Positions 1 through 64,000 of a stretch of DNA of 64,000 bases are shown piece by piece. Numbering within the stretch: the stretch's first letter is position 1; every line of letters starts with the position of its first letter. The stretch comes from Brachybacterium avium (GTDB lineage: Bacteria > Actinomycetota > Actinomycetes > Actinomycetales > Dermabacteraceae): NCBI RefSeq assembly GCF_002216795.1, contig NZ_CP022316.1:3129205-3193204 (forward strand). The letters run 5' to 3'. Below the pieces are notes generated by a model. The model did no database searches. It was not told where the DNA came from and saw only the letters and a list, made by a program, of their open reading frames with translations. The position numbers were made by a program, and so were the translations under genes.

Positions 1-193
1 ACGCTCGACGTGGAGGTGAGGAATTCGTCCGCCAGCTGAGGCAGCGCGGGCAGGTACATGTCCACGGTGGCCGGTCCCAGCCCGGTCATGATGCCGAGCA
101 GCACGGTGATACGGATCAGCTGCCATCGGGTGAGCTCGTGGACCGGAGGCAGTGTGCGGCGGTGTCGCAAGGGGGCGGCGGGGGAGTCGCCAT
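1..193 (-). CDS. Bcr/CflA-type MFS drug exporter, N-terminal fragment
   Basis: The reverse strand reads a hydrophobic first transmembrane segment followed by GPATVDMYLPALPQLA, the typical first helix and loop of Bcr/CflA drug-resistance transporters (12-TM proton antiporters). Only about 60 residues are in the window; the rest lies beyond position 1. The good reading frame has no ATG: the ATG at 193 is in another frame, and inserting one base in either G5 run (171-175 or 180-184 on the plus strand) would join that ATG to the transporter frame. A TTG at 170 in the correct frame is the alternative start, but it has no visible ribosome-binding site. The family call is fairly sure; the start is not. 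Confidence 0.6.
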
Positions 194-610
194 GAAGAAG
201 ACCTACTGGGCTGGTACCGGGACTGCCTTCAATCTAGCCATGAGCGGCGGCTGTGGCGAGGGGCCGCGGCAGGAGGTGGGTCACGTTCGCCGTGACATGA
301 GCAACCGGGCACGGTGCGCACCGACATGAACTGCCGTCGATGCCTGAAGCGGGCAGGGCTGACCTGCACCAGGTGACCCTGGAACAGGCGGATCCCCACC
401 AGACGGTTGCAGTCCTGGCGACGGGGCGCTCGACGTGGTTCCCGAGCACGACGGCGTGGGGGCACCCCTGGAGATCCGTGCAGCGCCATCCGGCGCCGGT
501 CTGCGAGACGGCGGCCCGCGGCGCCCTGTACCTCCTCGTCGCCCGGGCGTAGCGTCGGGATCCGGGGCGCGGACGTCCCGCGCAGTGTCGTGAGGCAGCA
601 AGGAGACATC
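194..610. other. intergenic stretch without a recognisable gene
   Basis: About 417 bases between the exporter start and the reductase. Open frames on both strands here have low-complexity, Arg/Pro/Ala-rich translations with no motif I recognise. A good ribosome-binding site (AAGGAGAC) closes the region at about 600-607, just before the reductase. The promoter of the leftward exporter should lie here, but I cannot point to convincing hexamers. Confidence 0.4.
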
Positions 611-1219
611 ATGGATATCGGGATCCTGGGTACGGGCAGCGTCGCGCAGGCCCTCGCGGGCGGATGCGCTCGGGCCGGGCACACCGTCACGCTCGGCTCG
701 CGGCATCCGGAGTCCAGGGCTGATCTGCCGTTGACAGTGGCCGGCCTCGCGGAGACGGCTCGGGGCGCCGACGTGATCGTGAATGCGACGCCGGGGGCCT
801 CGTCGGAGGAGCTGCTGGCCCAGGTGGGTGCGGACGCGATCGGCGACAAGCTCCTGATCGACGTGGCCAACGCCGCCACCGCCTCCTTCGATCTGCTCTA
901 TCCCGACTCCAGCCTGGGCGAGCGACTGCAACAGCAGTTCCCGGACGCCAAGGTCGTCAAGACGATGAACACCTGCGCCGGCAAGGTCTTCGTCGATCCG
1001 GGAGCGCTCGATCCCAGCAGCATCTTCGTCTCCGGTGACGACGCGCGTGCCAAGAGTCGGGTGGTCGCCCTGCTGCGGGACCTGGGCTGGCCCGAGGACG
1101 CCATCGTGGACCTGGGCGGGATCGCCACGGCGAAGGGGCCGGAGCACTACTTCATCATGTGGGCCTGCCTCACGGACGCGTTGGCCACCACCGAGCTCAA
1201 CCTGCGTGTGGTCCGGTGA
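611..1219 (+). CDS. NADP/F420-dependent oxidoreductase-like protein
   Basis: 202-residue Rossmann-fold protein of the NADP oxidoreductase, coenzyme F420-dependent (NPD/FNO-like) family. It opens with GILGTGSVAQALA, a GxGxxA dinucleotide-binding turn at residues 4-16, then SRHPES at the end of the second strand, typical of NADP(H) binding. DLGGIATAKGPEHYF near the C-terminus matches the family's conserved last section. Members reduce NADP with F420H2 or are uncharacterised dehydrogenases; the real substrate cannot be told from sequence. The ATG at 611 was chosen over upstream in-frame codons because AAGGAGAC lies 5 bases before it and the Rossmann strand starts immediately after. It stands alone, with no co-oriented partner. 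Confidence 0.75.
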   Translation: MDIGILGTGSVAQALAGGCARAGHTVTLGSRHPESRADLPLTVAGLAETARGADVIVNATPGASSEELLAQVGADAIGDKLLIDVANAATASFDLLYPDSSLGERLQQQFPDAKVVKTMNTCAGKVFVDPGALDPSSIFVSGDDARAKSRVVALLRDLGWPEDAIVDLGGIATAKGPEHYFIMWACLTDALATTELNLRVVR

Positions 1220-1233
1220 GCTCGACCCCGTAA

Positions 1234-1377
1234 CCGCTGATCCTCGCGCTCATCGACGAGATGTGCGCCGAGGGCCATGCCGTCGCGCCGATCCTCCGTG
1301 TCCTGCGCCAGCAGGGTGCGGCGATCGCTGCACGCACCCACCGAGCCGGGAGGAGGTCGGCCCGCATCGCTGAGGAC
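1234..1377 (+). pseudogene. remnant of IS3-family transposase OrfB N-terminus
   Basis: About 45 codons read LILALIDEMCAEGHAV, then PILRVLRQQGAAIAARTHRA, which resembles the first residues of IS3-family OrfB (a helical region ending in a V/S-x-x-I-x-R-V-L-R-E-Q-G motif followed by a conserved R/S-T-Y). The similarity fades after about 1377 and no DDE catalytic section, inverted repeat or partner OrfA is present. It is therefore a fossil. I see nothing else that codes between 1220 and the dnaK control region at 1537. Confidence 0.45.
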
Positions 1378-1536
1378 CCTCGGCCCCGAGGGCATACGGC
1401 GGGTCGAGGCGCTGCGCACCACCCTCCCCGATCCGGACGGGAAGCGTGCCGGTGGCGTTCCCCGGAGCTGGAGAACCTACATCAGGTGCCCTCCGTCACA
1501 TCCTCAGTGTGCGGGAATGAACCTGGACGGTCCGGA

Positions 1537-1557
1537 GTTGAGTCGGGTGTACTCAAG
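1537..1557 (+). promoter_or_regulatory. HAIR operator 1 (HspR site) upstream of dnaK
   Basis: Inverted repeat GTTGAGT-N7-ACTCAAG, one base away from the HAIR consensus CTTGAGT-N7-ACTCAAG bound by HspR in Streptomyces and mycobacteria. It lies about 17 bp upstream of the -35 hexamer and 64 bp upstream of a second copy, so HspR could bind on both sides of the promoter. Confidence 0.85.
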
Positions 1558-1573
1558 TTCAGTGGTCTTCAGA

Positions 1574-1602
1574 TTGACAACATCGATCCGGAGTTCTCTA
1601 CT
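1574..1602 (+). promoter_or_regulatory. dnaK promoter, vegetative type
   Basis: A perfect -35 TTGACA (1574-1579) is followed after 17 bp by TCTACT (1597-1602) as -10. The -10 overlaps the first base pair of the second HAIR site, so bound HspR would occlude RNA polymerase. The predicted untranslated leader is about 85 nt. Confidence 0.7.
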
Positions 1603-1621
1603 TGAGTGTGTACAGCTCAAG
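1601..1621 (+). promoter_or_regulatory. HAIR operator 2 (HspR site) overlapping the dnaK -10
   Basis: CTTGAGT-N7-GCTCAAG, a perfect left half and one mismatch in the right half of the HspR HAIR consensus. Its position on the -10 and start-site region is that of a repressor operator. Confidence 0.85.
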
Positions 1622-1694
1622 TCTTGCCGCCGACCTCCTGGCCGGCAGTGCACGAACCCGTTGCGGCGCAACCGCCGCAGAAAGGCAGGCCCCC

Positions 1695-3566
1695 ATGTCC
1701 CGTGTCGTCGGAATCGACCTCGGTACCACCAACTCCGCCGTCGCCGTCCTCGAGGGTGGCCAGCCCACCGTCATCGCGAACGCCGAGGGCTCCCGCACCA
1801 CCCCGTCGGTCGTGGCCTTCTCCAAGCAGGGCGAGGTGCTGACCGGTGAGGTCGCCAAGCGCCAGGCCGTCACCAACGTCGACCGCACCATCGCCTCCGT
1901 CAAGCGCCACATGGGCACCGACTGGAGCACGGAGATCGACGACAAGAAGTACACCGCGCAGGAGATCTCCGCGCGCATCCTGGGCAAGCTCAAGAAGGAC
2001 GCCGAGTCCTACCTGGGCGAAGCCGTGACCGATGCGGTCGTGACGGTCCCCGCGTACTTCTCGGACTCCGAGCGCCAGGCCACCAAGGACGCCGGCACCA
2101 TCGCGGGCCTGAACGTCCTGCGCATCATCAACGAGCCCACCGCCGCGGCGCTCGCCTACGGCCTCGAGAAGGGCAAGGACGACGAGCAGATCCTGGTCTT
2201 CGACCTCGGCGGCGGCACCTTCGACGTCTCCCTGCTCGAGGTGGGCAAGGACGACGAGGGCTCCACCATCCAGGTCCAGGCCACCGCCGGCGACAACCGC
2301 CTCGGCGGCGACGACTGGGACCAGAAGGTCGTGGACTGGCTGGTCTCGCAGGTCAAGAACAAGGACGGGGTGGACCTGTCCAAGGACAAGATCGCCCTGC
2401 AGCGCCTGAAGGAAGCTGCTGAGCAGGCCAAGAAGGAGCTGTCCGCCTCGACCTCCACCTCGATCTCGCTGCAGTACCTGTCGATGACCGAGAACGGTCC
2501 GCTGCACCTGGACGAGAAGCTCACCCGGGCCCAGTTCGAGGACATGACCTCTGACCTGCTCGAGCGCACCAAGGCCCCGTTCCACCAGGTCATCAAGGAT
2601 GCGGGCATCTCCGTCTCCGACATCGACCACGTGGTCCTCGTCGGCGGTTCCACCCGCATGCCGTCGGTCACCGAGGTCGTGAAGTCCCTCACCGGTGGCA
2701 AGGAGCCCAACAAGTCCGTGAACCCGGACGAGGTCGTCGCCGTCGGCGCTGCCCTTCAGGCCGCGGTCATCAAGGGTGAGCGCAAGGACGTCCTGCTCAT
2801 GGACGTCACCCCGCTCTCCCTCGGCATCGAGACCAAGGGCGGCGTGATGACCAAGCTCATCGAGCGGAACGCCGCCATCCCCACCAAGACCTCCGAGGTG
2901 TTCTCCACCGCCGAGGACAACCAGCCCTCCGTGGCGATCCAGGTGTTCCAGGGCGAGCGTCAGTTCACCCGGGACAACAAGATGCTCGGCACCTTCGAGC
3001 TCACCGGCATCGCTCCGGCCCCGCGCGGCATGCCGCAGGTCGAGGTCACCTTCGACATCGATTCCAACGGCATCGTGCATGTGACCGCGAAGGACCGCGG
3101 CACCGGCAACGAGCAGTCCATCCAGATCACCGGCGGTTCGGCCCTGTCCGACGAGGACATCGACCGCATGGTGAAGGACGCCGAGGCCCACGCCGCCGAG
3201 GATGAGGAGCGTCGTAAGAACGCCGATGCCCGCAACACCGTCGAGCAGCTCGTCTACCAGGGCGAGAAGCTGCTCAAGGACAACGCGGAGAAGATCGAGG
3301 ACGGCGACAAGACCAAGGCCGAGGACGCGATCAAGGAGGCCAAGGAGGAGCTGGCCAAGGAGGACGCCTCGACCGAGGACCTCGAGGCCAAGCGCGACTC
3401 GCTCAACGAGGCCCTGCAGGCTGTCGGCACCGCGATCTACTCGCAGGCCGAGGGCGCTGAGGGTGCCGAGGGTGCTGAGGGCGGCGCCGAGCAGCCGGCC
3501 GATGCGTCCGATGATGACGACGTGGTCGACGCCGAGATCGTGGACGAGGACGAGGAGCAGAAGTGA
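1695..3566 (+). CDS. dnaK: molecular chaperone DnaK (Hsp70)
   Basis: 623-residue Hsp70. The ATPase domain opens with [15 protein letters not shown] and carries [14 protein letters not shown] and [12 protein letters not shown]; the substrate domain follows, and the C-terminal tail is acidic and ends [18 protein letters not shown], the usual actinobacterial DnaK tail. It refolds or holds unfolded proteins in the cytoplasm with GrpE as nucleotide exchanger and DnaJ as co-chaperone. The ATG at 1695 follows AAAGGCAGG and gives a normal N-terminus. First gene of dnaK-grpE-dnaJ-hspR, behind a TTGACA promoter flanked by two HAIR operators, so it should be repressed by HspR and induced when HspR is lost on heat shock. 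Its stop overlaps the start of grpE by one base. Confidence 0.98.
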
Positions 3567-4243
3567 TGACCGAGGACCCGAGCACTCCCGATGACGCGCA
3601 GCGTCCCGAGGACGAGCCCAGGTTCTCCTTCACCGACAAGCGCAAGGTGAACCCGGAGGACGGCACCGTCCGCCCCTCCGGGGCCACCCCCGCAGCCGAG
3701 GGCCAGGGGGCCGGCGAACCGGTCGACCCCTTCGACGCCGAGGCGGCGGAGCTGTTCGAGCAGGCGGCCCAGAGCGGGGAGGACACCTCGCTCCCGGCCG
3801 ATGCCGGACGGGTCGCCGAGCTCGAGGGCAAGGTCACCGAGCTCACCGAGCAGCTCAAGCGCGATCAGGCCGAGTACGTCAACTCGCGCCGCCGGATCGA
3901 GGGCGCCGCCCAGGTGAGCAAGGAAGCGGCGGTCGCCGGCGTCCTCGGCTCGCTGATCGGGGTCCTGGACGACGTGGAGCTGGGCCGCCAGCACGGCGAC
4001 ATCGCCGAGGGCACCCCGTTCCACGCCATCTCGCAGAAGCTCGAGGAGGTGCTCGGCTCGCACGGCCTGAAGCGCTTCGGCGCCGTCGGGGAGGAGTTCG
4101 ATCCGAACCTCCACGAGGCACTGATGCACGAGGACGCCGAGGACGCCGAGACCACCACGATCTCGCTCGTCATGCAGCCCGGCTACGCGATGAACGAGCG
4201 GATCCTCCGACCCGCTCGCGTCGGCACCCGCGGCCCCGCCTGA
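3566..4243 (+). CDS. grpE: nucleotide exchange factor GrpE
   Basis: 225-residue GrpE that opens the DnaK nucleotide site to release ADP. A disordered, acidic N-terminal third (to about residue 75) is followed by a long coiled coil (around LEGKVTELTEQLKRD) and the beta-wing domain ending in GYAMNERILRPARV, which matches the GrpE signature G-Y-x-x-x-x-R-x-L-R-P-A-x-V. The ATG at 3566 overlaps the dnaK stop (TGATG); a GTG three bases upstream is equally possible. Translational coupling with dnaK is likely. Confidence 0.96.
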   Translation: MTEDPSTPDDAQRPEDEPRFSFTDKRKVNPEDGTVRPSGATPAAEGQGAGEPVDPFDAEAAELFEQAAQSGEDTSLPADAGRVAELEGKVTELTEQLKRDQAEYVNSRRRIEGAAQVSKEAAVAGVLGSLIGVLDDVELGRQHGDIAEGTPFHAISQKLEEVLGSHGLKRFGAVGEEFDPNLHEALMHEDAEDAETTTISLVMQPGYAMNERILRPARVGTRGPA

Positions 4244-4273
4244 CAGCGGACGTCTGAGCGACCCGCTCACCTC

Positions 4274-4310
4274 GGTGCGGGGCCTGCCGGTCCCCGGCAG
4301 GCCCCGCACC
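4274..4310 (+). terminator. 17-bp perfect hairpin between grpE and dnaJ
   Basis: A 17-bp stem (4274-4290 with 4294-4310) and a 3-base loop, with no T-run after it. It sits inside what should be one operon, so it may be a partial terminator, an RNA-processing site or a stabiliser that sets the grpE to dnaJ ratio. Confidence 0.65.
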
Positions 4311-4364
4311 CGCTTCACCCCATATATTCGATCCCGCAGCTGAGGCTCCCGGAAGGAGACGCAC

Positions 4365-5371
4365 ATGTCCGGACAGGACTGGCTCGACAAGGACTTCTAC
4401 GCGGTCCTCGGCGTCTCCAAGGACGCCGACGCGCAGGAGATCAAGAAGGCCTACCGCACACAGGCCCGGAAGTACCACCCCGATCACCACCCCGATGACG
4501 CCAAGGCGGAGGAGCGGTTCAAGGAGATCGGCGAGGCCTACTCGGTGCTCAACGATGACGAGCAGCGCCAGCAGTACGACGCCATCCGGGCGATGGGCTC
4601 GGGCGGCGCCCGCTTCTCCGCCGGCCAGGGAGGCCCCGGCGGAGCCGGCTTCGAGGACATCTTCTCCTCGATGTTCGGCGGCGGCGGTCACCCCGGTGCC
4701 CGCCCCGCCCCCGGCGGTGGCGGTGCGAACCCCGACATCGACGATCTGCTGAAGATGTTCGGCGGCCAGGGCGGCGGCTTCGGCGGGGAGGCCCGGCCGG
4801 TTTCTCCCCGAACCGCACCCCGGCGAAGGGCTCGGACACCTCGGCCCGCACCCGCATCAGCTTCCGCGATGCGGCGCTGGGCACCGATCTGCGACTGAAC
4901 GTCGACGGTCGCACGGTCACCACCCGCGTCCCCGCCGGCGTGCACGACGGTCAGAAGATCCGCCTGCGCGGCAAGGGACGACCCGGTCCCGGTGGCGCCC
5001 CCGCCGGCGACCTGCTGTTGACCCTGGAGGTCGAGGAGCACCCGGTGTGGAGCGCCGACGGCAAGAACTTGAAGATCACCGTGCCGATCAGCTTCGACGA
5101 GGCGGTGCTGGGCACCACGCTGTCCGTCCCGCTGCTCGACGGCGGCACGGTCTCGGTGAAGGTCCCGCCGGGCACCCCGTCCGGTCGTACCCTGAGGGTG
5201 CGCGGCAAGGGCCTGGTGACCAAGAAATCCACCGGTGACCTCCACGTCACGGTGCAGGTCGCCGTCCCCACCCATGTGGAGGGCGCGGCCAAGCAGGCCG
5301 TCGAGGACCTGCGGACGGCGTTGGCCGAGGAGGATCCGCGGACCGGACTCGCCGAGGCCGCCGCTCGCTGA
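4365..5371 (+). CDS. dnaJ: DnaJ-type co-chaperone, frameshifted as sequenced
   Basis: Two overlapping pieces make one DnaJ. 4365-4785 gives the J-domain (FYAVLGVSKDADAQEIKKAY, then the HPD triad in KYHPDHHPDD) and a Gly/Phe-rich linker. From about 4790 the next frame continues with FSPNRTPAKGSDTSAR and the two beta-barrel C-terminal domains to 5371. One base appears to be missing at the GGGG run 4785-4788; restoring it gives an unbroken 335-residue protein. The zinc-finger CxxCxGxG repeats are absent, so this is a type II (CbpA-like, actinobacterial DnaJ1-type) protein. It stimulates DnaK ATPase. Because both halves are well conserved and length divides exactly, a consensus error is more likely than a dead gene. 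Confidence 0.88.
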
Positions 5372-5431
5372 GACCCCTCCACTGAGCCTCCACCCGACCG
5401 CCGCCACCGGATCCCTGAGAGGAGCACCCCG

Positions 5432-5872
5432 ATGCACAGCTCGCACCGCTTGGACGACCGGGCCCCCGTGTTCGTGATCTCGGTGGCGGCGGAGCTCTCC
5501 GGCATGCACCCCCAGACCCTGCGCCAGTACGACCGGCTGGGGCTGGTGATCCCGCAGCGCACCCGTGGCCGCGGCCGCCGGTACAGCACCCGCGACATCG
5601 CGCGCCTGCGGGAGATCCAGGGCCTCTCCCAGGAGGACGGCATCAACCTCGCCGGGATCAAGCGGATCCTCGAGCTGCAGGACGAGGTCTCCACGCTGCA
5701 GGACCAGCTCGGCCGGGTCCGCGACAGGCTGGAGACGATGACGCCGGCTCAGCGGCGCGTGTTCTCCGCCGATCGGGACGGGGAGATCAGCGCCCTGCGC
5801 CGCGGGGAGCGCCCCCGGCGCCGCGGCAGCAGCAATGCGTTGGTGGTATGGAGGCCTACGCGCCGTTCGTGA
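5432..5872 (+). CDS. hspR: heat-shock repressor HspR (MerR family)
   Basis: 146-residue MerR-type regulator. The winged helix reads ISVAAELSGMHPQTLRQYDR, then RRYSTRDIARLREIQGLSQE, followed by a helix (IKRILELQDEVSTLQDQL) and a basic tail ending SNALVVWRP, characteristic of HspR. HspR binds HAIR inverted repeats with DnaK as co-repressor; HAIR sites occur at 1537, 1601 and 42942 in this window, upstream of dnaK and clpB. The ATG at 5432 follows GAGAGGAGC and lies 60 bp after dnaJ in the same operon, so it should control its own synthesis. The 3' end overlaps the convergent glycosyltransferase by 17 bp. Confidence 0.95.
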   Translation: MHSSHRLDDRAPVFVISVAAELSGMHPQTLRQYDRLGLVIPQRTRGRGRRYSTRDIARLREIQGLSQEDGINLAGIKRILELQDEVSTLQDQLGRVRDRLETMTPAQRRVFSADRDGEISALRRGERPRRRGSSNALVVWRPTRRS

Positions 5873-6995
5873 CGGGGCGCGCCGGCGGGGCCGGACGCAC
5901 CCCGGCGAGGCGGTAGATCTCCTGCAGCTGCAGGGCGACCTGGTCGAGGTCGACGCCCTCCGCAGCGTGGCGGCCCGCTGCGGTGAGGTCCGCGAGCTCA
6001 CCGTCGAGCTGCGCCTGGAGCTTTCCGACGACCTGGCCCGCGAACTCGGGCCCGTCCCCGGTGACCTGGTGGGTGAGCACCCCGTCGGGCATCGCCTCGC
6101 GATACAGCGGGATCCCGCGCACCAGCGTGGGGACCTCGCAGGCGAGCGCCTCCCACAGCACGATCCCCTCGGTCTCCTCCTTGGTGAGGAAGCAGAAGGC
6201 ATCTGCACCGCAGTAGGCGTCCCGCAGCTGCGCGGCCTGCATATACCCGGGGAACAGAGCGTTCGCGGGGGCGCCGGCCAGAGCGCGCTGAACCTCGGTC
6301 GTCAGCAGCCGCGGGTCGGTGCGGCCGTACCAGACGAAGGTGACATGCGGCATCCGGCGGGCCACTTCCACCCAGTCCAGGATCCCCTTGCGCCGCAGCT
6401 GCATCCCGACGCTGATCACCACCGGAGCATCCGGTGCCAGGCCGAGGGAGGACCGCAGTCGCCCGCGGGCCGTCGCGTCCGCGCGGAAGAAGCCGGTGTC
6501 GACCCCGTTGGAGAGCACCCGGATCGATGCCCGCAGCCCGTACTTCGGGGCGGAGATCAGCTGCTTGGAGTATTCGCTCGGCGTGACCACGGTGTCCCCG
6601 CACCGGTACAGGAGTGCGATCCAGCGCCGGAACAGCGGGGCCAGCCGATTGGATCCGGGGAAGGAGTCGCGGAAGTCGTCCTCGGTGGAATGCGCCCACA
6701 CCAGCACCGGTCGTCGACGCAGCCGCGCCCACCCGGCCAGCAGCAGCGTGTCCGGGAAGGGGGTGTTCAGGTGGACCACGTCGAAGGGCCGCAGCGGAGA
6801 GGTGACCACCTCGTGGCCCAGCGACCGCACCGCCGATTCCTGGTGACGGATCGCCGCGCCGATCCCCGATTCGCGGGCGAGGGAGGCGAGGCCTCCCGGC
6901 AGCAGCACGCGCAGTGGCCCGTCGTCGGATCCCTTGCGGTGGGCGAGCTGGCGAGAGGAGGCGATGCGCCGGCGTGAGCGGGACTTCAGGAGCAT
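5856..6995 (-). CDS. GT4 glycosyltransferase, CpoA/diglycosyl-diacylglycerol synthase-like
   Basis: 379-residue GT-B glycosyltransferase. The N-terminal half has ESGIGAAIRHQ, FDVVHLNTP and WAHSTEDDFRDSFPGSN, then TPSEYSKQLI; this set is the hallmark of the streptococcal CpoA-type enzymes that add the second sugar to monoglycosyl-diacylglycerol. The C-terminal donor site has GMQLRRKGILDW and KEETEGIVLWEALACEVPTL, the E-x7-E motif of GT4. I start at ATG 6995, because residues encoded upstream overlap the previous gene and look non-coding. It lies 13 bp downstream of the DedA gene and shares orientation with the glycosyltransferase at 7688, whose family makes the first glycolipid step. The sugar donor cannot be told. 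Confidence 0.78.
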   Translation of the reverse strand: MLLKSRSRRRIASSRQLAHRKGSDDGPLRVLLPGGLASLARESGIGAAIRHQESAVRSLGHEVVTSPLRPFDVVHLNTPFPDTLLLAGWARLRRRPVLVWAHSTEDDFRDSFPGSNRLAPLFRRWIALLYRCGDTVVTPSEYSKQLISAPKYGLRASIRVLSNGVDTGFFRADATARGRLRSSLGLAPDAPVVISVGMQLRRKGILDWVEVARRMPHVTFVWYGRTDPRLLTTEVQRALAGAPANALFPGYMQAAQLRDAYCGADAFCFLTKEETEGIVLWEALACEVPTLVRGIPLYREAMPDGVLTHQVTGDGPEFAGQVVGKLQAQLDGELADLTAAGRHAAEGVDLDQVALQLQEIYRLAGVRPAPPARPVTNGA

Positions 6996-7008
6996 GACAG
7001 GGATCCGT

Positions 7009-7691
7009 TCACCAGGGCAGGAAGCGCAGCACGAGGGCACTGATGCCGAGCCCGTAGGCGATCAGGGCCCACGGCTTGCACAGCAGGATGATCAGGACAT
7101 AGGTGCGCCACCGCATCCGGGTGGTGCCGGCGATATAGCAGAGCAGGTCGTCCGGGGCGATCGGCAGGGCGATCGCGAGCGCGAACGCCCGCGTGAAATG
7201 GTCGCTGCGGGTCCAGCCCAGGAACTTCTCGACCGTGCGGGGACGGAAGATCCGCTCGATGAGCGTCAGCCCCACATGCCGGGCGATGGCGAAGTTCAGC
7301 AGGGAGCCGGCGCTGACCGCGACATAGTTGTACAAAGTCCCCTCGATCGGGCCGAACAGCACCGGACCGGCGAGCACCAGCAGGCCGGCGGGCACGATCG
7401 GGAAGACCACGGAGGCGGCGGAGGCGATCAGGAACGCGACCGGGCCCCAGGCACCGAGGGAGTCGATGAACGCCTGCAGGTTCTCGAGCGACTGCAGCAC
7501 CCCGGTCTCCAGCCCCCACCACACCAGGGCGATGCTGAGACCGAGCCCGAGCAGCGGCGACAGCCGCGCGGCCAGGCGCAGCGGATCGCGGCGGGCCGGT
7601 GCCGATGCCCCGCCCTGGGCCGGGCGCTGCGTCGTCGTGCCGGTCGGGGCAGGGAGTCCAGGCGCGGGATCGACCCCGTGGAGGTGCTCAT
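7009..7691 (-). CDS. DedA/TVP38-family membrane protein, frameshifted as sequenced
   Basis: The protein has about four to five membrane segments with the SNARE-associated/VTT-type core: FLIASAASVVFPIVPAGLLV, GPIEGTLYNYVAVSAGSLL, then a re-entrant region with ALPIAPDDLLCYIAGTTRM. Such proteins are lipid scramblases or envelope homeostasis factors. The hydrophobic frame has no start codon other than CTG. ATG 7691 overlaps the stop of the upstream glycosyltransferase (ATGA) but is out of frame; one extra base in the GGGG run 7646-7649 joins them and gives a 227-residue protein that starts MSTSTGSIPRLDSLP. The position between two glycolipid glycosyltransferases suggests a role with membrane glycolipids. 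Confidence 0.78.
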
Positions 7692-8932
7692 GCCGGCACC
7701 GCCTCGCGCCGGGCCAGCAGCGGCGCACGGCGCTGCCGGGCCTGCTGGTAGACGTCCAGCACGCTGCGACCGAACTCCTGCGCATCGCAGGTGGTCCGGG
7801 CGCGTTCGAGGGCCGCCCGGGCCATCTGCTCGCGACGGCGCGGGTCATCCAGCAGCGAGTGCAGGCGTGAGGTGAACTGGCCGGGGCCCTCGAACTGCCA
7901 GCCGGTGACGTCCTCGACCACGACACTCGCCAGCGAGGGGTCGCGACGGCACAGCAGCGGCAGGCCGCTGGCCATCGCCTCGATGAAGGTCAGCCCCTGG
8001 GTCTCGCTGAGGGAGGCGCCGACGAACACGTCGCCCATGCGGTACCAGCGCGGGATGTCGGCCGGATCGACCACGCCCGTGAACCGGACCCGCTCGGCGA
8101 TGCCGAGAGCCCTGGCGCGGGCCTCGAGCTCGGCCCGGTACGGTCCCTCACCGACCAGGACCAGCACGGCGTCGGCGCGGTCCGCGACGGCCACCATCTC
8201 GAGCACCTCGTCGAGGTTCTTCTCCTTGGCCAGCCGCGAGACGGACAGCAGCACCCGCTGCTGCGGCCCGATGTCGAGCGCGGCCCGCAGCGCGAGGGCG
8301 TCGGCATGCTCCTGCTCGTTGCGGGCGGGACGGAACCGGTCCAGATCCAGCCCGGTGGGGATCACATGCAGCGGACGGTGCACCCCGTAACCGGCGAGGA
8401 GGCGGGCGACCTTGGTCGTCGGCGCGATCACGGCATCGGTCCTCGAGAGCACGCGGCGGGAGAAGGTCTCCACGACCTTGCGACCCATGGTGCGGCTGGG
8501 CGAGTAGTAGTGCGTGTAGTCCTCGTAGATGGTGTGGTACGTGTGCACCAGCGGCACCGAGAGGGTGCGGGCGATGCGGCGGGCCCACATGAAGGTGGAG
8601 AACTCGGCCTGGGAGTGGACGACATCGGGCCGCCACTGCAGGATGTCGCGCAGCACGCGGCGACCGGAGGGCATGCCGATGCGGGCACGGTCGTACACCA
8701 TCGACGCGGAGACCGAGCCGATGCGGTAGACCCCGTCCTCGTTGCGGGCGCGGATCCCCTGCGAGAGGGTCAGCACGCGGACATCGCAGCCCAGCGCGAG
8801 GAGCTCTCGCCGCAGGGTCTGGACGGAGGCGACCACGCCGTTGACGACGGGCTCCCACCAGTCGGTGGTCAGCAGCACCCGCAGCGGATGCTCGGAGGCG
8901 GTCGCCGGCGGGCCGGGGGGCGTCCTGTTCAC
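7688..8932 (-). CDS. GT4 glycosyltransferase, monoglycosyl-diacylglycerol synthase-like
   Basis: About 414-residue GT-B enzyme. It opens LRVLLTTDWWEPVVNGVVAS, then DVVHSQAEFSTFMWA and VHTYHTIYEDYTHYYSP; the HTxYxDYTHY element is typical of the alMGS/spr0982 family that puts the first sugar on diacylglycerol. Donor-site motifs are RLAKEKNLDEVLE and ETQGLTFIEAMASGLPL. I favour GTG 8932, which has GAGGGG five bases upstream. An ATG at 9052 would add 40 residues whose codons lack the GC-rich third position of the rest, though a TAGGCT hexamer at 9059-9064 sits 6 nt before it and may mark the transcript start. Its stop overlaps the DedA start. Confidence 0.8.
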   Translation of the reverse strand: MNRTPPGPPATASEHPLRVLLTTDWWEPVVNGVVASVQTLRRELLALGCDVRVLTLSQGIRARNEDGVYRIGSVSASMVYDRARIGMPSGRRVLRDILQWRPDVVHSQAEFSTFMWARRIARTLSVPLVHTYHTIYEDYTHYYSPSRTMGRKVVETFSRRVLSRTDAVIAPTTKVARLLAGYGVHRPLHVIPTGLDLDRFRPARNEQEHADALALRAALDIGPQQRVLLSVSRLAKEKNLDEVLEMVAVADRADAVLVLVGEGPYRAELEARARALGIAERVRFTGVVDPADIPRWYRMGDVFVGASLSETQGLTFIEAMASGLPLLCRRDPSLASVVVEDVTGWQFEGPGQFTSRLHSLLDDPRRREQMARAALERARTTCDAQEFGRSVLDVYQQARQRRAPLLARREAVPA

Positions 8933-9130
8933 GTTCACCCCTCGAGGCTCGCACCTGGTGCGAGCGTTCGCGTCCCCCGAGCGCATGAGAGACCTCAGAC
9001 CATGGTCTGATCTCTGCTCTCGCCGCGTGCTGCGGGTAGTCCTGGCGTCCATGAGTCGAGCCTACGATCGGTGACGAGGACGGGACACGTGGCACGCCCG
9101 CCCGGTCGCGGAGAGTTTCCCCCTAGTATT

Positions 9131-9628
9131 TCACTCCATCACCTGGTAGCGCGCGGTGAACGAGGCCGAGGCCAGCTGCTGGGAGAAGATCGCGAAGCGG
9201 GCCGCGATATGCGGTGAGTCCGCACTGACCCCGAGCGTCGGGACCGGCAGGGCATGCACCGAGAACTGGTAGCGGTGCGGGGGGCCGGCCGGCGGCTCGG
9301 GCCCGTCGTAGCCGGGGTTGCCGAAGTCGTTCCGCGCCTGGAGGAGGGACGCATCGTCCCGAGCCACCCCGAGCGGCAGCGACGTGGTCGCAGCGGGGAT
9401 GTCCCAGGCCACCCAGTGCCAGAACCCGGATCCCGTAGGGGCGTCGGGGTCATAGCAGGTCACAGCGAAGGAGCGGGTGCCCTCCGGGGCTCCCGACCAG
9501 CGGAGATCGGGGGAGAGGTTCTCCCCGCCGAGCGCCTCCACCAGCTGCTGGGGAGCCACCTCCTCGCCTGGGGGCGTGGCGCTCGAGATGAGGACGAACG
9601 ATGAGGTCTCAGGGGACGTGTGATCCAT
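9131..9628 (-). CDS. YbhB/YbcL family PEBP-like protein
   Basis: 165-residue phosphatidylethanolamine-binding-like protein. Signature elements are the conserved DPDAPTGSGFWHWVAWDIP ligand-site segment and GPEPPAGPPHRYQFSVHALP. Bacterial members are of uncertain function (small-ligand binding, Raf-kinase-inhibitor fold) and are usually cytoplasmic. The ATG at 9628 has GGAGGG about 9 bases upstream. It is divergent from the ATP-grasp gene at 9700 with 71 bp between the start codons, so they share a control region. Confidence 0.88.
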   Translation of the reverse strand: MDHTSPETSSFVLISSATPPGEEVAPQQLVEALGGENLSPDLRWSGAPEGTRSFAVTCYDPDAPTGSGFWHWVAWDIPAATTSLPLGVARDDASLLQARNDFGNPGYDGPEPPAGPPHRYQFSVHALPVPTLGVSADSPHIAARFAIFSQQLASASFTARYQVME

Positions 9629-9686
9629 CCCTCCAGCGTAGGCACCCCTTCGGAGTGTGTCGAGGAGGCGCGAGCAGGGTCGTCGT

Positions 9687-9692
9687 TAGACT
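9687..9692 (+). promoter_or_regulatory. -10 hexamer for a leaderless ATP-grasp transcript
   Basis: TAGACT ends 7 nt before the ATG at 9700. No Shine-Dalgarno sequence precedes that ATG, so the transcript probably begins at the start codon itself. Confidence 0.55.
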
Positions 9693-9699
9693 GGCCGAC

Positions 9700-11043
9700 A
9701 TGCCAGAGAACGCCTCCGACGCGTCCGCCGTCGAATTCACGCCCGTCGTCGTCGGCGGAGACATCGGTGCCTACTCCCTCGCACGGGCCTTCCACGAGGC
9801 GTACGGGATCCGCACCGTGGTCATCTCCCGTCTGGCGGGCTGGGTGGTGGGGACCTCCTCCCTCATCGACAACGTGCGCTGCCAGGACCCGTTCGATCCC
9901 GAGTCGCTGGCTCCGGTGCTGCAGGAGGTCGCCGATGCGCATCCGGGCCGCCCCCTGCTGCTGCTCGGCTCGGCCGATGCGACGGTGAAGCCCATCATCC
10001 GGATCCGCGACGAGATCGGCCTGGATCCCCGCTACATCACGCCGTACGTCGACCTGGCCACCTTCGCGGCGGCCACCGAGAAGCAGAACTTCACCCGGCT
10101 CTGCCAGGACCTCGGTGTGGATCATCCGGGCACACTGGTGGTCGATCTCGCCGAGGAGATCCCGGCCGATCTCGAGGTGCCCTTCGAGTTCCCGGTGATC
10201 GCCAAGCCGGCCGAGGTCTCCGAGTGGAAGCGCATCGAGTTCCCGGGCAAGAACAAGGTCCACACCGTCGAGTCGCCCGAGGAGCTGCATGCTCTGCTGA
10301 GCACCATCCGCCGCGCCGGATACCGCGAGTCGATCATCGTCCAGGACCGCATCCCGGGTGATGACCAGTACATGCGGATCCTCACCGTCTACTGCGATGC
10401 GGATTCGCGGGTCCGCTTCGCCTCCTACGGCCACACGCTGCTCGAAGAGCATGCGCCGGGCGCGATCGGGAATCCCGCGGCGATCATCACCGGGGTGGAT
10501 CGGGAGATGGTCGCCCAGGCGCAGCGCCTGTGCGAGCGGCTCGGCTGGACCGGCTACGCGAACTTCGACCTCAAGCACGACCGCCGCGACGGCCGCACCA
10601 AGTTCTTCGAGCTCAATCCCCGCCTGGGACGCTCCAACTACTACGTCACCGCCGGCGGGCACAATCCCGTCATCTGGTATGTCGACGAGCACCTGCGCGG
10701 CGCGCTGCCCGAGCAGGGGCCGGGCTCCGGGATCGGAGAGGACGGCATCGTCCAGGACCAGCCCGAGGTGCTCTACACCGTCGTCCCGCTCTCCCTGGTC
10801 AAGCGGTACACCACCCTGCCCGAGGCCAGGGATCGGCTGCGCCGGGCGCTGCGGGGCGGCCGGGTGGGCAATCCCCTGCACTACCCCGGTGTGGATGCCT
10901 CCCTCTCCCGGCGGCGATACGTCCTGGCCGCGGGGCTGAACTCGGTGCTGAAGTTCCAGCGCTACTACCGGCCCGAGGGCGGTGACCGGCTCAGCCGTCT
11001 GCTCCGCCGCCGCTCCGGGGCGGCAGCGGAGGAACAGGCGTGA
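9700..11043 (+). CDS. ATP-grasp ligase, D-aspartate ligase (Asl)-like
   Basis: 447-residue ATP-grasp protein. It starts with VVVGGDIGAYSLARAFHEAY and later has FPVIAKPAEVSEW (ATP-lysine region), IIVQDRIPGDD, GYANFDLKHD and FFELNPRLGRSNYYVTAGG, the metal-binding end of the fold. Overall plan and the GxDxxAYxxARxxHEEYG-like opening resemble Enterococcus faecium Asl(fm), which joins D-Asp to the side-chain amine of the peptidoglycan stem. It overlaps the racemase gene by 4 bases (GTGA), and a second similar ligase lies convergent at 11858. The three could make an acidic D-amino-acid interpeptide bridge. Fold is sure; D-Asp specificity is inference. Confidence 0.72.
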   Translation: MPENASDASAVEFTPVVVGGDIGAYSLARAFHEAYGIRTVVISRLAGWVVGTSSLIDNVRCQDPFDPESLAPVLQEVADAHPGRPLLLLGSADATVKPIIRIRDEIGLDPRYITPYVDLATFAAATEKQNFTRLCQDLGVDHPGTLVVDLAEEIPADLEVPFEFPVIAKPAEVSEWKRIEFPGKNKVHTVESPEELHALLSTIRRAGYRESIIVQDRIPGDDQYMRILTVYCDADSRVRFASYGHTLLEEHAPGAIGNPAAIITGVDREMVAQAQRLCERLGWTGYANFDLKHDRRDGRTKFFELNPRLGRSNYYVTAGGHNPVIWYVDEHLRGALPEQGPGSGIGEDGIVQDQPEVLYTVVPLSLVKRYTTLPEARDRLRRALRGGRVGNPLHYPGVDASLSRRRYVLAAGLNSVLKFQRYYRPEGGDRLSRLLRRRSGAAAEEQA

Positions 11044-11822
11044 TCGAGACGGCGCCGGGAGCGGCAGGGAAGGACTCCGGCGGCCGGCTCGACCCCGCGG
11101 ACTGGTCCCGCCCGGTGGTCGGCGTCCTCGGCGGGCTCGGACCGGCGGCGACCTCCGTGTTCCTGGACATGCTGATCCGCGCCACGGTGGCCGGCAGCGA
11201 CCAGGAGCATCTGGACCTGCTGGTCTCCCAGCACTCCACCACCCCGGACCGGACAGCAGGGATACTCGAGCCCGGCGCCCCCGATCCCGGCCCGGTGATC
11301 GTCCGTGACGCGGTGATGCTCCAGCGCGCCGGCGTGGACCTGCTCGTCCTGCCCTGCAACACCGCTCACCACTACGCGCGCCAGGTCGAGGCGGCCACCG
11401 ACATCCCGCTGCTGAGCATCGTCGAGACCACCTCGCGCGCCGCTGTCGAGGTCGCGGACGGGGCCCCCATCGCCGTCTTCGCGACCGAGGGCAACATCCA
11501 CGCCGGGGTGTACCAGGATCAGATCCTCGCCCGGGGTGGCACGCCGCTGGTGCCCGACCGTGCTGTGCAGGAGGACATCAATCACCTCATCTACGCCCAG
11601 GTCAAGGCCGGGGTGCCGGTGGACCTGGACCTCTTCGAGTCCTGCATCGAACGAGTGCTGGCCTGCGGTGCGGGTGTCGCCGTGCTCGGCTGCACCGAGC
11701 TCTCGGTGGTGTACGACCAGCACGGGTACCGCGGCGACCGGCGGCTGGTCGACTCGCTCACCGAGCTCGCCCGCATCACCGTGGGCCGGGCCGGCAAGGA
11801 GCTGACCGAGCTCTTCCGCTGA
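11040..11822 (+). CDS. aspartate/glutamate racemase family protein
   Basis: 260-residue racemase of the PLP-independent two-cysteine type. GVLGGLGPAATSVFLDMLI opens the catalytic domain after about 28 extra residues; the two catalytic cysteines are in VLPCNTAHHY and VLGCTELSVVY. The mid-segment with TEGNIHAGVYQDQI follows the aspartate racemase (RacX/YgeA) pattern more than MurI. It would supply D-Asp or D-Glu from the L form in the cytoplasm. The GTG start at 11040 overlaps the stop of the ATP-grasp ligase, so the two are co-translated, and the pairing suggests the racemase feeds that ligase. Confidence 0.85.
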   Translation: MIETAPGAAGKDSGGRLDPADWSRPVVGVLGGLGPAATSVFLDMLIRATVAGSDQEHLDLLVSQHSTTPDRTAGILEPGAPDPGPVIVRDAVMLQRAGVDLLVLPCNTAHHYARQVEAATDIPLLSIVETTSRAAVEVADGAPIAVFATEGNIHAGVYQDQILARGGTPLVPDRAVQEDINHLIYAQVKAGVPVDLDLFESCIERVLACGAGVAVLGCTELSVVYDQHGYRGDRRLVDSLTELARITVGRAGKELTELFR

Positions 11823-11857
11823 ACCGGCTCAGCGCAGCGGGGCGCGGGTCGGGGGGC

Positions 11858-13153
11858 TCAGAACCCCGAGTCGGTCGGCCGTGGATAGTGGCGCAGGAAC
11901 TTGCGCACATGGTTCAGCCCGACGATCCGCGCGTAGCGGCGCGCCCAGCCGCCGTCCGCCGGGTAGGTCCACGGGTTGCGGACCCCGCGCCGCGCCACGG
12001 TGGCCACCCAGCGCTTCAGCGGGGGGTCGCGCAGGTAGCGCCTCAGCAGCGGCATCGGGACCAGCGAGTAGAGGATCTCGTCGAACTGCGTGACCGGCTC
12101 GATCCGGCGGTGCTCGATGGCATCGGCCACCACGAAGCGGGAGACGTTCGCCCCAGCGCTGGAGACATAGAAGTTGTTGCGACCGATACGGGGATTGACC
12201 TCGAAGAACTTCCAGGTCCCGTCGCGAGGGTCGCGCTTGACGTCGAAGTTCGCGTAGCCCCGGTAGCCGGTCGCCTCGAGCAGGGCCCGCGCCTGCTCCA
12301 GCGCGTCGTCGAAGGGGGTGGTGATCATCGCGGCCGGTCGGCCCAGCGCATCGGGCGTGTGCTCGCCCAGCAGCACCCGGGCCGAGCACAGCAGCGTCAC
12401 CCGACCCGCGGCGTCGGTGTAGGCGGTGATCGAGCCCTCGGCGGTGTCGTCACCGGGGATCAGCTCCTGGACGATCAGACGTCCGGTGTAGCCGGCCGCG
12501 GCGATCGAGCGGAGCAGCGCGGCGAGCTCCTCGGGGTCCTCGAGGAACCACACCTTCTTCTTGCCCGCGAAGCGCACCCCGGCCATGTCCGCGGTGCGGG
12601 CCGCTTTCATGACCACCGGGAAGGGCAGATCGGTGCGGGGAGGCTCCCAGCCCGCCTTCCGCGGAATGCTCAGGTCGATGACCTCCGTGCGCGGGGTCGC
12701 CACCCCGTGCTCGGTGCACAACCGGGCGAATTCCGCCTTGTCCGAGAGACGCTCGAGGACATCGGCCTCGAGGATCGGCATGACGTAGTGCGGCTCCAGC
12801 TGATCGCGATGATCGCTCATCAGCTGCACGAGCGAATCCGCATTGGCCAGCAGCAGCTGCGGGCGCACTCCGCCGCGCTCGATCGCCAGGTCCACGGCGG
12901 CGGTGACCAGGTCCTCATCGCTCGCGGAGCTGCCGAGCTCGTCGACGACGCAGGTGACCGAGCGACGCATCGGCTCGATCCCGACCTTCGTGATCACCGT
13001 CGCCACCACGCCGTACTCCTCATGGAAGGCACGCGCGAGCGTGTAAACCCCGAGCCCGGAGCCGAGCAGCACCAGGTCGAAACCCGCCTGCGCCGAGGAC
13101 GGACCGGGATCGGGTGCGGCGGGACGGGACGTGGGCGTCTCAGGGTGTGGCAT
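11858..13153 (-). CDS. second ATP-grasp ligase, D-aspartate ligase-like
   Basis: 431-residue paralogue of the enzyme at 9700. Shared blocks are LVLLGSGLGVYTLARAFHEE, FPVVMKAARTADMAG, LIVQELIPGDDTAEG, GYANFDVKRDPRDG and FFEVNPRIGRNNFYVSSAG. It differs most in the middle, as expected for a different acceptor or amino acid. ATG 13153 is preferred to 13183: a TAGGAT hexamer ends 7 nt before it and no ribosome-binding site is seen, so the transcript is probably leaderless. It converges with the racemase with 35 bp between stops. If one ligase adds D-Asp and the other D-Glu, both residues of an A4gamma-type bridge would be covered; this is inference. Confidence 0.72.
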   Translation of the reverse strand: MPHPETPTSRPAAPDPGPSSAQAGFDLVLLGSGLGVYTLARAFHEEYGVVATVITKVGIEPMRRSVTCVVDELGSSASDEDLVTAAVDLAIERGGVRPQLLLANADSLVQLMSDHRDQLEPHYVMPILEADVLERLSDKAEFARLCTEHGVATPRTEVIDLSIPRKAGWEPPRTDLPFPVVMKAARTADMAGVRFAGKKKVWFLEDPEELAALLRSIAAAGYTGRLIVQELIPGDDTAEGSITAYTDAAGRVTLLCSARVLLGEHTPDALGRPAAMITTPFDDALEQARALLEATGYRGYANFDVKRDPRDGTWKFFEVNPRIGRNNFYVSSAGANVSRFVVADAIEHRRIEPVTQFDEILYSLVPMPLLRRYLRDPPLKRWVATVARRGVRNPWTYPADGGWARRYARIVGLNHVRKFLRHYPRPTDSGF

Positions 13154-13160
13154 ATCGATG

Positions 13161-13166
13161 ATCCTA
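13161..13166 (-). promoter_or_regulatory. -10 hexamer for leaderless ligase transcript
   Basis: TAGGAT on the minus strand ends 7 nt before the ATG at 13153, in a region with no ribosome-binding site. Confidence 0.5.
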
Positions 13167-13222
13167 ACGGCGGAGCCGGGCACCGGGCGCCGACGCCCCG
13201 CGCACCGGTGCCCGAGGGGTGA

Positions 13223-14937
13223 TCAGCGCCTCCGGCGCAGCCAGAGGGCGCTGTCGCCGGCGACGGCCAGGTCCTCGCCGTCCGTTCCGACGGGTACCGA
13301 GCGCAGCAGGACCTCGTGCTCCACCCCGCCGACGACCTCGCTCAGGGAGACCGGCTCCGAGGTGGTGTTGACGATGATCCGGACGTCACCGCGGTCGATG
13401 GCCAGCACGCCCGCGGGAGCTGCGTCATCGAAGACCACGCCATGGCTCTCGCCCTGCTCGCCCAGACGCAGCCTCCGGCGCAGTCTCAGCGCCTCCCGGT
13501 ACAGCTCCAGGACGGAGCCGTCCACGCCGAGCTGCTGGTCGACCGCGAGCGGCCCGAACTCTGCCGGCTGCGGCAGCCAGCTCTGACCGGAGGGGGAGAA
13601 GCCGAAGGCCGGGGCATCCTGGACCCAGGGCAGCGGCACGCGGCAGCCGTCACGCCCGGGAACTCCGGCACGCCGGTGGGCGGGGTCCTCCCGCAGCTCG
13701 TCGGGGATGTCACTGACCTCCGGCAGGCCGAGCTCCTCGCCCTGGTACAGATAGGCCGCCCCGGGCAGGGAGAGCATGAGCAGCGTGGCGGCACGGGCCC
13801 GGCGCAGGCCCAGCTCCGCATCCGGCACCTCGTCGCGGCGCAGCCCCTCGCCGAAGCGGTGGTCCGGGGCGAAGCCGTAGCGGGAGGCGTGACGGATCAC
13901 GTCGTGGTTCGAGAGCACCCAGGTGGTGGGGGAGCCGACGGCGTCGGCCAGTGCGAGGGGCTTCTCGATCGCGGCGCGCATCGTGTCCACGCCCCAGCGG
14001 GCCTGCAGGAAGCCGAAGTTGAAGGACTGGTGGGCCTTCTCGTCCCCGATGTACAGCGGCAGCCGCTGCTCGGGGATCCAGGCCTCGAGCACCATCATGC
14101 GGTCGCCCTCGTAGGAGTCCAGGATCGGCCGCCACTCGCGGTAGATGTCCAGCACGCCGTCGTTGTCGAAGTAGACCGGGACCTCGCCCGCGGGGATGTC
14201 GATCAGCCCCTCGGCGTTGACCGTGGCATCGGGGAGCCCCTCGGGCTTGACCATGCCGTGGGCGACGTCCACCCGGAAGCCGTCGGCGCCGCGATCCAGC
14301 CAGAACCGCAGCACCTCCCGGAACAGGGCGTGCACGCGGGGGTTCTCCCAGTTCCAGTCCGGCTGGCTGGTGTCGAAGATGTGCAGGTACCACTGGCCGG
14401 GGGTGCCGTCCGCCTCGGTGACGCGGGTCCAGGCGGGGCCGTGGAAGATCGAGGTCCAGTTGTTCGGCGGCAGCTCACCGTGCTCGCCCCTGCCCTCGGC
14501 GAACATGTACAGCTCGCGCTCGGGGAGCCGGGGCCCGCCGCCAGCGCCTGCTGGAACAGCTCGTGCTGCTCGGAGGAGTGGTTGGGGACGATGTCGACGA
14601 TGACCTTCAGACCCAGCTCGTGGGCCCGGCCGATCATCTCGTCGGCATCGGCCAGGGAGCCGAAACGGGGATCGACGTCCGTGTAGTCGGCCACGTCGTA
14701 GCCGCCGTCGCGCTGCGGCGACGTATAGAACGGGGAGAGCCAGATCGCGTCGATGCCGAGATCGCGCAGGTAGGGCAGGTGCGCGGTCACGCCGGGCAGG
14801 TCACCCATGCCGTCGCCGTCGGAGTCGGCGAAGGAGCGGGGGTAGACCTGGTAGACGACGGCATCGCGCCACCACTGCCGGTCCGGGGTGCTCTCCTGCC
14901 CGTCCGTCCGGGGGGCGGTGGAGGTCGTGCTGGTCAT
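13223..14937 (-). CDS. GH13 alpha-glucosidase, frameshifted as sequenced
   Basis: Starts WWRDAVVYQVYPRSFADSDG and shows the GH13 blocks DAIWLSPFYTSPQRDGGYDV, VDIVPNHSS, GFRVDVAHGM (nucleophile Asp), VLEAW (acid Glu) and LSNHD. These fit the oligo-1,6/alpha-glucosidase (GH13_23/_30-like) group acting on maltose or similar disaccharides in the cytoplasm. The frame breaks within about 14522-14533, in GGGG/CCCC runs; one added base gives 571 residues with the expected continuation SPERELYMFAEGRGEHGELP. It is the last gene of the importer operon, so it should hydrolyse the imported sugar. Probably intact in the cell and misread in the sequence. Confidence 0.9.
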
Positions 14938-14975
14938 GAGGGGTCCTTCCGGGGGAAACAGGGGAGGGGAGGGGG

Positions 14976-15875
14976 TCAGCCCTTCACGGCCCCGGCGGTC
15001 GAGCCGCCGACGATGTACCGCTGCAGGAACTGGTAGAGGATGATCACCGGGATCATCACCATCACCGAGCCCGCGGCGAAGACCCCCAGGTTGTTGGAGC
15101 GGTCCGAGGAGAACATCCCGTACATGCCCACCGCGAGGGTCTTCTTCGAATCGTCGGTGAGGAAGATCGAGCCGATCAGGAACTCACTCATCGAGCCGAC
15201 CAGCGCCAACAGCAGCGTGGTGGCCAGGATCGGGGTCATGGAGGGCACCAGGATCTTGCGGAACGCCTGCCAGTGGGACGCCCCGTCGATGATCGCGGCC
15301 TCGTCCAGCGACTTCGGGATCGTGTCGAAGAAGCCCTTGAGCAGCCACACCTGGCCGAAGGCGCCGCCCATCAGCACCGCGATGTAGCCGGCCAGGGTGT
15401 TCAGGCCGAGCATCGGCACGGCCTCGCCCAGGCCCGCGATCATCGTGTACACCGCGATCATCGACAGGATCGCGGGGAACATCATGATCAGCAGCACTGC
15501 GAGCATGCCGCCGCGCCGGCCGCGGAAGCGCAGGCGGCTGAACGCATAGGCGGCCAGCAGCGAGAGGAAGACCTGTCCGGTGGCGACGACGCCGCACACG
15601 ATGATCGTGTTCAGGTACCAGCGCAGGAAGTTCGCGCGCTCGCCGCTGAGCATCGCGGCATAGTGCTCGAGGGTGACCCCCTCCGTGGGGAGGAGGCCTG
15701 CGGCGGCGATCGAACCGCTCTGGTTCAGCGACGCCGAGATCACGAACATGATCGGGAAGATGGCGAAGGCGATGGCCAGCACTCCCACGACGTGCCGCCA
15801 GCCGAGCTCGACGAACCAGCGGTTGAAGGGCATGCGGCGCTTCGTGCCGTGCTGCGGAGCTGTGGTGGAGCTCAT
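14976..15875 (-). CDS. ABC sugar importer permease, MalG type
   Basis: 299-residue permease with six predicted membrane helices. The EAA loop for the ATPase reads SLDEAAIIDGASHWQAFRKI and the last helix is followed by QRYIVGGSTAGAVKG, the usual MalG C-terminus. Start ATG 15875 has GGAAGGGG upstream. It works with the MalF-type permease just upstream (20 bp gap) and the binding protein at 17616. No ATPase gene is in the cluster, so a shared MsiK-like ATPase encoded elsewhere is expected. Confidence 0.92.
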   Translation of the reverse strand: MSSTTAPQHGTKRRMPFNRWFVELGWRHVVGVLAIAFAIFPIMFVISASLNQSGSIAAAGLLPTEGVTLEHYAAMLSGERANFLRWYLNTIIVCGVVATGQVFLSLLAAYAFSRLRFRGRRGGMLAVLLIMMFPAILSMIAVYTMIAGLGEAVPMLGLNTLAGYIAVLMGGAFGQVWLLKGFFDTIPKSLDEAAIIDGASHWQAFRKILVPSMTPILATTLLLALVGSMSEFLIGSIFLTDDSKKTLAVGMYGMFSSDRSNNLGVFAAGSVMVMIPVIILYQFLQRYIVGGSTAGAVKG

Positions 15876-15895
15876 GGTGGACCCCTTCCGCGGGC

Positions 15896-17473
15896 TCAGT
15901 TGACGTCTTCGAGGACGTTGGTGAATCGGAACTGGATGGCGGCCAGGACACCGGTGAGGATGAACAGGCACACCGAGACCGCCGAGGCGAATCCGAAGTC
16001 GGCCCCGGAGCCGCCGAACGCGATGCGGTAGACCATCGAGATCAGGATGTCCGTGGCACCGCGGCCGGAGCCGTCGGGGAACGGACCGCCCTCGGTGAGC
16101 AGCTCGATCGCGTTGAAGTTGTTGAAGTTGAAGGCGAAGGATGAGACCAGCAGCGGGGCCACGGCCACCAGCAGCAGCGGCAGCACGATCTTCCTGGTGG
16201 CCTGCAGGGGCGAGGCGCCGTCCATCCGGGCGGCCTCGGTCAGCTCATCCGGGATCGCCTGGAGGGCACCGGTGGAGACGATGAACATGTAGGGGAAGCC
16301 CATCCACAGGTTCGTCAGCAGCACCGCGACCTTGGCGAGGGACGGATCGCCGAACCAGTCCAGGTGCAGGCCGAGCGTCTCGTTGATCAGCCCGAAATCG
16401 CGGTTGTAGAAGTTCGACCACACCAGCAGCGAGATGAAGCCGGGGATCGCGTACGGCATGATCAGCACCGAGCGGTAGAACCGGCGTCCTCGCAGGCGCT
16501 GGTCGTTGAGGATCACGGCCAGGGCGAAGCCCAGCGCGAAGGTGAGCAGCACGGAGCCGGCCGCGAAGACCAGGGTCCACACGAAGGCCGAGAAGAACTG
16601 CCCGGCGACGGTGGAGTTGGTGAACAGGCGCTCATAGTTGGACAGGCCCACGCTCTGCAGCCAGCCCTGGGAGAACGCCCGCTCGCCCGAGGAGTCCACG
16701 AAGAACTGGGAGTCGCCGATCTTCCCGACGGTGTACTCCTCACCCGTCGAGGTGTCGGTGATGGTGTCGCTCGCCGCGTCGTACTGCAGGACGGTGGTGC
16801 CCACGAAGGCCTGGTTCACACCGAGGGGGCGGACGGCCGAGGAGTCGTCGACCGGGACCGCGAGCTCCATCAGCTCGTTGTAGATCGTGTTCACCTGACC
16901 GGCGTCGAGGACGGTGAGGCCCTGGACCTCGGTGACCCGGCCATCGGCCACGGTGACGGCTCCCGGGTCGACCTCCTCGAGGGGAGTCTCGGCGTCACCG
17001 CGGTAGATCGTGCCGTCGGCGGGGTCGACCAGGTAGAGCTCGAACGGCCCTTCGACAGGGGAGCCGGAGGTCGCCACGGTCATCGTGTACCGCGGCGAGT
17101 CGGCCGACTGCTGGACGGAGCTGGCGACGATCGAGCCGACCGCCTGCTCCTTGGTCCCGCGGGTGCCGTCGCCGTAGTTGGTGAACGAGTACCCGATCGT
17201 CAGCACGATCGGGAGGATCAGGAACACGGAGAGGAAGAAGGTGCCCGGGAAGAGGTATTTCCCCGGCACGAAGCGCTTCGTGGAGTACAGGACGAAGATG
17301 CCGACCGCGGAGAGGAGCAGCACCGCGAGCCACATCCAGGACTGCTGGGAGATCAGCACCGGTGCGATGAAGACCGTCACCGCGAGGGTGATGCCGAGCA
17401 CTGCGATGCGGGTGACCACGGCTGGGACCGAGACGGACCGGGTCCGGTGCGCGGGGGCATGCGTCGAGGTCAT
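15896..17473 (-). CDS. ABC sugar importer permease, MalF type with large extracytoplasmic loop
   Basis: 525-residue permease, long for the family. Three N-terminal helices are followed by an insert of roughly 190 residues (about 95-285) between membrane helices, like the P2 loop of enteric MalF that contacts the binding protein. The EAA loop is ELTEAARMDGASPLQATRKI. It pairs with the MalG-type permease. The P2-like loop supports maltose/maltodextrin as substrate, since most other sugar importers of this group lack it. Start ATG 17473 follows a purine-rich AAAGGC sequence. Confidence 0.9.
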   Translation of the reverse strand: MTSTHAPAHRTRSVSVPAVVTRIAVLGITLAVTVFIAPVLISQQSWMWLAVLLLSAVGIFVLYSTKRFVPGKYLFPGTFFLSVFLILPIVLTIGYSFTNYGDGTRGTKEQAVGSIVASSVQQSADSPRYTMTVATSGSPVEGPFELYLVDPADGTIYRGDAETPLEEVDPGAVTVADGRVTEVQGLTVLDAGQVNTIYNELMELAVPVDDSSAVRPLGVNQAFVGTTVLQYDAASDTITDTSTGEEYTVGKIGDSQFFVDSSGERAFSQGWLQSVGLSNYERLFTNSTVAGQFFSAFVWTLVFAAGSVLLTFALGFALAVILNDQRLRGRRFYRSVLIMPYAIPGFISLLVWSNFYNRDFGLINETLGLHLDWFGDPSLAKVAVLLTNLWMGFPYMFIVSTGALQAIPDELTEAARMDGASPLQATRKIVLPLLLVAVAPLLVSSFAFNFNNFNAIELLTEGGPFPDGSGRGATDILISMVYRIAFGGSGADFGFASAVSVCLFILTGVLAAIQFRFTNVLEDVN

Positions 17474-17615
17474 GAGGCGACTCTGCCTTTCGAAGGAACC
17501 TGGGCGAGGAGGAGGGGTGGGGTGGGGGCGTCAGGAGCGCCGGGCGATCGGGGCGGACAGCGGGGCGATCCGCCTTGCCGGCCGCAGGGGCGGCGCGGCG
17601 GATCGCCCGGTCGCC

Positions 17616-18881
17616 TCAGCCGATCGCGCCGGCGATCTCCTCGCCGGCGGCCTCCATCGTCGGGTGCGGGTCCTTGCCGCCGACGATGTTGGCCTCCGCG
17701 ATGCCCAGCGGACCCCAGATCGCGGCCATCGCCGGGATGGCGGGCATCGGATCGGCGGCCTCGGCGGCCTCGGCGAAGATCATCACGTGCTCGTCCGAGC
17801 TCGCGATCTCCTCACGCAGCTGGAGGTTCACCGGGGGCAGGGGGTTGGCCTCGTACATGGCCTTGGCGACGTCGGGGGAGCTCGCGACATCGGTCATGAA
17901 CTGCTGGGCGAACCCGGCATTGGCCGCGTTCGAGGCGACGTAGAACGAGTTCACGCCCGCGAACGGCGCCGCCGGCTCCATCCCCTCGAAGCCCGGGATC
18001 GGGGAGACGGTGAAGTCGATGCCCGAATCGCGCATATCCGCCAGGGCCCACGGACCGGAGATCAGGTACGCGGCCTTGCCCTCCGCGAACAGGGAGATCG
18101 AGTTGTCGCCCGTGATGGAGTTCTTCAGCACGCCCTGCTCGCCGAGCTCGGAGATCTTGTCCGCTGCGGTGAGGGAGCCTTCCTTGCCCACGCCCAGGTC
18201 GGAGGGGTCGAGATTGCCCTCGGCGTCCTTCCCGAACAGGTAGCCGCCGGCCGAGGTGTAGATCGGCTGCATGTGGTACGGATCCCCGGACTCGCCGATC
18301 GGGAGCGAGAGGATGTTCTCGGCGCCACCGGCCTCGGCAGCGGAGATGAGCTCCTCGATCGAGCCGGGCTCTGCGGCATCGGTCAGCTCGTTGTTGGCGA
18401 ACAGCGCCAGGGTCTCCACCGCGTAGGGCACGCCGTAGGTCTGGCCGTCATAGGTGACGGCGTCCACGCCGACCGGGGCGATGGTGTCCGCCACGTCGGC
18501 GGGCAGCTGCACCGGGGAGATCGCTCCGTTCTGGACGAGGTTGCCGATCCAGTCGTGAGCGCCCATGGTGACGTCGGGGCCGTTGCCGGCCTGGTTGGCG
18601 GTGATGAAGTTCGCCTGCAGCTCGTCCCCGGGGACGACCTCGACGACGACCTCGACGCCGTTCTCCTCGCCCCAGGCCTCCGCGGAGGGCTTCAGTGCGG
18701 GAGCCTTCTCCTCGTCGGCCCAGATCACCAGCTTCCCGGCCGAGGCGCCACCGCCGCCGCCGTCGCTGGCACCGCCGCCGGTTCCCGAATCGGACCCTGA
18801 GTCGCCGCCGCAGGCGGCGAGCAGGGTGGTGCCGGCGGCGAGGCCGCCGAGGGCGAGGAAGCTCTTTCGACGAATCTGCAC
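17616..18881 (-). CDS. sugar-binding lipoprotein of the ABC importer, MalE type
   Basis: 421-residue extracellular solute-binding protein (family 1). The start GTG 18881 has AAAGGAGA five bases upstream. A signal peptide with RRKSF and a lipobox LLAAC puts the lipid-anchored Cys near residue 24, followed by a Gly/Ser/Asp-rich tether to about residue 48. The mature domain starts KLVIWADEEKAPALK and has the MalE-like YGVPYAVETLALFAN and SGPWALADM. It delivers a maltose-like sugar to the two permeases downstream. The LacI regulator is divergent, and its likely operator overlaps this gene's promoter. Confidence 0.92.
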   Translation of the reverse strand: MQIRRKSFLALGGLAAGTTLLAACGGDSGSDSGTGGGASDGGGGGASAGKLVIWADEEKAPALKPSAEAWGEENGVEVVVEVVPGDELQANFITANQAGNGPDVTMGAHDWIGNLVQNGAISPVQLPADVADTIAPVGVDAVTYDGQTYGVPYAVETLALFANNELTDAAEPGSIEELISAAEAGGAENILSLPIGESGDPYHMQPIYTSAGGYLFGKDAEGNLDPSDLGVGKEGSLTAADKISELGEQGVLKNSITGDNSISLFAEGKAAYLISGPWALADMRDSGIDFTVSPIPGFEGMEPAAPFAGVNSFYVASNAANAGFAQQFMTDVASSPDVAKAMYEANPLPPVNLQLREEIASSDEHVMIFAEAAEAADPMPAIPAMAAIWGPLGIAEANIVGGKDPHPTMEAAGEEIAGAIG

Positions 18882-18937
18882 GTCTTCTCCTTTGAATCGT
18901 GGAGCGGCCGCCTCCCGTGGCGGCGCTCGATGCGCCC

Positions 18938-18986
18938 ACACTAGGACGCGGAGCCGGCTTTGTGCAAGAATGCGCAAGAACTTGCA
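18938..18986 (-). promoter_or_regulatory. importer promoter overlapped by LacI-type operator
   Basis: On the minus strand a -35 TTGCAC (18962-18967) and a -10 TAGTGT (18938-18943) are separated by 18 bp. The palindrome GCAAG-AA-CTTGC (18974-18985) and two TGCAAGAA/CGCAAGAA direct repeats (18963-18980) cover the -35, fitting repression by the divergent LacI-family protein. Confidence 0.6.
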
Positions 18987-19038
18987 GGTATCGATTCGGC
19001 CACGGGCGACGGCGCGCGCGGTCTGGGAGGGGGAGGTA

Positions 19039-20057
19039 ATGGCGCGACTCATCGACATCGCCCACGCCGCCGGAGTCAGCGAGGCGACGGTCTCGCGTGT
19101 GCTCAACGGGAAGGCCGGGGTCAACGAGGCGACCCGCCAGACCGTGCTGGATGCCGCGCGCCGGCTCGGCCGGGATCTGGGGCCGGAGGCCCTCGGCTCC
19201 GGACCGCTGGTCGGCGTGCTCGTGCCGGATCTGGACAATCAGGTCTTCGCCGCCTGGGCCGAGCGCATCGAGGCCGAGCTCTTCGAGCGCGGTGCCTCCG
19301 CTCTGGTGGCGATGCGGGCCCGCACCGTGGAGCGCGAGCGGGAGTTCTTGCAGAGGTTCTTGCATTGCGGCGCTGAGGCGATCATCGTCGTCTCCGGGCA
19401 TCATGCCCAGCACCGTGGGCCGGTCGACCACTATCGCGAGATCATCGCCGGTGGGATGCCGCTGGTGCTCATCAACGGGGTGCGGGAGGAGCTCGACGCC
19501 GCCTTCCTCTCCAGCGATGAGGAGCACGCGGTGCGCGCTGTGCTCACCCATCTGCAGGAGCTCGGGCATCAGCGCGTGGGCCTGGCCGTCGGCGACGAGC
19601 ACACCTGGCCGGTGCGCGAGAAGCTGCGGGTCTTCGAGGCCGTCACGTCCACCTGGGGCGAGCGGCCTCAGCCGGTCTCCTTCACCGACTTCTCGTACGC
19701 CGGGGGGTATGAGGCCGCGAGGGATCTCGTGGACCGCGGTGCGACCGCGATCCTCTGCGGGTCCGACGTGATGGCCGCCGGTGCCCTGGAGGGGGTGCGC
19801 TCCCAAGGCCTCAGCGTCCCGCGTGACGTCTCCGTGGCCGGGTACGACGACGTCTTCTGGGCGTCGTTGACGAACCCGCCGCTGACCACCGTGCGCCAGG
19901 CCGTCGGCTCCATCGCCCGCGCCGCCGTGCGCACCGCGCTCGGGGCGGGGAGGACTCGCGCCGGCCCGCGCGGACCGAGGTCGTGGTGCGGCCCCAGCTG
20001 ATCGTGCGCGGCTCGACCGCGGCGGCGCCCGACGGGGCCGCTAGCATGGTGTGGTGA
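19039..20057 (+). CDS. LacI-family sugar regulator, frameshifted near the 3' end
   Basis: Helix-turn-helix MARLIDIAHAAGVSEATVSR, then VLNGKAGVNEATRQ, followed by the periplasmic-binding-protein-like domain (GSGPLVGVLVPDLDNQVFA, ILCGSDVMAAGALEGVRSQG, VAGYDDVFWASLTNPPLTTV). As read, the frame ends early at 20001 with a non-family tail; adding one base in the G-rich stretch near 19937-19948 continues into RTEVVVRPQLIVRGSTAA and stops at 20057, giving 339 residues, a normal LacI length. Start ATG 19039 follows GGGAGG. It should repress the divergent importer operon until the sugar is present. Stop overlaps trpS. Confidence 0.88.
20042..20047 (+). promoter_or_regulatory. -10 hexamer for leaderless trpS
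   Basis: TAGCAT ends 6 nt before the GTG at 20054, with no Shine-Dalgarno sequence nearby. It lies inside the restored 3' end of the LacI gene. Confidence 0.45.
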
Positions 20058-21130
20058 CCGCACCGAACGACACTCGCACCAGCTACGACACCGCCCAGCA
20101 GCGCAGCGACAAGATCTGGTCCCAGATCAGCTCCGACCCCTCGGGGCTGCGCATGCTCACCGGTGACCGCCCCACCGGCGCCCTGCATATCGGCCATTAC
20201 TTCGGCTCGCTGCGCAACCGCGTCCGTCTCCAGGACGCCGGGGTGGAGACATGGCTGATCGTCGCCGATTACCAGGTGATCACCGACCGTGAGGTCATCG
20301 GGGACATCAAGGGGTCGGTGCGGGAGCTGCTGACCGACTACCTGGCGGTCGGCATCGATCCGGAGCGCTCGACGATCTTCACCCACTCCGCGGTGCCGGC
20401 GCTGAACCAGCTGATGCTGCCCTTCCTCTCGCTGGTGACCCAGCCCGAGCTCGAGCGCAACCCCACGGTGAAGACCGAGCTCGCCGCCGCCGGGAAGTCC
20501 GCGATGGGCGGGCTGCTGCTGACCTACCCCGTCCATCAGGCCGCAGACATCCTGTTCTGCCACGGCAACCTGGTCCCGGTGGGTCGGGACCAGTTGCCGC
20601 ACATCGAGCAGACCCGGGTCATCGCCCGGCGCTTCAACGAGCGCTACGCCGGGGGAGAGGCATACTTCCCCGAGCCCGCTGCGCTGCTCTCGGAGGCCCC
20701 GACCATCCTGGGCCTGGACGGTGAGCACAAGATGAGCAAGTCCCGCGGCAACACCGTCATGCTGCGGATGGACGCCGACGAGACGCTGAAGAAGATCAAG
20801 AAGGCCAAGACCGACGCGGACCGACGGATCACCTTCGACCCGGAGGGCCGGCCCGAGGTCGCCAACCTGCTGACCATCGCCTCGGAAGCCAGCGGTCGAG
20901 CCCCCGAGGAGATCGCCGAGGAGATCGGCGATCGCGGTGCCGGCACCCTGAAGCTCCACACCGCCGAGGTGCTCAACGAGCATCTCGCGCCGGTGCGCGC
21001 CCGTCGTGCCGAGCTGGAGCGGGACCCCGGATACCTCTTCGAGGTGCTCCGCGCGGGCAACGAGCGGGCGAACGCCGAGGCCGAGGCGACGCTGGCGAAG
21101 GTCCGCGAGTTCATGGGGATGGTCTACTGA
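20054..21130 (+). CDS. trpS: tryptophanyl-tRNA synthetase
   Basis: 358-residue class Ic aminoacyl-tRNA synthetase that charges tRNA-Trp. Class I motifs are ALHIGHYFGS (HIGH) at about residue 40 and KMSKSRGNTVML (KMSKS). The GxDQxxH-type tryptophan site reads VPVGRDQLPHIEQTR. Start is one of two adjacent GTG codons (20051 or 20054); 20054 is preferred because a TAGCAT hexamer lies 6 nt upstream, fitting a leaderless mRNA. No leader peptide rich in Trp was found. Confidence 0.95.
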   Translation: MTAPNDTRTSYDTAQQRSDKIWSQISSDPSGLRMLTGDRPTGALHIGHYFGSLRNRVRLQDAGVETWLIVADYQVITDREVIGDIKGSVRELLTDYLAVGIDPERSTIFTHSAVPALNQLMLPFLSLVTQPELERNPTVKTELAAAGKSAMGGLLLTYPVHQAADILFCHGNLVPVGRDQLPHIEQTRVIARRFNERYAGGEAYFPEPAALLSEAPTILGLDGEHKMSKSRGNTVMLRMDADETLKKIKKAKTDADRRITFDPEGRPEVANLLTIASEASGRAPEEIAEEIGDRGAGTLKLHTAEVLNEHLAPVRARRAELERDPGYLFEVLRAGNERANAEAEATLAKVREFMGMVY

Positions 21131-21173
21131 GCCGCTGAGCGCGGACGGGCGGGCGACCACCGGGGCGAGCAGT

Positions 21174-21179
21174 TATGAT
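21174..21179 (+). promoter_or_regulatory. -10 hexamer of cysK
   Basis: TATGAT, 56 nt upstream of the cysK start. Predicted 5' leader is about 50 nt and has a GAGGAGAAG ribosome-binding site. I saw no convincing -35 and no run of Cys codons that would suggest attenuation. Confidence 0.45.
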
Positions 21180-21235
21180 CGACTAAAGGATGCCTTTGGG
21201 TCTGCCTGTGCGGGCCCGCAACGTCGAGGAGAAGC

Positions 21236-22165
21236 ATGCCCATCTACGAGAACGTCTCCGAACTGGTCGGCCGTACCCCGCTGGTCAAGCTGAACCACCT
21301 CGGGGACGAGGTCAAGGCCACCATTGTCGCCAAGCTCGAGTTCTATAACCCCGCCAGCTCCGTCAAGGACCGCATCGGCGTGGCCATGATCGATGCCGCC
21401 GAGGCGTCCGGACAGCTGCAGAGCGGCGGCACCATCGTGGAGGCCACGAGCGGCAACACCGGTATCGCGCTGGCGATGATCGGCGGCTCCCGTGGCTACA
21501 AGGTCATCCTGACCATGCCGGAGTCGATGTCGAAGGAGCGACGGATGCTGCTGCGCGCCTACGGCGCGGAGCTGATCCTCACCGAGGCGTCCAAGGGCAT
21601 GAAGGGCGCGGTCGAGAAGGCGGAGGAGATCGCCGTCGAGACCGGCGCGGTCCAGGTCCGCCAGTTCGACAACCCCGCCAACGTCGACGTCCACCGCCGC
21701 ACCACCGCCGAGGAGATCTGGAACGACACCGACGGCACTGTGGACGCGGTGGTCGCCGGCATCGGCACCGGCGGCACCATCAGCGGCGTCGGCCAGGTGC
21801 TCAAGGAGCGCAAGCCGGAGGTGAAGATCATCGCCGTCGAGCCCGAGGAGTCCGCGATCCTCACTGGTGGCCAGCCCGGCCCCCACAAGATCCAGGGCCT
21901 CGGCGCGAACTTCGTGCCCAGCATCCTGGACCGGGAGATCTACGACGAGGTCATCGACATCGACGGGGAGACCTCCATGGACCGGGCCCGCTCCGTGGCC
22001 CGCACCGAGGGACTGCTGGTGGGCATCTCCTCCGGTGCCGCCATCGAGGCCGCAGTCCGCGTCGGCTCCCGCGAGGAGTACGCCGGCAGGACCATCGTGG
22101 TGGTGGTGCCGTCCTTCGGCGAGCGCTACCTCTCCACCCCGCTGTACGCCGGGTACGCGGACTGA
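21236..22165 (+). CDS. cysK: cysteine synthase A (O-acetylserine sulfhydrylase)
   Basis: 309-residue PLP enzyme that makes cysteine from O-acetylserine and sulfide. The PLP lysine is in [11 protein letters not shown], the substrate loop in [13 protein letters not shown], the phosphate-binding loop in [13 protein letters not shown], and the C-terminal region has [12 protein letters not shown]. Length and motifs are those of CysK/CysM A-type enzymes. GAGGAGAAG precedes the ATG. It is followed 17 bp later by the serine acetyltransferase that makes its substrate, so the pair is a complete two-step cysteine pathway. Confidence 0.96.
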
Positions 22166-22182
22166 CGAGACGGTCGGCACCC

Positions 22183-22770
22183 ATGGCGATGAACCCGCTG
22201 GATCGGGTGATGGACGCCGTCGCGACGGTCCGGGAGGACCTCGCGGCGGCGCACCGTCGCGACCCCGCCGCCACCGATGACCTCGCGATCCTGCTGACCT
22301 CTCCCGGTCTGCACGCGATCTGGACCCACCGCCTCGCCCATCGGCTGTGGGCGCGCGGGGCGCGGTTGCCGGCGCTGGCCCTGGCACAGGGCGCCCGTTC
22401 GCTCACCGGAGTGGAGATCCACCCGGGGGCCAGGATCGGTCGCCGCTTCTTCATCGACCACGGTATGGGCGTGGTGGTGGGGGAGACGTCCGAGGTCGGC
22501 GACGATGTCATGCTCTACCACGGGGTCACGCTCGGCGGCCGCTCGATGGATCGGGTCAAGCGTCACCCCACGGTCGAGAGCGGGGTGGTGATCGGGGCGG
22601 GTGCCCGGGTGCTCGGACCAGTGGTCCTCGGCGAGGGCGCGCAGGTCGGTGCCAACGCCGTGGTGGTCAAGGATGTGCCGGCCGGGGCCACCGCCGTCGG
22701 GATCCCGGCCACGGTGCGTGCCGGCGGCGCCCATCCCCAGGAGCAGATGGACCCGGCGATCTGGATCTGA
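22183..22770 (+). CDS. cysE: serine O-acetyltransferase
   Basis: 195-residue EpsC/CysE-type enzyme; acetylates L-serine with acetyl-CoA. An N-terminal helical section is followed by left-handed beta-helix hexapeptide repeats with [19 protein letters not shown] (catalytic His/Asp region), [20 protein letters not shown] and the CoA-site loop [20 protein letters not shown]. It is a short form, lacking the long N-terminal extension of enteric CysE but retaining the C-terminal tail ending DPAIWI, which may bind CysK. It is co-transcribed with cysK. Confidence 0.95.
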
Positions 22771-22801
22771 GCGGTCCGGCGCGGCCCCGGCGCCGTGCTG
22801 C

Positions 22802-23584
22802 TCAGTCCGGGAAGGGATCCAGGAACGAGGTGCCGCCGACGCGGTGGAGCCGCCGCTCCCAGTCCGGCAGCACCTCGTGGGCGTCCTCGGCGATGACGTG
22901 GTCGAAGAGGGTGCCCGAACCGGAGGGGGGCGCGATGTCGATCAGCACCGTGGTGGCGCCGTGGGATGCCGCCAGCGGCGCCAGCTGAGCGGAGGGGAAC
23001 ACCACTCCGCTGGTGCCGACGGCGACGAAGAGGTCCGCCCGCTGCGCCAGCCGCATCGCGAGCTCGAGGGCCTCCTGCGGCAGCTGTTCGTCGAAGAGCA
23101 CCACGTCGGGTCGGGTCGGAGCGCCGCAGAGGGGGCAGGCACCGGGCACCCCGTGGTCCTCGGCGCGCGAACCCTCGCCCGGCGACAGCGGCGCCGACCA
23201 GGTGCAGCGCACCTCCAGGCACACCGCACTCAGCGCACTGCCGTGCAGCTCGGCGACCACCTCGCTGCCGGCCGCCTGATGCAGGCCGTCGATGTTCTGG
23301 GTGATCACCGGGGCACCCAGCCGGGCGATCGCCCGATGGCCCGGGGTCGGTCCGTGCCCACGGGCGATGCGCGCCATCCGCCCCCACACCCGCCACAGCT
23401 GCGGCAGGGAGCCGGGGAGCAGCTCGGCGTGCATCGCCTCCTCGGTCTCGGGCTCGAGCGCCCAGAGCCCGTCCGGTCCCCGGAAGGTGCCCAGACCGGT
23501 GCGGGCGCTGATCCCGGAACCGGTGAGGAAGACGATCTCCCGGTGCCCCGCCCCCGGGGTGAAGCGGCCCCCCGCGGTCACCAC
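22802..23584 (-). CDS. NAD-dependent protein deacylase (sirtuin)
   Basis: 260-residue class III (bacterial Sir2/CobB-like) sirtuin. NAD-site motifs are FLTGSGISARTGLGTFRGPD (variant of GAGISxxSGIPxFRG) and TQNIDGLHQAAGS; ELHGSA holds the catalytic His. Zinc cysteines are in CLEVRC and CPLC. The start is one of two GTG codons overlapping the stop of the aldo/keto reductase. Such enzymes remove acetyl groups from proteins; a classic target is the active-site Lys of acetyl-CoA synthetase, which is encoded at 59444 ([11 protein letters not shown]). That link is inference from the family. Confidence 0.92.
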   Translation of the reverse strand: MVTAGGRFTPGAGHREIVFLTGSGISARTGLGTFRGPDGLWALEPETEEAMHAELLPGSLPQLWRVWGRMARIARGHGPTPGHRAIARLGAPVITQNIDGLHQAAGSEVVAELHGSALSAVCLEVRCTWSAPLSPGEGSRAEDHGVPGACPLCGAPTRPDVVLFDEQLPQEALELAMRLAQRADLFVAVGTSGVVFPSAQLAPLAASHGATTVLIDIAPPSGSGTLFDHVIAEDAHEVLPDWERRLHRVGGTSFLDPFPD

Positions 23585-24423
23585 TCCTCGTGCTCGCGGG
23601 AGTCCCAGGCGGCCGCTTCGCCCAGATCGAGCGAGGCCAGCCCGGTGCGGTCCTCCTCATCGAGGGCGATGGCATCGAGGCTCGCATTGTCCCGCTGACG
23701 CTGGGGATCCTGGGACTTCGGGATCACCACGATGCCCTGATCGATCGCCCAGCGCAGCGAAACCTGCGAGGGGGTGACCCCGTGCTTGCGTGCGATGCGC
23801 TGCAGGGCGAACTGCCCGGCGAGCCCCTCACGCCCGCCCAGCGGACCCCAGGCCTGGGTGACGATGCCATGCTCGCGGTGGAAGGCGACGGCCTCGGCCC
23901 GGGGCAGGGCGGGGGAGAGCTGGATCTGATTCACCTCGGGGGTCACCCCGGTGGCGTCGATCAGCTCCTGCAGCTGCTCCGGCCGGAAGTTCGAGACCCC
24001 GATGTGCAGCGCCCGGCCTTCCTCCTTGAGATCGATCAGGGTGCGCCAGGTCTCCAGGGCGAGGCCGCGGGAGGGGTTGGGCCAGTGGATGAGCACCAGA
24101 GCGGCGCGCTCCAGGCCCAGCCGGCGCAGGGAGCCGAGGTACCCCTCGCGGGTCGCGATGCGGCCCTGGTCCCCGCCGGCGATCTTCGTGGTCACCAGCG
24201 CCTGGTCGGGATCCACGCCGCTGTCCCGCAGCCCCTGGCCGACCGCGGCCTCGTTGCCGTACTGGGCCGCGGAGTCGATCAGCCGGTAGCCCGCACGCAG
24301 GGCCTCGGCGATCGCGCGGGCACCTTCGACGCCCTTCATGCTGGAGGTGCCGAAGCCGATCAGCGGGAAGTCGGTGCCGTCGGCGAGGGTGGTGGTGGGG
24401 ATGGACAGCGCGGTCGCGGACAC
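23578..24423 (-). CDS. aldo/keto reductase
   Basis: 281-residue NADPH-dependent (alpha/beta)8 oxidoreductase. The AKR catalytic Tyr is in YRLIDSAAQYGNEAAVGQGL, the Lys in VTTKIAGG, and the His in VLIHWPNPS; HIGVSNFRPEQLQEL and VIPKSQDPQRQRDN are the signature 2 and 3 regions. It is closest to the 2,5-diketo-gluconate reductase group by pattern, but the substrate is unknown. GTG 24423 is the start: it has AGGAGG five bases upstream, whereas the more distal ATG 24486 has none. It forms an overlapping two-gene operon with the sirtuin. Confidence 0.9.
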   Translation of the reverse strand: MSATALSIPTTTLADGTDFPLIGFGTSSMKGVEGARAIAEALRAGYRLIDSAAQYGNEAAVGQGLRDSGVDPDQALVTTKIAGGDQGRIATREGYLGSLRRLGLERAALVLIHWPNPSRGLALETWRTLIDLKEEGRALHIGVSNFRPEQLQELIDATGVTPEVNQIQLSPALPRAEAVAFHREHGIVTQAWGPLGGREGLAGQFALQRIARKHGVTPSQVSLRWAIDQGIVVIPKSQDPQRQRDNASLDAIALDEEDRTGLASLDLGEAAAWDSREHEEW

Positions 24424-24596
24424 AGGATCCTCCTGGAGCGGGGCGGGTGCGGACCCCACCAGCGTAGTCATCCTCCGGCAGAGCACGCACCGCAGGACGC
24501 CCGGATCACGCGCCGTGCTCTGTTAGCGTGCTCGCAGCGCCGAGAGGACGTGCCCTCACCGTCGAGGGCACGGAGGTCGAGAACCGAGGAGTTCAG

Positions 24597-25931
24597 ATGG
24601 CAGTGGCAGCAGCGCACCGGGTCGGGGTGCATGACGAGATCTCCACGTTGCGGCGGGTGATCGTCCATGGGCCGGGGCCCGAGCTGGAACGGCTCACCCC
24701 GGATTCCCGGGAGGGACTGCTGTTCGACGAGGTGCTCTGGCGCGACCGGGCCGAGGCGCAGCATCGGGAGTTCACCTCTCTGCTGCGCGGCGAGGGCGTC
24801 GAGGTGCTCCAGCTGCGGGCTCTGCTGGCGGACCTGCTGGAGGATCCCTCGCTGCGCCAGGAGCTGCTGCATCGTGCCCTGGACCCTGCGATCCTCGGGG
24901 ACATCGCGGTGCAGGACCTGCACGGGGCGCTCGCGGACCTGCCGCCGGCACCGCTGGTGGAGGTGCTCATCGGGGGCATCACCGTCGGCGAGCTGCGTGC
25001 CCTGGGGGTGAGCCCGCGCTCGATCGCCCTGCATGGCGCGGGGGAGGAGCGCCTGGTCCTGGATCCCCTGCCCAACCACCTGTTCACCCGCGACCCCTCG
25101 GCCTGGATCGGGGACGTGGTCTCCGTCAGCCCGATGCGTCACCCCGCGCGGCGCCGCGAGAGCCTGCACCTGGAGATGATCTACCGCCACCATCCGCAGT
25201 TCGCGGGTGCCGCCGCGCCGCGGCGCATCGTGGGCCGGGACGATGCCGGCACCGCGACCGTCGAGGGCGGTGACGTGATGATGCTGTCCCCGCGGGTGGT
25301 CGCGGTCGGCATGTCGGAGCGCACCAGCGCCGTCGGCGTCGAACGCCTGGCCGCCGATCTGCTCGCGGACGGCTCTGTGGAGCGGGTGGTCGCGATCGCG
25401 CTGCCGCATCGTCGCTCGATGATGCACCTGGACACCGTCACCACCGTCGTGGACGAGGAGTCGATGCTGCGGTTCGGGTCGCTGGAGGCGCTGGAGACGT
25501 TCGAGATCGAGCGCCCCGGGGACCGGCTGGTCTCACGCGCCCGACCGGCCGACGAGATGGACCAGGTCCTGGCCCGCGGGCTGGGGGTCGAGGCGCTGCG
25601 CGTGCTCACCCCGCCGCTGGATGCCTACGCCGCGGCCCGGGAGCAGTGGGACGACGGCTGCAACGTGCTGGCCCTGGCCCCCGGGAAGGTCGTCGCCTAC
25701 GAGCGCGCCGCAGCCACCAATGAGTACCTGCGCGCCCAGGGCGTGGAGGTCCTCGAGTTCAACGGCGACGAGCTGGGCCGCGGCCGCGGCGGCCCCCGCT
25801 GCATGAGCTGCCCCGTCGCGCGGGCTGAGGATCCCGGCGGCGCGCCGGGAGGTCAGCGCCGGGTCGGGGGCGGCGGATCGGCCTCGGTCTGCAGCGGCTG
25901 GGCGTACTCCGGCAGCGGATCGTGCAGGTGA
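24597..25931 (+). CDS. arcA: arginine deiminase, 3' end probably misframed
   Basis: Converts L-arginine to citrulline and ammonia. Guanidino-binding and catalytic elements are visible: [39 protein letters not shown] (catalytic His) and the cysteine loop [13 protein letters not shown] 24597 has CGAGGA upstream. After RCMSCPVAR the family normally stops; here the frame runs on for 34 unlike residues to 25931, across the end of the convergent GNAT gene. One base added at GGG 25822-25824 would bring the TGA at 25826-25828 into frame and give 410 residues, the usual ArcA length. No arcB, arcC or arcD is next to it. Confidence 0.92.
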
Positions 25932-26425
25932 CGTTCCAGCAGCAGCTGCTGGGCCCCGAACTCCTCCAGCCCCTTGCGCACGCAGAAGCCGAGCTTCCGC
26001 AGCAGGGCGACGCTGCGCTTGTTGCGGGTCTGGCTGATGGCGATCACCTGCTCGTCCTCGAGCTCGTTCCGGGCCCAGCCGAGCAGGGCGATGCACGACT
26101 CGGCCGCATACCCCCTGCCGGTCCACTCCGGGAGCAGCGCATAGGAGAGCTCGAGCTCACCGCGGTCGTAGCTGAGGGTGATCGAGCCGATCATGGTGTC
26201 GTCCTCGGCGAGGGCGAGCACCCAGCGCCCCCAGGTGAGGCCCAGCGGCGAGAGCTCCAGCGCCTGCCGGGACGCATAGTCCACGGCACCGCCGAGGTAT
26301 TCACGGGTCACGGGATCGGTCATCAGCCGGATGACCGATCCGCGATCAGCGTCGCCAGGCGGCCGGATCACCAGCCGCGGGCTATGGATCCGTACCGGCC
26401 ACTCGGTCGTGCCTTCCGTCGTCAC
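25853..26425 (-). CDS. GNAT N-acetyltransferase (RimJ/RimL-like)
   Basis: 190-residue GNAT. It follows the RimJ/RimL pattern: [14 protein letters not shown] at the start, [20 protein letters not shown] in the middle, then [11 protein letters not shown] (acetyl-CoA loop, R/Q-x-x-G-x-G/A) and [13 protein letters not shown]. The substrate (amino group of a protein or small molecule) is unknown. The open frame extends much further upstream antisense to gcvT, but the real start is GTG 26425: TACCGT ends 7 nt before it and the fold begins right after. Confidence 0.88.
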
Positions 26426-26432
26426 CCGGCCC

Positions 26433-26438
26433 ACGGTA
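26433..26438 (-). promoter_or_regulatory. -10 hexamer for leaderless GNAT gene
   Basis: TACCGT on the minus strand, 7 nt from the GTG at 26425; no ribosome-binding site is present. Confidence 0.5.
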
Positions 26439-26556
26439 CTAGGTACTCGGGCCGGGACCGCGGGCCGTTCGGTCGGCGGCGGCGCATTCGTTCCGGGGCT
26501 CGCTCCCGCTTCCCTCCCGTCTGCGCAGACCGGCGACGCAGTCCACGCCCGGACGG

Positions 26557-26562
26557 TATGGT
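26557..26562 (+). promoter_or_regulatory. possible -10 of the gcvTHP operon
   Basis: TATGGT, giving a leader of about 95 nt before gcvT. The leader can form a short CGACGA/TCGTCG stem, but I could not find the conserved glycine-riboswitch core, so no riboswitch is called. Confidence 0.35.
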
Positions 26563-26662
26563 GAGCCTGCGACACGACGAGGTGGCGCACAGGTCGTCGC
26601 TCCTGCGTGACGTGCGAAGCGGAGCCCGCCCGACGACCGCCCACGGACGAGTAAGGAGCCCC

Positions 26663-27796
26663 ATGGCCGACCAGGACCTGCGCAGCACCGCCCTCGCGGC
26701 GGTCCACGAGGCGCTCGGCGCGACGTTCACCGACTTCGCCGGCTGGCGCATGCCCGTGCGGTACGACTCCGATCTCGCGGAGCACCGAGCTGTGCGCGAG
26801 AGCGCCGGCATCTTCGATCTGAGCCACATGGGGGAGATCCACCTGCGCGGTCCCCAGGCCGGGGACGCCCTCGACCACGCGCTCGCCGGCAAGCTCTCGG
26901 CGATGTCCGTGGGGCGCGCGAAGTACTCGCTGCTGCTCACCGAGGACGGCGGCGTGATCGACGACGTCATCACCTACCGCCTCTCCGAGGAGCACTTCCT
27001 GGTCGTCGCCAACGCCTCCAACGCCGAGGTCGACGCCGCCGAGCTCAGTGCCCGGGCGGAAGGCTTCGACGCCGAGGTCGATGACGCCTCCGACCGCACC
27101 GCGCTGATCGCGGTGCAGGGCCCGGCGAGCGAGCAGATCCTGCTCGACGCCCTGCTCGACCGGGACAGCGGGGTCGAGGGCCTGACCGCTGCGGATCTCA
27201 CCGAGATGAAGAACTACCGCTTCGCCGAGAGCACCTATCGCGGGGAGCCGATGCTGATCGCCCGCACCGGCTACACCGGTGAGGACGGCTTCGAGCTGTA
27301 TGTCCCGAACGAGCTCGCCGCAGGACTGTGGGAGCAGCTCACCGTCGCCGGCGGCGACCGCCTCGTCCCCTGCGGGCTCGCCTGCCGAGACACCCTGCGC
27401 CTCGAGGCCGGGATGCCGCTGTACGGCAATGAGCTGGGCCGCGATCTGTACCCCGCCCAGTCGGGCATGGGCCGGATCGTCGCGCTGAAGTCCAAGGGCG
27501 ACTTCGTCGGCCGCGCGGGCATCGAGGCTGCGGACCTGTCCGCCCGGCCGGTCCTGGTGGGCCTGGTCGCCGACGGCCGTCGCGCCGCGCGGGCCGGCTC
27601 CCAGGTGCGTGACGCGGACGGGCGGGAGGTCGGCTCGATCACCTCCGGCGTCCTCTCGCCGACGCTCGGCCATCCCATCGCCCTGGGCTTCGTGTCCGCG
27701 AACGTCTCCGAGGTCGGCACCGTTCTGGTGGCCGACGTGCGCGGCAAGGACCTCCCGGTCCGCGTCGTGAAGACGCCGTTCTACTCCCGTGACTGA
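26663..27796 (+). CDS. gcvT: glycine cleavage system T protein (aminomethyltransferase)
   Basis: 377-residue tetrahydrofolate-dependent aminomethyltransferase; takes the aminomethyl group from lipoyl-GcvH to form methylene-THF and ammonia. Family landmarks: FTDFAGWRMPVRYDSDLAEH, GIFDLSHMGEIHLRGPQAG, ARTGYTGEDGFELYVPNE, CGLACRDTLRLEAGMPLYGN. The ATG at 26663 follows GTAAGGAGCC. First gene of gcvT-gcvH-gcvP; the lipoamide dehydrogenase (L protein) is not here and is usually shared. Confidence 0.97.
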   Translation: MADQDLRSTALAAVHEALGATFTDFAGWRMPVRYDSDLAEHRAVRESAGIFDLSHMGEIHLRGPQAGDALDHALAGKLSAMSVGRAKYSLLLTEDGGVIDDVITYRLSEEHFLVVANASNAEVDAAELSARAEGFDAEVDDASDRTALIAVQGPASEQILLDALLDRDSGVEGLTAADLTEMKNYRFAESTYRGEPMLIARTGYTGEDGFELYVPNELAAGLWEQLTVAGGDRLVPCGLACRDTLRLEAGMPLYGNELGRDLYPAQSGMGRIVALKSKGDFVGRAGIEAADLSARPVLVGLVADGRRAARAGSQVRDADGREVGSITSGVLSPTLGHPIALGFVSANVSEVGTVLVADVRGKDLPVRVVKTPFYSRD

Positions 27797-27852
27797 AGCA
27801 TCCCCCTGACCCCGAGTTCCCAGAACCCCCGTCCCAGGAAGGACCATCCCCC

Positions 27853-28224
27853 ATGTCCGCAGAACTTCTGTACAGCAAGGACCACGAGTGGGTCCGCGTC
27901 GAGTCCGCGGGTGCCGCCGTCGTCGGCGTCACCGACTTCGCGGCCGAGCAGCTCGGAGACGTCGTCTACGTGGACCTGCCCGAGGTCGATGACGAGATCA
28001 CCGCCGGCACCGAGATGGGTGAGATCGAGTCCACCAAGTCGGTCTCCGATCTGTTCTCGCCGATCTCCGGCACCGTCACCGAGGTCAACCAGGCCGTCGT
28101 CGACGCCCCGGAGCTCGTGAACTCCTCGCCCTTCGAGGAAGGATGGCTGGTCAAGGTCACCTTCGACGCACTCCCGGAGGATCTGATGAACGCCGCGGAC
28201 TACACCGCCTTCACTCAGTCCTGA
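27853..28224 (+). CDS. gcvH: glycine cleavage system H protein
   Basis: 123-residue lipoyl carrier. The lipoylated Lys is in [18 protein letters not shown] (about residue 63), and the ends of the domain read [10 protein letters not shown] and EGWLVKVTF. It shuttles the aminomethyl group between P, T and L proteins. It lies 56 bp after gcvT with GGAAGGACC upstream of the ATG. Confidence 0.97.
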
Positions 28225-28231
28225 TCGCTGC

Positions 28232-28261
28232 GGAGGTGGCCGCCGCGCGGCGGCCGCCTCC
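28232..28261 (+). terminator. GC hairpin between gcvH and gcvP
   Basis: A 13-bp stem with a 4-base loop (GGAGG at 28232 pairing with CCTCC at 28257-28261, one G-T pair), no T-run. It is within the operon, so it may attenuate or set mRNA stability rather than terminate fully. Confidence 0.45.
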
Positions 28262-28340
28262 CGCCGGCACCGCGCGCCGCCGCGCGGAAGACCGCCGGCC
28301 ACCCACCCAGATCCGCACGCAACACCAGGGGCGCCTCTCC

Positions 28341-31283
<2,943 letters not shown>

Positions 31284-31305
31284 GACCAGGCCCGTGTGAA
31301 CACCT

Positions 31306-31336
31306 GTGACGCCCCGGTTCCCGACCGGGGCGTCAC
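31306..31336 (+). terminator. hairpin terminator after gcvP
   Basis: Perfect 13-bp stem (31306-31318 with 31324-31336), 5-base loop, no T-run, 22 bp after the gcvP stop. It ends 6 bp before the -10 of the next gene. Confidence 0.75.
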
Positions 31337-31342
31337 TGCTCG

Positions 31343-31348
31343 TAGGCT
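31343..31348 (+). promoter_or_regulatory. -10 hexamer for leaderless MetE-like gene
   Basis: TAGGCT, 6 nt before the ATG at 31355; there is no ribosome-binding site. Confidence 0.5.
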
Positions 31349-31354
31349 CGGTCC

Positions 31355-32566
31355 ATGACCGAGATCCTCACCACCCACGCCGGTTCCCTCCCACGCAGCC
31401 CCGAGCTGATCGCGGCCAACGCCGCCCGGCCCGTCGGCGCTGACGGGCTCACCCCCGAACCCACCGCCGAGTTCCGCGAGGTGCTGCGGCAGGCCGTGGT
31501 GGACGTGGTCGCGAAGCAGCGGGAGATCGGCATCGCGATCCCCAACGACGGCGAGTACGGGCACCTGATGGGATCGGCCGTGAACTACGGCTCCTGGTGG
31601 TCGTACATCTTCGATCGCGTCAGCGGCCTGGAGATCACCGGGGAGGACATCTTCTCCTCCCAGCCGGTGCGCTCAGCGCCCGGCGACGTGCGCCTGACCA
31701 CTTTCCCGGACCGCCGCGACTGGACGCTCTTCGCCGAGGCCTACCAGGATCCGACCTCCGGCATCACCGTCGGCTCCCAGCCCACCTTCCCGGCGGCGAC
31801 CGGCCCCATCGCCTATTCAGACACCGGGCGCGCGCTGATCTCCCAGGACATCGCCAATGCGCAGGCGGCCTTCGACGCCGCCGGCTACGAGCACGGCTTC
31901 CTCAACTCCCTCTCGCCCGGCTCGGGCAGCCGCATCGTCGATGCCCACTACGGCGATGTCGACGCCTTCCTCGACGCCTGGGTCGAGGTGATGCGACCCG
32001 AGTACGAAGCGATCGCCGCGGCCGGCCTCACCGTGCAGGTCGACGATCCCTCGATCGCCGAGAACTGGGACCAGATCAACCCCGAACCCAGCGTGGAGGA
32101 CTACCTCGACTTCACCCGGAAGCGGGTCGACGCCGTCAACCGTGCCCTGGTGAACGTCCCCACCGAGCAGACCCGTTTCCACCTCTGCTGGGGCTCCTGG
32201 CACGGACCCCACACCACCGACATCGAGCTCCGCCACCTCGCCCCGCTGCTGCTGGAGATCGACGCGAAGTACTACTCCTTCGAGGCCGCGAACGTGCGCC
32301 ACGAGCACGAGTGGACCGTCTGGGAGGAGCTGACCCTGCCCGAGGACAAGGTGCTGGTGCCCGGCATCGTCTCCCACGCCACCAACGTGGTCGAGCATCC
32401 GGAGCTGGTCGCCCAGCGCCTGGAGCGCTTCGCCCGGATCGTCGGTCCCGAGCGCGTGATCGGCTCGACGGACTGCGGCCTCGGTGGGCGGATCCACCCG
32501 CAGATCGCCTGGGCGAAGCTCGAGTCCCTCACCGCAGGAGCGGAGATCGCCGCCCAGCGCCTCTGA
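31355..32566 (+). CDS. MetE C-terminal-like, cobalamin-independent methionine synthase family II
   Basis: 403-residue UROD/MetE-like (alpha/beta)8 protein of the YxjG/YxjH type. TTHAGSLPRSPEL at the start and VGSQPTFPAATGPIAYSD are family marks; likely zinc ligands are in RFHLCWGSWHGPH (His and Cys) and GSTDCGLGGRIHP (Cys). It lacks the N-terminal folate-binding half of full MetE, so it may transfer a methyl group from a donor other than methyl-THF-polyglutamate to a thiol, or act in thiol recycling. Stand-alone gene with its own leaderless-type promoter. Confidence 0.85.
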   Translation: MTEILTTHAGSLPRSPELIAANAARPVGADGLTPEPTAEFREVLRQAVVDVVAKQREIGIAIPNDGEYGHLMGSAVNYGSWWSYIFDRVSGLEITGEDIFSSQPVRSAPGDVRLTTFPDRRDWTLFAEAYQDPTSGITVGSQPTFPAATGPIAYSDTGRALISQDIANAQAAFDAAGYEHGFLNSLSPGSGSRIVDAHYGDVDAFLDAWVEVMRPEYEAIAAAGLTVQVDDPSIAENWDQINPEPSVEDYLDFTRKRVDAVNRALVNVPTEQTRFHLCWGSWHGPHTTDIELRHLAPLLLEIDAKYYSFEAANVRHEHEWTVWEELTLPEDKVLVPGIVSHATNVVEHPELVAQRLERFARIVGPERVIGSTDCGLGGRIHPQIAWAKLESLTAGAEIAAQRL

Positions 32567-32681
32567 CCCCAGCCGCACCGGCGGCCGTCTCCTGCGGTGA
32601 TCGCCGCAGCGGACCGGGTGTTCACCGGGATGTCATGTGCAGGTAGCGCAGAGGACGGGCACGGGGAGCATCATCAGGAGC

Positions 32682-33826
32682 GTGAGGATCCTCCTTGTCT
32701 CCGAAACGTTCCTTCCGCACCTGCCCGGCGTCACGGAACCGGTGCTCCGCATGGCCGACCACTTCGCTGCCACGGGCGACGACCTCGAGATCATCGCGCC
32801 CGCAGCGCCGGGAGCGGAGAAGCATCTGCGCACCTCCAGTGGCAGGCGGGTGAGGGTGCATCGGATCGCCTCGGCCCCACTGCCCGGCCGCCCCGCGGTG
32901 CGGATCGTCCCCGCCGGCGCCTCAGCGCTGCGCCGACGCATCGACGAGTTCCAGCCCGACATCATCCACCTCGACTCTCCGCTGCTCCTCGGCGGCCGCG
33001 CCGCGGTCGCGGCGCAGAGGGCCGGAGTCCCCGTGGTGGCGGTCCATGGCGGCGACGCTCCCGGATCCCCCGCGCCGTACGGCATGGCGCTCCTGGAGGA
33101 CGCCACCTGGCAGCTGCGACGGGAGGCCCACCACCGGGCGACGGTGAACCTCGCACCGTCCAACGCGACCCGCGACCAGATGCTCGACCGCGGCATCGAG
33201 CGGGTGGACCTGTGGCGGCGCGGCGCGGACACCTCCCTGTTCTCGCCCGCGCGGCGCAGCGCGTCCCTGCGGGCCTCCTACGCACGGCCCGAGGAGAAGC
33301 TGGTGGTCTATGCGGGGCGCCTCGCCCCGAGAAGCAGGTCGAGGATCTCGAGGTCATCCATGACATGCCCGGAGTGCGCCTGCTGATCGTGGGCGAAGGG
33401 CAGCAGCAGGAGTCCCTGCGGCGACTGCTGCCCCGGGCCCGCTTCGCCGGGTTCCGCACCGGCACGGACCTGGCCGCCCATCTCGCCAGCGCCGATCTGT
33501 TCATCGATCCCGGCGAACGGGAGACCCGCGGCCGGACCCTGCAGGAGGCGATGGCCTCCGGGCTGCCGGTGATCGCTCCCCGCCGCGGGGGACCGGTGGA
33601 CCTCATCGCACCCAGCCGCACCGGCTGGCTCTACACCCCGGGCATGCTCGACGAGCTGCGGGATTGCGCGAGCGACCTGCTGTTCGACGACGGAAAGCGA
33701 CGGGCCTTCGGCCGGGCGGCCGAGGCCTCCATGCACAGACGCACCTGGCCGGTGCTCGCCGAGCAGCTGCGCGGCTACTACCTGCAGGCCATCGAGCAGC
33801 ACGGGCGCGTCGGCGCACTCCTGTGA
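32682..33826 (+). CDS. GT4 glycosyltransferase, frameshifted as sequenced
   Basis: GT-B fold enzyme of the PimB/mannosyltransferase-like GT4 group. The N-terminal half reads VRILLVSETFLPHLPGVTEP and has DIIHLDSPLLLGG and VVAVHGGDAP; the C-terminal half, in another frame, has LIVGEGQQQESLRRLL and ETRGRTLQEAMASGLPVI (E-x7-E). The break is at the CCCC run near 33327-33330: one added base restores VVYAGRLAP-EKQVEDLEVI and a 381-residue protein. Start codon is uncertain; GTG 32682 puts the first beta strand at the N-terminus, GTG 32637 is the alternative. Acceptor unknown; a lipid-linked envelope glycan is likely. Confidence 0.8.
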
Positions 33827-33988
33827 CATCCCCTCCCCGACATCCGGCCGGGGCCGCACCGACCCGCTGTCACGCCGGGCTGTCACATTCGGCCACATAA
33901 CTCGCCCGCCAGGGGTCCGTGCAGTGAACTGGGTCCAGTCGTCGACCGGCGGCCCGGAACATCGCTCCTCTGCGGAAAGGACAACATC

Positions 33989-34732
33989 ATGGCGCAGCGC
34001 ACTCGTCGCCCGCTCATCGGCGTGACCGCGGGGACCCGCACGATGATGTCCGGCGCCTGGGCGGGCCATGACGCCGTGTCCGTCAACGAGCACTATGTGC
34101 GTGCTCTGCGCGAGGCCGGCGCCCGCCCCGTCATCATCGCCCCGCAGGATGAGTGGAGCGATGAGGAGATCGCAGAGCTGGATGGTCTCGTGCTCACCGG
34201 CGGGACCGACCTCGACCCGGCCGCCTGGGGCGAGGACGCCCTGGTCACCGACATGACCCCGGACCCGGAGCGGGATGCCTTCGAGACCGCGCTCTACCGC
34301 GCGGCCCGCCGCAGCGACGTGCCCGTGCTGGGGATCTGCCGCGGCCTGCAGATCATCGTCGTCGCCGAGGGCGGCGCACTGCACCGCCACCTGCCGGTGG
34401 ACCTGCCGGGGCACCCCACCACCGGTGAGCGACCCACCCGGGTCGAGGCCGAGGTGGAGGCCGCCAGCGATCTCGCACTCGCCCTCGGCACCCGCGCCGA
34501 GGTCACCGCCTTCCACCACCAGGGCGTGCGCGCCGTGCGCGGGGACCTGCGGATCGTGGCCCGTCACGACAGCGGCCTGCCGCTCGCCGTCGAGGCGGAG
34601 CGCGGCTCGAGCGTCCTGGGGGTGCAGTGGCACCCGGAGATCGACGGCCCGAGCGGAGCAGCCCTGTTCGAGAGCCTGCTCACGGCGATCCACCACCGAG
34701 AGGTGTCTGCTCCCGTCGGCTCTCTGGTCTAA
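33989..34732 (+). CDS. gamma-glutamyl-gamma-aminobutyrate hydrolase-like amidotransferase
   Basis: 247-residue class I glutamine-amidotransferase-fold peptidase (C26, PuuD-like). The nucleophile Cys lies in VLGICRGLQIIVV and the catalytic His-x-Glu in GVQWHPEID; LDGLVLTGGTDLDP is the family's early signature. Such enzymes hydrolyse gamma-glutamyl-GABA or related gamma-glutamyl amides in the cytoplasm. GGAAAGG precedes ATG 33989. Monocistronic or followed by the small membrane protein 71 bp later. Confidence 0.9.
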   Translation: MAQRTRRPLIGVTAGTRTMMSGAWAGHDAVSVNEHYVRALREAGARPVIIAPQDEWSDEEIAELDGLVLTGGTDLDPAAWGEDALVTDMTPDPERDAFETALYRAARRSDVPVLGICRGLQIIVVAEGGALHRHLPVDLPGHPTTGERPTRVEAEVEAASDLALALGTRAEVTAFHHQGVRAVRGDLRIVARHDSGLPLAVEAERGSSVLGVQWHPEIDGPSGAALFESLLTAIHHREVSAPVGSLV

Positions 34733-34803
34733 GATGGGCTCTGGACGCCCCTGCTCCGGCTGCGGCGACCACCGGCAGCGGTACAGGCACAGGAAGAGGT
34801 ATC

Positions 34804-35061
34804 ATGAGCAACCAGCACGCCACGGGCGCGCCTCGCGCACAGACGCACGAGGACGAGAACGTGACTTCGAAGGGCAACAGCCTCGGCCTGTCGATCGTGC
34901 TGTTCGTCGTCTTCTTCGGGCTCTTCGGCGGTGGCCTGTACGTGATGGGTCTGATCTCGATGGACGATCCCTCCGTGCTCACCTTCTGCGGTGGCCTGGC
35001 GATGTGCCTCATCGCGCTGTTCGGAACCTTCGACCTGGTGCCGCGCTTCCTGAACAAGTGA
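34804..35061 (+). CDS. small membrane protein of unknown function
   Basis: 85 residues. A polar N-terminus of about 28 residues rich in Gln, His and Glu is followed by two hydrophobic helices, LGLSIVLFVVFFGLFGGGLY and VLTFCGGLAMCLIALFGTFD, and a short basic end (VPRFLNK). GGAAGAGGT before the ATG is a good ribosome-binding site and codon use is coding-like. I do not recognise a family. Confidence 0.7.
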   Translation: MSNQHATGAPRAQTHEDENVTSKGNSLGLSIVLFVVFFGLFGGGLYVMGLISMDDPSVLTFCGGLAMCLIALFGTFDLVPRFLNK

Positions 35062-35081
35062 CCCTTCGCTGAACATTCCAC

Positions 35082-35110
35082 GTGCCCGGCGCCTCACGGC
35101 GGCCGGGCAC
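35082..35110. terminator. bidirectional hairpin between convergent genes
   Basis: 9-bp stem GTGCCCGGC/GCCGGGCAC with an 11-base loop, between the stops of the small membrane protein and deoD. Confidence 0.6.
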
Positions 35111-35151
35111 TGGCATGTCCGGGGCGGCACCCGGGCCGGTCCCGCTGCGGC

Positions 35152-35880
35152 TCAGCGGGAGGGCTGCGTCGCATCGAGGCGCACGAGCGCCTCCAGTGCC
35201 ACCACGATCATGTCCTCGAAGGTCTCCTGACGCTCCTGCGAGCTGGTCCTCTCCCCGGTGAGGAGATGATCCGAGACGGTGCACAGCGCGAGCGCCCGAC
35301 GGGAGAACTGCGCCGCCAGCGTGTACAGCGCCGCCGTCTCCATCTCGACCCCGAGCACCCCGTACTTCGCCAGGGTCGCCGTGATCTCCGTGTCGGGGCT
35401 GTAGAACTGGTCCGAGGAGAACAGACCGCCGGCGGTCACCGGCAGCAGCCGCTCCTCGGCGACCTCCACCGCATGCCGTGCCAGGGTGAAGTCCGCAGCG
35501 GGGGCGTAGGAGACCTGACCGAATCGCGGCACGTTCATCGCGGAGTCGGTGGAGGCGGCCACGCCGAGGATCACGTCCCGCACGCTCACCGTCTCCGACA
35601 GCCCGCCGCAGGTGCCTACGCGGACGATGGCCTGGACGTCGTAGTCCTCGAACAGCTCCTGGGCATAGATGGCCATCGAGGGCTGCCCCATCCCCGAGCC
35701 CTGCGCGGAGACGCGGACACCGGCATACGTGCCCGTGAAGCCGAGCATCCCGCGCACATCGTTGTACTGGACCGGGTCCTCGAGGAAGGTCTCGGCGATC
35801 CACCGGGCACGATAGGGGTCACCGGGCATGAGCACGTAGGGGGCGATCTGATCGGGGGAGGCTCCGAGGTGTGTCGACAT
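35152..35880 (-). CDS. deoD: purine-nucleoside phosphorylase, DeoD type
   Basis: 242-residue hexameric-type (PNP_UDP_1) phosphorylase that cleaves purine nucleosides with phosphate. Landmarks are VLMPGDPYRARWIAETFLED (phosphate loop), GSGMGQPSMAIYAQEL, RVGTCGGLSETVSVRDV and GVLGVEMETAALYTLA (ribose/purine site). The ATG at 35880 is 6 nt from a TACCCT hexamer, so the transcript is probably leaderless. It is divergent from the MFS gene starting at 36015. Confidence 0.94.
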   Translation of the reverse strand: MSTHLGASPDQIAPYVLMPGDPYRARWIAETFLEDPVQYNDVRGMLGFTGTYAGVRVSAQGSGMGQPSMAIYAQELFEDYDVQAIVRVGTCGGLSETVSVRDVILGVAASTDSAMNVPRFGQVSYAPAADFTLARHAVEVAEERLLPVTAGGLFSSDQFYSPDTEITATLAKYGVLGVEMETAALYTLAAQFSRRALALCTVSDHLLTGERTSSQERQETFEDMIVVALEALVRLDATQPSR

Positions 35881-35886
35881 GAGGCC

Positions 35887-35892
35887 AGGGTA
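35887..35892 (-). promoter_or_regulatory. -10 hexamer for leaderless deoD
   Basis: TACCCT on the minus strand, 6 nt from the ATG at 35880. Confidence 0.5.
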
Positions 35893-36014
35893 CGGCGTGC
35901 GCGGGCCGGTGTCGTGTGCCCCCGGACCGGAGCGCGGGAACAGCTGGAGCGGTCCGCGGACGAGGAGCTCCGGCTGCCGGTCGACGAGGTCCGGATGGTC
36001 CACAATGGTGTCTC

Positions 36015-37316
36015 GTGAACGCTCACGCCCCCTCCTCCGGCGACCTCGCCCGCCCCGTCGTCCCCGCCGCCGTGCGCCGTGCTCGATGGGCCGTCTCGCT
36101 GGTCTTCTTCCTCAACGGCGCCTCGTTCTGCGCGATCATGCCCCGCTACCCGGAGCTGGTGGACTCGATCGGGCTGAGCAACACCGCCTTCGGACTCGCC
36201 ATCGGACTCGGACCTCTCGGCGGGCTGCTCTCGGGCCTGTTCGCGGCGCGATTGATGAGGGGCCTCGGCTCGGCGCGCGTCGCCGTGGCCGCCCAGATCA
36301 TCGCCTCCACCTCCCACCTGCTGGTCTACACCGCCGGGAGCTGGCTGTGGCTCGCACTCTCGCTCGGTCTCGCGGCCGCGGCAGATGCGATCACCGACAT
36401 CTCGATGAACTCCCACGGGATGCGGGTCGAACGCCGCTACCGCCGCTCGATCATGAACAGCTACCACGGCTGGTGGTCCCTCGGAGCGGTGGTCGGCGGG
36501 CTGTTCGGGGCGGCCGCCGCACAGCTCGGGCTCCCGCTGTGGGCCCAGGGCGTGATCGGGCTGCTCCTCTTCGGCGCCCTGGCTGCAGGATCCTTCCGCT
36601 ATCTGCTGCCCGGGCACGACTCCACCGAGCGCACCCCGGTGCCGAGCACCGCGGGCCCGTCGGCCGCCTCCGCGGGCGAGGTGCCCGCTGATGCCTCCCC
36701 GCACGGGCTAAGCATCGCGGGGATGAGCCTGCATGCCCTCGCCCTGGTGGGCGCGCTGGGCATGGTGCTGGTGTTCGCCGGCTCCACGGAGGACGCCGGA
36801 AGCACCTGGGGCGCCCTGTTCATGACCGAGACCTTCGGTGCCGCGCCCTTCCTGGCCGGTATGGCCTTCGTCGCGATGCAGGGGGCGCAGACCATCGGCC
36901 GCTTCACCGGGGACGCCGTCGTGGACCGAATGGGGGACCGTGCCACCGCCCGCCTGGGAGCCCTGGTCGGGATGATCGGGATGAGCCTCGCACTGCTGCT
37001 GCCCTCGCCCGCCATGGCGGTGATCGGCTTCGCCGCCGCCGGCTGGGGCGTGGCCACCCTGTTCCCCGCCGCCTTCCGCGCGGCCGATGAGCTCCCGGGC
37101 GTGCCGCCGGGCGTGGGCATCACGGTGGTCGGCTGGTTCGCGCGCCTGGGCTTCTTCCTCACACCGCCCCTGGTCGGAGCACTCGCAGATGCGATGACCC
37201 TGCGCTACGCACTGTGGATGGTTCCGGTGTATGCGCTGGGCATCATGCTCTTCTCCGCCGTGCTCAGCACACGGCAGCGGTCCACCTCGGCCGGAGGCCC
37301 GTCCACCACGGTCTGA
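36015..37316 (+). CDS. MFS transporter
   Basis: 433-residue major-facilitator protein with 12 predicted helices. The first helix starts RWAVSLVFFLNGASFCAIMP; the loop 2-3 motif is degenerate (LFAARLMRGLG), and GRFTGDAVVDRMGDR in the second half resembles the equivalent motif. Family resemblance is to the YfmO/FucP-like AraJ group; the substrate is unknown. GTG 36015 is the first start in frame before the helix; only a weak CACAAT hexamer lies 8 nt upstream. Being divergent from deoD, a link with nucleoside or sugar traffic is possible but unproven. Confidence 0.85.
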   Translation: MNAHAPSSGDLARPVVPAAVRRARWAVSLVFFLNGASFCAIMPRYPELVDSIGLSNTAFGLAIGLGPLGGLLSGLFAARLMRGLGSARVAVAAQIIASTSHLLVYTAGSWLWLALSLGLAAAADAITDISMNSHGMRVERRYRRSIMNSYHGWWSLGAVVGGLFGAAAAQLGLPLWAQGVIGLLLFGALAAGSFRYLLPGHDSTERTPVPSTAGPSAASAGEVPADASPHGLSIAGMSLHALALVGALGMVLVFAGSTEDAGSTWGALFMTETFGAAPFLAGMAFVAMQGAQTIGRFTGDAVVDRMGDRATARLGALVGMIGMSLALLLPSPAMAVIGFAAAGWGVATLFPAAFRAADELPGVPPGVGITVVGWFARLGFFLTPPLVGALADAMTLRYALWMVPVYALGIMLFSAVLSTRQRSTSAGGPSTTV

Positions 37317-37338
37317 GGCTCGCAGCCGAGCCGGGCGG

Positions 37339-37974
37339 TCAGAACCGGCTGACGTCCCCGGCGCCCTCCCGAGCGATCACCAGATCCCCGCCGGACAGAT
37401 CGATGACCGTGGTCGGCTCCGTGCCCACCTCGCCGGAATCGATGATCGCCTCGACCTGCCCATCCAGCAGGTCCTGGACCACCCAGCCCTCCGTGGGCGG
37501 CTCCTCCTGCTCCGGCATCAGCAGGGTGGAGGAGACGATCGGCGCGCCGAGCGCCTCGACCAGAGCATGGGCCACCCGATGATCGGGGATCCGCACCCCG
37601 ACGGTGTGCTTCTTGGGATGCGCCATCTTCCGGGGCACCTCGCGGGTGGCCGGCAGGATGAAGGTGTACGGCCCGGGCGTGGCGTTCTTGACCAGTCGGA
37701 AAGTCGGGTTCGAGACCAGCACGAACTGGCCCAGCTGCGAGAAGTCCGCGCACACCAGTGTGAAATGGTGATCCTTGCCGACCTGACGGATCCGACGGAT
37801 GCGCTCGAGCCCCTCAGCGTTGCCGAGCGCGCAGCCCAGCGCATAGCAGGAGTCGGTGGGGTAGGCGATCAGCCCACCCGCTTCCAGCACGGCCACCGCC
37901 TGCTCGATCAGGCGGGGCTGCGGATCCTCGGGATGGATGTCGAGATACTTCGCGGAGTGACGTGACCTGGCCAT
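37339..37974 (-). CDS. YrdC/Sua5-family threonylcarbamoyl-AMP synthase-like protein
   Basis: 211-residue YrdC-fold protein, closest to the YciO subgroup. AYPTDSCYALGCALGNAEGL, RIRRIRQVGKDHHFTLVC, NATPGPYTFILPAT and KHTVGVRIPDH are characteristic nucleotide/RNA-binding segments. True TsaC/Sua5 makes threonylcarbamoyl-AMP for tRNA t6A37; the YciO branch has weaker or unknown activity. ATG 37974 has a TACCAT hexamer 5 nt upstream. Its upstream flank is a 54-bp tandem repeat array. Confidence 0.88.
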   Translation of the reverse strand: MARSRHSAKYLDIHPEDPQPRLIEQAVAVLEAGGLIAYPTDSCYALGCALGNAEGLERIRRIRQVGKDHHFTLVCADFSQLGQFVLVSNPTFRLVKNATPGPYTFILPATREVPRKMAHPKKHTVGVRIPDHRVAHALVEALGAPIVSSTLLMPEQEEPPTEGWVVQDLLDGQVEAIIDSGEVGTEPTTVIDLSGGDLVIAREGAGDVSRF

Positions 37975-37979
37975 ACCCG

Positions 37980-37985
37980 ATGGTA
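37980..37985 (-). promoter_or_regulatory. -10 hexamer for leaderless YrdC/YciO gene
   Basis: TACCAT on the minus strand, 5 nt from the ATG at 37974 and 8 bp from the first tandem repeat. Confidence 0.45.
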
Positions 37986-37992
37986 CGCCGGA

Positions 37993-38176
37993 GCCTCACA
38001 GCACGTCGATCAGGCTGCGTCTGTTGCCTGGTCTCCTGCCGTTCGTGCCTCACAGCACGTCGATCAGGCTGCGCCTGCTGCCTGATCTCCTGCCGTTCGT
38101 GCCTCACAGCACGTCGATCAGGCTGCGCCTGCTGCCTGATCTCCTGCCGTTCGTGCCTCACAGCACGTCGATCAGG
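37993..38176. repeat. 54-bp tandem repeat, 3.4 copies, each with a hairpin
   Basis: Copies start at 37993, 38047, 38101 and a 22-bp partial at 38155. Copies 2 and 3 are identical; copy 1 differs at a few bases. Each full copy contains GATCAGGC and GCCTGATC separated by 10 bases, a perfect 8-bp stem; in copy 1 one pair becomes T-G. The last copy includes the TGA stop of the upstream DUF952 gene (minus strand), so the unit arose by duplicating the gene's 3' end. It lies between two same-strand genes. Confidence 0.95.
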
Positions 38177-38537
38177 CGACGACCACGAACTCTCGGCCGA
38201 TCCACTTGGTGCGGCGCAGCCGGACCACGGCGCTGACCGGCAGCGGACCGTTGATGTGGGGGTAGCCGCGACCCTTGCCATCCACATCCGCCTCGATGTC
38301 CACGGCGATGCCTGCCGCCTCGACGCGGCCCACGTCGATCTCGAGGATCACCAGATCCGAGGGGCGGTCGGGGTAGATGCGCTTGGCGACCTTGGAGACC
38401 TGCTCGGGCCAGGAGGCGTGGATGAACCCCTCGTCGGCGAGCTCGCGATCGCGCGTGGCGCGGGTGTACGAGCCTGACCGGACGGCCGCCTCCCAGGCGG
38501 GCAGTTCGGTGATGTGCCAGATCAGGGGCGCGGGCAT
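38172..38537 (-). CDS. DUF952 family protein
   Basis: 121-residue protein of the DUF952 family (fold related to ADP-ribosyltransferase-like small domains). It opens LIWHITELPAWEAAVRSG and has GFIHASWPEQVSKVAKRIYP and PHINGPLPVSAVVRL, the family's usual ends. Function unknown. ATG 38537 lies 7 nt from a TACACT hexamer; the transcript should be leaderless and starts from the same 30-bp segment as the GNAT gene at 38562. The stop codon is inside the last copy of the 54-bp repeat. Confidence 0.88.
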   Translation of the reverse strand: MPAPLIWHITELPAWEAAVRSGSYTRATRDRELADEGFIHASWPEQVSKVAKRIYPDRPSDLVILEIDVGRVEAAGIAVDIEADVDGKGRGYPHINGPLPVSAVVRLRRTKWIGREFVVVA

Positions 38538-38544
38538 GACCGGC

Positions 38545-38554
38545 AGTGTACCGT
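38545..38554. promoter_or_regulatory. bidirectional leaderless promoter with overlapping -10 hexamers
   Basis: AGTGTACCGT reads TACACT leftward (38545-38550) and TACCGT rightward (38549-38554); they share the TA at 38549-38550. Each is exactly 7 nt from an ATG (38537 minus, 38562 plus), and the 24-bp spacer is close to palindromic. Confidence 0.65.
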
Positions 38555-38561
38555 GACCGGC

Positions 38562-38930
38562 ATGGATGAGACCTCCGCCGAACCGGGCGCGGTGCGCCTG
38601 GTCCACAATGCCGATCGCGACCGCTACGAAGCGCTGGACGGGGACGAGGTCCTCGCCGTCCTCGCCCATGAGGACGAGGACCCGCCGGACGGCGACGGCC
38701 GCGCTCTCGGAGTGCGCCTGCGCGACCTGCGCTCCACCGTGGTCGCCCCCGAGCGCTCCGGTGCCGGGATCGGCTCCGCCATCGTGCGCTTCGCCCTCGA
38801 CGACATCCGCGGCCTGGGCATGACCGTCCGTCCCACCTGCTGGTTCGTGCGGGGATGGATCGAACGACACCCCGAGTACGCGGACCTGCTGGAGACAGCC
38901 GCCCCCGAGACGGACGGAGACGACCGATGA
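38562..38930 (+). CDS. small GNAT-like N-acetyltransferase (YjdJ/GTT1 type)
   Basis: 122 residues. It follows the short Acetyltransf_CG pattern: a strand pair (RYEALDGDEVLAVLAHE), then STVVAPERSGAGIGSAIVRF with the acetyl-CoA loop R-x-x-G-x-G, and VRPTCWFVRGWIERHPEY, the usual C-terminal section of this family. Substrate unknown. First gene of an operon with overlapping stops and starts (ATGA at 38927) that continues with the phosphatase, amidase and S4 protein. Confidence 0.88.
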   Translation: MDETSAEPGAVRLVHNADRDRYEALDGDEVLAVLAHEDEDPPDGDGRALGVRLRDLRSTVVAPERSGAGIGSAIVRFALDDIRGLGMTVRPTCWFVRGWIERHPEYADLLETAAPETDGDDR

Positions 38931-39439
38931 CCTACCGGATCCTCACCATCTGCACCGGCAACATCTGCCGCTCCCCGATGGCCGAGTACGCCGTGCGCGA
39001 GGCCCTCGAGCAGGCGGGCCTCGCCGAGCACGTCGAGGTGACCTCCGCAGGCACCTCCGGCTGGGAGGTCGGGAACCCGATCGACCCCCGCGCCGGTGAG
39101 CTGCTGCGCCGTCACGGCATCGAGCCCGGCGACCATCGGGCCCGGCAGATGGACACCGACGAGCTGCAGGAGGCCGACCTGGTGCTCACGCTCGACCACG
39201 ACCACGTCGACCCCGTGCGACGGGTGCTCGGCGCCGCGCGGGCCGAGGAGACGGTGCGGATGGTGCGGGACTTCGCCCCGCACTCCGTCGAGGACACCGG
39301 CATCCGTGATCCCTGGTACGGGGACGAGAGCGACTTCGACACCGCCTGGGAGCAGATCGACGAAGCACTCCCCGGGATCGTCGACCACGTGCGCAGCGCC
39401 CTGCCCGAGCAGGAGCTGCGGGGGACGGGGCCGCGATGA
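38927..39439 (+). CDS. low-molecular-weight protein-tyrosine phosphatase
   Basis: 170-residue LMW-PTP. The P-loop is CTGNICRS (C-x5-R-S, residues 9-16), with the DPWYGDESDF general-acid segment carrying the catalytic Asp. It dephosphorylates protein tyrosines (or arginine, in some bacterial members). The 4-base overlaps with both neighbours indicate coupled translation; the role within this operon is unclear. Confidence 0.94.
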   Translation: MTYRILTICTGNICRSPMAEYAVREALEQAGLAEHVEVTSAGTSGWEVGNPIDPRAGELLRRHGIEPGDHRARQMDTDELQEADLVLTLDHDHVDPVRRVLGAARAEETVRMVRDFAPHSVEDTGIRDPWYGDESDFDTAWEQIDEALPGIVDHVRSALPEQELRGTGPR

Positions 39440-40905
39440 TGACCGCACAGTCGGAGACACCGCGGGGAGCACTGGAGACGGCCGCCGCCCTGCGCACCGG
39501 AGAGCTCGATGCCGAGGAACTCGCCGAGCGCACCCTCGACGCGGCACGCTCGACGGGCGCCGAGGTGGGCGCCTTCGCCCATCTCCTGGAGGCGCTCACC
39601 CGGGAGCAGGCGCGCAGCGCGGCCGGGCAGCTCGAGCAGGCTCGTCGCGCCGGGCGTCTCGCAGAGCTCGCCGACCACCGGCCGCTGCTCGGCGTGCCGC
39701 TGCCGATCAAGGATCTGACCCAGGTCGCCGGGGCGCCCTTCGAGGCGGGCAGCGCGGCGCTCGCCGGGAACATCGCGACCCTGACCGACGGGGTCGCCCA
39801 GCAGATCCTCGACGGCGGCACCCTCACCATCGGCAAGACTTCGACCCCCGAGTTCGGGCTGCCCTGCTACACCGAGCCGGCCACCGGGGCGCCTGCCCGC
39901 ACCCCCTGGGATCTGGACCGCACCGCCGGCGGATCCAGCGGCGGCGCGGCCGCCGCAGTGGCCAGCGGGATCGTCCCGCTCGCCCACGGTTCCGACGGCG
40001 GCGGATCGGTGCGCATTCCCGCCGCCTGCTGCGGCATCGTCGGCCTCAAACCGTCCCGCGGGGTCATCTCCCCGGGCCCGTACGGCAGCGAGGGGATGGG
40101 GCTGGTCACCGATGGGATCCTGACCCGCAGCGTGCGGGACGCCGCCGCCGGGCTCGACCTGCTCGCCGGGCCCCGCATCGGGGACTTCACCCCCGCGGCC
40201 CGCGCCCCGGGCTCCCACCTCACCCGTCTCGACGATGTCGGCGCACAGAGCGCTCCGCTGCGGATCGGAGTGCTGCGCGCACCGCTGGCCGCGGAGACCG
40301 ACGTCCACCCGGCCGCCGTGCGCGGCCTCGACCGGGCGCTCGAGGTGCTGCGCGGACTCGGCCACGAGCTGACCGAGATCCCGGCCCCGTTCACCCCCGA
40401 GGACTGGACCGCCTTCATGCCGTTGTGGACCGTCGGAGCGGCGACGATCCCGCTGGACGAGGAGCAGGAGGGCAAGCTCCTCGAGCTCACCCGCTGGCTG
40501 CGCGAGCGTGGCCGCAGCTATAGCGGCGTCGACCTCGCCCGGGCCTTCGCCGGGGTCCAGATGCTGTCGAGACGCACCCTGGAGGCCTTCGCCCCCTACG
40601 ACATCGTGATCACCCCGGCGCTCTCCGGTCCTCCCGCCCTCCCCGAAGAGCTGCAGCTGGTCGACGGCGCCGCAGACTTCGATGCCCAGTGCGCCTTCAC
40701 CCCCTGGACCAGCACCTGGAACATGCTCGGTGCCGCGGCGATCTCGATCCCGTTGCACCGCGAGAGCATCGACGGGGTCGAGCTGCCGTTCGGCGTGCAT
40801 CTGGGCGCGACCCGGCACGGCGACGACGCCCTGCTGCTGTCCGTGGCCGCGCAGCTGGAGGCCCGCGACCCGTGGCCGCTGGTGCGCACGCCGCACAGCG
40901 CATGA
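39436..40905 (+). CDS. amidase signature family hydrolase
   Basis: 489-residue amidase. The Ser-cisSer-Lys triad is visible: Lys in VPLPIKDLTQVAG, cis-Ser in GGSSGGAAAAVASG, nucleophile Ser in GSDGGGSVRIPAACCGIVG. It hydrolyses an amide; not GatA, since gatB/gatC are absent and the C-terminal half differs. Start is one of two adjacent ATG codons at 39436. Overlaps by four bases at both ends. Confidence 0.92.
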   Translation: MMTAQSETPRGALETAAALRTGELDAEELAERTLDAARSTGAEVGAFAHLLEALTREQARSAAGQLEQARRAGRLAELADHRPLLGVPLPIKDLTQVAGAPFEAGSAALAGNIATLTDGVAQQILDGGTLTIGKTSTPEFGLPCYTEPATGAPARTPWDLDRTAGGSSGGAAAAVASGIVPLAHGSDGGGSVRIPAACCGIVGLKPSRGVISPGPYGSEGMGLVTDGILTRSVRDAAAGLDLLAGPRIGDFTPAARAPGSHLTRLDDVGAQSAPLRIGVLRAPLAAETDVHPAAVRGLDRALEVLRGLGHELTEIPAPFTPEDWTAFMPLWTVGAATIPLDEEQEGKLLELTRWLRERGRSYSGVDLARAFAGVQMLSRRTLEAFAPYDIVITPALSGPPALPEELQLVDGAADFDAQCAFTPWTSTWNMLGAAAISIPLHRESIDGVELPFGVHLGATRHGDDALLLSVAAQLEARDPWPLVRTPHSA

Positions 40906-41330
40906 GCGGCCTCGCGGGAGCCGACGGGCCGCAGACCATCCGCCTGGACGTGTGGCTGTGGAGCGCTCGTCTGATGCCCACCCGCTCCGCGGCGACGGCC
41001 GCCTGTCGCGGCGGGCACGTGCGCCGCAACGGCGAACCGGCCAAGGCGGCGCAGAAGATCGTGGTCGGAGATGAGCTACGGGTGCGCTCCCGCGGCCGGG
41101 AGCGGATCGTGATCGTCACCCGGATCCTCACCACCCGGGTGGGGGCGCCGATCGCCCGCGAGGCCTACGAGGACCACACCCCCGAGCCGCCGCCTCAGCT
41201 GGCGGCGGCGCCGCCCCGTCGGGAGCGCGGCACGGGCAGGCCCACCAAACGCGAGCGGCGACAGTTCGACCGGCTGCGCGGACGCGATTCCACCCGTGGC
41301 CCGGCAGTGGACCCGGAGGATGCGCCCTGA
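40902..41330 (+). CDS. S4-domain RNA-binding protein (Hsp15-like)
   Basis: 142 residues. The S4 fold reads IRLDVWLWSARLMPTRSAAT, then CRGGHVRRNGEPAKAAQKI and VGDELRVRSRGRERIVIV; the C-terminal 50 residues are basic and disordered (GTGRPTKRERRQFDRLRGRD). This is the Hsp15/RqcP pattern; homologues act on stalled 50S ribosomes with peptidyl-tRNA. Last gene of the four-gene overlapping operon. Confidence 0.88.
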   Translation: MSGLAGADGPQTIRLDVWLWSARLMPTRSAATAACRGGHVRRNGEPAKAAQKIVVGDELRVRSRGRERIVIVTRILTTRVGAPIAREAYEDHTPEPPPQLAAAPPRRERGTGRPTKRERRQFDRLRGRDSTRGPAVDPEDAP

Positions 41331-41355
41331 GGGCAGGCTGGACCCTTGACCGGGC

Positions 41356-42744
41356 TCAGCGCGCCATGGCGAGCAGCTGCTGCCGATTCGCGGTCAGCCG
41401 CTGCAGCAGGTTCCGCTCGATCCCGACGACCTTCGGATTCGCACCGTCTGCCAGCAGCCGCTGACGGATCGAGGCGAGATCGGCGCTCTCCCGGATGAAT
41501 CTTTTCATCACGGGCCGGGCGCCGATCTGGCTCGCCCAGCGCTTGCCTTCGCGCCGACCCTTCCAGGTCGCGAGCATGTCGACCTCCTCATGGGTGAGCC
41601 AACCCTGGTTGGCGTAGTCACCCAGGCGAACCCTGGTCAGCCGGGACTCGTCCCAGATCAGCACCACGATCGCGATCAGCCACAGCAGCGAGATGATCGC
41701 CTGGGCGCCGTACATCAGCAGCACTCCGAGGAGCCCGCCCCCGAGCCAGGCGGAGAAGTTCCATCCGGCGTGCAGCAGCATCCCGGGGATCAGGGCGGGG
41801 ATGAACACCAGGAAGCCCATGATCGTGCCCCATTTGCGAGCCACGAAGCCGACGGTGAGGCCGGTCAGAGAGGTGTAGATGGCGTGGCCGAAGATGTTCA
41901 TCACGCCGCGCAGGATGAACAGGAACAGCACCCCGCCGGCGCCGGAGGTCTCCAGCTGCCGGGTGTAGTAGACGATGTTCTCGGTGAAGGCGAAGCCGCC
42001 GCCGATCAGCGAGCCATAGATCAGACCATCCAGCGGGCCGTTGAAATAGCGGCGGGCCAGCAGCATCAGCAGCAGCAGACCGAGCCCCTTGGTGGTCTCC
42101 TCGACCAGCGGCGCACTGATGACGAGACCGGCGAAGTTCGCGATCTCCTCGCTGCCCGTGGCGATGAAGACCAGCTGACCGTTCAGGGTGTTCAGCACAT
42201 AGCTGATGCCGACGGCGATGGCGGCGCCCCAGAACACCGCGATGATCAGCAGGGGCAGCGGCTGCGGATCCCAGCGGTCCGCCAGGACCATGATCCCCGC
42301 GATGATCAGCAGGGAGAAGGCGGCGAGGAAGGCGGTGACCGGCCACCACACCGGATTCGCGCTCGCGGTGATGACGAAGTTGAGGAAGAAGTAGCCCAGG
42401 ACCAGCAGCAGGCAGACGCCGAGCACGACGACGGCCAACCACACGGCGATGCTCACGGTGGGCAATCGGGCGGCACCCTGGGCGACCTCCTGGACCCGTC
42501 GGGTCTGGGTGGACCAGGCGGAATGGGGCTGAGCCTGGTCGGGACGCTGGATCTGGGCCGGCGCGAAGCGGGCCGCGGTGAGGCCGGAGGCCGGCCGTAC
42601 CGAGGTGTCGTACGCGCGGGGGTTGCCGTAGTCGATATAGCGCGGCTGAGGTGGGTGCGACGGGCCGCCCTGGGCTGCACCGGGGCGCGGCCGGCCGTTG
42701 GGCATGTACCGGCCGTTCTGCGGCGGTGTCGGGGGCTGTGTCAT
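41356..42744 (-). CDS. PrsW-family intramembrane metalloprotease
   Basis: 462-residue membrane protein. A proline/glutamine-rich cytoplasmic N-terminus of about 100 residues is followed by eight or so helices carrying the PrsW motifs: VEETTKGLGLLLL (EExxK), FGHAIYTSLTG (first HxxxT) and GMLLHAGWNFSA (second His). A soluble tail of about 90 residues follows. PrsW proteins cleave anti-sigma factors in some Firmicutes; the actinobacterial target is unknown. It converges with the S4 gene and has about 290 bp of upstream sequence shared with clpB, including a TAGCAT at 42837-42842 on its strand. Confidence 0.9.
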   Translation of the reverse strand: MTQPPTPPQNGRYMPNGRPRPGAAQGGPSHPPQPRYIDYGNPRAYDTSVRPASGLTAARFAPAQIQRPDQAQPHSAWSTQTRRVQEVAQGAARLPTVSIAVWLAVVVLGVCLLLVLGYFFLNFVITASANPVWWPVTAFLAAFSLLIIAGIMVLADRWDPQPLPLLIIAVFWGAAIAVGISYVLNTLNGQLVFIATGSEEIANFAGLVISAPLVEETTKGLGLLLLMLLARRYFNGPLDGLIYGSLIGGGFAFTENIVYYTRQLETSGAGGVLFLFILRGVMNIFGHAIYTSLTGLTVGFVARKWGTIMGFLVFIPALIPGMLLHAGWNFSAWLGGGLLGVLLMYGAQAIISLLWLIAIVVLIWDESRLTRVRLGDYANQGWLTHEEVDMLATWKGRREGKRWASQIGARPVMKRFIRESADLASIRQRLLADGANPKVVGIERNLLQRLTANRQQLLAMAR

Positions 42745-42941
42745 GAGGGCCTCGGTTTCGACGGCAGCGGGGAGGAGGGAAGGGTGGCACGGGACCGCCG
42801 TCGGTTCCCCGGACGACGCCTCACGGTGCCAGTGCGATGCTACAGGCGTGCATTCCCATCATCGCCGAGCGGGAGGTCGACGGTGAGCGGATGTGGACAA
42901 GTGATCGGCCGTGCACCGAGAGGCATCGCAACCGATCCGAG

Positions 42942-42962
42942 ATTGAGTGGAATAGACTCAAC
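42942..42962 (+). promoter_or_regulatory. HAIR operator (HspR site) upstream of clpB
   Basis: ATTGAGT-N7-ACTCAAC, one mismatch in each half against the HspR HAIR consensus and close to the sites upstream of dnaK at 1537 and 1601. It contains TAGACT (42953-42958), a possible -10, so the repressor would cover the promoter. It puts clpB in the same regulon. Confidence 0.85.
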
Positions 42963-43036
42963 TTGTCTGACGTTCTTATCAGCAGATGTCGTGGCGTTCA
43001 GGTCCGCGACCCCAGAGGACTCAGGAGAGGAGCCCC

Positions 43037-45697
43037 GTGGAGTTCCAGTTCACCACCCGTTCCCAGGAGGCCGTCACCGCCGCCGCGGAGAGAGCCGTCG
43101 AGCTCGGCAATCCTCAGATCAGCTCCCTCCACCTGCTGTGGGCGCTGGCCGGGCAGGCCGACGGCATCGGCCGGGCCTGCCTCGAAGCGGTCGGTGCAGC
43201 GCCGGATGAGGTGATCCGCCGCAGCGCCGAGGCCATCGAGGCGCTGCCCCGTGCCAGCGGCGGATCGTCCCCCACCTTCGTCGGCACCGGATTCGATGCC
43301 CTCGAGGCTGCCCGCCGGGAGGCGGATGCCGCCCACCGCAGCTACCTGTCCACCGAGCATCTGATGATCGGCATCGCGCTCGGCAAGGACCCGGCCGCCC
43401 GGCTGCTCGCAACGGCCGGGGCGACGCCGAGAGCCCTGCGCGATGCCGTCCAGGAACTGACCACAGGAGATGACCGCATGACCCAGATGGACTCCCAGAA
43501 CCCCGAGGGCTCCTTCCAGAGCCTCGAGAAGTTCGGCGTCGACCTCACCGAGCTGGCCCGCGAGGGGCGGCTCGACCCCGTGATCGGCCGAGACGGCGAG
43601 ATCCGCCGCGTGGTGCAGGTGCTCTCGCGCCGCACCAAGAACAACCCCGTGCTGATCGGAGAGCCAGGTGTCGGCAAGACCGCCGTGGTGGAGGGTCTGG
43701 CCCAGCGGATCGTCGCCGGCGACGTCCCGGACTCGCTGCGCGGCAAACGCCTGGTCTCGCTCGACCTCTCCTCGATGGTCGCGGGCTCGAAGTACCGCGG
43801 CGAGTTCGAGGAGCGGATGAAGGCCGTCCTCGACGAGATCCGCACCAGCGACGGCCAGATCATCACCTTCATCGACGAGCTGCACACCGTGGTCGGTGCC
43901 GGCGGCTCCGGGGACGGCTCGATGGACGCCGGCAACATGCTCAAGCCCATGCTCGCCCGCGGCGAGCTGCGGATGGTCGGCGCGACCACGCTGGACGAGT
44001 ACCGCGAGAACATCGAGAAGGATCCCGCGCTCGAGCGGCGCTTCCAGCAGGTGCTGGTGGGGGAGCCCAGCGTCGAGGACACGGTCACGATCCTGCGCGG
44101 TCTCAAGGACAAGTACGAAGCGCATCACAAGGTCACCATCACCGACGCCGCCCTGGTCGCGGCCGCGGCCTTGTCCTCGCGCTACATCTCCGGCCGCCAG
44201 CTGCCGGACAAGGCCATCGACCTGGTCGACGAGGCGGCGTCCCGGCAGCGCATGGAGCTGGACTCCTCGCCGGAGCAGCTGGACATCCTGCGCCGCCAGG
44301 TGGACCGGCTGAAGATGGAGGAGCTCGCGCTCGCCGGCAGCGAGGACCCGGGCAGCCTCGCCCAGCTGGAGTCCGTGCGCTCGCAGCTGGCCGATCGGAC
44401 CGAGCAGATGGACGAGCTCTCGGCCCGCTGGGAGCGGGAGAAGGCGGGGCTGAACCTCGTCGGCGACCTCAAGGCGCAGCTCGAGCAGCTCCGCATGCAG
44501 GCCGATCGTGCCCAGCGCGACGGTGATCTGACCGCCGCCTCCAAGATCCTGTACGGAGACATCCCGGCGCTCAAGGAACAGCTGCGCGACGCCGAGGAGC
44601 AGGAATCCGGTGAGCACAGCGAGCAGCAGCGGCCGATGGTCGCCGATCACGTCGGGCCCGATGACATCGCCGAGGTGGTCGAGGCGTGGACCGGGATCCC
44701 GTCGGGCCGGCTGCTGCAGGGCGAGACCGAGAAGCTCCTGCAGATGGAGGAGATCATCGGTCGGCGCCTGATCGGCCAGCAGCGAGCGGTCGCCGAGGTC
44801 TCGGATGCCGTGCGCAGGGCCCGGGCAGGGATCTCGGATCCCCACCGGCCCACCGGCTCCTTCCTGTTCCTCGGGCCCACGGGGGTGGGCAAGACCGAGC
44901 TGGCCAAGGCCCTGGCCGAGTTCCTCTTCGATGACGAGCGGGCGATGATCCGCATCGACATGTCGGAGTACGGCGAGAAGCACACCGTCTCCCGGCTGGT
45001 CGGCGCGCCCCCGGGATACGTCGGCTACGACCAGGGAGGGCAGCTCACCGAGGCCGTGCGGCGCAGACCGTACTCGGTGGTGCTGCTCGACGAGATCGAG
45101 AAGGCGCATCAGGACGTGTTCGACGTGCTGCTGCAGGTGCTCGACGACGGCCGGCTCACCGACGGGCAGGGACGGACCGTGGACTTCCGCTCCACGATCT
45201 TCATCCTCACCTCGAACCTCGGGGCCGTCGCGCTGCAGGACCAGACGCTCACCGAGAAGGAGAAGCATGATCGGGTGATGCAGGTGGTGCGGGCCTCCTT
45301 CAAGCCGGAGTTCCTCAACCGTCTGGACGACATCGTCATGTTCGATGCTCTGGAGCGGGAGGAGCTGAGCCGCATCGTCTCGCTCCAGATCCAGGAGGTG
45401 GCGGAGCGGCTGCACGATCGCCGCATCGAACTGGACGTCTCCGCGGACGCCACCCGCTGGCTCGCCGAGGAGGGCTTCGACCCGCTGTACGGGGCGCGTC
45501 CGCTCAAGCGCCTGGTGCAGAAGGAGATCGGCGACGGCCTCGCCCGGCTGATCCTGCGCGGCGAGGTGCAGGACGGCCAGCGGGTGCGGGTCCGGGCCGC
45601 GGCCGATGGACCGGGCCTGGTCCTCGAGGTGGACGGCTCCGAGCCCGGGGCACCCGCGCCCTCCGACCGGGAAGCGCCAGACGCTGCGCAGAGGTGA
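43037..45697 (+). CDS. clpB: ATP-dependent disaggregase ClpB (Hsp100)
   Basis: 886-residue Hsp100. A Clp-N repeat domain (to about residue 145) is followed by AAA1 with Walker A GEPGVGKT and Walker [12 protein letters not shown], the coiled-coil middle domain (about 390-530), and AAA2 with Walker A GPTGVGKT. It pulls proteins out of aggregates together with DnaK. The GTG at 43037 has AGGAGAGGAG upstream; more distal in-frame codons overlap the HAIR promoter. No ClpP-binding IGF/L loop was noticed, as expected for ClpB. It ends in a strong hairpin. Confidence 0.97.
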
Positions 45698-45704
45698 GGC
45701 GCCG

Positions 45705-45735
45705 CCGGCCGTGGAGATGCCATCTCCACGGCCGG
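45705..45735. terminator. bidirectional hairpin after clpB
   Basis: A perfect 14-bp stem (45705-45718 with 45722-45735) and a 3-base loop, between the convergent stops of clpB and the WXG-like gene. Confidence 0.8.
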
Positions 45736-45754
45736 TGTGCCGGGCCTGGGCATC

Positions 45755-46927
45755 TCACCCCTGGGGGTCCCAGGGTGCCGGCAGGTATCGCCGGCGCAGG
45801 TCGTAGTAGAACTCGGGGTCGGTCAGCTGTTCCTGGCCGCGCTCCCAGCCCAGTCCGACCTCCCGGACGGACTGCTCCGCCGTGCGCAGTGCCTCCGCGG
45901 AGTGAGCATTGAAGGGCTCCACCAGGTCTGCGCTGGTCCCGATCAGATCGGACGTGGTGTCCGCGGCGGCAGGGAGCGCGGAGACGGTCAGGAGGTCGGC
46001 GGAGACGCCCACCTGTCGAAATGCCCCTCGCTCGAAGGCGCGGAAGGCCCCGGCCGCGTCGCCGTCGCCGGCAGCGGTGAGGACCTCGTCGCTGGTCTGC
46101 GTCACATTGGCGACTCCGCGGTCGATGGCCGAGAACGTCTGGTCGAGCACCGAATGCTCTCCGAGAACTGCTCCCGAGACCTCGTGCGGCAGGCGGGCCA
46201 GCGACACCGCCGGGACGAACGCCCCGTACCCGTTGTCCTCGAGCTTCAGCTCGACCCGGTCGAAGCCGTCGCCGATGCTCTCGTGGACGCTCATCAGCGT
46301 CTGGGCGGTTCCCACTGCGGGAACCTCTCCCAGCGCGAGCTCGCGCCGGTCCTGCGCCGCGGCCAGGATCTCCGGATCCAGAGCGAAGTCCTCCCCCTCG
46401 GGCAGCGGCCGTGACGGAGGCGTGGCCCAGGGAGGGTCCTCGGCCATGATGGGGCCCGCGATGACGGGATCGAGCTCGTCGAAGCTCGGCAGATCCGGCA
46501 GGAGCTCGGTCGGGTCCTCGGCCATGAACGGGCCGGCGATCCTGGGCTGCAGGTCCTTCCAGCGCGAGCCCTGCAGGGAGGGTAGCCGGTCGAACTCGTC
46601 CTGGACCCACGGTGGGGTGGCACGCACCCCGAGGGGGTCCCCTCCGAGCCTCGTGACATCATCCGGCTGGGAGCAGAGATCCTGCTCCTGGGCCTCCTTC
46701 CCGAGCAGCTCTCCGAGCTTCCGCAGCTTCTCGACGAGGAGGATCACCGTCTCCGCCAGGTCTTCGGTGCATCGATGATGCTCCTCGGCATCAGGGCCGA
46801 TCCAGTCGGCGGCGCGTGCGCACAGGAGAGCCCGCTGGATCAGAGCCCGCAGCCGGACAGCGCGGGTGTCGAAGATGGTGGACAGCTCGGTCAGGTGCTC
46901 GGTCTCGCATCCCCAGAAAGTGTTCAT
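45755..46927 (-). CDS. WXG-like secreted-protein family member B, unknown function
   Basis: 390 residues, first part helical. WIGPDAEEHHRCTEDLAETV (about residues 38-57) parallels WTGPDAEEFRTRFDDAHHRC of the neighbour at 48210, a W-x-G turn between two helices as in WXG100/LXG proteins carried by type VII-like secretion. Two near-identical 13-residue units (ending IAGPFMAEDP and IAGPIMAEDP) lie at about 130-175. The C-terminal half shares an LGEHS-containing stretch with the decayed copy at 47411 and has no motif I recognise. ATG 46927 begins the family-like N-terminus; the open frame upstream is leuS-derived. A toxin or secreted effector is possible but not shown. Confidence 0.68.
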   Translation of the reverse strand: MNTFWGCETEHLTELSTIFDTRAVRLRALIQRALLCARAADWIGPDAEEHHRCTEDLAETVILLVEKLRKLGELLGKEAQEQDLCSQPDDVTRLGGDPLGVRATPPWVQDEFDRLPSLQGSRWKDLQPRIAGPFMAEDPTELLPDLPSFDELDPVIAGPIMAEDPPWATPPSRPLPEGEDFALDPEILAAAQDRRELALGEVPAVGTAQTLMSVHESIGDGFDRVELKLEDNGYGAFVPAVSLARLPHEVSGAVLGEHSVLDQTFSAIDRGVANVTQTSDEVLTAAGDGDAAGAFRAFERGAFRQVGVSADLLTVSALPAAADTTSDLIGTSADLVEPFNAHSAEALRTAEQSVREVGLGWERGQEQLTDPEFYYDLRRRYLPAPWDPQG

Positions 46928-47022
46928 GGCGCGACCGTAGACAGCCCGCCCTCCTCGCCGTTGTGCGGGAGCACCGAGTGTGGATGGCCCGGCGATGTGG
47001 AGGAAGCGTCTCCTCGAGGGAT

Positions 47023-47410
47023 CCCTGATGATCAGCTTCCGCACGGCCTGCTCCGCCAGCAGCTTCTTGACGCGCTCCTCGGCCATCACCGACGCCTCCG
47101 GATCGGCCTCGGAGATCTCCGGATCGACCTCGATGCGGTGACGGACCTTGCCCTTGACCTGGATCACGCGGATGACGCGCTCGGCCTTCAGCAGCTCCGG
47201 ATCAGCGACCGGATAGGCGACGCGGGAGATGCGCCCGGTGCGCCCTCGCCGCTGCAGGAAGCGCTGCGAGGCGACCACGGCCCGGGTCTCCCACGGCCGG
47301 CCCGTGCGGGTTGCGGGAGTAAGTGCAGGCGAACGCTTGGAGGCAGCCCTGGCTGAACCGTCGATGGAACGGCTCCTGGCTGGAGGACTCGCCGCGGTCG
47401 AGCAGCACCT
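47023..47410 (-). pseudogene. internally deleted duplicate of the leuS 3' end
   Basis: Three blocks match the intact leuS without gaps: 47023-47245 to 49184-49406 (about 18 mismatches by eye in 223, roughly 92% identity), 47248-47300 to 49691-49743, and 47312-47410 to 49940-50038. The missing parts of leuS are about 284 and 196 bp. Protein traces are SSQEPFH and [15 protein letters not shown]. There is no start and the frame changes, so it cannot make a synthetase. It runs directly into the decayed WXG-like copy upstream. Confidence 0.92.
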
Positions 47411-47918
47411 GGATGCCGTTGTGGAAGGTTCCGGAGGTCGAGTGCTCGCCGAGAACGAATCGGCCCAGTGCGCGGTTCAGGTCCATCGGCAGCAGCGGAG
47501 GGCTTGTGATCTCGAGATCCTGGACATCGGCGAAGATGTGGCTGGCGAGGCCGAGAGCATCGGCGGTGTCGAAGGCATTCCCCGCAGCCGGCGCTTCCCG
47601 AAGCCCGGGCAGGGCCGCGACGCTGTGCGCGGCGCTCGTTGGATCATTGTGCAGCTCGGGTGTTCCCGGCGGCGCTGAGCGGTCAGCGCCCGTGGGGCCG
47701 CGGGCGGCAGCCCACGGCCAATAGCGGGGACGGGGGAGTCGGCAGTACTCGCGGCACCTTGGGCATCGGTCCGGGCACCCAGCGCGTCGCCGAGGGCTGT
47801 CCGAGTGCTCGTGATGGTCTCCCCCGCCGCGCGGTGCGTTGGGCTCGGTCGCGGCATCGTGTACCTGCTGCGTGCAGCCGTGCAGGGCATCGGGTCCGGC
47901 GCTGAGGAATCCAGTCAT
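47411..47918 (-). pseudogene. decayed WXG-like family copy C
   Basis: Starts at ATG 47918 with MTGFLSAGPDALHGCTQQV, resembling the N-terminus of copy A (TFLGADTDQLRSTARS). It then shifts frame, continuing as AAGETITSTRTALGDALGAR in a second frame, and returns with NRALGRFVLGEHSTSGTFHN, which matches the ALGEHS region of copy B. It then joins the leuS fragment at LLDRG, where leuS has LFDRG, a likely microhomology junction. GGAGG lies upstream of the ATG. At least two frameshifts make it non-functional. Confidence 0.6.
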
Positions 47919-48209
47919 GCGGTATCCGTCAGATCCTCCGCAGCGGGTGTGCGCCCGCGGCGCGGACGGTGGACCCGCTTGTGATGGGAAAGAGACGCGA
48001 CCGGTGCATCCCACGGGGACTCTTCGCCGATGGACGGACCGCGCTGCAGGTCATCCTCTTGATCGCGGGTCCCGCCGCCGTAGGCGGCTTCTGGTCGGAC
48101 TCGAACGCGTCGCAGAACCTCGGCCTTCACTCCAGCAGGCCCTCGGCGGGTCGCTGATCGGCAACGCCGTGCTGAACCTCGTGGCGCGGCCTCTGCACCG
48201 CGCCGTGCA
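47919..48209. other. gap between WXG-like copies, no confident gene
   Basis: About 290 bp. On the plus strand a short frame (47969-48157) holds one hydrophobic stretch, TALQVILLIAGPAAVGGFW, and a second frame continues with QQALGGSLIGNAVLNLV; together they look like a broken small membrane protein, possibly an immunity-type partner, but the evidence is weak. Confidence 0.3.
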
Positions 48210-49064
48210 TCAGCGGAAGGTGTTCCAGGCACCGGTCAGGGTATTGGCCACTCCGAACACCGGGTTCGCCGTCAGGAGGAGGTAGGCACCGACTCCGGCC
48301 GAGGAACGGATGACGTTGGCGCCGGTGCTGCCCTTCTCGAAGCCGAGACTCGCTGAGAGGACCATTGCGGTCATCTCGCCCTGCTGCACCGCGAATCCGT
48401 TCGACTCGATCTTCCCACCCCAGTCCATGAGCGACGCGCCCTCGGGCATGAAAGCGGGACTCACACCGTCGATGACGCCCCCGATGCTGCCGATGCCAGG
48501 GACGAAACTCAGCGCGATGCTTCCGATATCTCCGATCGCCGATCCCGTGTCCCCGTCGCGGACGTGCCCGATCAAGTCTGCGACCTCGGGAAGAGCGCCG
48601 ATGACCGGCATCGTCTTCATGATCCTGCGGGCCCATGGGGAATCTTTCAGGAAATCACCGATCTTGCCGATGCCCTGGCCGCGGTACTCGTCCAGGATCG
48701 TGTCGATCCAGCTCGGGGTGCCGGGGCGATCAGCTCCCGATCCGGAGTCGCTGCCCGCTGACGGGCCGCGGTCGGGGGAGCCGCCGGCTCCGCTCCTCGC
48801 GTCCAAATCGGAGGTCTCGTCCTGCTCCTCGGCCTCTCGCTCCAGCCGAGCACCGCGCTCCGAGAGCGTCTGCGCGGTCTCGGAACAGCGGTGGTGTGCA
48901 TCGTCGAAGCGGGTACGGAACTCCTCAGCGTCGGGCCCCGTCCACTCGACTCCGCGCACTAGGGGCCCGAGCGTCGTCAGCGTCTCCTCGAGGCGCTGCG
49001 CGCCGTCGGCGACGGACCGGGCCGTGCTGCGGAGCTGGTCGGTGTCGGCGCCGAGGAAGGTCAT
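48210..49064 (-). CDS. WXG-like secreted-protein family member A, unknown function
   Basis: 284 residues. Residues 1-85 form two predicted helices around VEWTGPDAEEFRTRF, the W-x-G hairpin of WXG100/LXG proteins. An acidic, Gly/Ser-rich linker (about 85-120) leads to a C-terminal domain with hydrophobic Gly-rich stretches (MPVIGALPEVADLIG, SIALSFVPGIGSIGGVIDGV, SSAGVGAYLLLTANPVFGV), like pore-forming or membrane-active toxins. ATG 49064 has TACCGT 7 nt upstream and no ribosome-binding site, so the mRNA is probably leaderless. It sits 90 bp after the leuS stop. No T7SS core gene (EccC) is in the window. Confidence 0.7.
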   Translation of the reverse strand: MTFLGADTDQLRSTARSVADGAQRLEETLTTLGPLVRGVEWTGPDAEEFRTRFDDAHHRCSETAQTLSERGARLEREAEEQDETSDLDARSGAGGSPDRGPSAGSDSGSGADRPGTPSWIDTILDEYRGQGIGKIGDFLKDSPWARRIMKTMPVIGALPEVADLIGHVRDGDTGSAIGDIGSIALSFVPGIGSIGGVIDGVSPAFMPEGASLMDWGGKIESNGFAVQQGEMTAMVLSASLGFEKGSTGANVIRSSAGVGAYLLLTANPVFGVANTLTGAWNTFR

Positions 49065-49071
49065 GCCGGCC

Positions 49072-49077
49072 ACGGTA
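49072..49077 (-). promoter_or_regulatory. -10 hexamer for leaderless WXG-like gene A
   Basis: TACCGT on the minus strand, 7 nt from the ATG at 49064. Confidence 0.5.
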
Positions 49078-49154
49078 GAAGACCCCACTGCGGACCGCGA
49101 TGGGGAGAAGTCCCCATCGCTGGAGCGGGGGCCGGAGCACCACCCCGCTCACGG

Positions 49155-52115
49155 TCACACCACGATGTTGACGATCTTCGGGGCCCTGATGATCAGCTTC
49201 CGGATGGTCTGCCCCGCCAGCAGTTCCTGGACGCGCTCCTCGGCCATCACCGCGGCCTCCAGATCGGCTTCGGAGATCTCCGGGTCGACCTCGATGCGGT
49301 GGCGGACCTTGCCCTTGACCTGGATCACGCAGGTGACGCGCTCGGCCTTCAGCAGCTCCGGATCAGCGACCGGGTAGGCGACGCGGGAGATGCTCCCGGT
49401 GTGCCCCAGCCGCGTCCACAGCTCCTCGGCCAGGTGGGGCGCGAACGGCGCGACCATCAGCACCAGCGGCTCGACCGTCTCCCGGGGCGTGGATCCGGTC
49501 GAGGTCAGCTGCTTGGTCAGCTGGTTCACCAGCTCGATGAGCTTCGCGATCGCGGTGTTGAAGTGCATCCGCTCCATATCGCGGGCTACCCCGTCGATGG
49601 CGCGGTGGGTCGCCTGGTTCGTGGCGAGATCAGCCGGCTGCTCGGAGACGGTCAGGCGACCGGTCTCCTCATCGACCACCAGGCGCCACAGCCGCTGCAG
49701 GAAGCGCTGGGATCCGACCACGGCCCGGGTCTCCCACGGCCGGGACAGATCCAGCGGGCCCATCGACATCTCGTACACGCGCAGCGTGTCTGCGCCGTAC
49801 TCCTCGTACATGTCGTCCGGGGCGACCGCGTTCTTCAGCGATTTGCCCATCTTCCCGTACTCCTGGGAGACGCTGTGGCCCTGGTAGGTGAAGGTGCCGT
49901 CGGGCTCGGCCACGACCTCTTCTGCCGGGACGTGCACGCCGCGGGAGTCGGTGTAGGCGAAGGCCTGGATATAGCCCTGGTTGAACAGTCGGTGGAAGGG
50001 CTCCTGGCTGGAGACGTCCCCGCGGTCGAAGAGCACCTTGTGCCAGAACCGGGCGTACAGCAGGTGCAGCACCGCGTGCTCCACGCCGCCGACGTACAGG
50101 TCCACCCCGCCCACGCCGCCGTCCTCACGGGTGCCCAGCCAGTACCGCTCGTTCTCGGGACGCACGAGGACCTCGTCCTCGGTGGGATCGATGTAGCGCA
50201 GGTGGTACCAGGAGGAGCCGGCCCACTGCGGCATCGTGTTCGTCTCCCTCAGGTAGCGCTTGGGTCCCTCGCCCAGGTCCAGCTCGACCTCCGCCCACTC
50301 TGCGGCCCGGGAGAGCGGTGTCTGCGGCTCCGTGTCCGCATCCGTCGGATCGAAGGTCCTGGGGGAGAAGTCCGCGACCTCGGGCAGGTCCACGGGCAGC
50401 ATCGACTGCGGCAGCGGGATCGGCACCTCGGGCGCGGCCGGGTCGTAGACGATCGGGAAGGGCTCTCCCCAGTAGCGCTGGCGGGAGAACAACCAGTCGC
50501 GCAGACGGAACGTGGTACGAGCGCGGCCGAAGCCCTTCTGCTCGGCATAGGCGGTGGCGCGCTGCTTCGCCTCGTCCTTGTCCAGACCGTTCAGATCCAG
50601 ATCCGCGCAGGCGGAGTTGATCTTCTCGCCCTCGCCGGTCCAGGCGCCGCCCTCGAAGTCCGCCGGTGGCCGCACCGTGCGGATCACCGGCAGGTCGAAG
50701 CGTGCAGCGAACTCGAAGTCGCGCTCGTCCTCGGCAGGCACGGCCATGATCGCACCGGTGCCGTACCCGGTCAGCACATAGTCCGCGGTGAACACCGGCA
50801 GCTCGCGGCCGTCCATGGGGTTCTTCGCGAACAGGCCGGTGAACACCCCGGTCTTCTCGCGGTCGTCCGCCGTGCGCTCGTCCTCATCCAGCGAGGCAGC
50901 CCGGGCCTGGTAGGCCGCGACAGCGGCACGCGGGCCCTCCGCGCCACCGGTCCAGGCGTCCTTCGTGCCGGCCGGCCACCGGGCGGGCAGTGCCGCGGGC
51001 TCGGTCAGCAACGCATGCTCGGGGGAGAGTACGCAGAAGGTCGCCCCGAACAGGGTGTCGGCACGAGTGGTGAACACGTCGAACCTTGCGTCGGTGCGGC
51101 CTTCCAGCCCGGAGGCGGGGAAGGTCACCTGCGCGCCATGGCTGCGACCGATCCAGTTCCGCTGCATCGCCCGGATCGACTCCGGCCAGTCCACCCGGTC
51201 CAGGTCGTCGATCAGCCGATCCGCGTAGGTGGTGATGCGCATGTTCCACTGCCGCAGGCGGCGGGTGAAGACGGGGAAGTTCCCGCGCTCGGACCGGCCC
51301 TCGGCGGTGACCTCCTCGTTGGCCAGCACGGTGCCCAGGCCCGGGCACCAGTTCACCGGGGTCTCGGAGATGTAGGTCAGGCGGAAGCAATCGGCCAGCT
51401 GCGCGATCTCCTCTGTGGAGGCTGTGCGCACGTCGGCGGGGCTGCGGCCGGCCCAGTCCGCGGGCAGCTCGATGCCCTGGCGATCGGCGAGGGCGAACGG
51501 GTCGACCGTGCCTGCCCGCAGCTCCTCGCACAGCTCCGCGATCGGGCGCGCCCGGCCCGTGATGCCGTCGACGTTCGGGGCCTCGGGGTCGTACCAGGAG
51601 TCGAAGATGCGCAGGAAGATCCACTGCGTCCACTTCACGAACTCCGGATCCGTGGTCGACAGCGTCCGTCGCGGATCATGGGACAGACCCAGCCGATGCA
51701 GCTGACGGCGCATGTTCGCGATGTTCGACTCGGTGGTCTGGCGGGGATGGGTGCCGGTCTGGACCGCGTACTGCTCCGCCGGCAGGCCGAAGGCGTCGTA
51801 GCCCATCGTGTACAGGACGTTCTTCCCCTTCATGCGCTGGTGACGGGCGACCACGTCGGTCGCGATATATCCCAGCGGATGACCCACATGCAGCCCTGCC
51901 CCGGAGGGGTAGGGGAACATGTCCATGATGTACATCTTCTCGGCGGCTTCGTCGCCCGAGGTGGCTGCGGCCTCCTCGATCGACTCGGCCGAGCCGCGCA
52001 GCTCGCCGACGGGGTTGTCGGCGTAGAAGGTGCCGTCCTCGTCCCAGCGCTGCTGCCAGCGGCGCTCGATCTCGTCCGCCACGTCGGCGGTGTAGCGGTG
52101 CGGGGCCTCGCTCAT
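49155..52115 (-). CDS. leuS: leucyl-tRNA synthetase
   Basis: 986-residue class Ia synthetase. HIGH-type motif is in [17 protein letters not shown], the CP1 editing domain holds [14 protein letters not shown] and [15 protein letters not shown], and KMSKS-type reads [12 protein letters not shown]. The C-terminal part has [15 protein letters not shown] and ends KIVNIVV. It charges tRNA-Leu and edits mis-charged Ile/norvaline. ATG 52115 has TCGGAGG upstream. It is preceded by a 190-nt leader with a Leu-codon leader peptide and a terminator, and its 3' end has been duplicated at 47023. Confidence 0.97.
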
Positions 52116-52174
52116 GGGTGGATCGTCCTCCGAAGGATCAGTGCGGCAGATGCCGCCAGGCGTCTCGTGACATG

Positions 52175-52198
52175 AAAAAACCCTCGCGCAGGCGAGGG
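52175..52198 (-). terminator. intrinsic terminator in the leuS leader (attenuator)
   Basis: On the minus strand CCCTCGC, a 4-base loop and GCGAGGG, directly followed by six T residues. It lies 60-80 nt before leuS and after a Leu-rich leader peptide. Confidence 0.88.
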
Positions 52199-52227
52199 GA
52201 GCCGCGTCGGTGCCTCACGTGCGCACC

Positions 52228-52243
52228 GGCGCGCTCTCAGGAG
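52228..52243 (-). promoter_or_regulatory. leader hairpin around the leader-peptide stop
   Basis: GCGCTC-CTGA-GAGCGC, a 6-bp stem with the TGA stop of the leader peptide in the loop. In attenuators such a stem competes with the terminator arm, but the exact antiterminator was not modelled. Confidence 0.45.
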
Positions 52244-52302
52244 CGCGGGGTGGGCGCGGGCCTTGTCCGACGCGGCGGCATAAGCAGCAGCCGTCGAGTC
52301 AC
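52237..52302 (-). CDS. leuS leader peptide (Leu-Leu-Leu)
   Basis: GTG 52302 starts a 21-codon peptide, MTRRLLLMPPRRTRPAPTPRS, with three consecutive Leu codons (CTG CTG CTT) at positions 5-7. A TACGAT hexamer (52309-52314) ends 6 nt before the GTG, so translation can start at the transcript end. Low charged tRNA-Leu would stall ribosomes on the Leu codons and favour read-through of the downstream terminator. The architecture is that of amino-acid attenuation; expression is not shown. Confidence 0.72.
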   Translation of the reverse strand: MTRRLLLMPPRRTRPAPTPRS

Positions 52303-52308
52303 CCGGTC

Positions 52309-52314
52309 ATCGTA
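52309..52314 (-). promoter_or_regulatory. -10 hexamer for the leuS leader transcript
   Basis: TACGAT on the minus strand, 6 nt from the leader-peptide GTG. Confidence 0.55.
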
Positions 52315-52344
52315 CCGCGCCCGGGCCGGTGCCCCGGTGCGCTC

Positions 52345-53271
52345 TCAGACCCCGAGCACTGCGGAGATCAGCAGCAGCACCAGCACCGTGCCGATCGTGG
52401 TGATCAGCACCGTGTCGCGGGCGAGGTTCTCCGAGGCGCGATAGCGGGCCGCAGCGACGTAGACGTTCTGCGCCGTGGGCAGGGCCGCCATCACCACCAC
52501 CTCGAACAGGGAGGTGCCGCGCAGGCCCAGCAGCAACCCCACGCCCAGGGCGATCACCGGCATCAGCAGCAGCTTCGAGCTGGAGGCCACCGCGATCAGC
52601 CCGCGATAGCCATCGGCCTTCGCCAGCGGTCGTGAGCCGTACAGGGAGAGCCCGTAGGCCAGCAGCATCGCCGGGATCGCCATATCCGCCAGGGAGCGGA
52701 TCGGTTCGAGCGCCACGGAGGGGATCTGGACCCCTATAAGCACCAGCAGCAGGCCGACCGCGGCGGCGATGATGGTGGGGTTGGCGACGATGCTGCGCAG
52801 CACGCCGGCGGGCTCCGAGGCGTCCTTCTCGGTGATCCGATGCAGCACGAACAGGTACAGGGGGGTGTACAGGGCCTGTTGGAACAGGATCACGGGCAGC
52901 GCGTGGGAGATGTCGCCGAGCACATAGAGGGCGATCGGGAAACCCATGTTGGCCCCGTTGACGACTGAGCCGCTGACAGCCGTCATCACCAGGTCCGCTC
53001 CCCGGCGCTCGGAGCCCAGGGCCACGGCGATGACCACGATCGCACCGGTGGTGAGCCCCGAGATGGCCGCCACGGCCATCGGCAGCGAGAGCACCTCGCG
53101 CACATCGGACTGGAGCAGGCCCACCAGCACGAGCGCCGGCGAGGCGATGAAGAAGGTGGACCGGTTCAGCACGTACCGGCCATGCGGGCCGAGCACGCCG
53201 GCGCGGCCCACCACCCAGCCCACACCGATCATGGACCAGACGATGAAGAAGCCGGCGAGGACGCCGGTCAC
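52345..53271 (-). CDS. AEC-family transporter
   Basis: 308-residue membrane protein with about 10 helices of the auxin efflux carrier/malonate transporter family. VSGSVVNGANMGFPIALYVL (the NxGxxGxP-like motif) and MAALPTAQNVYVAAARYRAS near the C-terminus are typical. The substrate is unknown; family members export organic anions or amino-acid derivatives. Start is GTG 53271. Confidence 0.88.
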   Translation of the reverse strand: MTGVLAGFFIVWSMIGVGWVVGRAGVLGPHGRYVLNRSTFFIASPALVLVGLLQSDVREVLSLPMAVAAISGLTTGAIVVIAVALGSERRGADLVMTAVSGSVVNGANMGFPIALYVLGDISHALPVILFQQALYTPLYLFVLHRITEKDASEPAGVLRSIVANPTIIAAAVGLLLVLIGVQIPSVALEPIRSLADMAIPAMLLAYGLSLYGSRPLAKADGYRGLIAVASSSKLLLMPVIALGVGLLLGLRGTSLFEVVVMAALPTAQNVYVAAARYRASENLARDTVLITTIGTVLVLLLISAVLGV

Positions 53272-53425
53272 AGCGGTGCGGGACAGTGAGGTGATATCAC
53301 CGCACAGAGCCTAGACCACCAGCGGGAAAGGGTCTTCCGAGGACCAGTGTGCGGACACCCGGCAGGCGTCCGTCCAGGGCGGCGCGCTCGGCGCGGGATC
53401 AGCTGGTGCGCGCCGGGCGGCGGAC

Positions 53426-53860
53426 TCACCGCATGCCGTGCGAGGTGCGGCCGTCGATCTGGTCGGGCATGCCGGGGACCGGCTGGGAGCCGTCGGCGCC
53501 GAGGGCGACGATGCGGTTGTCGCGATCCACATGGACCACGCGGGGGCGGTGGGAGGTGACCTCCTCCGCGTCCAGCTGCCCGTAGGCGATGATGATCACG
53601 AGGTCTCCGGGGGTGACCAGATGGGCCGCAGCGCCGTTGATGCCGATCACGCCGGTGCCGCGCTCACCCTCGATGACGTAGGTGACCAGACGGTGACCAT
53701 TGGTGATGTCCACGATCGTGACCTGTTCGTTCTCGACCAGGCCGGCGGCCTCGGTGAGATCGGGGTCGATCGTGACCGAGCCCACGTAGTGCAGGTCTGC
53801 CTGCGTGACGGTGGCTCGGTGGATCTTCGAGGTCATCAGAGTGCGCAACATCGCTTCCAT
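53426..53860 (-). CDS. panD: aspartate 1-decarboxylase
   Basis: 144-residue pyruvoyl enzyme that makes beta-alanine for pantothenate. The self-cleavage site Gly-Ser is in [13 protein letters not shown] (Ser about residue 28 from ATG 53860, or 25 from ATG 53851). [36 protein letters not shown] and a 20-residue extra C-terminal tail follow. The pan genes panB/panC are not in this window. Its promoter region is shared with the divergent helicase gene. Confidence 0.93.
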
Positions 53861-53919
53861 TATCCCACCGATGGCCCATGCTGGATGATGGGGACGTTCG
53901 TTTCGTCAGGAGGATCACC

Positions 53920-55485
53920 ATGCCCAAGGCCCGTCGCCGCTCAGCCCACCGCTCCGAGCGGTTCGAGGACATGGCGCTGCCCGATGAGCTGCTGGGAGTC
54001 CTCGCCGGTCAGGGCCTCGAGAGCGCCTTCGAGATCCAGTCGGCGATCCTGCCCGATGCCCTCGCCGGGCGTGACGTGCTGGCCCGGGCCGAGACCGGTT
54101 CCGGCAAGACGCTCGCGTTCACCCTGGCGATGACGGCCCGCTTCCGCGGGCGGAAGGTCCACAAGCGTCGGCCCCTGGGCGTGGTGCTGGTCCCCACCCG
54201 GGAGCTCGCCGTGCAGGTGGTGGACACCATCCATCCCTTCGCCCGCGCCGTCGGCACCTCGGCGCAGCTGGTCGCCGGTGGGATGAACATCGAGAAGCAG
54301 GCCGATGCCGTGGCGCGGGGGGTCGGGATCGTGGTCGCCACTCCGGGTCGCCTCATCGACCTCGCCGAGCGCGGGGCCATCCAGCTGGACCTGGTGGAGA
54401 CGACGGTCATCGATGAGGCCGACCATATGGCCGACCTCGGGTTCCTCCCCGATGTGCGCGACATCCTCGCCGCGATCCCGATGGGCACCCAGAAGATGCT
54501 CTTCTCCGCGACCTTGGACGGGCAGGTCGAGGAGATCGTCGACGCCTTCCTGGTCGACCCGGTCAGCCACGAGACCACGCCGGTCACCGCCGCGGTGAAG
54601 ACCATGGATCACCACGTGCTGGCCATCGCCCCCGAGGCCAAGCGCGCGGTCACCGCCCAGCTCGCGGCCCGTGGGGGCCGCACCCTCATGTTCACCCGCA
54701 CCCAGCTGGGGGCCGAGCGGGTGGCGCAGGAGCTCATCGAGGTGGGTGTCCCCGCCGCGGCGCTGCACGGCAACAAGCAGCAGGGCCTGCGCACCAACGT
54801 GCTGGCCGGATTCCGCCAGGGCGCCTTCCCGGTGCTGGTGGCGACCGATGTCGCCGCCCGCGGCCTGCATATCGACGACATCACCATGGTGGTCCACGTC
54901 GATCCCTCCGACGACGTCAAGGAGTATGTGCATCGCTCGGGGCGCACCGCCCGGGCCGGCGCCGCGGGCAGCGTGGTCACGCTCGCGCTGCCCCATCAGC
55001 GCAGCTCCTCGCGCCGCATCCTCGACGGGGCGGAGGTCGAGCCCCACTGGGTCGAGGGCGTCTCCTCCGCCGAGCACCCGGCGCTCGCCGGGCTCGGCGG
55101 CCGCACGCCGGCGGGGGTTCCGGCCGAGGACCCGGCGACGGTGAAGTACAAGGGCGCGCCCCGCAAGCTCGACCTCTCCCGGTCCCGCGGGGCCGACGGG
55201 CGCAAAGCGGAGGAGCGTCGGGCGAACGAGGAGCGGCGCGCCTCCTGGGAGGAGGAGCCCGAACCCCGCGGTCGGCGCGGCGGGCAGGAGTCCCCCCGCT
55301 CCGGCGGCGGTCGCCCCGGCGGCGGTCGCGCTCGCGGGGCCGCAGCGGAGCGGAACCGTCAGCGCGGTGCCGGTCCGGACGGCGGCGGCGAGCGACGGGG
55401 GCGCTCCGCCGGCACAGGCAAGGGCCAGGGTCGTGGTCGCTCGGGCGCGCCGTCGCGCGCCCCGCGCCGTCGTGGCGGACGATGA
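53920..55485 (+). CDS. DEAD-box RNA helicase
   Basis: 521 residues. Motifs in order: Q-like ESAFEIQSAILP, I AETGSGKT, Ia PTRELA, Ib TPGRL, II DEAD in VIDEADHMADLG, III SATL, IV LMFTRT, V ATDVAARGLHI, VI HRSGRTARAG. The C-terminal 100 residues are basic, rich in Arg/Gly/Glu and unstructured, typical of actinobacterial RhlE/CsdA-type helicases in RNA remodelling and cold response. CAGGAGG precedes ATG 53920. Stop codon lies within an imperfect 46-bp repeat. Confidence 0.93.
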   Translation: MPKARRRSAHRSERFEDMALPDELLGVLAGQGLESAFEIQSAILPDALAGRDVLARAETGSGKTLAFTLAMTARFRGRKVHKRRPLGVVLVPTRELAVQVVDTIHPFARAVGTSAQLVAGGMNIEKQADAVARGVGIVVATPGRLIDLAERGAIQLDLVETTVIDEADHMADLGFLPDVRDILAAIPMGTQKMLFSATLDGQVEEIVDAFLVDPVSHETTPVTAAVKTMDHHVLAIAPEAKRAVTAQLAARGGRTLMFTRTQLGAERVAQELIEVGVPAAALHGNKQQGLRTNVLAGFRQGAFPVLVATDVAARGLHIDDITMVVHVDPSDDVKEYVHRSGRTARAGAAGSVVTLALPHQRSSSRRILDGAEVEPHWVEGVSSAEHPALAGLGGRTPAGVPAEDPATVKYKGAPRKLDLSRSRGADGRKAEERRANEERRASWEEEPEPRGRRGGQESPRSGGGRPGGGRARGAAAERNRQRGAGPDGGGERRGRSAGTGKGQGRGRSGAPSRAPRRRGGR

Positions 55486-55565
55486 GGGGACGAACGGTCG
55501 TGCACTGACGCGCGGCCGAGAGGGACGATGAGGGCACGAACGGCTGCGCACTGACGCGCGGCCGG
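55477..55565. repeat. imperfect 46-bp direct repeat at the helicase 3' end
   Basis: Two copies start at GGACGATGAGGG, 55477 and 55523, with only a few changes over about 43 bases (both end in ACTGACGCGCGGCCG). The first copy contains the helicase stop codon, so this is a small tandem duplication after a gene end. No hairpin is obvious. Confidence 0.8.
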
Positions 55566-55584
55566 GGCCCCGAGGAGGCACGCG

Positions 55585-56979
55585 ATGAGCGTCAGCACGT
55601 TCGACATGTTCAAGATCGGCATCGGACCGTCGAGCTCGCACACCGTGGGCCCGATGCGCGCCGCAGCGATGTTCGCCCGGGAGGTGCTCGGGGACCCCGA
55701 GCTCGGATCGCGCGTCGCCGATGTCGCGGTCCATCTGTACGGCTCGCTCGCGGCGACCGCCACCGGTCATGGCACCCTGAACGCGGTGGTGATGGGGCTC
55801 GAGGGAGAGGATCCCGAGACGGTCGACCCCGTCGCCGGTCTCGAACGGGTCGCTCAGATCCAGGAGCAGGGTGGGCTGCAGCTGGACGGGAGGGTGCCGA
55901 TCGGACTGCGTCCCTCCTCGATCGTGCTGCACCCGCTGACCTTCCTGCCCCAGCACTCCAACGGGATGACCTTCATCGCGCTGGATCCGGAGGGCGAGGA
56001 GCTGCTGCGGCGGCCGATGTTCTCCGTCGGCGGAGGATTCGTCGTGGACGAGGCCGACATGGACCGCTCGATCGCCGAGGTCGCCGCCGAAGACGAGGGC
56101 AAGACCATCTTCACCACCGGAGACGAGCTGCTGAGGGTGTGCGAGGACCGGGGGATCTCGGTCTCCGAGGCGATGCTGATGCGCGAGCGGCAGTGGCGCA
56201 GCGACGAGGAGATCCGGGCTGGTCTGCTCACCATCTGGCGTGCCATGCATGACTGCATCGAGCAGGGGACCCGGACCAGCGGCACCCTCCCGGGCGGGCT
56301 CGACGTCCAGCGCCGGGCATCCTCCTGGTATGACTCGCTCTCGGCCGAGGATCCGGTGCGGCTGCCGATGAACGCCTTCGAATGGGTCTCCCTCGCGGCG
56401 CTCGCCGTCAACGAGGAGAACGCCGCCGGCGGCCGCGTCGTCACCGCCCCCACCAACGGTGCCGCCGGCATCATCCCGGCCGTGCTCTACTTCGCCACCA
56501 CCTATATCGAGGGCGTCGACCCCGATGAGATCGCGGTGCGCTTCCTGCTCACCGCCGGGGCGATCGGCTCGCTGTACAAGGAGCACGCCTCGATCTCCGG
56601 TGCCGAGGTCGGATGCCAGGGCGAGGTCGGCTCGGCCTGCTCGATGGCGGCGGCGGCGCTGTGCGAGGCGATGGGCGGCAAGCCCGCCCAGGTGGAGAAC
56701 GCCGCCGAGATCGCAATGGAGCACAATCTGGGACTGACCTGCGACCCCGTCGGCGGGCTGGTGCAGATCCCCTGCATCGAGCGCAACGCCATGGCGGCGG
56801 TCAAAGCGATCACCGCGGCCCGCTTCGCGCTGCGCGGCACCGGCGAGCACTTCGTCTCCTTGGACACGGTCATCGAGACCATGCGCCAGACGGGCAAGGA
56901 CATGAACGAGCGCTACAAGGAGACCGCGATGGGCGGGCTCGCGGTCACCGCGGTCCCGGTCAGCGTCCCGGACTGCTGA
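55585..56979 (+). CDS. sdaA: L-serine ammonia-lyase, single chain
   Basis: 464-residue iron-sulfur L-serine dehydratase that makes pyruvate and ammonia. The N-terminal beta domain has [19 protein letters not shown]; the alpha domain has [35 protein letters not shown] and [20 protein letters not shown], whose cysteines bind the 4Fe-4S cluster. Alpha and beta domains are fused as in proteobacterial and actinobacterial enzymes. GAGGAGGC lies just before ATG 55585. Confidence 0.95.
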
Positions 56980-58108
56980 GATCCGGCCCCGCGGGGCCGG
57001 TCCGGCCGGTGTCGGACGGGAGCAGGCGCACCTCGCGCGGCACCGAGGCCGGTCCCAGACGGTCCCGGACGAGCGCCTGCAGCGCCTCCGGGGTGGGGGC
57101 CGCGCGGCCGTCGGCCGACGGTGCGAGCTCGACCTCCGCCACCGTGCGGATCCCGGCGTGCACGTCCTCGACCATCCGCAGGCGTGCCTGCCCCACAGCG
57201 GGATGAGAGCGCAGAACGCGCACCACCGCGACCGGGTCGGGCAGCATCCCGGACGGGGAGAGCGGCCCGGCGGGCCCGTCGGGCCGCTGCGTGAGGATCC
57301 CGGCGGTGACCGTCCCCGGGCCGGTGACCAGCTCACGCCTGCCGGTGAACGGGGTCCGGGCATGGATCAGGCCGTCGATCTCGCGCAGGTGCACGCCGCG
57401 CAGCGGGCGGCCGTCGACCGCCAGCGGTCCGGTCGCATCGCTGCCGTAGACGTCGTGGACGCGGGCACGGAACTGGCGGGCGAGATCCGCGCGCAGGGCG
57501 GGGGAGAGGGCATCGGAGCCGGAGACCACGCGCGAGATGTGCAGGGGATGGCCGCGATCCTGCTCCCGTTCCGCCAGCAGCAGGTCCATCAGGTGCACGG
57601 GGATGCCGGAGAGCAGATCCGGGGAGGTGCGGTGCAGGAGCGCGACCCGCTCGGGCCCGGGCAGATGACTGAGGTCCACCATCGGCGCGCCGATCGCAAG
57701 GGCGCCCAGGGCGACCAGCAGGCCATGTCCGTGCACTCCTGGCGTGAGGCAGGCGACGCGGCGACCCGGCCCCAGCCCGATGCGTCGGGCGAGATCGGAC
57801 AGGGTCAGGAGCTGGGTGGGGGTGAGCGGTCCCCGTCGCTGCAGGCGGGGAGCGCCGGCGCCGCCGTCCGCGCGGTGCGTGAGCACTCCGTTGCCCGACA
57901 GGACCGTGACCAGCACCTGTCGCAATGGTGCGGTGGCGGGCAGGTTGCTGAGGGCGGTGTGCGGCCGCCGGCGTCGCCGCCGGTGCAGCTGCACCAGGTC
58001 GAGCAGCTCGCCCGCATCGAGCGTGCCGTGGCGGTCCTCCAGGACGATCGTCCGCGGGCGCAGGGCGACCCGGGCTCGCAGGACGGCCGCGGCGGGGAGG
58101 AGCTTCAT
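56960..58108 (-). CDS. degenerate AMP-binding (ANL superfamily) protein
   Basis: 382 residues, shorter than normal acyl-CoA synthetases (about 500). The adenylation fold is traceable: VSGSDALSPALRADLARQF, HDVYGSDATGPLAVD (YGxTE-like A5), and a C-terminal end VRDRLGPASVPREVRLLPSD with GRTGP (A10-like) but no catalytic Lys. The P-loop A3, normally TSGTTGxPK, appears as DGGAGAPRLQ, without its Thr/Ser. It is therefore probably not an active ligase. ATG 58108 starts the fold and lies 19 bp after the old yellow enzyme gene, probably in one operon. The 3' end overlaps sdaA by 20 bp. Confidence 0.6.
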   Translation of the reverse strand: MKLLPAAAVLRARVALRPRTIVLEDRHGTLDAGELLDLVQLHRRRRRRPHTALSNLPATAPLRQVLVTVLSGNGVLTHRADGGAGAPRLQRRGPLTPTQLLTLSDLARRIGLGPGRRVACLTPGVHGHGLLVALGALAIGAPMVDLSHLPGPERVALLHRTSPDLLSGIPVHLMDLLLAEREQDRGHPLHISRVVSGSDALSPALRADLARQFRARVHDVYGSDATGPLAVDGRPLRGVHLREIDGLIHARTPFTGRRELVTGPGTVTAGILTQRPDGPAGPLSPSGMLPDPVAVVRVLRSHPAVGQARLRMVEDVHAGIRTVAEVELAPSADGRAAPTPEALQALVRDRLGPASVPREVRLLPSDTGRTGPAGPDLSSPGR

Positions 58109-58127
58109 CGCCGGCCCCTCGGGGAGG

Positions 58128-59234
58128 TCACCACGAGCCCCGTCGGTAGGCGCTGGGATACAGCGCCGCATCGCGCACGCCGAGCTGGTGCGCCGCGCGC
58201 TGCGGCCACCCCGGCTCGCGCAGCGCGGCCCGGCCCACCGCGACGAAGTCCGCATCACCGCGATCCAGCACGGCCTGGGCCCCGGTCGGCTCGGTGATGA
58301 GGCCGACGGCGGCCACCGGCATGGTCACCGCGTCGCGCAGGGTGCGGGCGAAGCCGACCTGGTACTCGGGGCCGACGGCGATGTCGGCGATCACCGCGCC
58401 CCCGGTGGAGACGTGCAGGGCGTCGACCCCGACCCCCTCGAGCTCGCGCGCGAGCTGGACGGACTGCTCGATGTCCCAGCCGCCGTCGATCCAGTCGGTC
58501 GCACTGAGCCGCACGATGAGCGGCCGCTCGGCCGGCCACTGCTGCCGCACCGCGGCGGCGATCTCGAGCGCGAGGCGGCGACGGCCCGGGCCATCACCGC
58601 CGTAGCGGTCGGTGCGGGTGTTCACCAGCGGGGAGAGGAACTCGTGGACCAGGTAGCCGTGGGCGAAGTGCAGCTCGATCGCGTCGAAGCCGGCCTCCTC
58701 GGCGTGCCGCGCGGCCGCGACGAAGTCCTCGATGACGCCGGCGATGTCCGCCGGGCTCAGCGCATCGGGCGCGTCGAGCCCCGGGAACGGCTCCGAGGTC
58801 GGGCCGACCGTCCGCCAGCCGGCGGCGAACTCCGGCACCGTGCCGCGTCGACCGCGGAACCGAGGCAGCGCCGGCCAGGTGGAGGCCTTGCGGCCGGCAT
58901 GGGCGAGCTGGACAGCGATCTTCGCGCCCCGATCCTGGCAGAACCCGGTGATCCGGCGCCAGGCGGTGGCCTGGGCGTGGTTCCACAGCCCGGTGTCCTG
59001 CGGGCTGATGCGCCCTTCGGGGGAGACGGCGGTGGCCTCGGTGACGATCAGCCCGAAACCGCCGGCGGCCCGCGCGCCCAGGTGCACCAGATGCCAGTCG
59101 GTGGGGATCCCGTCCTGCTCCTCGACCATGTACTGGCACATGGGGGCCAGCCAGATGCGGTTGCGGATCTCGAGCTCGCGCAGACGTGCCGGTGCCAGCA
59201 GCGCAGGGGGGACGTCGGCGGGAGCGGGGACCAT
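58128..59234 (-). CDS. old yellow enzyme, YqjM-type NADH:flavin oxidoreductase
   Basis: 368-residue FMN enzyme reducing activated alkenes with NADPH. Landmarks of the thermophilic-like class: MCQYMVEEQDGIPTDWHLVH (Cys in the FMN-redox tuning position), VQLAHAGRKAS, ELHFAHGYLVHEFLSPLVN (His-x-x-H/Tyr substrate site) and DFVAVGRAALREPGWP. ATG 59234 has AAGGGA plus a TACCGT hexamer 8 nt upstream. It is followed by the degenerate AMP-binding gene. Confidence 0.94.
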   Translation of the reverse strand: MVPAPADVPPALLAPARLRELEIRNRIWLAPMCQYMVEEQDGIPTDWHLVHLGARAAGGFGLIVTEATAVSPEGRISPQDTGLWNHAQATAWRRITGFCQDRGAKIAVQLAHAGRKASTWPALPRFRGRRGTVPEFAAGWRTVGPTSEPFPGLDAPDALSPADIAGVIEDFVAAARHAEEAGFDAIELHFAHGYLVHEFLSPLVNTRTDRYGGDGPGRRRLALEIAAAVRQQWPAERPLIVRLSATDWIDGGWDIEQSVQLARELEGVGVDALHVSTGGAVIADIAVGPEYQVGFARTLRDAVTMPVAAVGLITEPTGAQAVLDRGDADFVAVGRAALREPGWPQRAAHQLGVRDAALYPSAYRRGSW

Positions 59235-59386
59235 GATCCCTTACGGTAGCCGCCTGCCCCGGCGCCTGCCTGGACGTCCGTCGGTGGGTCCCGGAGGGCC
59301 GCGGACGCCCGGGACCGCCGCGTCGAAGGCGTGCCCCGCGAGGACCAAGGAGTGTAACGGGGGCGCGTGACGTGCATCTCCTGCGA

Positions 59387-59392
59387 TACGGT
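59387..59392 (+). promoter_or_regulatory. possible -10 of acs
   Basis: TACGGT, giving a leader of about 45 nt that contains the ribosome-binding site AGCAGGAG. No convincing -35. Confidence 0.35.
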
Positions 59393-59443
59393 GTTCGCGT
59401 CCATCCGCCCCGGTGATCCGGGGCCCGCGAAGCAGGAGCACTG

Positions 59444-61423
59444 ATGTCTGACGACGCCGCCACCGGGATCGAGAACCTCTCCCAGGAGACCCGCACCTTC
59501 TCTCCCCCCACCGAGTTCGTCCAGAACGCGGTGGCCCGTCCCTCGCTCTACGAGGAGGCCGAGCGGGACCATCTCGCGTTCTGGCGCTCGCGGGCGAGCC
59601 TCCTGAGCTGGGAGACGCCCTTCACCGAGACCCTCGACTGGTCGAATCCGCCCTTCGCCCGCTGGTTCGCCGACGGCACCCTGAACGTCGCCTACAACTG
59701 CGTGGACCGTCACGTCGAGTCCGGCCACGGCCAGCAGGTCGCCCTGCTGGCCGAGTACGAGGACGGTTCCGACGCCACCTTCACCTACGCCGACGTGAAG
59801 GACGAGATCTCGAAGATGGCGAACGTCCTCGCCGATCTCGGGGTGAAGACCGGCGACCGGGTCGCGATCTACATGCCGATGATCCCCGAGGCGGTGTTCG
59901 CGATGCTGGCCTGCGCCCGCATCGGCGCCCCCCATTCGGTGGTCTTCGGCGGCTTCAGCGCCGAGGCGCTGCGGTCCCGCATCGAGGACGCCGAGGCGCG
60001 CGTGGTCATCACGGCGGACGGCCAGAACCGCCGCGGCAAGCAGCTGCCGCTCAAGCCCGCGGTCGACGAGGCGCTCGCCGGTGGTGGCGAGAGCGTCGAG
60101 AAGGTCCTGGTGGTGCGCCGCACCGGCGGCGACGTGGAGTGGACCGAGGGCCGTGACGTGTGGTGGCACGAGGCGCGCGAGAGCGCTTCGGCCGAGCACG
60201 CCCCGGTGGCGGTGGAGGCGGAGCACCCACTGTTCATCCTGTATACCTCGGGCACCACCGGCAAGCCCAAGGGCATCATCCACACCACGGGCGGGTACCT
60301 CACCCAAGCCGCGTACACGCATCGGAACGTCTTCGATCTCAAGCCCTCCTCGGACGTCTTCTGGTGCACCGCGGACGTCGGCTGGGTCACCGGCCACACC
60401 TACGTGGTCTACGGCCCCATGGCCAACCGCTCCACCCAGGTCATCTACGAGGGCACCCCGGACTTCCCGCACCAGGGCCGCTGGTGGGAGATCATCCAGA
60501 AGCACAAGGTCTCGCTGTTCTACTCCTCGCCCACCGCGATCCGCACCGCCATGAAGTGGGGCGAGGACATCCCCGCCGAGTACGACCTGTCCTCGCTGCG
60601 CCTGCTGGGCAGCGTCGGCGAGGCGATCAACCCCGAGGCATGGATGTGGTACCGCCGCGTCATCGGCGGCGATCGCTGCCCCATCGTGGACACCTGGTGG
60701 CAGACCGAGACCGGGTCGATCATGATCTCCCCGCTGCCGGGCATCACCGACACCAAGCCGGGCTCCGCGCAGGTCGCGCTGCCCGGCATCAGCGCGGACG
60801 TGGTCAACGACGCGGGAGAGCCGGTCGCGAACGGCGAGGGCGGCTATCTGGTGCTGGATCAGCCGTGGCCGGGCATGCTGCGCGGCATCTGGGGCGACCC
60901 GGAGCGTTTCAAGGAGACCTACTGGTCGCGCTTCGAGGGCCTGTACTTCGCCGGTGACGGCGCCAAGCGTGACGAGGACGGCGACATCTGGCTGCTCGGC
61001 CGGGTGGACGACGTCATGAACGTCTCCGGGCACCGTCTGTCCACCATGGAGATCGAGTCTGCGCTGGTCAGCCACGACTGGGTCGCCGAGGCCGCAGTGG
61101 TCGGAGCGGACGACGCGACCACCGGCCAGATCCCGGTCGCCTTCGTGATCCTGCGCGGAGGCAACGACGAGGAGCTCGCCGCAGCCGGCGGCGACGAGAA
61201 GATCTCCGAGCTGCTGCGCGCCCATGTGGGCAAGGAGATCGGCCCGATCGCCAAGCCGAAGAAGGTGCTTCTGGTCACCGAGCTGCCCAAGACCCGGTCC
61301 GGGAAGATCATGCGACGACTGCTGCGGGATGTCGCCGAGAACCGTCAGGTGGGCGATACCCAGACCCTCGCCGACGCTTCGGTGATGGACCTCATCCAGC
61401 AGGGGCTCTCCGGCAAGAGCTGA
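59444..61423 (+). CDS. acs: acetyl-CoA synthetase
   Basis: 659-residue AMP-forming enzyme that activates acetate. ACS-N domain with [21 protein letters not shown]3 [14 protein letters not shown], the CoA/acetate pocket with [16 protein letters not shown] and WWQTETGS (A5), [10 protein letters not shown]-like [13 protein letters not shown] (hinge A8) and the acetylation site [15 protein letters not shown] (A10 Lys). AGCAGGAGCACTG before the ATG. The sirtuin encoded at 22802 could deacetylate that Lys, if the usual regulation is conserved. A strong hairpin follows. Confidence 0.97.
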
Positions 61424-61458
61424 GCGGGCCCCCGCGGGCTCCGGTCCCGCGGATCGGC

Positions 61459-61503
61459 AGACGGGCGGGCGCTGTGGTCATCGACCGTGGCGCCCGCCCG
61501 TCT
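61459..61503. terminator. bidirectional hairpin after acs
   Basis: 14-bp perfect outer stem (61459-61472 with 61490-61503) and an inner pairing in a 17-base loop, between the convergent stops of acs and the DUF4097-like gene. Confidence 0.8.
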
Positions 61504-61521
61504 CTGTGCGAGGAAGGACCC

Positions 61522-62499
61522 TCAGCGGGTGATGTCGATGTTCCCCAGCTCAGAGGTCACGGCGAGGGTGCCGGCCGCCTCGCCGGCCCCGTCGGTGAGG
61601 CCCGGCGCCGTGTGCACCTCGCCGAGCTCGGAATCGGCTCGGATCTGCCAGTGGGCGGTGCCCGGCGCCGAGACCTCGACATCACCGAGATCGGTGCTGA
61701 TGGAGACCTCGCCGCCGGCGTCCGTGGGCAGCAGCAGGTCGACGTCGCCGACCGCAGCGGTCAGGTGGACGATGGCGGGGGAGGGGGAGTCCAGCTCGAG
61801 GTCGATGCTCCCGACCTCGGTGGTCGCGTTCACGCCGTCGGGGGCGGAGAGCGGCCCCAAGCGGAGGTTGCCCGCGTCGGCGTGTGCCTCCAGCGAGGTG
61901 AGATCGCCGTCGACGACTATGTCGCCGACCCCGGCGCGCACCTCGAGCGCGAGCTCCAGAGCGGTCGGGACGAGGAGCAGGACGTCCAGCGTCTCGTCCG
62001 ACCAGGGCGGGCTGAAGGAGCGGGTGGGCTGTCGCACGTCCACCGACGTCCGGTTCGCGCCGGCGGTCTGCGTGATCCTGGCCGGCACCCGGGCGTCGGG
62101 GGACGGAAGCGTCGTGACTCCCGGAGAGACCAGGGCGAGGGTCAGCTCGTCGACATCCCCCGAGGGCAGCACGCGCACGGTTCCCGTGCCGGAGTCCAGG
62201 GTCACCGCGGCCGGGCTTCCGAGCTCGGAGATCGCGGGCACCGCGGTGAAGCTGCGTCCGGCGAACCAGGTCGCGGTCGAGAGCAGTGCGAGTCCCAGCA
62301 CGACCAGGAGCACGATCACCGCGCCGATCAGCGTGGTGGCCCGGCGCAGGCGGCGGTCGCCGCCTGGTGAGGGCGGAAGGCGGTGGCCGGGGATGATCAG
62401 GGGGGCCGGTGCGGAGGGCGGAAGCTGTGCCGTGCCCGTCTCCTGCATAATGCGCGGGTCCGGTGCCCTCTGCGGGCCAGGGTGTGCGTCGATCTTCAT
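61522..62499 (-). CDS. membrane-anchored DUF4097-like beta-repeat protein
   Basis: 325 residues. A cytoplasmic Pro-rich N-terminus (about 55 residues) is followed by one helix (TLIGAVIVLLVVLGLALLS) and an extracellular domain with repeated strand patterns such as GDIVVDGDLTSLEAHADAG, VGSIDLEL, VGDVDLLL, LGDVEVSAPG and LGNIDITR, the right-handed beta-helix-like signature of DUF4097/DUF2154 (LiaF-related) proteins. It overlaps the response regulator by 4 bases, so the operon order is kinase, regulator, this protein. A role in sensing envelope stress is likely but unproven. Confidence 0.78.
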   Translation of the reverse strand: MKIDAHPGPQRAPDPRIMQETGTAQLPPSAPAPLIIPGHRLPPSPGGDRRLRRATTLIGAVIVLLVVLGLALLSTATWFAGRSFTAVPAISELGSPAAVTLDSGTGTVRVLPSGDVDELTLALVSPGVTTLPSPDARVPARITQTAGANRTSVDVRQPTRSFSPPWSDETLDVLLLVPTALELALEVRAGVGDIVVDGDLTSLEAHADAGNLRLGPLSAPDGVNATTEVGSIDLELDSPSPAIVHLTAAVGDVDLLLPTDAGGEVSISTDLGDVEVSAPGTAHWQIRADSELGEVHTAPGLTDGAGEAAGTLAVTSELGNIDITR

Positions 62500-63149
62500 C
62501 GCTCCTCCGATTCCAGATAGCGCAGCACGGCCATCACGCGGCGGTTCTCCCCGTCGACCGGCGGCAGATCGAGCTTGGTGAGCACGGAGGAGATGTGCTT
62601 CTCGACGCTGCCGGCGGAGACGAACAGGGTGTCGGCGATCGCCTGGTTCGACCGCCCCTGGGCCATCAGGGAGAGCACCTCGCGTTCGCGCGGGGTCAGG
62701 CCCTCGAGAGTCCGTCGCCGCCGGGAGCGGACGAAGATCTGCTGGACCACTTCGGGGTCGAGCCAGGTGCCTCCGTCGCCCACCTCGGCCACCACGCCGA
62801 GGAAGTCCTCGACATCGGCGACGCGATCCTTGAGGACGTAGCCCAGGCCGTGCGGGGAATCGGCGATGAGATCGGAGGCGTAGCGCTCCTCGACATACTG
62901 CGAGAGCACCAGCAGCGCCACTTCCGGGTCCTGGCGCCGGATCAGCATCGCGGCCCGCACCCCCTCATCGGTGAAGGACGGTGGCATCCGCACGTCCACC
63001 ACGGCCAGGTCGGGGCGGTGGTGGGAGATCGCGGCGACCAGCGCCGAGCCGTCGCCGACGGCCGCGACCACCTCATGCCCTGCGTCGGTCAGCAGCCGTT
63101 CGAGCCCGGCGCGCAGCAGGACGGCGTCATCGGCGATCACGATCCTCAT
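62496..63149 (-). CDS. NarL/LuxR-family response regulator
   Basis: 217 residues. Receiver domain opens MRIVIADDAVLLRAGLERLL, with the phosphoacceptor Asp in DLAVVDVRMPP and Lys in YVLKDRVADV; the C-terminal LuxR HTH is LTPREREVLSLMAQGRSNQA, then IADTLFVSAGSVEKHISSVL. It is the partner of the histidine kinase immediately upstream (overlap ATGA) and of the membrane protein downstream. Confidence 0.94.
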   Translation of the reverse strand: MRIVIADDAVLLRAGLERLLTDAGHEVVAAVGDGSALVAAISHHRPDLAVVDVRMPPSFTDEGVRAAMLIRRQDPEVALLVLSQYVEERYASDLIADSPHGLGYVLKDRVADVEDFLGVVAEVGDGGTWLDPEVVQQIFVRSRRRRTLEGLTPREREVLSLMAQGRSNQAIADTLFVSAGSVEKHISSVLTKLDLPPVDGENRRVMAVLRYLESEER

Positions 63150-64000
63150 CGGAGGGTCTCCTCGGTGGTGGGTCGGGTCATGGCCCGGGTGGTGGTCGCT
63201 TCGCTGGTCAGCGGGATCCGGGCGTGGAGCTGGGTACCGCCGCCGGGAGGGCTGGACAGCTCCAGCACCCCGCCGGTGGCGCGCACCCGGTCGGTGAGGC
63301 CGGCGAGCCCCGTGGAGTGCCCGTCGCGGTGCACCCGTGCGCCGCCGCGCCCATCGTCGCGGATGCGCACGTGCAGCGTCCCCTGGTCCTGGTCGACGGT
63401 GACCTCGGCCCGGCTCGCGGCGGCGTGCTTGGCGATGTTGGTCAGTGCCTCGGCGACCACGAAGTACGCCACGGCCTCCCGCTCCCGATCCAGTGCCGGT
63501 CCGCCTGTCGTGCTCAGGTCGACGTCGAGCGTGACCGGGATGCGAGAGCGGGCGGCCAGCGCTGAGAGCGCTGCGTCCAGACCTCGATCTGTGAGCACGG
63601 CGGGGTGGATGCCGCGGGCCAGCTGGCGCAGATCCGTCATCACCCCCTTCGCCTCGGCATGTGCTTCCCCGACCAGCCGCTCGGCCCGGTCGGGGTCGGC
63701 CCGGATCGCGCTCCGGGCGATGCCGAGCGTCATCGCGAGGTTGACCAGGCGCGGCTGGACCCCGTCGTGGAGGTCGCGCTCGATCCGCAGGCGCTCCTGG
63801 GCGGCCGCGTCCACCGCCCCCTGGCGGCGTTCGGCCAGCTCGGCGACCTGCTCACGCAGATCGCCCTCGGAGCCGGAGATGAGACCGCGGGCGAGCCCGC
63901 GATCGGCCAGGGCGCCCAGGCCGAGCATGACCGCGGCCAGCAGCACGCACACGGAGGAGATCACTGCGAGAGCAACCTGTGACAGCTCCCGCGACCCCAG
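63146..64000 (-). CDS. sensor histidine kinase (NarX/DesK type), 5' truncated
   Basis: The window ends within this gene. The visible 284 residues start with part of a membrane helix (VCVLLAAVMLGLGALADRGL), then HisKA_3 with the phospho-His in RLRIERDLHDGVQPRLVNLA and a HATPase_c domain with VAEALTNIAKHAAAS (N box), DDGRGGARV (G1) and GLAGLTDRV (G2). It would phosphorylate the adjacent NarL-type regulator. Frame stays open to 64000, so the sensor domain lies upstream. Confidence 0.92.
   Translation of the reverse strand: MGSRELSQVALAVISSVCVLLAAVMLGLGALADRGLARGLISGSEGDLREQVAELAERRQGAVDAAAQERLRIERDLHDGVQPRLVNLAMTLGIARSAIRADPDRAERLVGEAHAEAKGVMTDLRQLARGIHPAVLTDRGLDAALSALAARSRIPVTLDVDLSTTGGPALDREREAVAYFVVAEALTNIAKHAAASRAEVTVDQDQGTLHVRIRDDGRGGARVHRDGHSTGLAGLTDRVRATGGVLELSSPPGGGTQLHARIPLTSEATTTRAMTRPTTEETLR

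Follow-up and report, generated by a model that had tools for sequence, protein, structure and literature searches.

The DNA analysed here, referred to as the window, is a stretch of 64,000 nucleotides from Brachybacterium avium. Within it lies an interval that in this genus runs from leuS to clpB, and which is occupied here by gene A, a remnant of an MFS transporter gene, a scrap that probably stems from a B-type gene, a leuS remnant and gene B. Its parts are as follows:

49155..52115, minus strand: leuS, intact, encoding leucyl-tRNA synthetase (TIGR00396, 855.9 bits against a cut-off of 548.4)
48210..49064, minus strand: gene A, an intact ORF of 284 aa with a WXG-like head and its own C-terminal family; accessory
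about 47805..48216, plus strand: decayed MFS transporter remnant, from MFS profile matches and DNA matches to leuS-linked MFS genes
47411..47804, minus strand: probable scrap, with the LGEHS block, of a second B-type gene, running into leuS sequence (B profile, 7.5 bits)
47023..47410, minus strand: decayed second leuS 3' end carrying two internal deletions, from DNA self-comparison
46928..47022, minus strand: sequence upstream of B, aligning collinearly with the spacer between leuS and B in sister genome G030
45755..46927, minus strand: gene B, an intact ORF of 390 aa with a WXG-like head and a conserved C-terminal family; resident of the interval
42986..45697, plus strand: clpB, with Clp/AAA+ domains, the convergent border of the interval

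The gap between B and clpB is 57 bases, and the stretch between A and B holds decayed sequence only. The interval was compared across 38 genomes of the genus, the window's own and 37 relatives, and the clpB border recurs in those relatives whose contigs extend that far.

As the original prediction had it, A and B are intact genes with a common W-x-GPDAEE head (A has WTGPDAEE, B has WIGPDAEE). When B is combined with its orthologues in a profile, this matches A with an E-value of 3e-28, over profile positions 7-143 only. In both proteins W-x-G marks the turn of a hairpin some 100 residues long, a feature of WXG100-type substrates. The scores of A against PF06013 (16.7 bits, cut-off 27.3) and TIGR03930 (19.8 bits, cut-off 44.85) fall below the curated thresholds and B matches no WXG100 profile; we therefore call these heads WXG-like and do not assign them to WXG100. 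The C-terminal halves matched no family, and B as a whole has no Pfam, NCBIfam (one chance-level match) or PADLOC family. Comparison of the two C-terminal profiles gave a probability of 1.2%. The C-terminal families are unrelated, which rules out A as a diverged copy of B. A itself has no LGEHS block. Two further identities for these genes were rejected: a glycine-zipper toxin for A, as its hydrophobic stretch at residues 180-198 is not conserved in three relatives, and a defence system, as the PADLOC search was without a match for either gene. Single-sequence structure models had a mean pLDDT of 44 for B and 47 for A, and because of this low overall confidence the fold search was made with the modelled hairpin of A only; matches to hairpin folds are common. 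A contig search with A found one weak relative, in Brachybacterium sp. EE-P12, on a contig that has no megablast match at E 1e-50 to the loci compared here.

Across the genus, the leuS-clpB interval appears to be a home site for WXG-headed genes, with at least one such gene in 33 of the 37 other genomes. Clustering by C-termini, from which 10 of 104 proteins were left out as too short, placed B with 30 relatives in a cluster of 31 proteins, the single C-terminal family that the resident gene keeps. B also appears to be under moderate constraint (dN/dS 0.38-0.64 against six relatives), and it is a long-standing resident, orthologous across the genus. Rows L047, L050 and L061, broken or partial, were excluded from the second B profile and L064 was trimmed for it; all four were excluded from the head profile. 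A second WXG gene occurs in the interval of 4/37 relatives, and this second slot holds at least two C-terminal types, that of A in four genomes and another in L055. The relatives of A lie in the same interval in three other species, positioned after B and not before it. In six relatives an intact MFS orthologue, on the opposite strand, stands between leuS and B. The four nearest genomes have leuS-B-clpB only, so that the comparison proposed as a refutation gave a mixed outcome: the single-copy layout of the nearest relatives speaks against the original prediction, the WXG-like heads for it.

The region between A and the leuS remnant had been described as a decayed third WXG gene (copy C, 47411-47918). 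It has no head and is rejected as a WXG gene; its upper part belongs to a decayed MFS gene, and only the LGEHS part survives from the earlier description, as a probable B-type scrap. Profile and shuffle tests replaced tblastn here, as the tblastn matches were largely composition-driven. When the six-frame window was searched with a profile of the leuS-linked MFS genes, the best three matches were collinear at about 47805-48216 (E 0.024, 0.031 and 0.73), and the next best match in the window had an E-value of 2.9. At the DNA level, a search of the 38 genomes with the remnant gave leuS-linked MFS genes, those of G019, G006 and G010, as its best three non-self matches; matches to these genes fall over about 48037-48181 and reach four of the six, one weakly. 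Order and orientation are those of the leuS-linked MFS gene in the six relatives. For the LGEHS part, 4 of 2000 dinucleotide shuffles reached the score, as did 3 of 796 further window stretches, and on this evidence (p about 0.002-0.004) it is probably what is left of a second B-type gene. In the first whole-window scan its frame ranked fourth, at E 0.17, with an unrelated frame ahead at E 0.09.

The piece of leuS predicted between copy C and B is present. Positions 47252-47023 match leuS at 49413-49184 with 91% identity (E 8e-92), and there are two further collinear pieces, at 47300-47240 and 47410-47296. Together the three make up a single leuS 3' end from which two internal stretches are deleted, a repeat that covers about 880 bases of leuS. 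This decayed copy is unique among the 38 genomes: a second match to the last 148 LeuS residues (E 1e-5) occurs in the window's genome and in none of the 37 relatives, even those four that carry a second WXG gene, which contradicts the suggestion that the leuS end is a general recombination site. Over the last 230 bases, remnant and leuS differ at 7, 5 and 8 sites for the three codon positions. Private changes in the remnant number 26/127 in the 5' part, 1/41 in the middle and 10/230 in the 3' part (5' versus 3', p 3.7e-6; 19/117 and p 3e-4 when ten junction columns are removed from the 5' part). The 5' and 3' parts differ in age, which is what later homogenisation of the repeat through recombination with leuS would produce.

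Where all four sister genomes differ, the remnant agrees with its own leuS at 6 sites, with 4 the other way, and these 6 sites point to a remnant from the same lineage or one near it. Such agreement would also be expected from a tandem duplication in the organism's own lineage, in which a unit of leuS 3' end and WXG gene was doubled, the first copy became the LGEHS scrap and A arrived later; the scrap does continue directly into the leuS remnant, much like a duplication joint. The MFS remnant is then left without a source, as none of the four sister genomes has an MFS gene in the interval, and the divergence of the scrap from B far exceeds that of the leuS remnant from leuS, the DNA self-comparison having matched the leuS pieces and given no match between scrap and B. 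As the C-termini of A and B are also unrelated, we regard this course of events as rather unlikely. The version first put forward, in which the duplicated unit diverged into A and B themselves, is not supported: those same C-termini, the genus-wide orthology of B and the dead MFS gene inside the block speak against it.

The explanation that we favour, with moderate confidence, is that in this lineage the resident interval had another version of itself stacked ahead of it, leuS serving as the anchor, and that this second version then decayed; A and B are likely T7SS-exported proteins. B is the old resident, and the second version would have brought three genes, A, one for an MFS transporter and one of B type, to the space between leuS and resident B. 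We infer that leuS homology anchored one side and that the other side was joined illegitimately within the second B-type gene, so that the former leuS 3' end would have come to lie beyond the insert. Decay would then have overtaken this leuS end, now redundant, along with the MFS gene and the second B, while A persisted. The order leuS, MFS, B of the six relatives parallels leuS, A, MFS remnant, B-type scrap here, and from 47025 to 45760 the alignment with the spacer and B of L044 is unbroken. As to origin, the MFS remnant points to another interval type and no donor genome with leuS-A-MFS-B is found among the 38. Over its last 150 bases, intact leuS shows 89-91% identity with the four sister genomes, no more and no less than the other identity bins span, and there is no foreign stretch at its 3' end; this counts against a distant donor, which should have left one. 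The position of A's relatives, after B in the same interval, counts against stacking, as do the 6 sites that tie the leuS remnant to this lineage or a near one, the level of support for the B-type scrap and the reach of the MFS remnant's DNA match to four of the six leuS-linked MFS genes.

Housekeeping genes can carry genomic islands inserted at their 3' end, with the usual outcome of intact gene, cargo, displaced 3' end and old neighbours. The locus has this order, which would fit an integrative element that supplied leuS with a new end and pushed the old one to the far side. However, eight further ORFs of the block include no integrase or transposase match (they have no Pfam match at E 0.01, and one weak match, to DUF6243, at E 0.039), and the repeat of about 880 bases is long for an attachment site. 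The cargo is of chromosomal type, its MFS gene being homologous to a gene of the chromosomal interval, and a plasmid origin is rejected, as a plasmid search with 47411-49150 gave no match. An element remnant is for these reasons quite improbable.

A precedent for stacking exists, contrary to the earlier statement that no described system is known to behave in this way. In T6SS and Rhs loci, new effector modules are proposed to stack before old ones by one-sided homologous recombination (PMC5361080), and a one-sided homologous insertion of comparable sort is described in a second paper (PMC3240628). As in those displacement arrays, a new effector-type gene lies at a conserved upstream anchor with older genes displaced and fragments left behind: A follows leuS, then come the remnants of the MFS gene and probably of a B-type gene, the leuS remnant and finally B. 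Unlike in those arrays, the anchor is the housekeeping gene leuS, no immunity genes are seen and the event is single, in one of 38 genomes. The block looks like a one-off rearrangement and not a new system.

With regard to function, A and B are probably substrates of the genome's own T7SS, judging from sequence. As had been anticipated, T7SS genes lie elsewhere: an EssC/EccC-like T7SS-type ATPase (TIGR03928, 545.5 bits, below the cut-off of 778.4) shares a locus at about 677-685 kb with small WXG100-like proteins, themselves below curated cut-offs. No core component besides this ATPase was identified, and the search for EccB, which had no match, was equally silent for 14 controls. Elsewhere in the genome a related head occurs in fusions with a calpain-type protease, DUF6973 and weakly lipase-like regions. 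A and B resemble WXG100/LXG-type substrates in the hairpin with its W-x-G turn, in the varied C-termini within the genome and in the T7SS-type ATPase, but they differ in heads below cut-offs, in C-termini without a family and in the lack of an adjoining immunity partner. This last point also separates them from polymorphic toxin systems, as no immunity-like gene is found beside A or B in the 57-base gap to clpB, the A-B region or the eight further ORFs. Both proteins would be exported by the EssC-type T7SS through the WXG-like hairpin, with the differing C-terminal halves as active or structural parts. That they are instead intracellular or structural proteins sharing a helical hairpin is a less likely reading, though one with some substance: B keeps its place throughout the genus, with moderate constraint on its sequence, it has neither an adjacent immunity-like gene nor a known family, and matches to hairpin folds are common. 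The W-x-G at the turn, the match of A to TIGR03930 (below cut-off), the related heads fused to enzyme-like regions and the T7SS-type ATPase argue against it. A literature search found no study of a T7SS in this genus.

WXG-headed genes also stand 3' of ileS, at 34 of 36 loci in the genus (G029, with no ileS match, and G030, with an ileS fragment at a contig edge, are excluded), and 3' of valS in 19 of 38. We tentatively raise the idea, which we think unlikely as it stands, that the 3' sides of the class Ia synthetase genes leuS, ileS and valS are standing sites of T7SS-type WXG-headed genes with their own C-terminal families, joined by a functional or mechanistic link. A literature search of titles and abstract openings found no described link between WXG genes and leuS or other synthetase genes.

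At the locus itself, a supposed new duplication system becomes a traceable single event, in which the stacking of a second WXG gene beside an old one would be recorded by an MFS gene now dead and a leuS end now broken. For the genus, the B, ileS and valS families provide a set of uncharacterised, putatively T7SS-type proteins tied to particular loci. If the synthetase link were true, it might be functional, such as regulation in common with amino-acid supply, or mechanistic, with the ends of synthetase genes favoured for landing and as anchors of recombination, a role that the leuS remnant would illustrate; in either case a family of translation enzymes and the cargo of a secretion system would share a genomic partnership not described before.

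The leuS-clpB interval of the Brachybacterium avium genome (3.57 Mb) was compared with those of related genomes, 38 of the genus and 47 of the family being searched with B. avium counted in both. It is laid out as follows.

52115-49155 (-): leuS, first in minus-strand reading order
49064-48210 (-): gene A, next after leuS
between gene A and the leuS remnant: decayed sequence containing an MFS remnant and a probable B-type scrap
47410-47023 (-): leuS remnant, a decayed second leuS 3' end, ahead of B
46927-45755 (-): gene B, last before clpB
opposite side of the interval: clpB, convergent with the minus-strand genes

Elsewhere in the window, a short in-frame tandem repeat lies within 37814-38477, near 38.0-38.2 kb; its unit, read in a minus-strand frame, is RRAVRHERQE.

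Gene B is a resident of this interval. DNA downstream of leuS was fetched for all 37 relatives (448,595 bases in total), and a profile of the WXG-like head found a gene within the leuS-clpB interval in 33 of them; all 37 matches lie inside these intervals, four loci having two each, with no match elsewhere in the fetched bases. The loci without a WXG gene are L065, whose contig stops 632 bases past leuS, L074, L076 and L079. A protein of B's C-terminal cluster is present in 30 relatives (the L048 and L050 proteins fell short of the length needed for clustering, and the broken L047 stands alone). The refutation test set by the original prediction gives a divided answer: the nearest genomes by LeuS tree (sister genomes G031, G030, G037 and G009) are single-copy, with leuS-B-clpB and no further gene in the interval, but the heads are WXG-like. 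B is quickly evolving yet constrained: comparisons with six relatives give it a dN/dS of 0.38 to 0.64, and the C-terminal 400 residues of LeuS one of 0.10 to 0.23. No WXG gene was found at the same place in other genera of the family (nine loci, five genera; one locus too short to tell, clpB not seen in one more). In locus L061 (G016), B is split between leuS and clpB, its head directly behind leuS and its tail ~3 kb on, and the ORF separating the halves resembles a transposase by eye.

Gene A shares only the head with B. Profile comparison of A-type with B-type C-terminal halves gave a probability of 1.2%, and the C-terminal half of A clusters instead with proteins from L051, L066 and L070, three relatives with two WXG genes each. 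There the A-type gene is the second one and follows B, within the same leuS-clpB interval. In a fourth relative, L055, the additional WXG gene carries a different C-terminus. Such unrelated C-terminal halves rule out A and B as two products of one duplicated gene, and the proposal that they are diverged copies of one unit is not supported.

The predicted duplication of the leuS end between the WXG genes is borne out. Three collinear pieces match leuS (47410-47296, 79% identity; 47300-47240, 90%; 47252-47023, 91%), and the remnant is a single leuS 3' end minus two internal stretches of ~180 and ~270 bases, the deletion joints falling, as judged by eye, at short repeats. The 230-base piece has 20 differences from leuS, spread 7/5/8 over the codon positions, unlike the leuS genes of the four sister genomes, which differ from that of B. 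avium mostly at the third position: the remnant evolves as dead DNA. It is also a mosaic: changes private to it among 14 sequences number 26/127 in the 5' part, 1/41 in the middle and 10/230 in the 3' part (5' versus 3', p 3.7e-6; without ten junction columns the 5' part has 19/117, p 3e-4). At six sites the remnant matches the B. avium leuS where all four sister genomes differ, and at four sites the reverse holds. Given this balance and the lack of a clear drop in leuS identity to the sister genomes toward the 3' end, both leuS sequences of B. avium look local.

The stretch 47411-47918, previously taken for a decayed WXG gene copy, proved to be something else. A profile of the six leuS-linked MFS transporters gave its three best matches in the six-frame window at about 47802-48216 (+), in the correct order, and this collinearity matters because the E-values are weak (0.024, 0.031 and 0.73; next best 2.9). 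When the 38 genomes were independently searched with the 806 bases 47411-48216, the top three non-self DNA matches were leuS-adjoining MFS genes, those of G019 (4e-13), G006 (7e-10) and G010 (1e-5), over about 48037-48181; that of G004 was weaker (4e-4), those of G012 and G034 were unmatched, and the other listed matches were short, scattered and all 2e-4 or worse. The leuS-linked MFS gene is present in six genomes, lying between leuS and B in 6/6. Five copies share 70-73% identity with the sixth, and the two MFS relatives that B. avium has at other sites share only 35-37% with the leuS-linked gene. The remaining part, 47411-47804, holds the LGEHS block and is, on sequence grounds, a probable scrap of a B-type gene: its 7.5 bits against the B-type profile were equalled by 4/2000 dinucleotide shuffles and 3/796 other window stretches, and an earlier whole-window scan placed the LGEHS frame only fourth (E 0.17).

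B. avium has two orders in series, leuS - MFS (opposite strand) - B-type gene, as in six relatives, and leuS - B, as in the sister genomes. On the simplest account, another version of the interval was stacked ahead of the resident one, leuS homology providing the anchor on one side of the insert and an illegitimate joint closing the other, with the old leuS end left behind. Both the lack of a clear 3' identity drop and the 6 versus 4 site balance count against stacking; later conversion of the remnant's 3' part by leuS would explain the mosaic and the local look of both sequences. We infer this recombination route. The locus resembles T6SS effector arrays, for which the same scheme of a newer module stacked ahead of an older one has been proposed (PMC5361080), and experiments on E. 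coli conjugation have described one-sided homologous insertion, occurring at low frequency (PMC3240628). A second match to the last 148 LeuS residues occurs in 1/38 genus genomes, B. avium alone. What is seen looks like one stacking event, not the new duplication system that had been envisaged. Among the 47 family genomes only one other, G046 from another genus, shows a second short LeuS match; it lies at a contig start, with the main match near a contig end, and is read as a contig break.

WXG-headed genes were also seen within ~7 kb of the 3' ends of ileS (34/36 fetched loci; of the two without a match, one spans only 2.3 kb) and valS (19/38; four loci are shorter than 5 kb and 3/19 matches lie in short frames) across the genus (loci L119-L191). 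Those of B. avium are:

L155:5756: WXG-headed gene at the valS locus, convergent with valS
L156:2550: WXG-headed gene at the ileS locus, convergent with ileS

All 53/53 are convergent with the synthetase gene; A and B instead follow leuS on its strand. The C-terminal clusters track the locus (ileS 34, leuS-B 31, valS 16, leuS-A 4) and are mutually unrelated by profile comparison, the sole exception to the locus rule being L117, a B. avium WXG gene located at 1767 kb, which falls in the ileS cluster at 28% identity. As valS and ileS lie ~10 kb apart in B. avium, leuS, ileS and valS are not three independent sites, and the enrichment at synthetase genes, drawn from three synthetase loci only, is a lead and not a result.

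Of the T7SS genes sought elsewhere in the genome, a T7SS-type locus is present at L112:10381-18830, where small WXG100-like proteins are encoded together with an EssC/EccC-like ATPase carrying an FHA domain. Among these small proteins, two pairs begin with identical sequence ~1 kb apart, tandem-repeat-like. A calpain-type (C2) protease domain occurs in a WXG-headed protein at L113:4957-6120 (PF00648, E 1e-8).

The original observation is real, if partly misread: the leuS-clpB interval of B. avium holds a resident gene and an accessory gene, together with the scraps of apparently one stacking event.
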